DNA from: Patescibacteria group bacterium
GTDB lineage: Bacteria > Patescibacteriota > Patescibacteriia > UBA2591 > UBA6264
Length of the DNA stretch: 39,255 nt
Reading direction: 5' to 3'
Assembly: GCA_016784145.1 (NCBI GenBank)
Contig: JADHVF010000002.1
Location: 73,102-112,356 of the forward strand
In this document: piece after piece, positions 1 to 39,255 of the stretch
Numbering within the stretch: position 1 is the stretch's first letter
Layout: each line of letters opens with the position of its first letter
The notes under the pieces: model-generated
Told to the model about the DNA's origin: nothing
The model's input: the letters and a program-made list of their open reading frames with translations, nothing else
The model's database searches: none
Made by a program: the position numbers and the translations under genes

Positions 1-2
1 TT

Positions 3-1067
3 TTAGTTGTTGTGAATGGCACAACCACGGGTTTGATAGGAGATCCTAGTGGCAAGAAATCAGAGAGACCATTATTAGCTAAAAAAGATCTTCTTAAAAA
101 TGCTCATAATATTAAAAAACAGTTAAAGCAAATATTAAAACCAGTTAAAAAATCTGTAAAAATAATAACAAACCATCAATGGTTTGATAAAATAAATATA
201 ATAGATTTTTTTCGTGACATTGGGAAACATTTTCCAATTGGATATATGCTTGCCAAGGATTCAGTAAAGTCAAGAATGTCATCGGGGATTTCCTTTACAG
301 AATTTAGTTATATGGTTTTGCAAGCATATGATTATTTAAAATTAAATAAAAAATTTAATTGTGAATTACAAATAGGGGGAAGTGATCAGTGGGGGAATAT
401 TACGGCTGGAGTTGATTTGATTAGAAAAAGTTTATCAAAAGAGGTTTATGGGCTTACTTTGCCATTAATAACAAGTCCAGATGGTTCAAAATTAGGGAAA
501 TCAGTCAAAAATGGAATATGGCTTGACCCAAATAGAACAAATGCTTATCAGTTTTATCAATTTTGGGTAAACACTAGCGATGAACAGGTAATTCAGTTTA
601 TAAAATATTTTACTTTTTTAAATAAACAAAAAATTCAGAAATTAGCTGACAAAGTTAAAGCAGAGCCAGCTAAAAGGGAAGCGCAAAAAATATTAGCCAA
701 AGAGCTAACTCAATTTATTCATGGCCAGTCAGCCATGTTAAAAGCTCAAAAAATTTCTCAAACATTGTTTTCTGAAAAGCTGGAATTATTATCAAAGAAT
801 GAAATTCAACAAGCATTTGTAAACGTACCTTCAATAAGCATGTCTAAACAGTCAGAAATTGATTTAATTGATGCTTTAGTGTTAATAAAGGCCTGTGCTT
901 CAAAAACACAAGCAAGAGAGCATATTAAAGGAGGAGGAATTTATATAAATGGTCATAAATGTAATCCATCAAAACAAACAATAAATACAACCGATAGATT
1001 AAGAGGCAAATATACAATTATTCGTAAAGGAAAAAAGAAATATTTTTTAATTAAATGGTTAATTTAA
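3..1067 (+). CDS. tyrS: Tyrosyl-tRNA synthetase, 5'-truncated by window edge
   Basis: This enzyme attaches tyrosine to tRNA-Tyr in the cytoplasm. The reading frame is open from base 3, so the start lies outside the window and roughly the first 60-70 residues, including the HIGH region, are missing. Visible are the GLIGDPSG segment of the class I Rossmann fold, the tyrosine-pocket stretch ending GGSDQWGN, and the bacterial KMSKS equivalent KLGKS about 160 residues into the visible part. An S4-type RNA-binding domain fills the last ~70 residues (ALVLIKACASKTQAREHIKG). A GTG at base 12 should not be taken as the start, because family homology continues upstream of it. The glycosyltransferase gene begins 8 nt after the stop. 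Confidence 0.95.
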   Translation, partial: LVVVNGTTTGLIGDPSGKKSERPLLAKKDLLKNAHNIKKQLKQILKPVKKSVKIITNHQWFDKINIIDFFRDIGKHFPIGYMLAKDSVKSRMSSGISFTEFSYMVLQAYDYLKLNKKFNCELQIGGSDQWGNITAGVDLIRKSLSKEVYGLTLPLITSPDGSKLGKSVKNGIWLDPNRTNAYQFYQFWVNTSDEQVIQFIKYFTFLNKQKIQKLADKVKAEPAKREAQKILAKELTQFIHGQSAMLKAQKISQTLFSEKLELLSKNEIQQAFVNVPSISMSKQSEIDLIDALVLIKACASKTQAREHIKGGGIYINGHKCNPSKQTINTTDRLRGKYTIIRKGKKKYFLIKWLI

Positions 1068-1075
1068 GATAAATA

Positions 1076-2197
1076 ATGATCGTAGGTATTGACTTTTCAG
1101 GCGCAAATCGTAAACAAAAAACAGGAGTTGAATGGTATTCATATTATTTGATTCAACACATGATTAAACTTAAGCATGTAAAAAATATCGATTTTGTCAT
1201 ATATTATTCAAGTAAATTAATTGAAAAAATTAAAAACACACCATTAAATTGGCATTTTAAGAGATTAAATTGGCCTTTTAATTTTGGTTGGACGCAGATT
1301 AGGTTGGCTTGGGAATTGTTGAGGAGTAAAGTTGATGTTATATTCTTCCCGTCATATTTTCCACCCTTGCTTACTTTTAATAAATTCAAAGTTACAACAG
1401 TTCATGATATTGGTTTTACTTTTTTCCCAAAACAATATTCTTTTTTTAAAAGAATATATTATCCCTTGGCTCATAAAATAGCAGTACATTTCTCAGACAT
1501 AATTATAGTTCCGTCAAAATTTACGAAAAATGAATTATTAAAAAAATATAAAATTGGACCATCTAAAATAAAAGTTATTCCGATTGCTTACAATAGAAAT
1601 ATTTACAAGCCAAAGAGTGACTTGACTAAGGTTTTATCAAAATATAAAATAAAACAACCATATTTTCTTTATGTTGGCAGGTTAGAAAAAAAGAAAAACA
1701 TAGCTAACCTTATATTTGCTTATGAAAAATTTTGTAAAAAATATTTAGATAAAGGCAAAGCGCCAAATTTAGTTTTAATTGGTTCTCGTGGACATGGTTA
1801 TAATAAAGTTAAGTCAAACATTTCGAATAATTCAAAAATAATAGAAATGGGATATGTTGAATTAAAAGACTTGCCTTGTTTTTATTCAGGAGCTATTGCT
1901 TTTATTTTTCCATCTATTTATGAGGGGTTTGGGATTCCGGTATTAGAAGCAATGGCTTGTGGTTGCCCTGTAATAGCTAGTAATATCCCTTCTGTTTTAG
2001 AAATTTCAGCAAATTCATGCTTGTATTTTAATCCAATTAATTTAGATGATATTGTTTATTCAATGGAAAAAATAATACGAGACGAAAATTTAAGGAAAAA
2101 TTTATCAATTAAAGGGCTTGATAGAGTTATGGATTTTTCGTGGAGAAAATGCGCACAACAAACATTTGATGTTATGGTGAATAAATTTAATAAATAA
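1076..2197 (+). CDS. Glycosyltransferase family 4 (GT-B fold)
   Basis: This protein of 373 aa probably transfers a sugar from a nucleotide donor onto a cell-surface glycan or glycolipid at the inner face of the membrane. The C-terminal half has the GT4 donor-binding signature EGFGIPVLEAMACGCPVIAS, with the two expected glutamates near residues 283 and 291. The stretch YFLYVGRLEKKKNIANL is the usual start of the second Rossmann domain. The N-terminal acceptor domain has HDIGF and the PSKFTKNELL segment typical of the family. The sugar and acceptor cannot be read from sequence. The gene lies between tyrS and holB with very short spacers, so it is likely co-transcribed with them. Confidence 0.88.
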   Translation: MIVGIDFSGANRKQKTGVEWYSYYLIQHMIKLKHVKNIDFVIYYSSKLIEKIKNTPLNWHFKRLNWPFNFGWTQIRLAWELLRSKVDVIFFPSYFPPLLTFNKFKVTTVHDIGFTFFPKQYSFFKRIYYPLAHKIAVHFSDIIIVPSKFTKNELLKKYKIGPSKIKVIPIAYNRNIYKPKSDLTKVLSKYKIKQPYFLYVGRLEKKKNIANLIFAYEKFCKKYLDKGKAPNLVLIGSRGHGYNKVKSNISNNSKIIEMGYVELKDLPCFYSGAIAFIFPSIYEGFGIPVLEAMACGCPVIASNIPSVLEISANSCLYFNPINLDDIVYSMEKIIRDENLRKNLSIKGLDRVMDFSWRKCAQQTFDVMVNKFNK

Positions 2198-2200
2198 AAA

Positions 2201-3145
2201 ATGGCAGATATTATTGGACATAAAAAAAATATTGAATTTCTTAAAAAGAGCATTCAAAATAAAAAAATTTCTCATGCATATTTTTTTTATGGACCATCAC
2301 ATATTGAAAAAAGTTCAGTTGTTGAGTTGTTTTCTTCTATGTTGCTTTGTGAAAATAAATCGTTTTGTAAAAAATGTAAAAATTGCAAGCATGTATTAAA
2401 TGGAAGTCACCCAGATTTGCTTTGGCTTAAAGAGCCAGAGGAAATGAAAATTGATAGATTAAGAAAGGTTGTAAAATTTTTTAATTTATCATCCTTTTCT
2501 GATTCTTATAAAATTGTTATAATAGAAAATGCTCATAATTTAAATATTTCTTCTGCTAATTCAATTTTGAAATTCTTAGAAGAACCACCTGTTGAGACAA
2601 TTATTATTTTTATATCTAACAGCTTTTATGACATTCCAGCTACAGTTAGGTCTCGTTGTCAGGTTTTAAGATTTTCGTCTCCGTCTAAAGAAGAAATTAA
2701 AAATGGCTTAAAAAAAACATTTAAATTAAAAGAAAAAGCAATTGATGAAATGATATATTTAGCAATGAATCGTTTAAGAATTGTAAATGAATTTGCTGCT
2801 AATCCAGCTACAATAAATATTTTTAAAAATAAAATAAATAAAATTATAAATTTTCTAGATAGTAATAAAAGAGAAAATAAATATCAGTTATTTAATTATT
2901 CTTCTAAAACAGCTATTGATGATTTAAATAATTTATTAATAGTTATTAGATTTTTAATTTTATCAAAGTTGAACAATTCATTAATTAATGAATCTATTTT
3001 ATCTAATAATTTAAAAAAAGTTTCAGCTAAATATACGATTAAAAAGCTGACCACTATATTAGATTTAATTATTAGAACCCGCTCATGGATAGAAGGTAAT
3101 ACAAATAAAAAATTAGCAATAGCTAATATTTTAATCAATCTTTAA
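2201..3145 (+). CDS. holB: DNA polymerase III delta' subunit-like clamp-loader protein
   Basis: This is a clamp-loader subunit that helps place the sliding clamp on primed DNA. The 314-aa protein begins like delta' and tau/gamma proteins (IIGHKKNIEFLKKSI, then HAYFFYGP). It has a zinc-finger cysteine group at about residues 50, 56, 59 and 62 and the SRC motif in ATVRSRCQVLRF. The P-loop is degenerate: GPSHIEKSS, near residues 31-39, lacks the second glycine of GxxGxGK. This suggests it does not hydrolyse ATP, as is usual for delta'. The C-terminal third is AT-driven and poorly recognisable. It starts 3 nt after the glycosyltransferase stop and ends 2 nt before the next start. Confidence 0.88.
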   Translation: MADIIGHKKNIEFLKKSIQNKKISHAYFFYGPSHIEKSSVVELFSSMLLCENKSFCKKCKNCKHVLNGSHPDLLWLKEPEEMKIDRLRKVVKFFNLSSFSDSYKIVIIENAHNLNISSANSILKFLEEPPVETIIIFISNSFYDIPATVRSRCQVLRFSSPSKEEIKNGLKKTFKLKEKAIDEMIYLAMNRLRIVNEFAANPATINIFKNKINKIINFLDSNKRENKYQLFNYSSKTAIDDLNNLLIVIRFLILSKLNNSLINESILSNNLKKVSAKYTIKKLTTILDLIIRTRSWIEGNTNKKLAIANILINL

Positions 3146-3147
3146 GC

Positions 3148-4203
3148 ATGTTAAAACAAAAACAATTCCATTTATTATTGATACTTATGTTTGTTCTTTT
3201 TTCTACAAGTGCTTGTATTAAGGTTAGTATTAAAGATTCCTTTGATGGAGGAATCTTTAAGACAATAGATGGTGGAAATAATTGGATTCAAAGAAATAAA
3301 TTATTAAAACTTGATGAGCAAGAAAATTTTTTAAGTAATCTTGATATAAGTGTTTTGATTTTTGACCCGCAAGACAATAAAACATTATATTTAGGTACAA
3401 AAAAAAACGGAGCCTTTGTAAGTTTTAATTCAGGCAAATCTTGGCAAGAAATTACGAATTTTGATGACACAAAGGCAATAAATTCTATTGTGGTTGACCC
3501 TCAATTTAAGCATATTGTATATTTGTCATCAGGAAATAAAATATTTAGAACAAATGATGCTAATAGAACCTGGCATAGAGTTTATTTAGAAGCCATGTCA
3601 GGAGTTGAAATAAACTCTATGGCAATTGATGCATCTTTGCCATATAATATTTATGCCGGACTTTCAGACGGGAGACTAATTAAAAGTGAAAACAATGGTG
3701 TCAGCTGGAAAAATATTTATAATTTCCAATCAAGAATAAAGCAGATATTAATTGATGGTGATGATACTAAAAAGATGTACATTGTCACTTTAAAACATGG
3801 CCTTTTTCTTTCTTCTGACTCAGGTACAACATGGCAGTCATTGAGTAAGGGGTTAAAGGAGTTTAATGGATCTAATGATATCTATAAATTAATTTTTTCT
3901 CCATCAGAAGAAAATACTATAATTAGTGCAAATAAATATGGTTTACTCAAGTCATCAGACAATGGAATGACTTGGTCAAGTTATAAGTTATTGTTGTCAG
4001 GCAAAAAAATGAAAGTTTATTCTGTGGGAGTTGATGCAGTTAATTCAGATATTATTTATTATTTAACAAAAACAGCTCTGCATTTGTCAGTAGATAACGG
4101 AATTAATTGGACAGTTAAGCCACTACCAAGCAAAAGAATCCCTAGTAAATTGTTGGTTGATTCAGTTGATTCAAGTATTTTGTATTTAGGATTTATTAAA
4201 TAA
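3148..4203 (+). CDS. Predicted secreted lipoprotein with BNR/VPS10-like beta-propeller repeats
   Basis: A 351-aa exported protein with no function I can name. Residues ~8-23 are a hydrophobic signal segment ending STSAC, which resembles a lipobox although the -3 residue is threonine rather than leucine. The rest holds about seven degenerate repeats with the Asp-box pattern S/T-x-D-x-G-x-T/N-W: for example KTIDGGNNW, SFNSGKSW, KSENNGVSW, SSDSGTTW, SSDNGMTW and SVDNGINW. Such repeats build beta-propellers in sialidases, sortilins and YCF48-type assembly factors. The catalytic residues of sialidases are not evident, so binding or scaffolding at the cell surface is more likely than hydrolysis. 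It lies between holB and frr in a tight plus-strand run. Confidence 0.8.
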   Translation: MLKQKQFHLLLILMFVLFSTSACIKVSIKDSFDGGIFKTIDGGNNWIQRNKLLKLDEQENFLSNLDISVLIFDPQDNKTLYLGTKKNGAFVSFNSGKSWQEITNFDDTKAINSIVVDPQFKHIVYLSSGNKIFRTNDANRTWHRVYLEAMSGVEINSMAIDASLPYNIYAGLSDGRLIKSENNGVSWKNIYNFQSRIKQILIDGDDTKKMYIVTLKHGLFLSSDSGTTWQSLSKGLKEFNGSNDIYKLIFSPSEENTIISANKYGLLKSSDNGMTWSSYKLLLSGKKMKVYSVGVDAVNSDIIYYLTKTALHLSVDNGINWTVKPLPSKRIPSKLLVDSVDSSILYLGFIK

Positions 4204-4221
4204 ATTTAATATAATTTTTTT

Positions 4222-4776
4222 ATGAATATTATTGAACCACATGAAAAAGATTTTGATAATTGTATAACTTTTTTTGAAAAAAATATATCAAAAATTAGGA
4301 CTAATCGCATTACAACAGAATTAATATCAGATGTTTTAATTAATGTCTATGGCACAAAGACCCCTCTTGAACAGGTTGCTTCCTTAAGCTTGATAGGACC
4401 AAGGACCATTATGATTGAGTCATGGGACAAGAGTATTATTAAAGAGATAGCTAATTCTTTAACCAATATGGAGTTAGGAGCAATCCCAAACATAGAAGGA
4501 CAAATAATACATTTAAATTTGCCTCCTCTTAACGAAGATACAAGAAAAAAGATGGTTAAACTACTTCATAGTAAAGCAGAAGAAAGCAGAATCTCACTTC
4601 GCTCAATTAGAGACAAGGTCAAGACAGTCATTATTATGGCTGAGAAAAGCAAAGAAATTACAGAGGATGACAAGTATATTTTACTTGAAAAACTTGATAA
4701 AATTATATCAGCCAAAAATGAAAAAATTAAATTAATAGGAGATAAAAAGGAAAAAGAAATAATGAGTAATACCTAA
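4222..4776 (+). CDS. frr: Ribosome recycling factor
   Basis: RRF works with EF-G to split the post-termination ribosome and binds next to helix 69 of 23S rRNA. The 184-aa length matches the family. The N-terminal helix carries SKIRTNRITTELI, equivalent to the conserved L-x-x-x-R-T-x-R-A region. The beta domain has VYGTKTPLEQVASLSLIGPRTIMI, and the C-terminal helix carries the usual SLRSIRD-KVK basic face. There is no Shine-Dalgarno; a T-tract directly precedes the ATG. The 23S gene in this window has an intron inserted in helix 69, so this factor can act only on spliced ribosomes. Confidence 0.95.
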   Translation: MNIIEPHEKDFDNCITFFEKNISKIRTNRITTELISDVLINVYGTKTPLEQVASLSLIGPRTIMIESWDKSIIKEIANSLTNMELGAIPNIEGQIIHLNLPPLNEDTRKKMVKLLHSKAEESRISLRSIRDKVKTVIIMAEKSKEITEDDKYILLEKLDKIISAKNEKIKLIGDKKEKEIMSNT

Positions 4777-4789
4777 ATAATATTTTTTT

Positions 4790-5959
4790 ATGTTTGTTTT
4801 TATTACAATTATTGGATTAAGCGTTTTGGTCTTTTTTCATGAATTTGGCCATTTTTTTGCTGCCAAGAGCTTAAAAATAAAAGTTGAGGAATTTGGAATT
4901 GGATATCCTCCTAGATTTTTTGGAATTATAATTAAATCTTTTAAAAAAAGAAAATTTAAATTTTTTTGGGGGAATAAAGAACCAGTTCAATCTAAGCAAA
5001 GAACAATTTATTCTCTTAATTGGATTCCATTTGGAGGATTTACAAAATTAAAAGGAGAAATAAGAGGAGACGCTAGTAGAGATAGTTTTTCTGCTCAAGT
5101 TTGGTGGAAAAAAGCAGTAGTGGCTTTTGCTGGGGCGGGCATGAATATTATCTTAGCGATTGTGCTTTTTAGCTTTTTATTTTCAACAGGCATAACTCAG
5201 GACATTGGTTTTTTGGAAGCCAATGCAAAAATAAAAAAAGTAATAGGGGTACAAATCGGTATGATATCGCCAGATTCTCCTGCTAATATGGCTGGATTGA
5301 AAATAGGAGATGTTATTACTAATATTGACGGGAATAAATTCAATAAAGTAGAAGATGTTAGAAATTACATTAAGGCAAGTTTGGGGCAAGAAATTCATAT
5401 AAGTATTGATAGGAAAAATAGTGAAACAACAGGCATTAAATTAATTCCATTGCCATTTAAAGATGTTTATAATCATGACGTGAAAGAAGAAGGGATAGAT
5501 GAGCATGGCGGAGTAATTGGTATTTCTTTGTCCAATGCAGTAATTGTTTCTTATCCCTTCTGGCAATCATTATTCATGGGAATAAAATTTTCAGTAGTAT
5601 TGTTATTGTCAATTTTTAATGGTATATGGCTTTTATTAAAGACTCTTTTAGTTGATGGCAAAGTTATTGGAGGAGTTATGGGGCCAGTTGGCATTACTTC
5701 GATTACAGCTAGTGTTGCTCAAGCGGGTTATATTTATTTTTTACAATTTCTCGGACTTCTTTCTGTTGCTATTGGCGCATTTCAACTAATTCCTTTCCCC
5801 GCTCTTGATGGTTTTAAAATCTTAACAAGCGTTATAGAAGGAGTAATTAGAAGGCCTATCAAGCCAAAGGTTGAAGAAACTCTTATTAGGGGTGGATTTT
5901 TCTTGCTTTTGTGTTTATTGTTTTATATTACAATAAAAGAAATTATATCTTTATTTTAA
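4790..5959 (+). CDS. rseP: Site-2 protease, RseP family (M50 zinc metalloprotease)
   Basis: An intramembrane protease that cleaves transmembrane segments, classically anti-sigma factors or remnant signal peptides. The 389-aa protein has the zinc-binding HEFGH at residues 17-21 inside the first membrane helix. A PDZ domain lies at about 140-215 (IGMISPDSPANMAGLKIGD). The third zinc ligand is in the LDG motif of PFPALDGFKIL near residue 343, and there are about four membrane spans in total. GPVGITSI before the last catalytic span is also typical. No anti-sigma factor gene is nearby, so the substrate is unknown. It sits between frr and proS, a common bacterial order. Confidence 0.93.
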   Translation: MFVFITIIGLSVLVFFHEFGHFFAAKSLKIKVEEFGIGYPPRFFGIIIKSFKKRKFKFFWGNKEPVQSKQRTIYSLNWIPFGGFTKLKGEIRGDASRDSFSAQVWWKKAVVAFAGAGMNIILAIVLFSFLFSTGITQDIGFLEANAKIKKVIGVQIGMISPDSPANMAGLKIGDVITNIDGNKFNKVEDVRNYIKASLGQEIHISIDRKNSETTGIKLIPLPFKDVYNHDVKEEGIDEHGGVIGISLSNAVIVSYPFWQSLFMGIKFSVVLLLSIFNGIWLLLKTLLVDGKVIGGVMGPVGITSITASVAQAGYIYFLQFLGLLSVAIGAFQLIPFPALDGFKILTSVIEGVIRRPIKPKVEETLIRGGFFLLLCLLFYITIKEIISLF

Positions 5960-5965
5960 TTTTAT

Positions 5966-7429
5966 ATGAAAAAAAATATAAATTTTATAAAAAAAAACTT
6001 AACCCCAAAATCAACAGATGTTGCTAAATGGTATAATGATGTTGTCTTGTTAGCAAAATTAATTGATTATTCAGATGTCCGTGGAAGCATGGTAATAAGG
6101 GCAGGAGGTTATTCTATTTGGGAAAAACTTCAAGCAGTTTTAGATAAAAAGTTTAAATCTAATGATGTTGAAAATTATTATTTTCCTTTATTAATCCCTT
6201 TACATCTTTTAAACAAAGAAAAAGATCATCTAGAGGGGTTTTCTCCTGAGCTTGTAATAGCAACTCATGCGGGTGGAGAAAAGTTATCAGAGCCATATGT
6301 TCTTAGGCCTACCTCTGAAACTATTATGTATAAAACTTTTTCAAAATGGATTCAAAGCCATAGAGACCTTCCTTTGAAAGTCAATCAATGGTGCAATGTG
6401 ATTAGATGGGAAAAAAGAACATATCCATTTTTAAGGAGTACAGAATTTTTATGGCAAGAAGGGCATACGGTTCATAGAACAGCTCAGCAGGCAATAATAA
6501 TGGCTGAAACAGCATTAAAATGGTATAAAGAGTTTTATAGAGATTATTTTGCTATTTCTTCATATTCTGGCATTAAGAGTAATCAAGAAAAGTTTGCTGG
6601 AGCAACTACAACTTATTCAATTGAATTAGTTGCTCCAAATGGAAAGGCGCTTCAGGCAGCTACTTCTCATGATTTAAGCGATAATTTTTCCAAAGTGTTT
6701 GACATCTCTTATTTAGATGAAGAAGGTCAAAAATGTTATCCATATCAAACTTCTTGGGGGATATCAACTAGAGCAATTGGTGGATTAATATTAGCTCATG
6801 GTGATGATTCTGGGATTGTTTTGCCTCCAAAAATCGCAGACCCGCAGATAGTTGTGATAGCAATTTCTAGTAAAATAAAAAAACAACAAGCAAAGATAGT
6901 CAAAGAGGCAATTATAATTAAGCAAGAGTTAGCAAAAAGTGGTTTTAGAGTTAAGCTAGACACGGACTTTAATCTTTCTTTAGGCAAAAGAATAAATGAA
7001 TGGGAAATAAAAGGAGTGCCCTTAAGAATGGAAATTGGGGCTAAAGAAATTAAAAATAAAAAAATAAAATTTATTACTAGAGAGAATTTTAGCAATGGCT
7101 GGATAGCTTTTAGCGAGATAAAATTAAAAACCGGCAAAATTTTAGCAGAAATCCAGGCAAATCTTTTATCAGCATCAATCAAGAGCAAAAAAGAACAGAC
7201 AATAGATATTAAAACTCGTGATGAGTTTGAAGAAGTTGCTAAAACAAAAAAAGTTTTTATCAGAGCATTATGGTGTGAAACCAATAATTGCGAAGATAAA
7301 ATAAAAAACAAGACAAAGTTAACTGTAAGAGTATTAGAGAATGATAAAAATGTAAATGTTTCTAACGGAAAATGTGTTTTTTGCAATAAACGAGCTAATC
7401 GTAAATGGCTTTTTGCTAAAAGTTATTAA
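5966..7429 (+). CDS. proS: Prolyl-tRNA synthetase, archaeal/eukaryotic-like type
   Basis: This class II synthetase charges tRNA-Pro. At 487 aa it lacks the ~180-residue editing insertion of the E. coli type and instead matches the shorter archaeal/eukaryotic-like form. Visible are the motif 2 segment EKRTYPFLRSTEFLWQEGH, the proline-pocket run with YVLRPTSETIM, and the LAHGDDSGIVLPP segment leading into the anticodon-binding domain. The C-terminal extra domain has a zinc-type cysteine set (WCETNNC and CVFC) and ends in a terminal tyrosine, which is diagnostic of this class. It starts 6 nt after rseP and has no Shine-Dalgarno. Confidence 0.95.
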   Translation: MKKNINFIKKNLTPKSTDVAKWYNDVVLLAKLIDYSDVRGSMVIRAGGYSIWEKLQAVLDKKFKSNDVENYYFPLLIPLHLLNKEKDHLEGFSPELVIATHAGGEKLSEPYVLRPTSETIMYKTFSKWIQSHRDLPLKVNQWCNVIRWEKRTYPFLRSTEFLWQEGHTVHRTAQQAIIMAETALKWYKEFYRDYFAISSYSGIKSNQEKFAGATTTYSIELVAPNGKALQAATSHDLSDNFSKVFDISYLDEEGQKCYPYQTSWGISTRAIGGLILAHGDDSGIVLPPKIADPQIVVIAISSKIKKQQAKIVKEAIIIKQELAKSGFRVKLDTDFNLSLGKRINEWEIKGVPLRMEIGAKEIKNKKIKFITRENFSNGWIAFSEIKLKTGKILAEIQANLLSASIKSKKEQTIDIKTRDEFEEVAKTKKVFIRALWCETNNCEDKIKNKTKLTVRVLENDKNVNVSNGKCVFCNKRANRKWLFAKSY

Positions 7430-7461
7430 AACAATATTATAAATTCATAAAAATAAAATAT

Positions 7462-8502
7462 ATGTTTAAAAATTTTTTTAATATTTTTTCAAAAGATATT
7501 GGCATAGACCTAGGGACAACAAATGTCAGGGTTTCGCTAAAAGGAAGAGGAATGGTTATATCAGAGTCTTCAATAATTGCTATTAATGCTAGAAATAATC
7601 AAATAATTGCTATTGGAGACAATGCTTTAAAAATGAAGGGAAGGGCCCCTAAATATATTTTGGTTGTAGCTCCATTAGACCATGGAGTTGTATCTGATTT
7701 TGAAATAGCAGAAAAAATGATTAAATCTATATTTGAAAAAATTCATTACAATGCTTTTAAACTTGCCTTAAGGCCAAGAGTAGTTGCTTCAATTCCTTTG
7801 GGAGTAACAGAAGTAGAGCAAAAGTCATTGGAAGATGTTATTTTACAAGCAGGAGCAAGAGATGTTTTCTTGGTAGAACGGCCAATGGCAGCAGCCATTG
7901 GACAAAAAATGCCAGTTCAAGAATCTGTTGGCAATTTAATCGTTGAATTAGGAGGCGGGCTTTCAGAGGTAGCAGTTATTTCATTAAACGGTATTGTATC
8001 ATGGAAGTCTTTAAAAATAGGTGGACAAGAATTAAATAATAATATAATAAATTATGTAAGAGACAAGTTTGGTATTTTGTTGGGAGACCAGACAGCAGAA
8101 CAAATAAAAACAAACATAGGGGCAGCTGTTTTAGGAAGCAAGTCTCAAGAGATAAAAGTTAAGGGAAGAGAGTTAAGAAGTGGATTGCCTCAAAAAGTAA
8201 TTGTTAATGACAGGCAAGTGAGAGATGCAATTCTGCCTCTGCTTGAAAATATTATTGAAGCAATTCATGATGTGATAGAGATGACTCCGCCTGAATTAGT
8301 TTCTGACATTTACGAAAAAGGTCTCATTCTTTCTGGGGGAGGAGCAAAATTAAAAGGATTAGACAAGCTAATCCAAAAAAGAATATCAATTCCTGTTTAT
8401 GTTGCAGATGACCCAAGTACATCAATCATAAAAGGGACAGGATTAATTTTAGATGATTTTAATAATTTAAAACAGGTTTTTATTCCTTCAGCCAGGAGTT
8501 AA
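7462..8502 (+). CDS. mreB: Rod-shape determining actin homologue MreB
   Basis: MreB polymerises under the membrane and guides lateral cell-wall synthesis. The 346-aa protein has the actin-fold phosphate 1 loop DIGIDLGTTNVRV at residues ~12-24. It also has the MreB-typical PLDHGVVSDFEIAEKMI, the phosphate 2 region IVELGGGLSEVAVISLNGIV and the adenosine loop GLILSGGGAKLKGLD. The N-terminus (MFKNFFNIFSKD) contains an amphipathic stretch as in other MreBs. No mreC/mreD follows: the downstream neighbour is smc on the opposite strand, with only 10 nt between the two stop codons. Confidence 0.93.
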   Translation: MFKNFFNIFSKDIGIDLGTTNVRVSLKGRGMVISESSIIAINARNNQIIAIGDNALKMKGRAPKYILVVAPLDHGVVSDFEIAEKMIKSIFEKIHYNAFKLALRPRVVASIPLGVTEVEQKSLEDVILQAGARDVFLVERPMAAAIGQKMPVQESVGNLIVELGGGLSEVAVISLNGIVSWKSLKIGGQELNNNIINYVRDKFGILLGDQTAEQIKTNIGAAVLGSKSQEIKVKGRELRSGLPQKVIVNDRQVRDAILPLLENIIEAIHDVIEMTPPELVSDIYEKGLILSGGGAKLKGLDKLIQKRISIPVYVADDPSTSIIKGTGLILDDFNNLKQVFIPSARS

Positions 8503-8512
8503 TTTTAGTTTT

Positions 8513-10726
8513 TTACTTAGAGGAGTAATTTAATTTTAAGGACATTATTTTTGAGGCCCCGCTTTTGGGGTCCATTGTTATTCCATATAATATATCAGCT
8601 ATTTTTATGGTTTGTTGATTATGAGTAATTGCAATAAATTGAGTATATTTTCTTAATTCTTTTAAAATTTTTATAAATTTAAGGCAATTGGCTTGGTCAA
8701 GCATTGAGTCAGCTTCATCAAGAATAACAAATGGAGGCTTGTTTATTGATATTATTGCACATATTAAAGCTAGCGATGATAATGCTTTTTCCCCACCAGA
8801 AAGCATTTGAATATTTTTTATTTTTTTCCCAGGAGGATTTGCTAAAATTTCTATTTCATCTTTTTTTGTTTCTTCTTTCTTTTCTTCAGTGTGATTTTTT
8901 ATATAATATTCATCATTTATTTTTGAATTATTGTTGACTGTCTTTGATTTTGTGTATATTATTTTAGCACTTCCGCCATTAAAAATAATTTTGAAATATT
9001 TATTAAAAGTTTGATTTATTTTATCAAAGTTTTTTTGAAACTTGTTTTTAATTTTTTCATCAAGTTTTTGTTCTATTTTTTTTAAAGATATTAGGCTTTC
9101 TTTTATGTCAGACGTCTGAGAACTTAAAAAATCATAGCGTTCTTTTACGGGTAGATATTCTTTTTCAACTTCAGTATCGATTCCTCCTATTAATTCTATC
9201 TGTCGTTTTAAATTGTTGATTTGCTCAATATTTATTGTGTAGTTGTTTGCTGGCTTAACTATATTGGTTGTATTTATTTCTATTTTTTCTTGCCTTATAT
9301 CCTCTTCAATTACTTGTTTTCTTGTCTCTTCTCTGGCTAATGATATATTGAATTCATTGATAGTGTTATTAATATTATTGATAACATTTTGTTGTACTTG
9401 TGCCTTTTCTTGCCATGAAAACAATTTTTTTCTTTCATTGAGTTCTTTGGTTGCGAATTTAGATAAAAATTTATTTATATTTTTGGCTGTTTTGTTTAGT
9501 TCTTCAATTTTTTTATTAATGGTCTCTCTTTCTTCTTCAAGTTTTTTAAAATAATCTTTTTTAGATTTTTTAATATTTTCTCCAGACATTTTATTTAAAA
9601 GTTCTTTTATTTTGGCAAGAATATTATTTGCTTTAATAATAATTATATCTATTTCTTTAACATTATTTGTGTTTTTTATTTTTATGACAAATTTTTCTTG
9701 ATATTTTTTTATATCTTTTATGTGTTTAACTACTTCTGCTTGAGTAATGCTTTCATTGTTTTTTTTGTTTACTGCTTCGCTCTGTTTTATTGTTATTTTT
9801 AATTTTGATTCTTTATATTGGTTTATTTTTCTAAGAGCTTCTTGATATTTTTCTTGATTATATTCATATTCAGTATTGATTTTGTTAGAGATTAATTTTT
9901 TTGATTCTTGTCTGTATTTGTTTAATTTTTCTTCAAATTTTTTCTTTTCAACCTTGGCTAACTCTCTTTTTTCTTTTAATAATTTAATTTCGTTGTTTAA
10001 TCTATACAATGTCTCTTGATAATATATTTTTTGTAAATTAAAAAGCCGCATCTTTATTTCTTTTTTTCTAGACAATTTATTTATTTGTCTTGTTAAAGAG
10101 GCGAGATGGGGCTTGATTTCTTTTAAGGCAATTTCAGCTTGATTTAAATTATCCTTACTTTTATTTATTTTTCTTAAAATTTGATTTTTTTTATAAATAT
10201 ATTGTTTAATGCCAGTTGCTTCATCAAAAAAGTTCTTTTTTTCAATGCTAGAACTTGTAATAATTTTATCAGTCAATCCTTGGCTTATAATGCTATAACT
10301 TTTTTGCCCAAAATTGGCTTCAGCCATTAGTAAATTAATATCATGTAGTCTTACTGGACTATTATTTATGAGATATTCTCCATCATTGTTTCTATAAATT
10401 TTTCTAATTATTGAAAATTCTTTATATTTTTTGTCAGAAGAAACATATTCATTGCTAAATAATAAATTAACTTGTGCTAAATTTGAACGAATTTTCTTTT
10501 TTGTTCCAGAAAAAATAACATCTTCTGACTTTTTACTTCTTAAAGATTTTAAGCTTTGTTCGCCAAGCCCCCAACTAATGGCTTCAATTAGATTTGATTT
10601 TCCAGCTCCATTTGGCCCAATAATGGCCGTCATGTTGAGTCGGTCTTTTTTTGCTTGAGGGAATTTGAGAGTAATTTTATTTTTAAAGGATTTAAATCCA
10701 ATTATGTCTAATTGTTTTAAATGCAT
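8513..10726 (-). CDS. smc: SMC-type chromosome segregation ATPase, short, no evident hinge
   Basis: SMC proteins organise and separate chromosomes. The N-terminal head has Walker A GPNGAGKS at residues 37-44 and the SMC-like IDFKSF/SLR regions. The C-terminal head has the ABC signature LSGGEK at 642, Walker B VILDE at 667-671 and a D-loop (SMLDQAN). Between them are only ~470 residues of mostly charged coiled coil, against ~850 in a normal ~1,170-aa SMC. I find no globular glycine-rich hinge near the centre. Loss of the hinge, or a rudimentary one around residues 320-395, is inferred. The gene follows rnc by 2 nt, the classical rnc-smc pairing. A RecN- or SbcC-like assignment fits less well because of the head sequence and the gene order. 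Confidence 0.85.
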   Translation of the reverse strand: MHLKQLDIIGFKSFKNKITLKFPQAKKDRLNMTAIIGPNGAGKSNLIEAISWGLGEQSLKSLRSKKSEDVIFSGTKKKIRSNLAQVNLLFSNEYVSSDKKYKEFSIIRKIYRNNDGEYLINNSPVRLHDINLLMAEANFGQKSYSIISQGLTDKIITSSSIEKKNFFDEATGIKQYIYKKNQILRKINKSKDNLNQAEIALKEIKPHLASLTRQINKLSRKKEIKMRLFNLQKIYYQETLYRLNNEIKLLKEKRELAKVEKKKFEEKLNKYRQESKKLISNKINTEYEYNQEKYQEALRKINQYKESKLKITIKQSEAVNKKNNESITQAEVVKHIKDIKKYQEKFVIKIKNTNNVKEIDIIIIKANNILAKIKELLNKMSGENIKKSKKDYFKKLEEERETINKKIEELNKTAKNINKFLSKFATKELNERKKLFSWQEKAQVQQNVINNINNTINEFNISLAREETRKQVIEEDIRQEKIEINTTNIVKPANNYTINIEQINNLKRQIELIGGIDTEVEKEYLPVKERYDFLSSQTSDIKESLISLKKIEQKLDEKIKNKFQKNFDKINQTFNKYFKIIFNGGSAKIIYTKSKTVNNNSKINDEYYIKNHTEEKKEETKKDEIEILANPPGKKIKNIQMLSGGEKALSSLALICAIISINKPPFVILDEADSMLDQANCLKFIKILKELRKYTQFIAITHNQQTIKIADILYGITMDPKSGASKIMSLKLNYSSK

Positions 10727-10728
10727 AT

Positions 10729-11412
10729 TTAAATATATTTTTTTAATGCTTGTTTGGCTGCATCTGTTTCTGCTTGTTTTTTATTTTTGCCAACGCCTTT
10801 GCATATTAGTTTGTTGACTAAATAGACTCCAATTGTAAATTTTTTTTCATGAGGGGCTCCAGATTCTTTGATTAATTTATAAGTTGGAGTTATTTTAAGT
10901 TTTTCTTGAATAATTTCTTGAAATCGACTTTTAGAATCTATGTAAAGATGACTTTTAATTATTTCATCTAATCTTGGAATTATATTTTTTAATATAAATT
11001 GATTAGCATAAGTAATCCCTTGGTCTAGGTAAATTGCTCCTATGATTGATTCAATCGTATTAGCAAGAATAGTTTGAGTAATTCTTTTCTTTTCTTTTTT
11101 TTCACCTTTTCCAAGATAAATATTATCTTTTATTTTTAAATCCTTGGCTATAATTGCCAAGGATTTTGTATTAACTAAACTCGCCCTCATGGCTGTTAAT
11201 TTTCCTTCAGAATCATTAAATTTTTTATATAAAAAATCAGTAATAATTAACTCTAAAACAGCATCTCCAAGAAACTCCATTCGTTCGTTATTTTTAAGTG
11301 GAAAATTCGGATTTTCGTTTAAGAAAGAACTATGAATTAATGCTTGTTTTAATAGGTTTTTGTCTTTGAAATTTATCCCTATTTTTTTTTCTAGATTATT
11401 TATATTTTTCAT
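10729..11412 (-). CDS. rnc: Ribonuclease III
   Basis: RNase III cuts double-stranded RNA, notably the processing stems of rRNA precursors; such a stem flanks the 23S gene here. The catalytic domain carries ERMEFLGDAV at residues 43-52 and the downstream acidic site in TIESIIGAIYLDQG. The C-terminal ~70 residues form a double-stranded RNA-binding domain ending with the KKQAETDAAKQAL helix. I choose the ATG at 11412 over an in-frame GTG three codons upstream. With it the gene overlaps nusB by 17 nt. AGGTG a few bases upstream is the only Shine-Dalgarno-like site I found among the genes here. Confidence 0.95.
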   Translation of the reverse strand: MKNINNLEKKIGINFKDKNLLKQALIHSSFLNENPNFPLKNNERMEFLGDAVLELIITDFLYKKFNDSEGKLTAMRASLVNTKSLAIIAKDLKIKDNIYLGKGEKKEKKRITQTILANTIESIIGAIYLDQGITYANQFILKNIIPRLDEIIKSHLYIDSKSRFQEIIQEKLKITPTYKLIKESGAPHEKKFTIGVYLVNKLICKGVGKNKKQAETDAAKQALKKYI

Positions 11413-11818
11413 ATACAGCACCTAATACTCCGTTTATAAATTTTGAAGAAGTTTCTCCTCCAAAAGCTTTTGCTATTTCTATTGCTTCATTTATTATTAC
11501 TTTAGGAGGTGTATTTTTTAAAAAAATTAATTCAAGTATGCCAAGTCGTAATATATTTCTATCAATTATTGTTATTTGTTCTAATGGCCATTGAGGAGCG
11601 TATTTTTTTATATAATTATCTATTTTTTTAATGTTTTTTAATGTATTAATGTATAGTTTTTCAGAAAAATCAGTTGTAAAATTATTTGGAGCAAATTCAA
11701 TAATATTTCTCCTATGAATTTTTTTAATATCAATGTCATTTTTTAATATTGATGCATTAAAATCCCATTCAGACAAGGTTTGCAAGGCAATTGTTCTGGA
11801 TAATCGTCTTTTAGACAT
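11396..11818 (-). CDS. nusB: Transcription antitermination factor NusB
   Basis: NusB, with NusE (ribosomal protein S10), binds boxA in rRNA leaders and prevents early termination. The 140-aa protein is all-helical in pattern. It begins SKRRLSRTIALQTL and contains the conserved IDNYIKKYAPQWPLEQI-IDRNILRLG core and the INEAIEIAKAFGGETSSKFINGVL end. A boxA-like sequence at 21953 in this window is a likely target. It lies between rpmF and rnc on the minus strand and overlaps the rnc start. Confidence 0.94.
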   Translation of the reverse strand: MSKRRLSRTIALQTLSEWDFNASILKNDIDIKKIHRRNIIEFAPNNFTTDFSEKLYINTLKNIKKIDNYIKKYAPQWPLEQITIIDRNILRLGILELIFLKNTPPKVIINEAIEIAKAFGGETSSKFINGVLGAVYEKYK

Positions 11819-11858
11819 AATTGATTGTTAAATTATTTTTTTTGTTTTTTTAATTGCT

Positions 11859-12086
11859 TTATTTTTTTGTAGAAGATGATTTTTTGTCATCTTTTTTTCT
11901 TTTTTTATCTTGCTTTGTTTCAATAACCTTTTTTTTGTTATATGTTCCGCAATTAGAACAAGCATGATGAGATCTTACAGGCTGATTACACTTTGAACAT
12001 TTTGAAAATTTTTGTTTTTTAATCTTAAAAGAATTTTCTTTTATTCTTCTTTGTGATTTTGTTTTTCTTTGTTTTGGTACAGACAT
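11859..12086 (-). CDS. rpmF: Large-subunit ribosomal protein L32
   Basis: A small basic ribosomal protein of 75 aa. It starts MSVPKQRKTKSQRR, the L32 hallmark, and has two CxxC pairs (CSKC and CSNC) that form the zinc ribbon, so it is the zinc-binding form. The C-terminus is extended by a lysine-rich low-complexity tail of about 20 residues, probably disordered on the ribosome surface. It is the first gene of the minus-strand run rpmF-nusB-rnc-smc. Its promoter must lie in the gap shared with dnaA. Confidence 0.95.
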   Translation of the reverse strand: MSVPKQRKTKSQRRIKENSFKIKKQKFSKCSKCNQPVRSHHACSNCGTYNKKKVIETKQDKKRKKDDKKSSSTKK

Positions 12087-12301
12087 AGTATTTTTTATTA
12101 ATTATTTCTTTTAATTTTAACATTTTTTAAAAATTTAGCAAGATTGTTTATTTCTTTTTTTTTGAAAAAATGTATAATTAATATATAAATAAATTATTAA
12201 CATATTATTAACATATTATTAACTTAAAACAACTCAAATAATTTACTATCATAATAAATAAGAATAAATTTTAATTTTTTAGTAAACTTAAATATAGAAA
12301 A
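12087..12301. other. AT-rich rpmF-dnaA divergent intergenic region
   Basis: A 215-nt, very AT-rich spacer between divergent rpmF and dnaA. It holds three tandem 11-bp repeats (separate entry), long T and A runs, and a consensus -10 TATAAT on the plus strand at 12173-12178 with no good -35. This places a possible dnaA start site about 120 nt upstream of the gene. No exact TTATCCACA box is present. Position beside dnaA and base composition make it a candidate for part of the replication origin, but sequence alone does not prove that. Confidence 0.5.
12193..12225 (+). repeat. Three tandem 11-bp repeats upstream of dnaA
   Basis: The unit ATTATTAACAT occurs at 12193, 12204 and 12215; the third copy differs at one base. 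Each copy contains TTATTAACA, which matches the DnaA box pattern TTATNCACA at all positions except one. The 11-bp period would put successive sites on about the same DNA face. Confidence 0.85.
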
Positions 12302-13660
12302 ATGATTAACAAAAAAGAACTTTGGAATATAGTTTTATCAGAACTTGAAGTATCTCTGTCTCCTGCTAATTTTAAAACATGGTTTGCAAATACATCAATA
12401 TCTGAAATAAAAGATAATGATAGTATTGTTGTTATAAGTGTTCCAACTAATTTTTCAAAAAATTGGCTTGAAGAAAAATATCATAAATTTATTCTTGATG
12501 CAATGCAGAAAGAAGCAGATAATAAAATAAAAAAAGTTATTTATAGTGTTAACCCACCTCTAGCGGATAATAAACAGGGACTAAGGGCGGTAAGCATGGA
12601 CAAGATTTTAAAAACAGCTGAACCTAAGATTGATCAAAATAAATTAAATAAAAAATATAATTTTGATAGTTTTGTTGTTGGTAGTGGATCAGAACTAGCT
12701 TATGCAGCTTGTTTGGCAGTTGCAAAAGATAATGGAAAGAAGTATAATCCTCTTTTTATTTATGGCGGAGTTGGGCTAGGAAAAACACATCTGGCCCAAG
12801 CAATTGCTAATAAAAGACTAGAAGAAAATCCTAATGCAAGTGTTGTTTATACTAATGCTGAGAAATTTACTAATGAATTTATTCATGCAATTACAAACAA
12901 GACAATAGATGGTTTTAAGGAAAAATATAGAAAAATCAATCTTTTTTTAATAGATGATGTCGAATTCATGGCTGGCAAGGAAAGAACACAAGAGGAGTTT
13001 TTTCACACATTTAATAGTCTTTATGAGGATGATCAACAAATTGTAATTACTTCCGATCGTTTACCAAAAGCAATTCCAGCTTTTAAGGACAGATTAACTT
13101 CTCGCCTTGAATGGGGGCTTATTGTAGATATAAGTCCGCCAGATTTTGAAACAAGAGTTGCTATTTTGAGAAAAAAATGTAAAGAAAAAGAAATTAATTT
13201 AAATGATAATATATTAAGATATTTAGCATCAAATATTCAAGATAATGTTCGCGAATTAGAAGGAGCACTTAATAAATTGATTGTTTATTTTGAATTTCAT
13301 CACATGGAGTTAGACCTAGAGAGGGTTAAAAATATTTTATCTACCTTAAAAGTAGAGCCCAAGAAAGTATTTGTTAAGCCAAGAGAAATAATTAAAATTG
13401 TAGCAGATTTTTATGGGATTGACGCAGAGGAAATGATTGGGCCTTCAAGAAAAAAAGAGATTGCCTTTCCAAGACAAGTTGTCATGTATTTAATGAGAAA
13501 AGAATCAGGGGCTTCGTTTCCATTGATAGGGAAAGAGGTTGGCAAAAGAGATCATACAACAGCAATGTATGCTTTTGAAAAAATAAAAAAAGAAGTGAAA
13601 AAAGAGGGCTCTACTAGAAAAGAAATAGAGCTTATAAAACAAAGAATTTATAACAAATAA
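12302..13660 (+). CDS. dnaA: Chromosomal replication initiator DnaA
   Basis: DnaA binds origin boxes and opens DNA for replication start. The 452-aa protein has the expected domains. Domain I begins ELWNIVLSELEVSLSPANFKTWF, followed by a short linker. Domain III is AAA+ with Walker A GGVGLGKT at residues 155-162 and Walker B LFLIDDVEFMAGKERTQEEF. Domain IV is a helix-turn-helix domain with GKEVGKRDHTTAMYAFEKI. The RDHTT recognition core is intact, so standard DnaA-box recognition is expected. In the Walker B region a glutamate replaces the usual glutamine of DDIQF. dnaN does not follow; instead a nuclease gene starts 13 nt downstream. Confidence 0.97.
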   Translation: MINKKELWNIVLSELEVSLSPANFKTWFANTSISEIKDNDSIVVISVPTNFSKNWLEEKYHKFILDAMQKEADNKIKKVIYSVNPPLADNKQGLRAVSMDKILKTAEPKIDQNKLNKKYNFDSFVVGSGSELAYAACLAVAKDNGKKYNPLFIYGGVGLGKTHLAQAIANKRLEENPNASVVYTNAEKFTNEFIHAITNKTIDGFKEKYRKINLFLIDDVEFMAGKERTQEEFFHTFNSLYEDDQQIVITSDRLPKAIPAFKDRLTSRLEWGLIVDISPPDFETRVAILRKKCKEKEINLNDNILRYLASNIQDNVRELEGALNKLIVYFEFHHMELDLERVKNILSTLKVEPKKVFVKPREIIKIVADFYGIDAEEMIGPSRKKEIAFPRQVVMYLMRKESGASFPLIGKEVGKRDHTTAMYAFEKIKKEVKKEGSTRKEIELIKQRIYNK

Positions 13661-13673
13661 TAGATAATATTAT

Positions 13674-14534
13674 ATGTATGTGATAAAGTCATCTGGAGAA
13701 AGAGAAAAATTTAGTGATGTTAAAATTTTTCAAGCATGTTTAAATTCCGGAACAGACGAGAATTTGTGTAAGCAGGTTACAGAATTAGTTAAAAAACAAT
13801 GTTATAATGGAATTAGAACAACTAAAATTTTTAATTTAATTTTAAAAAGTTTAAACACATCCAATCCAACTAGCGCTATTCGTTATAATCTAAAAAATGC
13901 AATTTTAAATCTTGGTCCAGCTGGTTTTGTGTTCGAAAAATTTATTGTTTTTCTTCTTAAAAAATTTGATTATTCTGCTTGGAGACCAGATATTATAAAT
14001 GGGGCTTGTGTGAGTCATGAAATTGACATTATTGCTAAATCAAACAAACATCCTGAGTTATTGCAATGGAAAAATAATATTAATAAAAATACTTATATGA
14101 TAGAATGTAAGTATCATAATGCTTTTGGGATAAGAAGCGGCATAAAAGAAACACTTTATACATGGGCTAGATTTTTAGACATAAGAGATGGTTTTAGGCA
14201 GGGAAACTGTGAGAGATTTCATTTCCCTTGGCTTATTTCAAATACAAAGTTTTCAAATTCAGCTAAACAATATTCAGAATGTAAAGGAATTCGGTTACTT
14301 GGCTGGAAGTATCCCGAAAAACAAGGATTAGAAAAATTAATAGAACAGCAAAGGGCATATCCAATTACGATATTAAAAGGACTAGACACTTCTTCTAGAA
14401 ATAAATTATTTTTAAATAATATAATTTTTTGCGAACAATTAATTTCTATTAAAGGGAGTAATGCCATAAAAAAAATTAATATTAATCAAGTTAAATTAGA
14501 AAAATTAATAACCCAAGCTCGTTTAATTGCTTAA
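13674..14534 (+). CDS. ATP-cone domain fused to Mrr-like PD-(D/E)xK endonuclease
   Basis: A predicted nucleotide-sensing DNA nuclease of 286 aa. Residues ~3-85 resemble the ATP-cone known from ribonucleotide reductases and NrdR: YVIKSSGEREKFSDVKI at the start, TTKIFNLILKSL, and a closing AIRYNLKNAI. Residues ~95-210 look like a restriction endonuclease-like core, with HEID (D118) followed by IECKYH (E144-K146). SECKGIRLLGWKYP after it is typical of this Mrr-like subgroup. The last ~55 residues (TILKGLDTSSRNKLF onward) resemble helix-hairpin-helix DNA-binding repeats. Placement between dnaA and pilB with 12-13 nt spacers suggests co-transcription with dnaA. The biological role is not known to me. 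Confidence 0.75.
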   Translation: MYVIKSSGEREKFSDVKIFQACLNSGTDENLCKQVTELVKKQCYNGIRTTKIFNLILKSLNTSNPTSAIRYNLKNAILNLGPAGFVFEKFIVFLLKKFDYSAWRPDIINGACVSHEIDIIAKSNKHPELLQWKNNINKNTYMIECKYHNAFGIRSGIKETLYTWARFLDIRDGFRQGNCERFHFPWLISNTKFSNSAKQYSECKGIRLLGWKYPEKQGLEKLIEQQRAYPITILKGLDTSSRNKLFLNNIIFCEQLISIKGSNAIKKININQVKLEKLITQARLIA

Positions 14535-14546
14535 AAAAAATAAATT

Positions 14547-16241
14547 ATGTCAAGTATTGATGATTTGTTAAAAAATAAAACAACCAAAGAGACAGAAACT
14601 CAGACAGAATTAAAAGAAAAATTGACTGAGATAAAATTAAAAAAAGAAGAAGGCAAGGTGGTTGCCAAGGCAAAGCAATCAGGGATTGCTTATATTAATT
14701 TAGATGGTTTTCCAATATCTCCTGATGCTATCAGGGTAATTAGTCAAGAGCAGTCAGTTCAATATAAGGCAATTTGTTTTTATAAAACAGATCAAGCAGC
14801 CAGAATAGGAGTGGTAAATCCTGATGATGAAAACTTTCAAGAATTTATTAAGTTAATAAAAGAAGACCATGATTTTGATATAAACTTATATTTAATTTCA
14901 GGTAATAGTTTTAATATCGCTTTAGAAAGATATAAGACATTACCAAAAATTAGTAAAATAGAAACAGGAGTTAATATTTCTGCAGAAGAATTTGAAAAAT
15001 TAAAAAACAAAATAAAAACATTTAAGGACTTAAACAAAGAGGTGCAAAAAACGTCAATTTCTAATTTAGTTACATTAATTATGGCTAGCTCTGTTCAATC
15101 TAGAACGTCAGATATTCATATTGAAGCAGAGGAAGAGGAAATCAAGATAAGGTTTCGTATTGATGGCGTTTTAGTTGATGCGGCTTCAATTGATAAAAAG
15201 TTTTGGAAAAGAGTAATTTCAAGAATTAAATTGTTGTCTGGTTTAAAAATTAATATTTCAAACCGACCACAAGATGGGAGATTTAGGATTGATTTAAAGG
15301 AAGATAGAATTGATGTGAGGGTCTCTTCCATGCCAACAGCTTATGGAGAAAGTGTTGTAATGAGGCTTTTAAGAGCTTCGTCAACTAGTTTAACCTTTGA
15401 AGATTTAGGTTTTAGGAAGGGAGCGTTTAAAATTTTGGAAAGAGAAGTTCTCAGACCAAACGGAATGGTTTTAACAACTGGTCCAACGGGTTCAGGGAAA
15501 ACAACTTCTTTGTATGCAATTTTAAATAAACTTAATGACAAAGAAACGAAAATTATTACTTTAGAAGACCCGGTTGAGTATCATTTAAAAGGAGTTAATC
15601 AAAGTCAAGTTGATAGCGCTAAGGGGTATACATTTGCTAAAGGGCTTAGATCAATTTTACGTCAAGATCCTGACGTGGTAATGGTTGGAGAAATTAGGGA
15701 TTTAGAAACAGCTGAAATTGCTATGCAAGCTGCTTTAACAGGGCATGTTGTTATTTCTACTCTTCATACAAATGATGCGGCTGGTGCTTTGCCAAGATTT
15801 TTAGGGATGGGAGTAAAACCCTTTCTTTTAGCCCCGGCTATTAATGCTATTATTGGACAGCGATTAGGCAGGAGAAATTGTAAAAAATGTAAGCAGGCAG
15901 AAAAAATAGATACAGCTACAATGGAAAAAGTAAAGAAATTACTTAGTGAAATTCCAGTTAATTCTGGTGAAACAAAAGTAGATTTATCTAATTTAAAATT
16001 TTTAAAAGGAGCTGGTTGTGATGAATGTCAGGGGATTGGATACAAGGGCAGGGTTGGAATTTATGAGGTTTTTGCCATGGATGGCGATATTGAAAAAGCA
16101 ATTTTAGATGGAAAAATGTCTGAATATAGAATGAAAGAATTAGCAGTTAAACAAGGCATGGTAACAATGGTTCAAGATGGATTATTAAAGGCATTGGAAG
16201 GAGTAACAAGTGTTGAAGAGGTCTTTAGGGTTATAGAATAA
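14547..16241 (+). CDS. pilB: Type IV pilus assembly / type II secretion ATPase (PilB/GspE family)
   Basis: A hexameric cytoplasmic ATPase that drives pilin polymerisation, used for attachment or DNA uptake. The 564-aa protein has an N-terminal MshEN-like region (residues ~50-130). Walker A GPTGSGKT lies at 312-319, and an Asp-box region (ITLEDPVEYHL), Walker B-type DPDVVMVGEIRD and a His-box (STLHTNDAAGALPR) follow. A zinc-binding tetracysteine module comes later (CKKC and CDEC). It stands alone here: pilC, pilT and pilin genes are not in the window. A 7-bp hairpin follows the stop. Confidence 0.93.
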   Translation: MSSIDDLLKNKTTKETETQTELKEKLTEIKLKKEEGKVVAKAKQSGIAYINLDGFPISPDAIRVISQEQSVQYKAICFYKTDQAARIGVVNPDDENFQEFIKLIKEDHDFDINLYLISGNSFNIALERYKTLPKISKIETGVNISAEEFEKLKNKIKTFKDLNKEVQKTSISNLVTLIMASSVQSRTSDIHIEAEEEEIKIRFRIDGVLVDAASIDKKFWKRVISRIKLLSGLKINISNRPQDGRFRIDLKEDRIDVRVSSMPTAYGESVVMRLLRASSTSLTFEDLGFRKGAFKILEREVLRPNGMVLTTGPTGSGKTTSLYAILNKLNDKETKIITLEDPVEYHLKGVNQSQVDSAKGYTFAKGLRSILRQDPDVVMVGEIRDLETAEIAMQAALTGHVVISTLHTNDAAGALPRFLGMGVKPFLLAPAINAIIGQRLGRRNCKKCKQAEKIDTATMEKVKKLLSEIPVNSGETKVDLSNLKFLKGAGCDECQGIGYKGRVGIYEVFAMDGDIEKAILDGKMSEYRMKELAVKQGMVTMVQDGLLKALEGVTSVEEVFRVIE

Positions 16242-16250
16242 ATAAGGCCT

Positions 16251-16268
16251 GGTTTCCTTTTGGAAGCC
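16251..16268 (+). terminator. Hairpin after pilB, weak terminator candidate
   Basis: GGTTTCC and GGAAGCC form a 7-bp stem with one G-U pair around a TTTT loop, 10 nt after the pilB stop. No U-tract follows directly; a T-run appears only ~30 nt later. It lies between convergent pilB and valS and may work for either or neither. Confidence 0.35.
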
Positions 16269-16319
16269 GAGCCCCTTAAATATAAAATATTTTGGGTTTT
16301 TTAAATTAAAATATCTTAA

Positions 16320-18671
16320 TTAAACTATTTTGACTTTGCCTATTTTGGTAATCAAATCTCTTTGCTCTTGGTCAAGAGATTTTTTTACATTTGGTTCAAT
16401 TTTATAATCAATTATTTCCTTGTTATTAATTGTTGCTTCTTTTTTATAGCTTCTTATACTGGTGATAATTTCTTGAATTTCAGCAAATTTTTTCTCTGAT
16501 TGACTATCTATAAATTCTGTTTTTTGCTTTGGCCACTTGGCTACTATTAGCAGGTCAGCCAAGGGATCAGAACAATTATTAAATTGTTGATATATTTGCT
16601 CAGTTACGAATGGAATAAAAGGATGCATTATTCGTAGTGATATGCAAAGAATCAGTCGCAAGATACGAATAGTAGATTTTTTAATGGCAGTATTATTGGT
16701 TTGAAGTTTAGCTATTTCTAAATACCAGTCAGCAAATTCATGCCAGACAAATTCATATATATTTTGACAAGCTTTACCAAATTCATATTCTTTAATTTGT
16801 TTATCAACCAAAACAATTAAAGAGTTGGCTTTTGAAACAATCCATTTATCAGCTAGTGTGTTTGTTTTTATATTAGTAATTTCTGTTTGTTCGTCCTTTG
16901 TTTGTATGTCTATAAATCGGCTTATATTCCAGATTTTATTAATGAAATTTCTAGCAGCTAAAATTGTTCTTTCGTCAAATCTCATTGCTTGCTGGTCTCT
17001 ATTTGTTTGTCTCATCAATCCAAACCGGGTTGCATCTGCTCCATATTTATCAATTAGTTCTAATGGGTCAATGCCTGTTCCTAAAGATTTACTCATTCTT
17101 TTTCCTGTTGCTGTAAGAATGGTGGCATGAATGTATACATTATCAAATGGTTGTTTATCCAAAAATTCTGTACTTGAAAAAACCATTCTAGCTACCCAAA
17201 GATATATAATGTCACGCGCAGTAGAAAGAACAGAAGTTGGGTAGTAATTGGCTAAATCTTTTGTTTTATTAGGCCACCCTAAAATAGCAAATGGCCAAAG
17301 AGCAGAAGAAAACCAAGTATCTAAAACATCTTCTGATTGTTTTGGTTTACATTTTTTACAAAATGAACATTTGTTTGGTTGTTTATCTGAAACAATATAT
17401 TTTTCTTTATCATTAGCACAAAACCAAACAGGTAGACGGTGCCCCCACCATAATTGCCTTGATATACACCAATCTTCAATATTAGTTAGCCAATCCAAAT
17501 ATATTTTTTGATATCGTTCTGGTATTATTTTAATTTTCTCTTGTTGGACTATTTTAATGGCGGGTTTACTTAATTTGTTCATTTTAACAAACCATTGTTT
17601 TGATATTTGTGGCTCAATAGGTGTATCACATCTGTCACAAAGAGATATTTGGTGTTGGTAATCTTCAATTTTTTCTAAAAGATTTAATTTTTTAAATTCT
17701 TCAACAATTTTTTTTCTTGCTTGCAAGGCATTTAGTCCAGCATATTCTCCTGTATTTTTATCCATGTTTCCGTTAATGTCAATTACATTAATTACTTCTA
17801 GATTATTATCTTTTCCTATTTGCCAGTCAGCATTGTCGTGAGCAGGAGTTATTTTTAATGCTCCTGTGCCAAACTCAGGATCAACTAAATAGTGTTCTAT
17901 AATAGGGATGGTGCGACTCACAATTGGCAACAGCAGTTCTTCTCCTATTAAATCTTTATATCTTTTATCCTTTGAATTAACAGCCACGGCCGTATCTCCT
18001 AGCATTGTTTCAGGTCTAGTAGTGGCAATGATAATGAATTTTTTAGGATTATCTTTAAGAGGATATTTTAAATACCAAAGCTTGGATGGCTGTTCTTTGT
18101 ATTTTATTTCAATGTCAGAAATTGCAGTTGTACATCTTGGGCACCAATTAACAATTCGTGGTCCACGATAAATATATCCTTTTTCATGGTATTTAATAAA
18201 AGCAGTTTGGACTGCTTCAATATATTCTTTGTCTAAAGTAAACCTTGTCCTTGACCAATCACAAGAACAACCCATTTTTTTTAATTGTTTAAAAATTAAA
18301 TTGCCATATTCTTCTTTCCATTCCCATGCTTTAGTTATAAATTGATCTCTCCCAATTTCATGACGAGTTTGTCCTGCTTGTTTAAGCTTTTTTTCAATAA
18401 CATTTTGAGTGGCAATTCCAGCATGGTCTGTGCCTGGAATCCAGACAGCTCGTTTGCCTTTCATTCTGGCAAATCTTATTAAGATATCCTGGATAGTATT
18501 ATTTAAAGCATGCCCCATATGAAGAAATCCAGTAATATTTGGAGGGGGGATTACAATTGAAAAATTTTCTTGTCTATTTCCTGGCAGTTTATCTGGATTA
18601 AAAAAGCCACTCTTTTCCCAGAGTTGATAAATTTCTTTTTCATGCTTATTTGGTTGATATGTTTTATCCAT
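16320..18671 (-). CDS. valS: Valyl-tRNA synthetase, compact form
   Basis: This class I synthetase charges tRNA-Val and proofreads threonine. The HIGH motif is HMGH at residues 51-54 (PPPNITGFLHMGHAL) and the KMSKS motif is RMSKS around 525-529. The CP1 editing domain is present (residues ~190-340, with TTRPETMLGDTAVAV), and the IEPQISKQWFVKM stretch is typical of ValRS. At 783 aa it is shorter than the ~880-950 of most bacterial enzymes: little is left after the anticodon-binding domain, so the C-terminal tRNA-binding coiled-coil arm appears absent. It follows tsaE by 5 nt on the same strand. Confidence 0.95.
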   Translation of the reverse strand: MDKTYQPNKHEKEIYQLWEKSGFFNPDKLPGNRQENFSIVIPPPNITGFLHMGHALNNTIQDILIRFARMKGKRAVWIPGTDHAGIATQNVIEKKLKQAGQTRHEIGRDQFITKAWEWKEEYGNLIFKQLKKMGCSCDWSRTRFTLDKEYIEAVQTAFIKYHEKGYIYRGPRIVNWCPRCTTAISDIEIKYKEQPSKLWYLKYPLKDNPKKFIIIATTRPETMLGDTAVAVNSKDKRYKDLIGEELLLPIVSRTIPIIEHYLVDPEFGTGALKITPAHDNADWQIGKDNNLEVINVIDINGNMDKNTGEYAGLNALQARKKIVEEFKKLNLLEKIEDYQHQISLCDRCDTPIEPQISKQWFVKMNKLSKPAIKIVQQEKIKIIPERYQKIYLDWLTNIEDWCISRQLWWGHRLPVWFCANDKEKYIVSDKQPNKCSFCKKCKPKQSEDVLDTWFSSALWPFAILGWPNKTKDLANYYPTSVLSTARDIIYLWVARMVFSSTEFLDKQPFDNVYIHATILTATGKRMSKSLGTGIDPLELIDKYGADATRFGLMRQTNRDQQAMRFDERTILAARNFINKIWNISRFIDIQTKDEQTEITNIKTNTLADKWIVSKANSLIVLVDKQIKEYEFGKACQNIYEFVWHEFADWYLEIAKLQTNNTAIKKSTIRILRLILCISLRIMHPFIPFVTEQIYQQFNNCSDPLADLLIVAKWPKQKTEFIDSQSEKKFAEIQEIITSIRSYKKEATINNKEIIDYKIEPNVKKSLDQEQRDLITKIGKVKIV

Positions 18672-18676
18672 TTTAA

Positions 18677-19123
18677 TTATTTTGTTTTTAAATTTGATAT
18701 TGTGATATTTCTTTGATTATCTTTTTGTCCAAGTTTTATTTTAACAAAAATTGTATTGAATGGCAAAATGGATTTTATTTTTCCAGCCCACTCAATTGCT
18801 GTGATGACATTTTCTTTATTTATCCAATCATTAATGCCTATGTCAATCAATTCTTGTTCAGAGCTTAGCCTATAAGCATCAGAGTGAACAAAGTCAGTGA
18901 TATTTGATTTGTTGTGCCTTACTTTATATACTTTCATTAGTACAAAAGTTGGGCTGGTTATTGTTTTTTTGATGCCCAGCCCTTGAGCCACCCCTTTTAT
19001 AAATATGGTTTTACCAGCCCCTAATTCACCAACCAAGCCAATTGTTTGTTGGCCAGTTAGTTGTTTGGCTATTTGTTTGCCTAAATTAATGGTTTCTTTT
19101 TCAGAATGAGTGATTATTTCCAT
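18677..19123 (-). CDS. tsaE: tRNA threonylcarbamoyladenosine synthesis ATPase TsaE
   Basis: TsaE is the P-loop ATPase that assists TsaD/TsaB in making t6A37 on ANN-decoding tRNAs. The 148-aa protein has Walker A GELGAGKT at residues 32-39, the SPTFVLMKVY segment and the HSDAYRL motif, and IEWAGKI near the C-terminal third. TsaD is encoded 2 kb away in this window; TsaB and TsaC are not. It is the first gene of the tsaE-valS pair, with a promoter candidate ~45 nt upstream. Confidence 0.94.
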   Translation of the reverse strand: MEIITHSEKETINLGKQIAKQLTGQQTIGLVGELGAGKTIFIKGVAQGLGIKKTITSPTFVLMKVYKVRHNKSNITDFVHSDAYRLSSEQELIDIGINDWINKENVITAIEWAGKIKSILPFNTIFVKIKLGQKDNQRNITISNLKTK

Positions 19124-19165
19124 AAATTAACTATTGTAAAATAATATTTAATGTAATAATATGTA

Positions 19166-19193
19166 ATTATATCTTATTTCCACATAAAATCAA
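19166..19193 (-). promoter_or_regulatory. Promoter candidate for tsaE-valS
   Basis: On the minus strand a TTGATT -35 (19193-19188) and a perfect TATAAT -10 (19171-19166) are separated by 16 nt and point at tsaE, ~45 nt away. AT-richness makes chance matches possible. Confidence 0.5.
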
Positions 19194-19327
19194 TTAAAAA
19201 AATATGATGCTGATAATAATTTCTGGCATTTTTATTTTTGTCAGTAATTTTTCTACCCCCTCTTCCAAATAATTTTTACTTATTTTCTTGATAAGATTTG
19301 CTTTTTAGTAGGTTTTTAGCAAGGGAG

Positions 19328-19336
19328 TTATCCACA
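19328..19336 (+). promoter_or_regulatory. Exact consensus DnaA box upstream of lexA-like gene
   Basis: TTATCCACA, the perfect DnaA-box consensus, lies just upstream of the lexA-like promoter -35. The same orientation and sequence recurs at 21763. The surrounding gap, 19124-19404, otherwise holds the divergent promoters of tsaE and lexA and no gene that I can see. Confidence 0.5.
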
Positions 19337-19344
19337 ATTAATTC

Positions 19345-19373
19345 TTGGCAAGCTTTTATTATTTCATTATACT
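19345..19373 (+). promoter_or_regulatory. Promoter of the lexA-like gene
   Basis: TTGGCA (19345-19350), a 17-nt spacer and TATACT (19368-19373) give a near-consensus housekeeping promoter 31 nt upstream of the start codon. The -10 is exactly the centre of a perfect dyad (next entry). Confidence 0.75.
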
Positions 19374-19380
19374 ATGAAAT
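19361..19380. promoter_or_regulatory. Perfect dyad over the -10 box: probable LexA-like operator
   Basis: ATTTCAT, six bases, then ATGAAAT: a perfect 7-bp inverted repeat whose spacer is the -10 hexamer. A dimeric repressor bound here would block the promoter, so autoregulation by the adjacent repressor is the natural reading. The site differs from the SOS boxes of E. coli (CTG-N10-CAG) and of Bacillus. Confidence 0.65.
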
Positions 19381-19404
19381 ATAAACAAACAATAAATTAT
19401 ATTT

Positions 19405-20049
19405 ATGAAAATATTAACACCAAAACAAAAAGTAGTTTTACAAGCAATTAAAAAATTTTTTTCAGAAAATGGACGAATGCCAACCATCAGAGAGTTAAAG
19501 CAAGAAATTGCTGTATTGGGATTAAAACTTAAAAGTTTAAGAAGCGTATTCTTTTATCTTAATGCACTAGAGGAAAAAGGATTTATTAAAAGATCTTCTG
19601 AAGAGAGAGGAATAGAAGTAATGGATATTGCTAAGAGAAATTTTATTAGCATTCCTATTTTAGGGACAACTAATGCGGGTTTGCCAACTTTTTTCGCAGA
19701 ACAAAATGTTGAAGGATACTTAAAAATATCCAAGGCATTATTAAAAAATAAAAAAGTTTTTGCTATCAGAGTTTTTGGAGATTCCATGAACTTGTCTAAA
19801 GTAAACGGAAAAAAAATCAAAGAAGATGACTTAATTTTGGTTGACAGTGAAACAAAGGAGTTTAAAAATGGCGACCAGGTTTTAACAATTATTGATGGCC
19901 TCGCTACTGTGAAGGTTTTTAAAAAAATTAATAAAAAAATGATTGGTTTATTCCCTGAGTCAACTAATAAAAAACATCAGCCAATTTATATTACTTTGTC
20001 GGACGATTTTATTATTAATGGCAAAGTAATAGATGTTCTCAGCGCTTAA
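19405..20049 (+). CDS. lexA: LexA-like SOS repressor with self-cleavage peptidase domain
   Basis: A repressor that is expected to cleave itself when RecA filaments form on damaged DNA. The 214-aa protein begins with a LexA-type winged helix (LTPKQKVVLQAIKKFF, MPTIRELKQEI, ALEEKGFIKR). The S24 peptidase domain has the Ala-Gly scissile bond at residues 91-92 (TTNAGLP), the nucleophile serine 127 in FGDSM and the general-base lysine 170 in LATVKVF. All cleavage elements are therefore intact. The DNA-recognition helix differs from well-known LexAs, consistent with the unusual dyad in its own promoter. yraN and a DUF167 gene follow within 12 nt each. Confidence 0.88.
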   Translation: MKILTPKQKVVLQAIKKFFSENGRMPTIRELKQEIAVLGLKLKSLRSVFFYLNALEEKGFIKRSSEERGIEVMDIAKRNFISIPILGTTNAGLPTFFAEQNVEGYLKISKALLKNKKVFAIRVFGDSMNLSKVNGKKIKEDDLILVDSETKEFKNGDQVLTIIDGLATVKVFKKINKKMIGLFPESTNKKHQPIYITLSDDFIINGKVIDVLSA

Positions 20050-20060
20050 ATAATAGATTT

Positions 20061-20420
20061 ATGAGAACATATCAGCAAAAAATTGGTGTGATTGGCGAGG
20101 AGTTAGCAGTTAAATATTTAAAGAAAAAAAAGTATAAAATAATAGAGCAGAATAAGATTGTAGGCAAGCACGGAGAATTAGATATAATTGCCAAGCAAAA
20201 TAATCAATTCGTGTTTGTAGAAGTAAAGACAAAAACAAGTGCTGATTTTGGTTTGCCAGAAGAAGAGTTAACCTATTTAAAAAAGAAAAAATTAAGAGAA
20301 GCTATTTATTATTATTTATCAGGCACAAGTCATTCTAGTTCATATTGGCGACTTGATTTGATTGCAATAGATATTAGGGGCAAAGAAATAGACATCAGAC
20401 ATTATGAAGATATTTCTTAG
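20061..20420 (+). CDS. YraN/UPF0102 family putative endonuclease
   Basis: A 119-aa protein of the YraN family, which has a restriction endonuclease-like core but no settled cellular role. Characteristic features are the N-terminal GVIGEELAVKYLKKKKYKI, then GKHGELDIIAKQ and FVFVEVKTKT; E, D, E and K supply the PD-(D/E)xK-type site. The C-terminal YWRLDLIAID is also conserved in the family. It lies 11 nt after the lexA-like gene, so it may share its damage-responsive promoter; that is inference. Confidence 0.9.
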   Translation: MRTYQQKIGVIGEELAVKYLKKKKYKIIEQNKIVGKHGELDIIAKQNNQFVFVEVKTKTSADFGLPEEELTYLKKKKLREAIYYYLSGTSHSSSYWRLDLIAIDIRGKEIDIRHYEDIS

Positions 20421-20428
20421 TAAATAAT

Positions 20429-20644
20429 ATGAGATTAAAAATTAAAATTATTCCAAATTCTTCTAAGACACTCATTACAGAAGAAAAGGGTGATTATTTG
20501 AAAATAAAAATAAAAGCCATTCCTGAAAAAGGGAAGGCTAATATTGAGCTTATTAATTTTTTAGCTAAATATTTTAAAATAGCTAAATCTAATATAAAAA
20601 TTATTAAAGGAACAACTAGTAGAAATAAAATTATAGAAATTTAG
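20429..20644 (+). CDS. DUF167/YggU family protein
   Basis: A 71-aa protein of the DUF167 (UPF0235) family, whose function is unknown. The pattern IKIIPNSSKT, LKIKIKAIPEKGKANIELI and the closing IIKGTTSRNKIIEI is characteristic. It is the last gene of the run lexA-yraN-DUF167, starting 8 nt after yraN, and its stop faces that of tsaD 13 nt away. Confidence 0.88.
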   Translation: MRLKIKIIPNSSKTLITEEKGDYLKIKIKAIPEKGKANIELINFLAKYFKIAKSNIKIIKGTTSRNKIIEI

Positions 20645-20657
20645 TTAAGAAGCATAA

Positions 20658-21734
20658 TTAAATACTTAGGTTTGGGTCGGATTTTATTTTTTGCCAATTA
20701 TTTTTTAATTGGTTTTTTTCTTTTTGGGATAGCGTTTTATACTTAAAATAACCTGCTAAAGCGATCATGGCTGCATTGTCAGTACATAGTTTTTTTGAGG
20801 GAACAGTAAAAATTATTTTATCATTTAAGTCATCAACAGCTACTTTTAACTGATTTCTTAATTCGTCATTAGCCGCTACTCCGCCTGACAAAAAGCAGGC
20901 TTTTGCTTGGTGTTTTTTTATTGCCTTGATTGTTTTACTGACAAGTACATCAATAATTGCTTGTTGGGATTCAGCGCAAACACAGGTAACAAATTTTTTA
21001 TTTTTTAATTTATCTTTATTCTTTTTTATTAGATATAAAACAGCTGTTTTTAATCCTGAAAAACTAAAATCAAAATCAGCTGAATTAATCATTGGTCTTG
21101 GCAATTTGATTAAGCTAGCGTTAGTACATTGTTTAGCAAATTTTGAAATTTCTGGTCCGCCAGGATAATTAAGGTTTAAAAGTTTGGCTATTTTATCAAA
21201 GCATTCACCAGCTGCATCATCTCTTGTCTGTCCGATCTTTTTATATTGGCCTTGTTTTTGTATTATGCCTAATTCAGTGTGTCCGCCAGAAACAATCAAG
21301 CTTATGGAGGGAAACATATTTGGTTGTTCATTAAAAAAATTAGCAAAAATATGACCGGCTAAATGATTGACTTGGATTAATGGTTTTTGCCAGCCAAATG
21401 ATAGTGTCTTGGCTGTCTCTACTCCTACTAATAAAGATGTTATTAACCCAGGACCATTAGTGACTGCAATTAGGTCAATTTGTTTGGCTGGATTTTTTAA
21501 GTTTTTTAATGATTCTTTTACCACGGCTAGAATATTTTCAATATGAGCCCTCGCAGCTACTTCTGGAATTATGCCACCGTGTTGACGGTGTATTTTTATT
21601 TGAGAAGAAACAATATTAGAAATAGTTTTAATTTTAATTTGTTTTGATAAAGATTTTATTTCTAAAACAGAGCTAGCTGTTTCATCGCATGATGTTTCAA
21701 TTCCTAAAATAATGTATTTTTGGTTATTATTCAT
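20658..21734 (-). CDS. tsaD: tRNA N6-adenosine threonylcarbamoyltransferase TsaD
   Basis: TsaD transfers the threonylcarbamoyl group onto A37 of ANN-decoding tRNAs. The ASKHA-fold protein has GIETSCDET at residues 11-19, the metal-binding HLAGH, the FSFSGLKTAV segment and the family's CLSGGVAANDELR. I choose the ATG at 21734 (358 aa) over an in-frame GTG at 21770: the longer N-terminus (DNLNIYVKINI) is unlike the family and would overlap the DnaA-box sequence. It is divergent from the rRNA unit. TsaE, encoded nearby, is its ATPase partner. Confidence 0.95.
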   Translation of the reverse strand: MNNNQKYIILGIETSCDETASSVLEIKSLSKQIKIKTISNIVSSQIKIHRQHGGIIPEVAARAHIENILAVVKESLKNLKNPAKQIDLIAVTNGPGLITSLLVGVETAKTLSFGWQKPLIQVNHLAGHIFANFFNEQPNMFPSISLIVSGGHTELGIIQKQGQYKKIGQTRDDAAGECFDKIAKLLNLNYPGGPEISKFAKQCTNASLIKLPRPMINSADFDFSFSGLKTAVLYLIKKNKDKLKNKKFVTCVCAESQQAIIDVLVSKTIKAIKKHQAKACFLSGGVAANDELRNQLKVAVDDLNDKIIFTVPSKKLCTDNAAMIALAGYFKYKTLSQKEKNQLKNNWQKIKSDPNLSI

Positions 21735-21762
21735 AATGTTTATTTTAACATAAATATTTAAG

Positions 21763-21771
21763 TTATCCACA
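21763..21771 (+). promoter_or_regulatory. Exact consensus DnaA box upstream of the 23S promoter
   Basis: TTATCCACA lies between tsaD and the rRNA promoter, 11 nt upstream of its -35 hexamer and in the same orientation as the copy at 19328. DnaA binding here could influence rRNA transcription, or the site may be one of scattered boxes around an origin region. Confidence 0.45.
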
Positions 21772-21782
21772 CTTAGAAGTAG

Positions 21783-21811
21783 TTGACATTTGTTTTAATT
21801 TATATTATATT
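21783..21811 (+). promoter_or_regulatory. Strong promoter upstream of the 23S-5S unit
   Basis: A perfect -35 TTGACA (21783-21788), a 17-nt spacer and TATATT (21806-21811). It is the best promoter match in the window and points toward the 23S gene, with a predicted start ~280 nt upstream of the mature rRNA. Confidence 0.8.
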
Positions 21812-21924
21812 AATAACAAAGAATTTACAACATAATTAATGTTAAATTTAATGCAAAAAAACAATCCAATTAATTTTAATTTATCAGATGGTTAAATCAT
21901 TTAGTTGCTTTTAGAGCACAGATC

Positions 21925-21949
21925 AAAACCGCTGATAAGCGGTTTTTTT
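21925..21949 (+). terminator. Intrinsic terminator-like hairpin in the 23S leader
   Basis: AAAACCGC and GCGGTTTT form an 8-bp stem around a TGATAA loop and run directly into further T residues (seven in a row in total). This is a standard intrinsic terminator shape, yet it lies between the strong promoter and the 23S gene. Confidence 0.7.
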
Positions 21950-21952
21950 GTT

Positions 21953-21965
21953 TGTTCTTTGACAA
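21953..21965 (+). promoter_or_regulatory. boxA-like antitermination site
   Basis: TGTTCTTTGACAA matches the E. coli rrn boxA TGCTCTTTAACAA at 11 of 13 positions. It lies ~130 nt upstream of the mature 23S. NusB, which reads boxA, is encoded at 11396-11818. Confidence 0.65.
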
Positions 21966-22718
21966 TTGAATAAAAAGATATTAAGTGTATCTTCTTTTTG
22001 TTAAATAACACTGCAAGAGGCAGGATTTATCTTGTCTTAAAACAATTTAACAAAAAAATAATTAAAGAGCAAAATTTACTTTGCTCGTTAATTAAGTGGT
22101 AAAATAGAGAACATATTGCATATGGTGGATGCCTTGGCACTAAAAGCCGATGAAGGACGTAGTAGCCTGCGATAAGCCTCGGGAAGGTGGCAAGCAACCT
22201 TTGATCCGGGGATTTCCGAATAGGGAAACCTATCATGGCATAAACCGTGATGTCTGTTTTTTAAAAGCAGACGGGAACCTGGCGAAGTGAAACATCTCAG
22301 TAGCCAGAGGAAAGGAAAAAAATTCTGTCTTTTGACAGAGATATTCTCTCAGTAGCGGCGAGCGAAAGGGGATTGTTTATTAGATTTAAGTTTACTTATG
22401 TTTAATAAACTCAGTCTAAACTCTATAGAATCTAAGGTGTTTAAAAGATTTGTCTTTGACATAATCTTTTACTCGCTAAAAGGTAACAGGGCCAAAATAT
22501 TTTATAGAGGGTAGCGGGGTAGTTAATGTTTTATCTCCTGCTAGATGAAGTTAAAATTATTATTTTTAATTGAATGGTTTGGAATATCCAACCACAGAGG
22601 GTGAAAGTCCCGTAAGTGAAAAAAATTTTGTTTTAATAGTTAATTATTCCCAAGTAGTGCTGGACACGTGAAACCCAGTACGAATCAAGGTGGACTATCA
22701 CCTAAGACTAAATACTTT

Positions 22719-22764
<46 letters not shown>

Positions 22765-24199
22765 GCCCGGTGAGGGCGATGAAAAGTACCTGAAACCATA
22801 TGCTTACAAAGAGTCAGAGCCTGTTATCTGTTTACAGATAATTGGGTGATGGCGTTCCTTTTGGAGAATGAGCCAACGAGTTTTTCTATTATGTTTGGTT
22901 AAGTTTAAACATAAACGAAGCCGTAGCGAAAGCAAGTATTAATAGTGCGATTTTATATAATGGAAAAGACCCGAAACTGTGTGATCTATCCATGGGCAGG
23001 GTGAACTTCAAAGAAATTTGAAGGGAGGCCCGAACCGGTTGGTCGTGTAATGCCATCGGATGACCTGTGGATAGGGGTAAAAAGCCAATCGAACACAGTA
23101 ATAGCTGGTTCTCCCCGAAATAGCTTTAGGGCTAGCCTGTCTCAATTTGTTTTGGGGGTAGAGCACTGAATGGGTAAGGGTGGAGAAATCCTACCTTATT
23201 CAACCAAACTCCGAATACCAAAATTATTTATAGGCAGAGTCAGACCATGGGGGCAAAGCTCCATTGGTCGAAAGGGAAACAGCCCAGACCTCAATCTAAG
23301 GTCCCTAAATCCAAATTAAGTGTTAAAGGTGGTGAAATGACTTTGACAATCAGGAGGTTGGCTTAGAAGCAGCCATCCTTTAAAGAAAGCGTAACAGCTC
23401 ACTGGTTAAGTTATTCTGCGCTTAAAATGTATCGGGGCTCAAATTTGGTACCGAAGATGAGGAGCGTAAACTTTTGTTTGCGTTGGTAGGGGAGCATTCT
23501 CTAGGCATTGAAGTCAAATCGTAAGGTTTGATGGAGCGTAGAGAAGAGAAAATGTTGGCATGAGTAGTAAAAAGTTCGGTGAGAATCCGAACCACCGTAA
23601 GTCCAAGGTTTCCTGGGCGCTGATTGTCATCCCAGGGTTAGGCGGTCCTAAGCTTTTGCCCGAAAGGGTGGAGCGATGGACAGGCGGTTAATATTCCGCC
23701 CCCTTAATATTTTTTCTGATGGAGTGACGCTTCTTCTCGCTTAGAGCGTAATCTGGCTATTTGCGTCTAAGTAATGAATGGGCTCTTTAGGTAAATCCGA
23801 AGAGTAAAAGTTTGTTATGAGTGAAATCCTCGTAAGGGGAAATTCTAGGGTCGAGGGAGCCAAGAAAAACTTCTAAGAATTTAAAAAATATTAAGTCCGT
23901 ACCGTAAACCAACACAGGTGGACGAGGAGAGTATCCTAAGGTGTACGAGAGAACCCTTGTTAAGGAATTCGGCAAAAAAGCGGGTGTAACTTCGGGATAA
24001 ACCCTGCCCTACTTTTGGTAGGGCCGCAGCGAAAGTCTGTCGAGCGACTGTTTATCAAAAACACAGGTCCCTGCTTAAACCGTAAGGTGATGTATAGGGG
24101 CTGACTCCTGGCCAGTGTCAGAACGTTAAGAGGATTTGTGATACTAATTTATTAGTTGAGCATTGAATTGAAGCGCTGATGAACGCCGGCGATAACTAT

Positions 24200-25009
24200 A
24201 AACTGGACGGTTGTAGTTATCTAAATAAATTTGGCTATTTGCGGGAAAACCCTGTTAAATATTAAAGGTACTCGGCTTTGTAATAATAAAAGGTCGAAGC
24301 CAGTAAAAATCCTTTAATTAGTCCTCATTGTCGTGAGGCACAGGACAATCCGCAGGAAAGACTCTCAAAAATATGAACAACAGAGAAAAATGGTTGAAAA
24401 ACATACCATTAAAAGTTGGCTATTATTTAGCTGGCTTTGCAGATGGAGAAGGAAGTTTTAACGTTTCTTTGAGAAAAAGAGAAGACCATACAATTGGTTG
24501 GCAAGTAGTGTTAACCTTTAATGTTTCTCAAAAAGAAAGTTATATTCTTTCTCAATTCAAGAAAATTCTTGGATGTGGTAGATTAAATCAACGCAAAAAA
24601 GATGGCTTGTTTATGTATTCTGTAAGCAACCCAACATCTATTGAAGAAAAGGTGATTCCTTTTTTCAAAAGATTTAACTTTCTCTCTCAAACAAAGAAGA
24701 AAAATTTTTTCATTTTTTGTCAGATTGCTAAACTAGTGCTCAACAAAGAGCATTTAACAACCAAAGGGTTAAAGCAAATTGTGGCATTAAGAGAAAAATT
24801 AAACAAAGGAAGAGGGAGAACGCACAAGTATAATCAAAACAATGTTTTGGTTTCTCTAAGAGAGAATCCTCAGAGACTATACGCCAAACCGCGCGCATTT
24901 CGAAAGAAAGCGTAAGCGGATGATATAGTCCGATCTCTATGGAGACATAGAGCCCTTAAATTAATAAGGGAGGTCCATTGACAATTTAGTTAAATGGATT
25001 AACATCATG
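24200..25009 (+). other. Group I self-splicing intron in helix 69 of 23S rRNA
   Basis: The 810-nt insertion follows the T equivalent to E. coli U1917. P1: the 5' exon end GATAACTAT pairs with the guide GTAGTTATC (24213-24221), giving the required U-G pair at the splice site. P10: intron GGACGGTT (24205-24212) pairs with the 3' exon AATCGTCC (25010-25017) with one wobble. The intron ends in G (25009). Core elements are a Q-like AATCCGCAGG (~24346), R CAGAGACTAT (24871-24880) and S GATATAGTCC (24922-24931), whose GACTAT and ATAGTC form P7. The exons then rejoin into an intact H69: GGCGA, loop TAACTATAA, TCGTC. Confidence 0.93.
24373..24915 (+). CDS. LAGLIDADG homing endonuclease, intron-encoded
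   Basis: A 180-aa DNA endonuclease expected to cut intronless 23S genes at the insertion site and so spread the intron. It has a single LAGLIDADG motif (YYLAGFADGEG, residues ~17-27), so it should act as a homodimer like other single-motif enzymes of this length. The ATG follows the Q-like core element by ~17 nt. The C-terminal codons run through core element R, and the stop lies between R and S, so RNA structure and protein sequence constrain each other. The frame is intact, which suggests recent activity. Its C-terminus (RENPQRLYAKPRAFRKKA) may simply be what the ribozyme core allows. Confidence 0.92.
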   Translation: MNNREKWLKNIPLKVGYYLAGFADGEGSFNVSLRKREDHTIGWQVVLTFNVSQKESYILSQFKKILGCGRLNQRKKDGLFMYSVSNPTSIEEKVIPFFKRFNFLSQTKKKNFFIFCQIAKLVLNKEHLTTKGLKQIVALREKLNKGRGRTHKYNQNNVLVSLRENPQRLYAKPRAFRKKA

Positions 25010-25013
25010 AATC

Positions 25014-25045
<32 letters not shown>

Positions 25046-26032
25046 TTTCCGACCTGCACGAACGGAGTAACGACTTGACAACTGTCTCAACAAGGGACTC
25101 GACGAAATTGCAGTGGGCGTGAAGATGCGCTCTATTTACGATAAGACGAAAAGACCCCGTGAAGCTTTACTGTAACTTGATATTGGAATAGGAATACACC
25201 TGTTCAGTAATAGGTGGGAGCTTTGCACTTTTGTGCAAAGCATCAGTGAGATACCACCCTTGTATATTTTTATTTCTAATCCCGATTTATTCGGGAGACA
25301 GTATCTGGCTGGCAGTTTATCTGGGGCGGATGCCTCATAAAGAGTAACTGAGGCGCTTAAAGGTTAACTTGGCACGGATGGAAATCGTGCTGGACGTACA
25401 AAGGCATAAGTTAGCTTGACGGCAAGACCTACAAGTCGAGCCGAGAGGAAACTCGAACTTAGTGAACCGACACTTGCTTATAGGAGCGGTGGAGATCAAC
25501 GGATAAAAGCTACTCCGGGGATAACAGGCTGGTTTCGCTTAAGAGTTCATATCGACGGCGAAGTTCGGCACCTCGATGTCGGCTTATCCTATCCTGGGGG
25601 TGAAGAAGCTCCCAAGGGTTTGGCTGTTCGCCAATTAAAAGGGTACGCGAGCTGGGTTCAGAACGTTGTAAAACAGTTCGGCCTCCTATCTATCGTAAAC
25701 GTTCGAAACTTGAGGGGTCCCTTTGATAGTACGAGAGGACCTCAAAGGACAAACCTCTGGTGCACCAGTTGTTCTGCCAAGGGCATTGCTGGGTAGCTAT
25801 GTTTGGTTTTGATAAACGCTGAAAGCATATAAGCGTGAAGCTGTCCCCAAGATTAGGTTTCGTTTTATTTAATTTTTTAAATAATGAAGATCCCCGGGAG
25901 ATGACCGGGTATATAGGCTCTAAGTGTAAGTCCAGTAATGGATTCAGCTGAGGAGTACTAATAAATCAAATCTCTATTTTACCACTTAGCTAACGAGCAT
26001 TTTTTGTATCTTTATATGATATAATAAACTCA

Positions 26033-26147
26033 TAATTCTGGCGCTTCTACCGAGAGGGCAACACCTGTTCCCATCTCGAACACAGAAGTTAAGTCTCTCA
26101 GGGCCGATGGTAGTCCAATGGGCGAGAGTAGGTCAGCGCCAGAATTA
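26033..26147 (+). rRNA. rrf: 5S ribosomal RNA
   Basis: Closing stem ATAATTCTGGCGC with GCGCCAGAATTAT, loop A region CACCTGTTCCCATCTCGAACACAGAAGTTAAG (split here as CACCTGTTCCC and GAACACAGAAGTTAAG), GCCGATGGTAGT and GCGAGAGTAGGTC are all characteristic of 5S. It starts ~50 nt after the 23S end. Exact ends are estimated. Confidence 0.95.
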
Positions 26148-26163
26148 TGGGTTTATTTTTTTT
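26136..26163 (+). terminator. rRNA-unit terminator using the 5S closing stem
   Basis: The 5S terminal stem extends outward (AAACTCATAATTC pairs with GAATTATGGGTTT) and is followed by TATTTTTTTT, with eight T in a row. The structural RNA thus seems to serve also as the terminator stem. Confidence 0.6.
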
Positions 26164-26179
26164 ATGTTATAATTATTGT

Positions 26180-27391
26180 ATGGAATATATTACTGATTTT
26201 CATATTCATTCTAAATATTCAAGAGCAACTTCTCCTAAAATGGACTTAGAGCATATTGCTAAATGGTCTGAAATTAAAGGGATAAATGTTGTAGCCACTG
26301 GTGATTTTACTCACCCATCCTGGTTTAAAATTTTGAAAACAAAATTAAAAGAGGTAAACACAGGGCTTTATCAGATTAAAGAATCATCTGTTTATTTTAT
26401 AATAACAACAGAACTTTCGTGTATTTATAAAAAGAATGGGCAGACTAGAAAAATTCATTTACTTGTTTTCGCTCCTAATTTGGAAGTGGCTGCCAAAATA
26501 AATAAAACCTTAGATAAAAGGTTTAATATAAGGTCAGATGGACGACCTATCTTAGGAATTGATGTTAAGGATTTAGCCACCATAATTTTCAATATATCAG
26601 ACAAGGCTTTTCTTGTTCCAGCTCATATTTGGACTCCATGGTTTTCTGTTTTTGGTTCTAAATCCGGGTTTGATTCTATTACAGAGTGTTTTGAAGAGTT
26701 GACCCCACATATTCATGCTTTAGAAACAGGGCTTTCAGCAAACCCGCTTATGTGTTGGCAGTGGCCAGAATTGGATAGATTTACTTTGATAAGTAATTCA
26801 GACGCCCATTCTCCTTTAAATTTGGGCAGAGAAGCAAATGTGTTTGAAATAAAAAATATCAGTTATCAGAATATTATTAAAACAATAAAAACAAGAAAAG
26901 GATTTAAATATACAATTGAGTTTTTTCCAGAACAAGGAAAATATCATTTAGATGGGCACAGAAATTGTAATATTAGAATGAGTCCTGCTGAAACAATCAA
27001 GCATAAAAAAATTTGTCCAAAATGCCACCGACCACTAACCATTGGAGTTGTCCATAGAGTTAATGACTTGGCTAGCAGGATAGAGGGGATAAGGCCTAAA
27101 AAAGCGATCAAGTATAAAAGTATAATTCCATTAATGGACATATTGTCTCAAGTGCTTGGGAAAGGGCCCAAAACTAAAACAGTTGCCAAACAATATTTTA
27201 AGTTAATTAAGGCGTTTAAAAATGAATTCAATATATTGTTAAATGTAAACCATGTTGAATTAAATAAAATTGTTGAGCCGATTATTTCTAAGGCCATTAT
27301 AAATATGAGGAAGGGAGACGTTGTTAGACATTCTGGTTATGATGGTTTTTACGGTAAAATTGATATTTTAAATAAAAAATTAAAAAAATAA
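26180..27391 (+). CDS. EndoQ-like PHP-domain DNA repair endonuclease
   Basis: Probably endonuclease Q, which nicks DNA 5' to deaminated bases or abasic sites; it is known from Thermococcales and some Bacillus. The 403-aa protein starts with the PHP metal-site motif DFHIHSKYSRATS. ATGDFTHPSW, the histidine-rich HIWTPWFSVFGS and SNSDAHSPLNLGREAN follow. A zinc-finger segment pairs CNIRMSP...HK with CPKCHRPL, and the helical C-terminal part carries DLASR. I use the ATG at 26180; the in-frame ATG at 26147 lies in the 5S end and terminator. A generic PHP phosphoesterase is the alternative, but the zinc-finger tail favours EndoQ. Confidence 0.78.
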   Translation: MEYITDFHIHSKYSRATSPKMDLEHIAKWSEIKGINVVATGDFTHPSWFKILKTKLKEVNTGLYQIKESSVYFIITTELSCIYKKNGQTRKIHLLVFAPNLEVAAKINKTLDKRFNIRSDGRPILGIDVKDLATIIFNISDKAFLVPAHIWTPWFSVFGSKSGFDSITECFEELTPHIHALETGLSANPLMCWQWPELDRFTLISNSDAHSPLNLGREANVFEIKNISYQNIIKTIKTRKGFKYTIEFFPEQGKYHLDGHRNCNIRMSPAETIKHKKICPKCHRPLTIGVVHRVNDLASRIEGIRPKKAIKYKSIIPLMDILSQVLGKGPKTKTVAKQYFKLIKAFKNEFNILLNVNHVELNKIVEPIISKAIINMRKGDVVRHSGYDGFYGKIDILNKKLKK

Positions 27392-27408
27392 AAAAAATTG
27401 TTTTAATT

Positions 27409-29097
27409 ATGATGAATTTTTTAAAACCCTTGGCAATTTTTTTACTCTTTATTTGTTTGGCTTTTTTAATTTTTGGCATTACTATTAATTATGACTTTGT
27501 TTTTGATGATGTTCCAAGAGTTAAAAATAATGAATTTATTAAGCAACCAAGTAATTTTTTTAAAATTTTTACTAGTTATTACGCTGGAGAAACTTCAGGA
27601 GTTTATCGCCCAGTAACAGTAGCTAGTTTTTCGTTGAATTATTTTTTATTTGGCATAAAACCTTGGTCTTATCATTTAATTAACATCATTTTGCATATTA
27701 TTAATTCTTGGTTGTTGTTTTTGTTGTTAAAAAAAATAAGCAAGCAAAAATATTTACCAATTTTAAGTTCATTGTTATTTTTAGTTTTGCCGATTCACAC
27801 AGAAGCAGTAGTAGGCATAATTGGTCGAGCAGAATTACTTGGCTTTGGTTTCTCTTTACTTTGTTTTATTCTATTGATTAAGAATAAGTCTAAATCAAGG
27901 TTAAAAATTGGGCTAGCTTGTTTGTTTTTGTTATCAGGGCTTTTAAGCAAAGAAACAGCCATGGCTGTTATCCCAATTTTCTTTTGTCTAGTTGTTTTTG
28001 ATTTTAGAAATTATATCTATTCTTGGCTAAGCTTAGTATTTACTTTTTTAATATATTTTTTAATCCGCATTTTAGTTTTAGGAGAAAATTTATTAACTAA
28101 TAATGCTACGCTTGTAGAAAATCCATTAAAGTTTGTAACCATTAAAGAAAGAGTTTTAACTGGCTTTAAAGTTTTATATCTTTATTTACAAAAAACTTTA
28201 TTAGGCACAAATCTTTCTTCTGATTATTCATATAATCAAATAACCATGGTTGATAAATATACAGATTTATATACATTGGCAGGTGTTTTTATTAGTTTGG
28301 TTTTTTTAATTTTAATTTGTTGGCCATTTTTTAAGAGAAGTTCTTCTATTTTAACCATATCTTTGGCTGGTAATTTTTTCTGGTGGCCTTATTTATTAAT
28401 ATCTAATTTAGGTTGGCCAATTGGAACTATTATGGGGGAGAGGTTGATGTATTTTCCTAGTGCTGGCATATGTATTTTTTTGGCTTTGTTTTTTTTGTTT
28501 ATCAAAAAATTAAAACCCAGTAAAATATTTAATCTTGTTTGGCTAATAATTTTTATATTCTTAATATTTTTTTATAGTTATGCAAGTTATGACAGAAGCT
28601 TGGAATGGAAAGATGAAAAAACTCTATTCAAGTCAGCGGCTATTAAATCACCAAACAGTGTTTTGTCTCGTTCTAACTTAGGGGCAATGCATATATTAGA
28701 TAGAGAGTATGTTAAAGCAGAGCAAGAAATTTTAATTGCTAATAAAATTTATCCGCATTACCCTCATGCAGTCAATAACTTAGGGCTTATTTATTTATAC
28801 AGACAGGATTATGATTCAGCTGAAAAACAATTTTTAAAAACATTAAAAGTTTCCCCCCAATATTCAAATGCTTATGAAAATTTAGCTTTAACATATTTTT
28901 ATCAGAGAAAATATAAACAAGCAAAAGACATATTATTAAAATACTACTTTGGAGACAATCACAAGGCAGAATTTTTTTTAAAAGAACTTTTTACTAAGAA
29001 CATTAAGCAAGCAGTTAGGGAAAATAATAAAACTAAACAAAAACTATTGATAGAAGACCAATCCAATTTATGGCCAAAAACAGCAGACATGGAATAG
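27409..29097 (+). CDS. TMTC-like membrane glycosyltransferase with C-terminal TPR repeats
   Basis: A 562-aa integral membrane protein, likely a GT-C enzyme using a lipid-linked sugar outside the membrane. The N-terminal helix is followed by NYDFVFDDVPRV, whose acidic pair is the GT-C catalytic loop. GVYRPVTVASFSLNYFLFG and HTEAVVGIIGRAELLG are the conserved loops of the DUF1736/TMTC protein O-mannosyltransferase group. About ten hydrophobic spans extend to residue ~400. Residues ~410-530 hold three to four TPR units (NSVLSRSNLGAMHILDREY, PHAVNNLGLIYLYRQDY, SNAYENLALTYFYQRKY). Sugar and target are unknown. It starts 17 nt after the EndoQ-like gene. Confidence 0.8.
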   Translation: MMNFLKPLAIFLLFICLAFLIFGITINYDFVFDDVPRVKNNEFIKQPSNFFKIFTSYYAGETSGVYRPVTVASFSLNYFLFGIKPWSYHLINIILHIINSWLLFLLLKKISKQKYLPILSSLLFLVLPIHTEAVVGIIGRAELLGFGFSLLCFILLIKNKSKSRLKIGLACLFLLSGLLSKETAMAVIPIFFCLVVFDFRNYIYSWLSLVFTFLIYFLIRILVLGENLLTNNATLVENPLKFVTIKERVLTGFKVLYLYLQKTLLGTNLSSDYSYNQITMVDKYTDLYTLAGVFISLVFLILICWPFFKRSSSILTISLAGNFFWWPYLLISNLGWPIGTIMGERLMYFPSAGICIFLALFFLFIKKLKPSKIFNLVWLIIFIFLIFFYSYASYDRSLEWKDEKTLFKSAAIKSPNSVLSRSNLGAMHILDREYVKAEQEILIANKIYPHYPHAVNNLGLIYLYRQDYDSAEKQFLKTLKVSPQYSNAYENLALTYFYQRKYKQAKDILLKYYFGDNHKAEFFLKELFTKNIKQAVRENNKTKQKLLIEDQSNLWPKTADME

Positions 29098-29243
29098 TTT
29101 ATTAATATTTGAAACCTTATAAAAGATAATTATATTAACAAACTTTATAAAGTTTTGAAAATAATAAATACAGATATTTTGGAGGATTTTATTTGTGAGG
29201 ATATTTTGTCTGGACATGATTTAATTAAAGGAAAAAAGAGATA
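29098..29243. other. Spacer before iscS, possible decayed ORF
   Basis: This part of the 181-nt spacer has no start-codon gene. It contains the only strong GGAGG sequence outside genes that I noticed (29180), which is followed by a 9-codon GTG frame. One frame from ~29160 to ~29247 reads without stops but lacks an ATG. It could be a gene remnant or chance. Confidence 0.3.
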
Positions 29244-29271
29244 TTGACAAAAGGCCTAAATAAGATAATAT
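29244..29271 (+). promoter_or_regulatory. Promoter of iscS-iscU-protease, probably leaderless
   Basis: TTGACA (29244-29249), 16 nt, then TAATAT (29266-29271). The expected start site is ~29278, one base before the ATG at 29279, so the transcript would have essentially no leader. Confidence 0.6.
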
Positions 29272-29278
29272 TAGACAT

Positions 29279-30466
29279 ATGAAAAAAGTTTATCTTGATT
29301 ATGCAGCCACAACTCCAACTGACAAGAGGGTATTAAAACAAATGCTCCCTTATTTTAATCGTGTCTATGGTAATCCATCTAGTTTACACGAGTTTGGACA
29401 AGAAAGTAAAAGGGGAGTAGAATTAGCTAGAAAACAAGTAGCTAGCTTAATTAAAAGTAATCCAGATGAAATAATTTTTACAAGTGGTGGCACAGAAGCA
29501 AATAATTTGGCAATTAAAGGAATATTTTTTAAACAAAACATAGTAGCCCCTCATTTTATTACATCCAAAATAGAACATCCAGCTGTTTTAGAGCCATATA
29601 ATTTTTTAAAAAAACAAGGAGTTGATACAACTTTTTTATCAATTGACGAAGATGGCTTAGTTGATGTTAATAAATTAGAACAAGCAATTAAACCAAATAC
29701 CGTCTTGGTCTCAATCATGCATGCTAATAATGAAATAGGCACAATTCAGTCAATCAAGGCCATGGCTAAAATAATTAACAATGTTAGACAAACAAGAGAA
29801 GCAAATAATAATAAAAATCCGCTTTATTTTCATACAGACGCAGTCCAGACAGCAGGGCACATTGAAATAGATGTAAAAGATTTGGGAGTTGACATGCTCT
29901 CAATGTCTGCTCATAAATTATATGGACCAAAAGGAATTGGAGCCTTGTATGTTAAACCAGGGATAAAATTAGAACCATTGCTTCATGGCGGAGAACAAGA
30001 GAAAAGAAGAAGAGGGTCAACCGAAAACTTAGCCTCAATCCTTGGTTTTGGCAGGGCTTGCGAGATAGCTCAACAAGAATTAAAACCAGAAGCAGATAAA
30101 TTAATAGAATTAAGGGATTATTTAATTCAACAAGTTTTAGAAAAAATTGAACATACAAAATTAAATGGACATCCAAGTAAAAGATTGCCAAATAATGCTA
30201 ATATTAGCATAAAGAAAATAGAAGGCGAGGCAATTTTAATTTCATTGGATGCCAAGGGGATTGCTGTTTCAACTGGCTCGGCTTGTTCTTCTGAATCGCT
30301 TCAACCTTCTCATGTTTTAATGGCAATTGGCAGGTCTGCTGAAGCATCACACGGCTCAATTCGTTTTAGTTTAGGGAGGTGGACCAATAAAAGAGAAATT
30401 GATTATACTATTAAAAATTTAATTCAAATAGTGATTCGTTTAAGAGAAATTTCACCAATTAAATAA
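29279..30466 (+). CDS. iscS: Cysteine desulfurase (IscS/NifS family)
   Basis: A PLP enzyme that takes sulfur from cysteine and hands it to scaffolds and tRNA thiolases. The 395-aa protein begins KKVYLDYAATTPTDKRV and has TSGGTEANNLAIKG. The PLP lysine is K213 in SMSAHKLYGPKG, and the catalytic cysteine is C336 in STGSACSSESL with the following loop intact. It is paired with iscU 16 nt downstream, so sulfur delivery for Fe-S clusters is the likely main job. The hydrogenase maturation protease is third in the run, which links this set to assembly of the nearby [NiFe] enzyme. Confidence 0.96.
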   Translation: MKKVYLDYAATTPTDKRVLKQMLPYFNRVYGNPSSLHEFGQESKRGVELARKQVASLIKSNPDEIIFTSGGTEANNLAIKGIFFKQNIVAPHFITSKIEHPAVLEPYNFLKKQGVDTTFLSIDEDGLVDVNKLEQAIKPNTVLVSIMHANNEIGTIQSIKAMAKIINNVRQTREANNNKNPLYFHTDAVQTAGHIEIDVKDLGVDMLSMSAHKLYGPKGIGALYVKPGIKLEPLLHGGEQEKRRRGSTENLASILGFGRACEIAQQELKPEADKLIELRDYLIQQVLEKIEHTKLNGHPSKRLPNNANISIKKIEGEAILISLDAKGIAVSTGSACSSESLQPSHVLMAIGRSAEASHGSIRFSLGRWTNKREIDYTIKNLIQIVIRLREISPIK

Positions 30467-30482
30467 TAATAAAGTATATTTT

Positions 30483-30875
30483 ATGGGATGTTTTGATGAA
30501 AATAGTAAAATAATGGAGTATTTTCTCCATCCAAAAAATATGGGAAAAATGAAAAATCCTGATGGCGTTGGTCATGTTGGCAATGTAACTTGTGGGGATA
30601 TAATGGAATTATATTTAAAAATTAAAGATGAAAGAATTGTTGATGTAAAGTTTCAGACATATGGTTGTGCAGCTGCAATTTCATCTACTTCTGTTTTGAC
30701 AGAATTAATAAAAGGAAAGAAAATAGCAGAAGTAGTAAATTTTTCTCATGAAAAAATAATGAAAGAATTAGGAGAAGTTCCAAATCATAAATATCATTGC
30801 ACGGTTTTGGCAGAAGAGGCATTAAAGTCGGCCTTAGATGATTATAAGGAAAAGAAAAACAAGGCAGCTGCTTAA
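30483..30875 (+). CDS. iscU: Fe-S cluster scaffold IscU/NifU N-terminal type
   Basis: The scaffold on which IscS sulfur and iron are assembled into [2Fe-2S] clusters. The 130-aa protein keeps all ligands: C37 and D39 in VTCGDIM, C62 in YGCAAAISS, and H105-C106 in YHCTVLAEEAL. The N-terminus HPKNMGKMKNPDGVG is typical. The C-terminus ends in a Lys/Ala tail. No HscA/HscB, ferredoxin or IscA gene follows; instead a hydrogenase maturation protease starts 12 nt later. Confidence 0.95.
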   Translation: MGCFDENSKIMEYFLHPKNMGKMKNPDGVGHVGNVTCGDIMELYLKIKDERIVDVKFQTYGCAAAISSTSVLTELIKGKKIAEVVNFSHEKIMKELGEVPNHKYHCTVLAEEALKSALDDYKEKKNKAAA

Positions 30876-30887
30876 AGTAAAAAATAT

Positions 30888-31310
30888 ATGATTGTTTATG
30901 TTTTTGGTAACCTTGATTTAGATTTTGATTCAATTCCTTGTTCAATCTTGCCGAGGTTGAAAGAAAAATTCCCTAAGATAGAGTGGCGAACAAAAGATCC
31001 AAATGAATTAGATGTTTATGCAAACGATTCGTTGATTATCATTGATACTGTAAAAGGAATTAACAAAGTTGATGTTATTGACGCTACTGATATATCAGTT
31101 AATAAAAAGATGATTACGGTTCATGATTTTGACTTATCTTTTTATCTAAAATTGATTAAAAAAATTAAAAAAAATATTGGTATTTATATTATTGGAATAC
31201 CAATGTTTTATAATAAAGACAAAGCAATAACTGAAGTATCTATTTTCTTGTCAGATTTAATTTTAAAAAATGAGAAGCACAACTCATACAAGGATCATAA
31301 GCTCTTATGA
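30888..31310 (+). CDS. [NiFe]-hydrogenase C-terminal maturation protease
   Basis: A nickel-dependent endopeptidase (HycI/HyaD/HybD-like) that removes the C-terminal tail of the hydrogenase large subunit after nickel insertion. The 140-aa protein starts VYVFGNLDLDFDSIP, in place of the usual GNxxxxDDG, giving acidic residues D12/D14. D53 in LIIIDTVKG and H79 in ITVHDFDL complete the expected metal-binding set, and IYIIGIPM matches the family's IGIQP. Its 3' end overlaps the 3' end of the hydrogenase large-subunit gene by 71 nt on the opposite strand. The divergent N-terminal motif lowers certainty, but the location strongly supports the call. Confidence 0.8.
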   Translation: MIVYVFGNLDLDFDSIPCSILPRLKEKFPKIEWRTKDPNELDVYANDSLIIIDTVKGINKVDVIDATDISVNKKMITVHDFDLSFYLKLIKKIKKNIGIYIIGIPMFYNKDKAITEVSIFLSDLILKNEKHNSYKDHKLL

Positions 31311-32535
31311 TTTTTTCACATTGAAGCGATAATTGTGCCTGGTCCATGTCTATATTGTTTTGAATAAATTCAGCAATATCAAGTTCAATTGATAATTGAT
31401 TTTGTCCGGTAGGAACAATTACTTCGCCTTTTTTAATTATGCCTTGATTATCTATTTCTAATTTATGGTAAAGAGTTCCTCTAGGGGCTTCAATCACGCC
31501 AATGCCAATAGATTTTTTAATTTTTAGTTTAGTTGGTTCTTCGGGTTTGAATTTAAAATTATTAAGTAAATCAATTGATTCATCAATAGAGTGTAGTATT
31601 TCAATAGCTTGGGCAAGATTATTATGATAAATATTATTTGAAGGAAAACTTTTAAGTGCAGATGTTGCACTTTTTTTTGTTTTATCATGTAATGCTTGTT
31701 GATTGATATTTATTCTAGCTAAAGCACCGACTTGATAAGGTTTTCCTTTGAAGGTATAGGCAGATGCTTGTGAATATGGCAGGACAACATGTTCAAAATG
31801 TTGACGAAAATCTTTTTCTTCAGCAATTAATTTGTTTTGATTATAAAGTTGCCCTTCAAGATATGAGAATGGATTTGCCTTTAAGCAAACATAATCTGTT
31901 TTTCTGATTAGATTGAATTTTGAATTTTTATAAATATTTATCAATCTTAATACAGCTGGTCGAGCTTGTTCAAGTTTTTCTATTATATTTTGTTTTTTTT
32001 CTTCAGCTGGCGTTTTAAGAAATCCACCTACTACTGGATAGGGAGAGTGAACGCTTCGGCCGGCTGTAAAAATTGATAAATTGTTTCCAGCTGATTTTAC
32101 TTTAAAAGTATCATGTAAAAATTGATGTTCTCGTTGATTGTTTTCATCAAAATCTAATAAAGAATCTTTATTAAATAAATCAGGCAAGACAAAAACATAT
32201 AAATGTAAAGCATGGTCACGAATAATTAATCCATGATAGGCCAATTTTCTTAAAACCATTGTTTGAATTGATGGCTTAAAATCACAGGCCTTTTCAATTG
32301 CTTCAATAGAAGCCATTAAATGAGCGTTGCTACAAGTTCCGCAGATACGGGCTAGCATTTGTGGCACAGCCAAAGCTGATTTTCCTTGAATTGCTTGAGT
32401 GTAAAATCTTTTAAAATCTTTTATCTTGAATTTGACATATTTTACTTTTGATTTGACAACCTTAACTTCAAGCTCAGCCGAGCCCTCGACTTTGGTGATT
32501 TCTTTTATGTTTAATTTAAAATCAGATTGATGCAT
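31240..32535 (-). CDS. [NiFe]-hydrogenase large subunit, group 3-like
   Basis: The catalytic subunit that activates H2 or reduces protons, expected in the cytoplasm (no signal peptide). The 431-aa protein has both nickel-ligand motifs: RICGTC (C65, C68, then N-A-H) and DPCMSC (C416, C419). It ends nine residues after H422; this tail (FLKLNLTRK) is the probable target of the adjacent protease. GRSVHSPYPVVGGFLKTP and EAPRGTLYHKLEID are typical of cytoplasmic group 3 (sulfhydrogenase/F420-type) alpha subunits. All four cysteines are present, so this is not a degenerate complex I-type subunit. The small subunit is encoded just upstream. Confidence 0.92.
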   Translation of the reverse strand: MHQSDFKLNIKEITKVEGSAELEVKVVKSKVKYVKFKIKDFKRFYTQAIQGKSALAVPQMLARICGTCSNAHLMASIEAIEKACDFKPSIQTMVLRKLAYHGLIIRDHALHLYVFVLPDLFNKDSLLDFDENNQREHQFLHDTFKVKSAGNNLSIFTAGRSVHSPYPVVGGFLKTPAEEKKQNIIEKLEQARPAVLRLINIYKNSKFNLIRKTDYVCLKANPFSYLEGQLYNQNKLIAEEKDFRQHFEHVVLPYSQASAYTFKGKPYQVGALARININQQALHDKTKKSATSALKSFPSNNIYHNNLAQAIEILHSIDESIDLLNNFKFKPEEPTKLKIKKSIGIGVIEAPRGTLYHKLEIDNQGIIKKGEVIVPTGQNQLSIELDIAEFIQNNIDMDQAQLSLQCEKIIRAYDPCMSCASHFLKLNLTRK

Positions 32536-32540
32536 GAGAT

Positions 32541-32624
32541 TGATTATTGATTAGTGATTAGTGATTATTGATTAGTGATTATTGATTAGTGATTAGTTAT
32601 TAATGATTAGTGATTAATGATTAT
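32541..32624. repeat. Twelve tandem heptamers between hydrogenase subunit genes
   Basis: Twelve uninterrupted 7-bp units in phase: TGATTAG or TGATTAT in ten copies, plus TGATTAA and TTATTAA. The array fills the spacer between the small- and large-subunit genes and includes the small-subunit stop codon. On the coding strand the unit contains TAA, and since 7 is not a multiple of 3 the array closes all reading frames. Confidence 0.95.
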
Positions 32625-33106
32625 TTAATTTTGAAATGTTTTAACATTTTGTTTACTATTAATAAAAATTTTGCTTCATCCATTGGACAACCAGGAACTT
32701 GTTCGTCAATTTTTATAACTTGTGCTAATTTTTTAACTTTCTGACCATAATGAAATTTTTTTATTAAAAAATCAATTTCAGATTGAACTTGTTTAGGGAA
32801 TTCATTTCTATGAGCAGAAGGCATTGATGTGATAGCACAAGAACCAATAGCCACTACTTGCTTGGCATTAGCTCTGATTTTTTTAACTTGTTTAGCTTGA
32901 CTTAAAGAAGAAATCGCCCCTTCAATAAAGGCGACATCAAGATTGTCTAATTTGTTATTGCTTTTTAATATTTTAACATGGTAAAAATCTATAACTTTTG
33001 TCCATTCATCCCAATAATCGTTTAAAAGCTCTGTAAAAACAATGGTACTGTCTTCACAACAAGTAAAACTGAACCAGCCAATTCTTAATTTTTTTTGTTT
33101 TGCCAT
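32621..33106 (-). CDS. [NiFe]-hydrogenase small subunit with tandem cysteines
   Basis: The electron-transfer subunit of the hydrogenase, 161 aa from the ATG at 33106; a longer frame to 33160 runs into tRNA-Leu and is rejected. It matches the Oxidored_q6 (hydrogenase small/NuoB) fold with cysteines C16-C17 (FSFTCCEDST), C90 (AIGSCAITS) and C140 (VPGCPMDE). Usual hydrogenase delta subunits have CxxC at the first site; here the second cysteine is replaced by serine and two cysteines are adjacent, as in complex I NuoB. There is no C-terminal ferredoxin domain, so only one proximal [4Fe-4S] cluster is expected. It starts 14 nt after a tRNA-Leu. Confidence 0.88.
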   Translation of the reverse strand: MAKQKKLRIGWFSFTCCEDSTIVFTELLNDYWDEWTKVIDFYHVKILKSNNKLDNLDVAFIEGAISSLSQAKQVKKIRANAKQVVAIGSCAITSMPSAHRNEFPKQVQSEIDFLIKKFHYGQKVKKLAQVIKIDEQVPGCPMDEAKFLLIVNKMLKHFKIK

Positions 33107-33120
33107 AAATATATTTAAAA

Positions 33121-33203
33121 TGCCCCTGAGAGGACTCGAACCTCTAAGGCCAAAAGCCAACAGGTCCTAAACCTGTCGTGTATACCAATTCCACCACAGG
33201 GGC
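33121..33203 (-). tRNA. tRNA-Leu (anticodon UAG)
   Basis: Acceptor GCCCCTG/CAGGGGC, anticodon stem CAGGT/ACCTG with loop TTTAGGA, a long class II variable arm, T-loop TTCGAGT and discriminator A. CCA is not encoded. The hydrogenase small-subunit start is 14 nt downstream. Confidence 0.95.
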
Positions 33204-33218
33204 TGTAAAAAATAATAA

Positions 33219-33301
33219 TACCGGGAGTGGGATTCGAACCCACAAGGGCTTGCGCCCAAGAGATTTTAAGTCTCTCGTGTATACCGTTCCACCATCCCGG
33301 C
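33219..33301 (-). tRNA. tRNA-Leu (anticodon UAA)
   Basis: Acceptor GCCGGGA/TCCCGGT (one G-U), anticodon stem AGAGA/TCTCT with loop CTTAAAA, a long variable arm GGGCGCAAGCCC, T-loop TTCGAAT and discriminator A. CCA is not encoded. It begins 4 nt after the SIMPL-protein stop and lies 15 nt from tRNA-Leu(UAG). Confidence 0.95.
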
Positions 33302-33305
33302 TTAT

Positions 33306-34082
33306 TTATATTATTTCAAAAGTTATATTGACATTAACTTTTATTTCGTTTTCGCCTGTTTCTATCTGTGGGACAGAAGTAGAATCTTCCATGGCATAAC
33401 TAAGTCCTTTTGTTCTATACATAGGCATTATTGGCTGTGTTGATGATTCATTAAAATCAACAATTCGAATAATCTCAACCCCTAATTCCTTGCCTATTTC
33501 TTTTGCCTTTGCTTTGGCTTGTTTGATTGCTAATGTGCGAGCTTGTTTTTTTAGCTCATCTTCATTATCTATTATAAATTGTAAATCACTTATACTATTG
33601 GCTCCGTTGCTTGTTGCTTGTTGAATAATATCTCCTGCTTTATCTAAATCTCTAATTTTTATCTTTATTGTTTGCCTGACTTCATAGCCGATTAGTTTTC
33701 TTTGTTTTTCTTCCCAATTATACTTCGGATAAATATTAAGTTTAGTAGTTTTGATATCTTTCTCTTTTACTCGTTGTTTTTTGATTCCTGAAATAATTTT
33801 ATTCATTTTGGCTGTATTCTCAGACATAGCAAGCTCAACGGTTAGCTTTTCAGTGATGACTGAAATAGATATCAACCCAGTGTCTGGGATAGCATAAACA
33901 ATGCCTTCGCCAGCTATATAGATTGTGTTTTTAAATTCAATTTCTTGTCCAATGTATTTTCCTGTTTGGATTTTATTATTTATATTTACAAATATCAAGG
34001 CAATAGAAAAAATCAAGAAAACACTGACTATCACTAGCAATATAATTGTTAAATATTTTTTCTTAGTTTCAAAATTTTTCAT
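33306..34082 (-). CDS. SIMPL (DUF541) domain protein, membrane-anchored
   Basis: A 258-aa protein of the DUF541/SIMPL family, which includes YggE and BP26; the biochemical role is not settled and links to oxidative stress and envelope have been suggested for relatives. One N-terminal hydrophobic helix (residues ~10-32) anchors it, with the rest outside. The SIMPL pattern is clear: IAGEGIVYAIPDTGLISISV at the start of the domain, later NIYPKYNW and RKLIGYEVRQTIKIKIRD, and ARTLAIKQAKAKAKEIGKEL. It is first in a minus-strand unit leading through two tRNA-Leu genes to the hydrogenase genes. Confidence 0.85.
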   Translation of the reverse strand: MKNFETKKKYLTIILLVIVSVFLIFSIALIFVNINNKIQTGKYIGQEIEFKNTIYIAGEGIVYAIPDTGLISISVITEKLTVELAMSENTAKMNKIISGIKKQRVKEKDIKTTKLNIYPKYNWEEKQRKLIGYEVRQTIKIKIRDLDKAGDIIQQATSNGANSISDLQFIIDNEDELKKQARTLAIKQAKAKAKEIGKELGVEIIRIVDFNESSTQPIMPMYRTKGLSYAMEDSTSVPQIETGENEIKVNVNITFEII

Positions 34083-34117
34083 ATTTTTTGAGCTTTTAAT
34101 AATAAAATGTTATTTTA

Positions 34118-34145
34118 ATTATAATATGTTTTGTATTAAAGTCAA
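34118..34145 (-). promoter_or_regulatory. Promoter of the SIMPL-tRNA-Leu-hydrogenase unit
   Basis: On the minus strand TTGACT (34145-34140), 16 nt, then a perfect TATAAT (34123-34118), ~36 nt upstream of the SIMPL gene. No other promoter of this quality is seen before the hydrogenase genes, so they may depend on it. Confidence 0.65.
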
Positions 34146-34156
34146 TAAAACATCAC

Positions 34157-34185
34157 TTGAAATTTTTCTAATTATTTGCTATGCT
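34157..34185 (+). promoter_or_regulatory. Promoter of tRNA-Thr-rpmG-tRNA-Trp-dnaJ
   Basis: TTGAAA (34157-34162), 17 nt, then TATGCT (34180-34185), ~76 nt before tRNA-Thr. The leader contains an AGGGA/TCCCT hairpin just before the tRNA. Confidence 0.55.
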
Positions 34186-34260
34186 TATGGTCGTAAGGAA
34201 TAAAAAAATAGCATTTTAATATAAGGATTAGGCCCCCTTGAGTAGGGACTGACTCCCTGT

Positions 34261-34332
34261 GCCGAGATAGCTCAGTGGTAGAGCAATTGTTTTGTAAACA
34301 ATAGGCCGCGAGTTCGAATCTCGCTCTCGGCT
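34261..34332 (+). tRNA. tRNA-Thr (anticodon UGU)
   Basis: 72 nt: acceptor GCCGAGA/TCTCGGC, D arm GCTC/GAGC, anticodon stem ATTGT/ACAAT with loop TTTGTAA, T arm GCGAG/CTCGC with TTCGAAT, discriminator T. CCA is not encoded; a run of T follows. Confidence 0.96.
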
Positions 34333-34356
34333 TTTTTAATCAATTAGAATTAATTT

Positions 34357-34512
34357 ATGAGTCAAGAAAATTTAATTAAATTTGAGTGTTCAGAGTGTAA
34401 AAGAATAAATTATTTTTCCAGAAAAAATAAAAAATTAATCAAAGAACGACTTGAGCTTAGAAAATATTGCAAATGGTGTAAGCACCACACCAAGCATAAA
34501 GAAACAAAATAG
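34357..34512 (+). CDS. rpmG: Large-subunit ribosomal protein L33
   Basis: A 51-aa ribosomal protein between two tRNA genes. The sequence starts [20 protein letters not shown] and ends with a basic stretch. It has two CxxC pairs (CSEC at residues 11-14 and CKWC at 38-41), so it is the zinc-binding form, as is L32 in this window. [17 protein letters not shown] is the typical L33 end. The stop codon TAG (34510-34512) abuts the first base of tRNA-Trp, leaving no spacer. rpmG-tRNA-Trp is a common bacterial pair, but secE and nusG, which usually follow, are absent here. Confidence 0.94.
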
Positions 34513-34586
34513 GGGGGTGTGGTGAAGTGGTATCACAAGAGTCTCCAAAACTCTTGTCGGGGGTTCGATTCCCTCCGCCCCTGCCA
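34513..34586 (+). tRNA. tRNA-Trp (anticodon CCA), with encoded CCA end
   Basis: Acceptor GGGGGTG pairs with CGCCCCT (two wobbles), anticodon stem AGAGT/ACTCT with loop CTCCAAA, T-loop TTCGATT, discriminator G at 34583 and genomic CCA at 34584-34586. It is the only one of the four tRNAs here with an encoded CCA. The 5' end is the first base after the rpmG stop. Confidence 0.93.
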
Positions 34587-34615
34587 GTTGTTTTGTTTTT
34601 AATAACCATAACATT

Positions 34616-35743
34616 ATGTCAGACAAGGATTATTATAAAGTTTTAGGAATTGATAAAAGCGCTTCTCAACCTGAAATAAAAAAAGCATTTAGAAAGTTGG
34701 CGCAAAAACATCATCCAGACAAAGGAACTGGAGATGCAACTAAATTTAAAGAAATTAATGAAGCTTATCAAATTCTGTCAGATTCTAAAAAAAGGGAAAT
34801 GTATGACCAGTATGGTAGTGCCTTTGAACAAGCTCAATCAAGGGGAGGGTTTGAAGGTTTTCAGAATTTTGGAGATTGGGCAACATATGCTGATGCAATG
34901 AAAGGTCAATCATCCGGGGCAAGTTTTAATGGATCAGGATTTGAAGGATTGGGAGATATTTTTGATAGTTTGTTTAATTCAAGTAGAACACAAGAGAGAG
35001 GGAGCAGGCAAGCAAGAGATATCCAAATAGAAATTGCAATTGATTTTAAGGAAGCTGCTTTTGGGGTTGCTAAGAAAATAAAATTAGACAAAAATATAAA
35101 ATGCGAAGAATGTAATGGGCAGGGAGTTGCTTCAGGAAGTAAACTGGTTACCTGCTCTAATTGTTCAGGCAAGGGGCAAACAGTAAGCGCTAGACAAACA
35201 TTTTTTGGAGTATTTCAAACAACCGGAATATGTGAACAATGTCGTGGGCAAGGTCAAATCCCTGAAAAAAAATGTGCTAAATGTGATGGCCATGGCAAAT
35301 TAAAAGGCAGTTCAGATGTTAATTTAAAAATACCAGCCGGCATAGACAATGGCCAAATTATTAGGTTTCCTCAGCAAGGAGATTTTGGTGGCCAAGGAGT
35401 TGCTTCTAGTGATTTGTATATAAAAGTTTTAATCAGAGACCATCCATTGTTTCGCAGGAAAGGATATGATGTTTATTCAGAAGAAACCATAAATATTTCT
35501 CAAGCAACTTTAGGAGACAAAATAGATGTTCAAACATTAGACAAGGAAGTAAAATTAAAAATTCCGGCTGGCACGCATTCTGGGCAAGAATTTATACTGA
35601 GAAAAAGAGGGATACCATATTTATCTACTAGAACATCTAATAAAAGAGGGGATCAAATTGTTAAAATAACAATTAAAATTCCTAAACATTTAACAGGCAA
35701 ACAAAAGAAAATACTAAAAGAATTAAAACAACAAGGGTTGTAA
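34616..35743 (+). CDS. dnaJ: Chaperone DnaJ (Hsp40)
   Basis: Co-chaperone that delivers unfolded proteins to DnaK and stimulates its ATPase. The 375-aa protein is a full type I DnaJ. The J domain has HPD at residues 33-35, and a Gly/Phe-rich linker follows. The zinc-finger domain has four CxxCxGxG-type repeats (CEECNGQG, CSNCSGKG, CEQCRGQG, CAKCDGHG). The C-terminal substrate-binding beta domains include LKIPAGTHSGQEF. DnaK and GrpE are not in the window. It begins 29 nt after tRNA-Trp and has no Shine-Dalgarno. Confidence 0.97.
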   Translation: MSDKDYYKVLGIDKSASQPEIKKAFRKLAQKHHPDKGTGDATKFKEINEAYQILSDSKKREMYDQYGSAFEQAQSRGGFEGFQNFGDWATYADAMKGQSSGASFNGSGFEGLGDIFDSLFNSSRTQERGSRQARDIQIEIAIDFKEAAFGVAKKIKLDKNIKCEECNGQGVASGSKLVTCSNCSGKGQTVSARQTFFGVFQTTGICEQCRGQGQIPEKKCAKCDGHGKLKGSSDVNLKIPAGIDNGQIIRFPQQGDFGGQGVASSDLYIKVLIRDHPLFRRKGYDVYSEETINISQATLGDKIDVQTLDKEVKLKIPAGTHSGQEFILRKRGIPYLSTRTSNKRGDQIVKITIKIPKHLTGKQKKILKELKQQGL

Positions 35744-35750
35744 AACATTT

Positions 35751-37103
35751 ATGGAAATTAATCTTAATTTAAATTTTTTATCTTTTTTGTTTAATCCAAT
35801 ATATTATTACTATATTAAATGGTTTTTGATTGCCATTTTTTTATATTTATTTTTATGGATTATTTTTCGTTTGATTAGACAAAATTGGCTATCATATATG
35901 AGGAGAAAGTTTTTAGCTAAACAAGAATATATTATTTTATCTGTAAATATTCCTAGAGATAATGATCAAGGCCCAGAGTCAATTGAAAGATTGTTTGCTA
36001 GTTTTTCAGGGATCAAGACAGACATGGATTGGATTGATAAATATTTTTATGGAAAATCACAACTTAGTATTTCAGTTGAAATCGCTAGCATTGAAGGAAA
36101 AATACAATTTTATATTAGAATGCCAGTTCAGTTTAAAGATGTAGTTGAATCAGCAATTTATACAAGTTATCCTTTGGTGGAGATTTTTGAAGTTGATGAT
36201 TATGTTAATAGTGCTCCGGATAAGTTTCCAGATGAAAAATATGATATCTGGGGGTCTGACATAGTTCTTTATAACTCAAATCCATATCCCATAAAAACTT
36301 ATCCAGCTTTTGAGCATCAAATGAGTAAAGAGTTAAAAGACCCAATGGGAAATATGTTAGAAATTTTAAGCAAACTTCAGTCAGGAGAACAGGCTTGGTT
36401 TCAAATTATTATTACTCCTGCTATTAATAAGGATATTAGAAAACAAGGAAAAAATGTAATAAAGAAAATTAAAGGAGAAAAGATAAAATTAAAAGAATCT
36501 TTTTTTGAAAAAATGATTTATTTTCCAGTCGCTTTTATTTCTAAAATAATTGAACAAATTTTTACAGTGGAGAAACCAAAAGAAGAAGACAAAAAAATAG
36601 TTTTAACTCCGGGAGAAAGAAGAGTTTTGGATGCAGTGGAGGCAAAACTGTCAAAAACATGTTTTAATATTAGAATTAGGTTAATTTATTTAGCAACCAA
36701 AGAAGTTTTTAATGAAAACAAAGGAGTCATAGGAGTATTAAGTGCTTTAAAATCAATTAATACCTTGGATATGAATGGTTTAATGCCAGATAAAAAATTG
36801 AATACAAGAGCAGTTAGGATAATACCAAATCAGGCAAAAATATCTTATAAAAAAACAGCTATTATTAAAGCTTATAAAAAGAGGGCTGCTAGTTGGTCTT
36901 TTGAAACAGGAACTCAAAAAATATTTAAAAAAATTGCTAAATTATTAACAATCAAGATTTCTTCAAACCAGAAAAAAGATATTCTAAACATAGAAGAGCT
37001 AGCAACTATTTATCATTTTCCATGTTCAAAAATTTCATCTCCGTTAATTAAAAAAACAGGCAGTAAAAAAGGAGAACCTCCATTTAATTTGCCAACAGCT
37101 TAA
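35751..37103 (+). CDS. Membrane protein resembling the N-terminal half of VirD4/TraD-like ATPases
   Basis: A 450-aa protein whose function I cannot name. One long hydrophobic helix lies at residues ~18-45, followed by a basic segment and a large soluble region. The C-terminal stretch NIEELATIYHFPCSKISSP and GEPPFNLP resembles the segment that, in CPR and archaeal conjugation-type proteins, directly precedes the P-loop ATPase domain. Here the protein stops at that point, and no Walker A or B motif is found in it or in the next gene. Either the motor is encoded elsewhere or the protein works without one. It starts 7 nt after dnaJ. Confidence 0.55.
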   Translation: MEINLNLNFLSFLFNPIYYYYIKWFLIAIFLYLFLWIIFRLIRQNWLSYMRRKFLAKQEYIILSVNIPRDNDQGPESIERLFASFSGIKTDMDWIDKYFYGKSQLSISVEIASIEGKIQFYIRMPVQFKDVVESAIYTSYPLVEIFEVDDYVNSAPDKFPDEKYDIWGSDIVLYNSNPYPIKTYPAFEHQMSKELKDPMGNMLEILSKLQSGEQAWFQIIITPAINKDIRKQGKNVIKKIKGEKIKLKESFFEKMIYFPVAFISKIIEQIFTVEKPKEEDKKIVLTPGERRVLDAVEAKLSKTCFNIRIRLIYLATKEVFNENKGVIGVLSALKSINTLDMNGLMPDKKLNTRAVRIIPNQAKISYKKTAIIKAYKKRAASWSFETGTQKIFKKIAKLLTIKISSNQKKDILNIEELATIYHFPCSKISSPLIKKTGSKKGEPPFNLPTA

Positions 37104-37110
37104 TTTTTTT

Positions 37111-37785
37111 ATGTTATATATTGTAGCCACTCCAATTGGAAATCTAAACGATATTAGTTTTAGAGCCATTGAAGTTTTAAAAAAGGTTGATTTAATTTTA
37201 TGTGAAGATACTAGAAGAACAAGTAAATTGTTGTTTTTTTATAAAATAAATACAAAAGTACTTTCTTATCACCAACATTCTAAAATTAAAAAAATTAATT
37301 ATATTTTAGAATTATTAGAAGATAAAACATTAGCTCTTGTTTGTGATGCTGGTACTCCAGGAATTTCTGACCCAGGCAATAAATTAGTTAATTTAGCAAT
37401 AGCTAAAATAAATAAATTAGAGGTTGTCCCAATTCCAGGACCAAGTTCAGTGACAGCTTGCCTGAGTGTTTCAGGATTTCCGTGTGACAAATTCTTGTTT
37501 TTGGGATTTTGTCCAAAGAAAAAACATAGGCAGTTATTTTTTCAAAATATAGTAGATTCAAAGCAAACAATTGTATTTTTTGAATCGGTTCACAGAATTA
37601 TTAAAACATTAAACAACTTAAATGATATTTCTGAATTATCAGCCAGGCAGATTATGGTAGCCAGGGAAATAACAAAAAAATTTGAAAAAATTTATAGAGG
37701 AACAATTAAACAAGTTTTGTTAGAATGTTCTAATGATAGCAAGATAAATAAAGGAGAGATTGTAATAGCAATTTCTTCTAAATAA
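37111..37785 (+). CDS. rsmI: 16S rRNA (cytidine-1402-2'-O)-methyltransferase RsmI
   Basis: An S-adenosylmethionine enzyme that 2'-O-methylates C1402 in the ribosomal P site. The 224-aa protein has the tetrapyrrole methylase fold: LYIVATPIGNLNDISFRAI at the start, LCEDTRRTSKLL, the SAM-binding CDAGTPGISDPG and PIPGPSSVTACLSVSGFP. It lacks the ~50-residue C-terminal extension found in E. coli RsmI. It starts 7 nt after the membrane protein gene; a new promoter for metG follows its stop. Confidence 0.95.
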   Translation: MLYIVATPIGNLNDISFRAIEVLKKVDLILCEDTRRTSKLLFFYKINTKVLSYHQHSKIKKINYILELLEDKTLALVCDAGTPGISDPGNKLVNLAIAKINKLEVVPIPGPSSVTACLSVSGFPCDKFLFLGFCPKKKHRQLFFQNIVDSKQTIVFFESVHRIIKTLNNLNDISELSARQIMVAREITKKFEKIYRGTIKQVLLECSNDSKINKGEIVIAISSK

Positions 37786-37814
37786 TTTACTTGACTCATT
37801 TTAATTGATATAAT
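37786..37814 (+). promoter_or_regulatory. Promoter candidate for metG
   Basis: TTTACT (37786-37791), a 17-nt spacer and a perfect TATAAT (37809-37814), about 35 nt before the metG ATG. The leader is a run of AT-rich near-repeats. Confidence 0.6.
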
Positions 37815-37848
37815 AATAAATAATTAATGATTAATAATAATCGATAAT

Positions 37849-39255
37849 ATGAAAAGATTTTATATTACTACTCCAATTTATTATGTAAATGCTAGACCGC
37901 ATATTGGCAGTGCTTACACAACAGTTGCTTGTGATGTTTTGTCTCGTTGGCATAGAATGAATGGAGAAGATGTTTTTTTCTTGACCGGGACAGATGAGCA
38001 CGGAGAAAAAGTTTTTAAAACAGCTCAGCAAGCAGGCATTTCTCCAATTGAAATTTGTAATCAAAATTCGGCTAGATTTGAAAAATCTTGGGATACTTTA
38101 AAAATTTCATATAATAATTTTATAAGAACAACAGATATTAAACACAAACAAGCTGTTGAAGCAATTTTAAATAAATTAAAAGCCAAAGATTTAATTTATC
38201 TAGGAGAATACAAGGGGCTTTATTGTGTCCCATGTGAAAGATACTATTCTGTCAAAGAATTGAAAAAAGGGAAATGCCCTTTTCATAATAAAAAACCAAT
38301 TGCTTTGTCTGAAAATTGTTATTTTTTAAAAATTTCTTCTTTCCAAGATAAGTTAATTAAATTAATAAAGAAAAAAGATTTTTTAATTGAACCAATAGAA
38401 AGGAGAAATGAAGTTCTTGGATTTTTAACATCAAATAAATTAGAAGATTTGGCAATTTCTAGAGAAAAAGTTGAATGGGGGATAAAAATACCATGGGATA
38501 ATAGTCATGTTGTCTATGTTTGGATTGATGCTTTAATAAATTATCTTTCAGGCATTGGTTGGTCTGGAAATTTTAAAAAATGGCCAAAATACTGGCCGGC
38601 TAATATTCAATTAATAGGCAAGGATATTTTAAGATTTCATGCTGTTATTTGGCCGGCAATTCTTTTAGCAATTAATGCCCCTTTTCCAAAAAAACTTTAT
38701 GCTCATGGATTTTTTACTGTTAATGGTCAGAAAATGAGTAAATCACTAGGCAATGTAATTGACCCGGAAAAATTAGCTACAATTTTTGACACAGATGCAT
38801 TAAGGTGGCTTTTATTAGGAGTTTTCCCTTTTGGGCAAGATGGAGATATTTCAATGTCTGGGTTTTATGACAAATATAACAATGATCTTTGTAATGGCAT
38901 TGGGAATCTTTTAAGAAGAGTAACAACTTTAGCCACTAAGAATAATAAAAAATTTATTCATCCTGCTCGAGTGAATTCTTTATTCAAGCAAAAAATTAAT
39001 AAAACTTGGAAAGAATATGAAGAAAATATGAATAAACTTAAGTTTGAGAGAGTTATAAAAAATATTAATGATTTTGTAGGTTTTCTTGATAAATATATTG
39101 ATAAGCAAAAACCTTGGCAAGTATCTATCGAGAACAAGGAATATACAAAAATCATTTACAATCTTTTAGAGGGGATAAGGCATTTGTCATGGATGATTTG
39201 TCCATTTATGCCTGATAAAAGTAATGACATTTTTGAATCATTAGGGCTTTTAAAG
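37849..39255 (+). CDS. metG: Methionyl-tRNA synthetase, 3'-truncated by window edge
   Basis: This class I synthetase charges elongator and initiator tRNA-Met. The frame is open from the ATG at 37849 to the last base (469 codons), so the C-terminus is outside the window. The start reads MKRFYITTPIYYVNARPHIG, with the HIGH equivalent HIGS at residues 18-21. A zinc site is visible as C126-x2-C129 and C143-x2-H146, and KMSKS is exact at 295-299. The WIDALINYLSGIG stretch and the LIGKDILRFHAVIWPA segment are MetRS hallmarks. The anticodon-binding helical domain begins near residue 340. Whether a C-terminal tRNA-binding domain follows cannot be seen. Confidence 0.96.
   Translation, partial: MKRFYITTPIYYVNARPHIGSAYTTVACDVLSRWHRMNGEDVFFLTGTDEHGEKVFKTAQQAGISPIEICNQNSARFEKSWDTLKISYNNFIRTTDIKHKQAVEAILNKLKAKDLIYLGEYKGLYCVPCERYYSVKELKKGKCPFHNKKPIALSENCYFLKISSFQDKLIKLIKKKDFLIEPIERRNEVLGFLTSNKLEDLAISREKVEWGIKIPWDNSHVVYVWIDALINYLSGIGWSGNFKKWPKYWPANIQLIGKDILRFHAVIWPAILLAINAPFPKKLYAHGFFTVNGQKMSKSLGNVIDPEKLATIFDTDALRWLLLGVFPFGQDGDISMSGFYDKYNNDLCNGIGNLLRRVTTLATKNNKKFIHPARVNSLFKQKINKTWKEYEENMNKLKFERVIKNINDFVGFLDKYIDKQKPWQVSIENKEYTKIIYNLLEGIRHLSWMICPFMPDKSNDIFESLGLLK

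Follow-up and report, generated by a model that had tools for sequence, protein, structure and literature searches.

A predicted minimal [NiFe] hydrogenase of CPR and DPANN genomes with adjacent, complex I-like cluster cysteines and few HypDEF maturation genes

The [NiFe] hydrogenase genes in a 39,255-nucleotide stretch of a Patescibacteria contig (JADHVF010000002.1; hereafter the window) raise a question about how the iron-sulfur cluster beside a nickel site may be held. The small subunit carries two adjacent cysteines, and the initial annotation proposed that it forms, with its large subunit, a catalytically complete hydrogenase whose proximal cluster resembles that of NuoB. We ask here whether this arrangement is peculiar to one gene or shared by a family, to which family the protein belongs, and whether the enzyme is likely to be active. 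The features concerned are collected in Table 1. The genome comprises 585 kb in four contigs, is ~96% complete, and contains one PF01058 match. Elsewhere in the window, the 23S rRNA gene (22102-25981) spans 3880 bases versus 2925 in its model and probably contains an intron; an ORF inside it (24373-24915) resembles, by eye, a LAGLIDADG homing endonuclease.

Table 1. Features of the hydrogenase locus, in window coordinates.
Feature	Position	Strand	Evidence and remarks
[NiFe] hydrogenase small subunit, short, 161 aa, one predicted Fe-S cluster	32621..33106	-	PF01058; pLDDT 94.9; group-3 folds
TGT TGT codons of adjacent C16 and C17	33056..33061	-	sequence; C16 in 88/88, C17 in 82/88
C90 codon, predicted third cluster ligand	32837..32839	-	invariant, n=88
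C140 codon, predicted fourth cluster ligand	32687..32689	-	invariant, n=88
Heptamer tandem repeat, ~12 copies, consensus TGATTAG	32541..32623	.	TRF; separates small and large subunit genes
[NiFe] hydrogenase large subunit, 431 aa; Ni ligands C65, C68, C416, C419; tail C-terminal to DPCMSCASH	31240..32535	-	PF00374; group-3b alpha PDB matches
Probable HycI-family maturation protease (HycI-like)	30888..31310	+	convergent with large-subunit gene, overlaps its 3' end; homologue at 71/80 loci

The translated small subunit contains C16-C17 (in TCCEDST), C90 (in GSCA) and C140 (in PGCP), and no fifth cysteine that could restore a normal CxxC. We prefer the start at ATG 33106, because the TTG start listed for a longer version of this ORF falls within a tRNA gene; two tRNA genes (33121-33301), read in the same direction, lie immediately 5' of the small subunit. 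When the protein is aligned with the delta subunit of Pyrococcus furiosus soluble hydrogenase I (SHI), whose motif is TSCYGCQ, C17 falls on the first cysteine of the usual CxxC and Ser20 on the second, while C16 is an extra cysteine immediately before the first, as the initial annotation had noted. The adjacent pair in the ‘SCC’ of E. coli NuoB falls on C16-C17. Thus, the likeness to NuoB (Nqo6; complex I, cluster N2) consists of two adjacent cysteines at an identical alignment position, and the view that such a pair marks NuoB agrees with published work: complex I has adjacent cysteines (Nqo6 C45-C46), whereas MBH and the cytosolic hydrogenases have a CxxC, with cysteines two apart (PMC7684303).

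The small subunit is nonetheless ruled out as a member of the NuoB family. It scores 17.3 bits against nuoB_fam, for which the cut-off is 142.7, and the folds closest to its model, which was built without cofactors, are those of group-3 small subunits (SHI delta, 7t2r and HoxY, with TM scores of 0.73-0.83), NuoB being a weaker match at ~0.60. Since the predicted fold is that of a group-3 small subunit, the NuoB-like arrangement of cysteines is probably the product of convergence. The partners differ as well: NuoD of complex I is free of nickel cysteines, whereas the large subunit of the window keeps all four.

The closest characterised relatives lie in group 3b. The top PDB sequence matches of the small subunit are P. 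furiosus SHI subunits, and SHI (group 3b; 9nez, 9e15, 9e1j) is among the best matches of both subunits; the top NCBIfam match of the small subunit is sulfhyd_HydD, well under its cut-off. A group 3b enzyme, however, would be expected to have a proximal CxxC in a delta subunit of ~250 aa that carries two further clusters. The SHI delta subunit is ~260 aa long and has TSCYGC, whereas the subunit studied here has TCCEDS, lacks the C-terminal two-cluster domain, and stops after the C140 helix.

The large subunit, by its sequence, looks catalytic. Both group 3b nickel motifs are present, as RICGTC (L1, RxCGxC) and DPCMSC (L2, DPCxxC). In the PDB it comes closest to alpha subunits of group 3b, including that of SHI (E ~1e-56), and its top NCBIfam match is the sulfhydrogenase alpha family, far under the equivalog cut-off. 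Residues E17, C65, C68, H72, R352, D414, C416 and C419 are identical in all 81 large subunits of the clade described below. Loss of nickel ligands is therefore ruled out, and the retention of the four nickel cysteines by the partner subunit, as originally described, extends to the whole sample.

Relatives were gathered by a pattern scan with one genome per species, which returned 196, and the best 80 of these were used. The patterns were derived from the clade itself and one of the two contains the CC pair, so that the count of relatives is biased towards the clade. Apart from unclassified bins and one Thaumarchaeota label, the records of these best 80 of 196 are labelled CPR or DPANN. The CCED pattern noted in the initial annotation recurs in most of them: an alignment of 88 small subunits from CPR and DPANN has 21 invariant columns, among them C16, E18, D19, C90 and C140, while position 17 is cysteine in 82 and serine in 6. 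Small subunits 49-59% identical to that of the window occur in 7 of 58 related genomes; all have [ST]CCEDST and are comparably short. The CC arrangement is thus a trait of the clade (hyd2, below) and not a peculiarity of the window gene. The six serine-bearing members imply that the CC pair is not strictly required and that four-cysteine ligation is not universal. According to the large-subunit tree, this substitution arose at least twice: L098 (handles of this kind denote loci of relatives) has a CC member as its sister, and L041, L074 and L086 group with CC members. An extra cysteine at position 92 is found in 30 of the 88 members and is absent from the window protein. In the same tree L034, the contig labelled Thaumarchaeota, clusters with Diapherotrites, possibly through misbinning.

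Some relatives depart from the motif in ways consistent with the ligand pair having moved along by one residue in steps, whose order we infer. Long relatives have either TSCEGC or, in L011, L016 and L022, TCCEGC, in which the extra cysteine and the CxxC occur together; the short relative L010 has TCDEGC. The large-subunit tree sets the clade apart from the long type of CPR (support 100/99). A long-branched large-subunit clade beside CPR group 3b, combined with a truncated small subunit, matches the published description of hyd2, in which the small subunit averages 164 aa, beta and gamma subunits are not linked, and the function is uncertain (Jaffe et al. 2020, PMC7304191). The likeness includes the range across CPR, the truncated small subunit, a large and a small subunit without linked beta or gamma genes, and the presence nearby of hypC-like and PF07992 genes. 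The main text of that paper is silent on the cysteine shift, the missing HypDEF, and the EamA/DUF6390 and HydE/HydG neighbours, and the clade as sampled here reaches DPANN archaea too, unlike the published CPR hyd2 (PMC7304191). Nor did the shift turn up elsewhere in the open-licence papers that we searched. We are dealing, then, with a known but uncharacterised clade whose members share the cysteine trait.

What kind of enzyme would this be? The reading that best accounts for the motif, its conservation, the gene content, the phylogeny and the predicted fold is that the two genes encode a minimal [NiFe] hydrogenase that belongs to hyd2 of CPR/DPANN and descends from group 3b; it would have two subunits, a single cluster in the small one, a slid ligand pair and non-standard maturation. 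We assign this reading a probability of about 0.6; from these observations we infer the cluster type, the ligation by C17, the direction of catalysis, the partners and the maturation route. The small subunit would have lost its C-terminal ferredoxin-like domain, and it should therefore hold one [4Fe-4S] cluster, adjoining the NiFe site and held by C16, C17, C90 and C140. A new cysteine would have appeared just ahead of the usual first one (TSCxGC to TCCxGC), and the second cysteine of the CxxC would then have been lost to give TCCEDS, arriving at the NuoB arrangement by convergence. The likeliest direction would be the release of H2, which would dispose of reductant from fermentation. Assembly of the cofactor probably departs from the standard route as well, since most genomes of the clade are without HypD, HypE and HypF and have HypC-domain proteins, EamA and a HycI-like protease.

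With no further clusters available, electrons would pass between the sole cluster and a docking partner, either a ferredoxin or a flavoprotein. Reading the ORFs of the window by eye, we found no beta or gamma (NADPH-flavin) genes; a PF10418 match is absent from the genome, in which no electron partner was identified. Elsewhere in the clade, the small subunit is fused to a TrxR-like flavoprotein (L043, L056, L069, L071) or to an FNR-type flavoprotein (L029), 29 of the 80 loci include a ferredoxin homologue, and genes resembling 2-oxoacid:ferredoxin oxidoreductase were identified by eye close to 10 loci. The flavoprotein fusions hint at the electron partner, and either a flavoprotein or a ferredoxin may exchange electrons with the single cluster without an intermediary.

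The role of C17 admits a different account, in which the cluster is held by C16, C90 and C140, C17 is spare or exchangeable, and one iron site stays open, the situation in the P. furiosus MBS complex; with such a site, the cluster itself could reduce polysulfide. The name sulfhydrogenase is in use for group 3b enzymes, and in the clade C16, C90 and C140 are invariant while C17 can be replaced by serine. The proximal cluster of MBS, held by only three cysteines, does reduce polysulfide (PMC7684303). MBS also shares with the window enzyme an altered cysteine loop at the proximal cluster and a common superfamily. However, both the three-cysteine ligation and the loss of two nickel cysteines are features of MBS (PMC7684303), whereas the large subunits of the clade keep four nickel ligands and the great majority of small subunits (82 of 88) retain C17. 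We therefore regard ligation by three cysteines as unlikely, and continue with the four-cysteine, two-subunit hydrogenase.

The neighbouring genes bear on how such an enzyme may be matured. The large subunit is followed at 71 of 80 loci by a convergently oriented gene of the protease family. Within this family, 24 of 30 members match PF01750 (the window member has E 0.0012, below cut-off), and D14, D53 and H79 are invariant; we take these, by eye, to match the metal-site residues of HybD. The profile of the family has no PDB relative by sequence.

The Hyp proteins present a different picture. A [NiFe] hydrogenase matured by HypABCDEF would have HypD, HypE and HypF in its genome, yet HypA, C, D, E, F and DUF6390 were not found in this genome (96% complete), and an EamA homologue was not found either, in a search without a positive control. 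Two flanking stretches gave no homologue of the HypC-domain proteins or of HydG. Since none of these proteins was found, the window copy may be matured in some other way or not at all. The claim of a catalytically complete hydrogenase with a NuoB-like cluster thus holds for the catalytic residues and the adjacent cysteines, and its completeness is uncertain. The failure to find the genes may reflect an assembly gap, divergence, or real loss. In the clade at large, HypD was found in 3 of 58 genomes and not in the other 55; HypE and HypF exceed their cut-offs only in those same three, among 57 genomes searched, and in two of the three HypDEF sits within the hydrogenase locus. HypC was found in many genomes of the clade. 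Among those without HypD is the genome of L078 (CP011210.1), a complete chromosome according to the title of its record. At L028, the nearest to the window in the large-subunit tree, HypC and EamA adjoin the protease.

Such absences could also mean that the protein does not work on H2 in this organism: without Hyp proteins the NiFe site would be empty or hold another metal, and the protein would do some other redox job or be in decay. The failure to find HypA, C, D, E and F in this genome and the scarcity of HypD in the clade speak for this account. Against it, the catalytic residues and the protease family are retained over very diverse genomes, genomes without HypD usually have HypC-domain proteins together with EamA, and three clade genomes possess the full HypDEF, two of them within the hydrogenase locus. 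On balance we think it improbable. As for an ordinary group 3b small subunit altered at its motif by a chance mutation or a sequencing error, the affinity to group 3b notwithstanding, CC recurs in 82 of 88 relatives whose genomes were assembled independently, which refutes it and leaves it practically no weight.

If the two-subunit hydrogenase is active, other proteins may stand in for HypD, HypE and HypF. At 52 of 80 loci, never with HypD, the gene of an EamA transporter accompanies one for a HypC-domain protein, which is DUF6390 in some cases and a shorter form in others; nearly always the two genes lie end to end. We observed EamA beside a HypC-domain protein near the hydrogenases of L078 (13436-15035) and of 50 more loci. 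Among 50 genomes in which HypD was sought, the EamA module is present at the locus in none of the three HypD-positive genomes and in 37 of the 47 HypD-negative ones (Fisher p 0.015, uncorrected for shared ancestry and with a HypD-positive sample of three). The shorter HypC-domain family matches HypC structures with E 1e-9, and DUF6390 does so weakly (E 0.055); a Foldseek search with the DUF6390 model returned nothing at E <= 0.001, only OB-fold ribosomal matches and one weak HypC match.

A second gene set involves HydE and HydG, which are maturases of [FeFe] hydrogenases. In two loci of the long type, L136 (6881-9560) and L132 (7387-10078), a fusion of HypC with a HydE-like radical-SAM protein, followed by HydG, lies inside the [NiFe] hydrogenase operon. 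Their HydE and HydG exceed the NCBIfam equivalog cut-offs; searches of their genomes gave no HypD or HypE and, for HypF, weak matches only. Two loci of the short type, L067 and L106, also have homologues of HydE and HydG close to the hydrogenase. At the 80 loci, HydE/HydG is never combined with the EamA module. A search of open-licence papers returned nothing relevant on DUF6390, on HydG with HypC, or on the loss of Hyp proteins in CPR, which is weak evidence of absence. We offer tentatively, at somewhat less than even odds, the broader proposal that this is a real [NiFe] hydrogenase clade with complex I-like cluster cysteines, whose cofactor is made without HypD, HypE or HypF by two undescribed routes: one through EamA and a HypC-domain protein, in most lineages, and another through HydE and HydG feeding HypC, in a few.

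If our reading is right, adjacent cluster cysteines would no longer be confined to complex I, having arisen also where the nickel site is kept. Such a nickel-bearing enzyme would allow a test, free of quinone chemistry, of whether and how the CC pair acts on cluster potential and coupling. The clade extends over a large part of CPR and DPANN, groups whose energy metabolism is little understood. More surprising than the cysteine motif is the lack of HypDEF, together with what look like substitutes for it: if the enzyme is active, these genomes would contain natural substitutes for the HypDEF pathway, which is supposedly essential.
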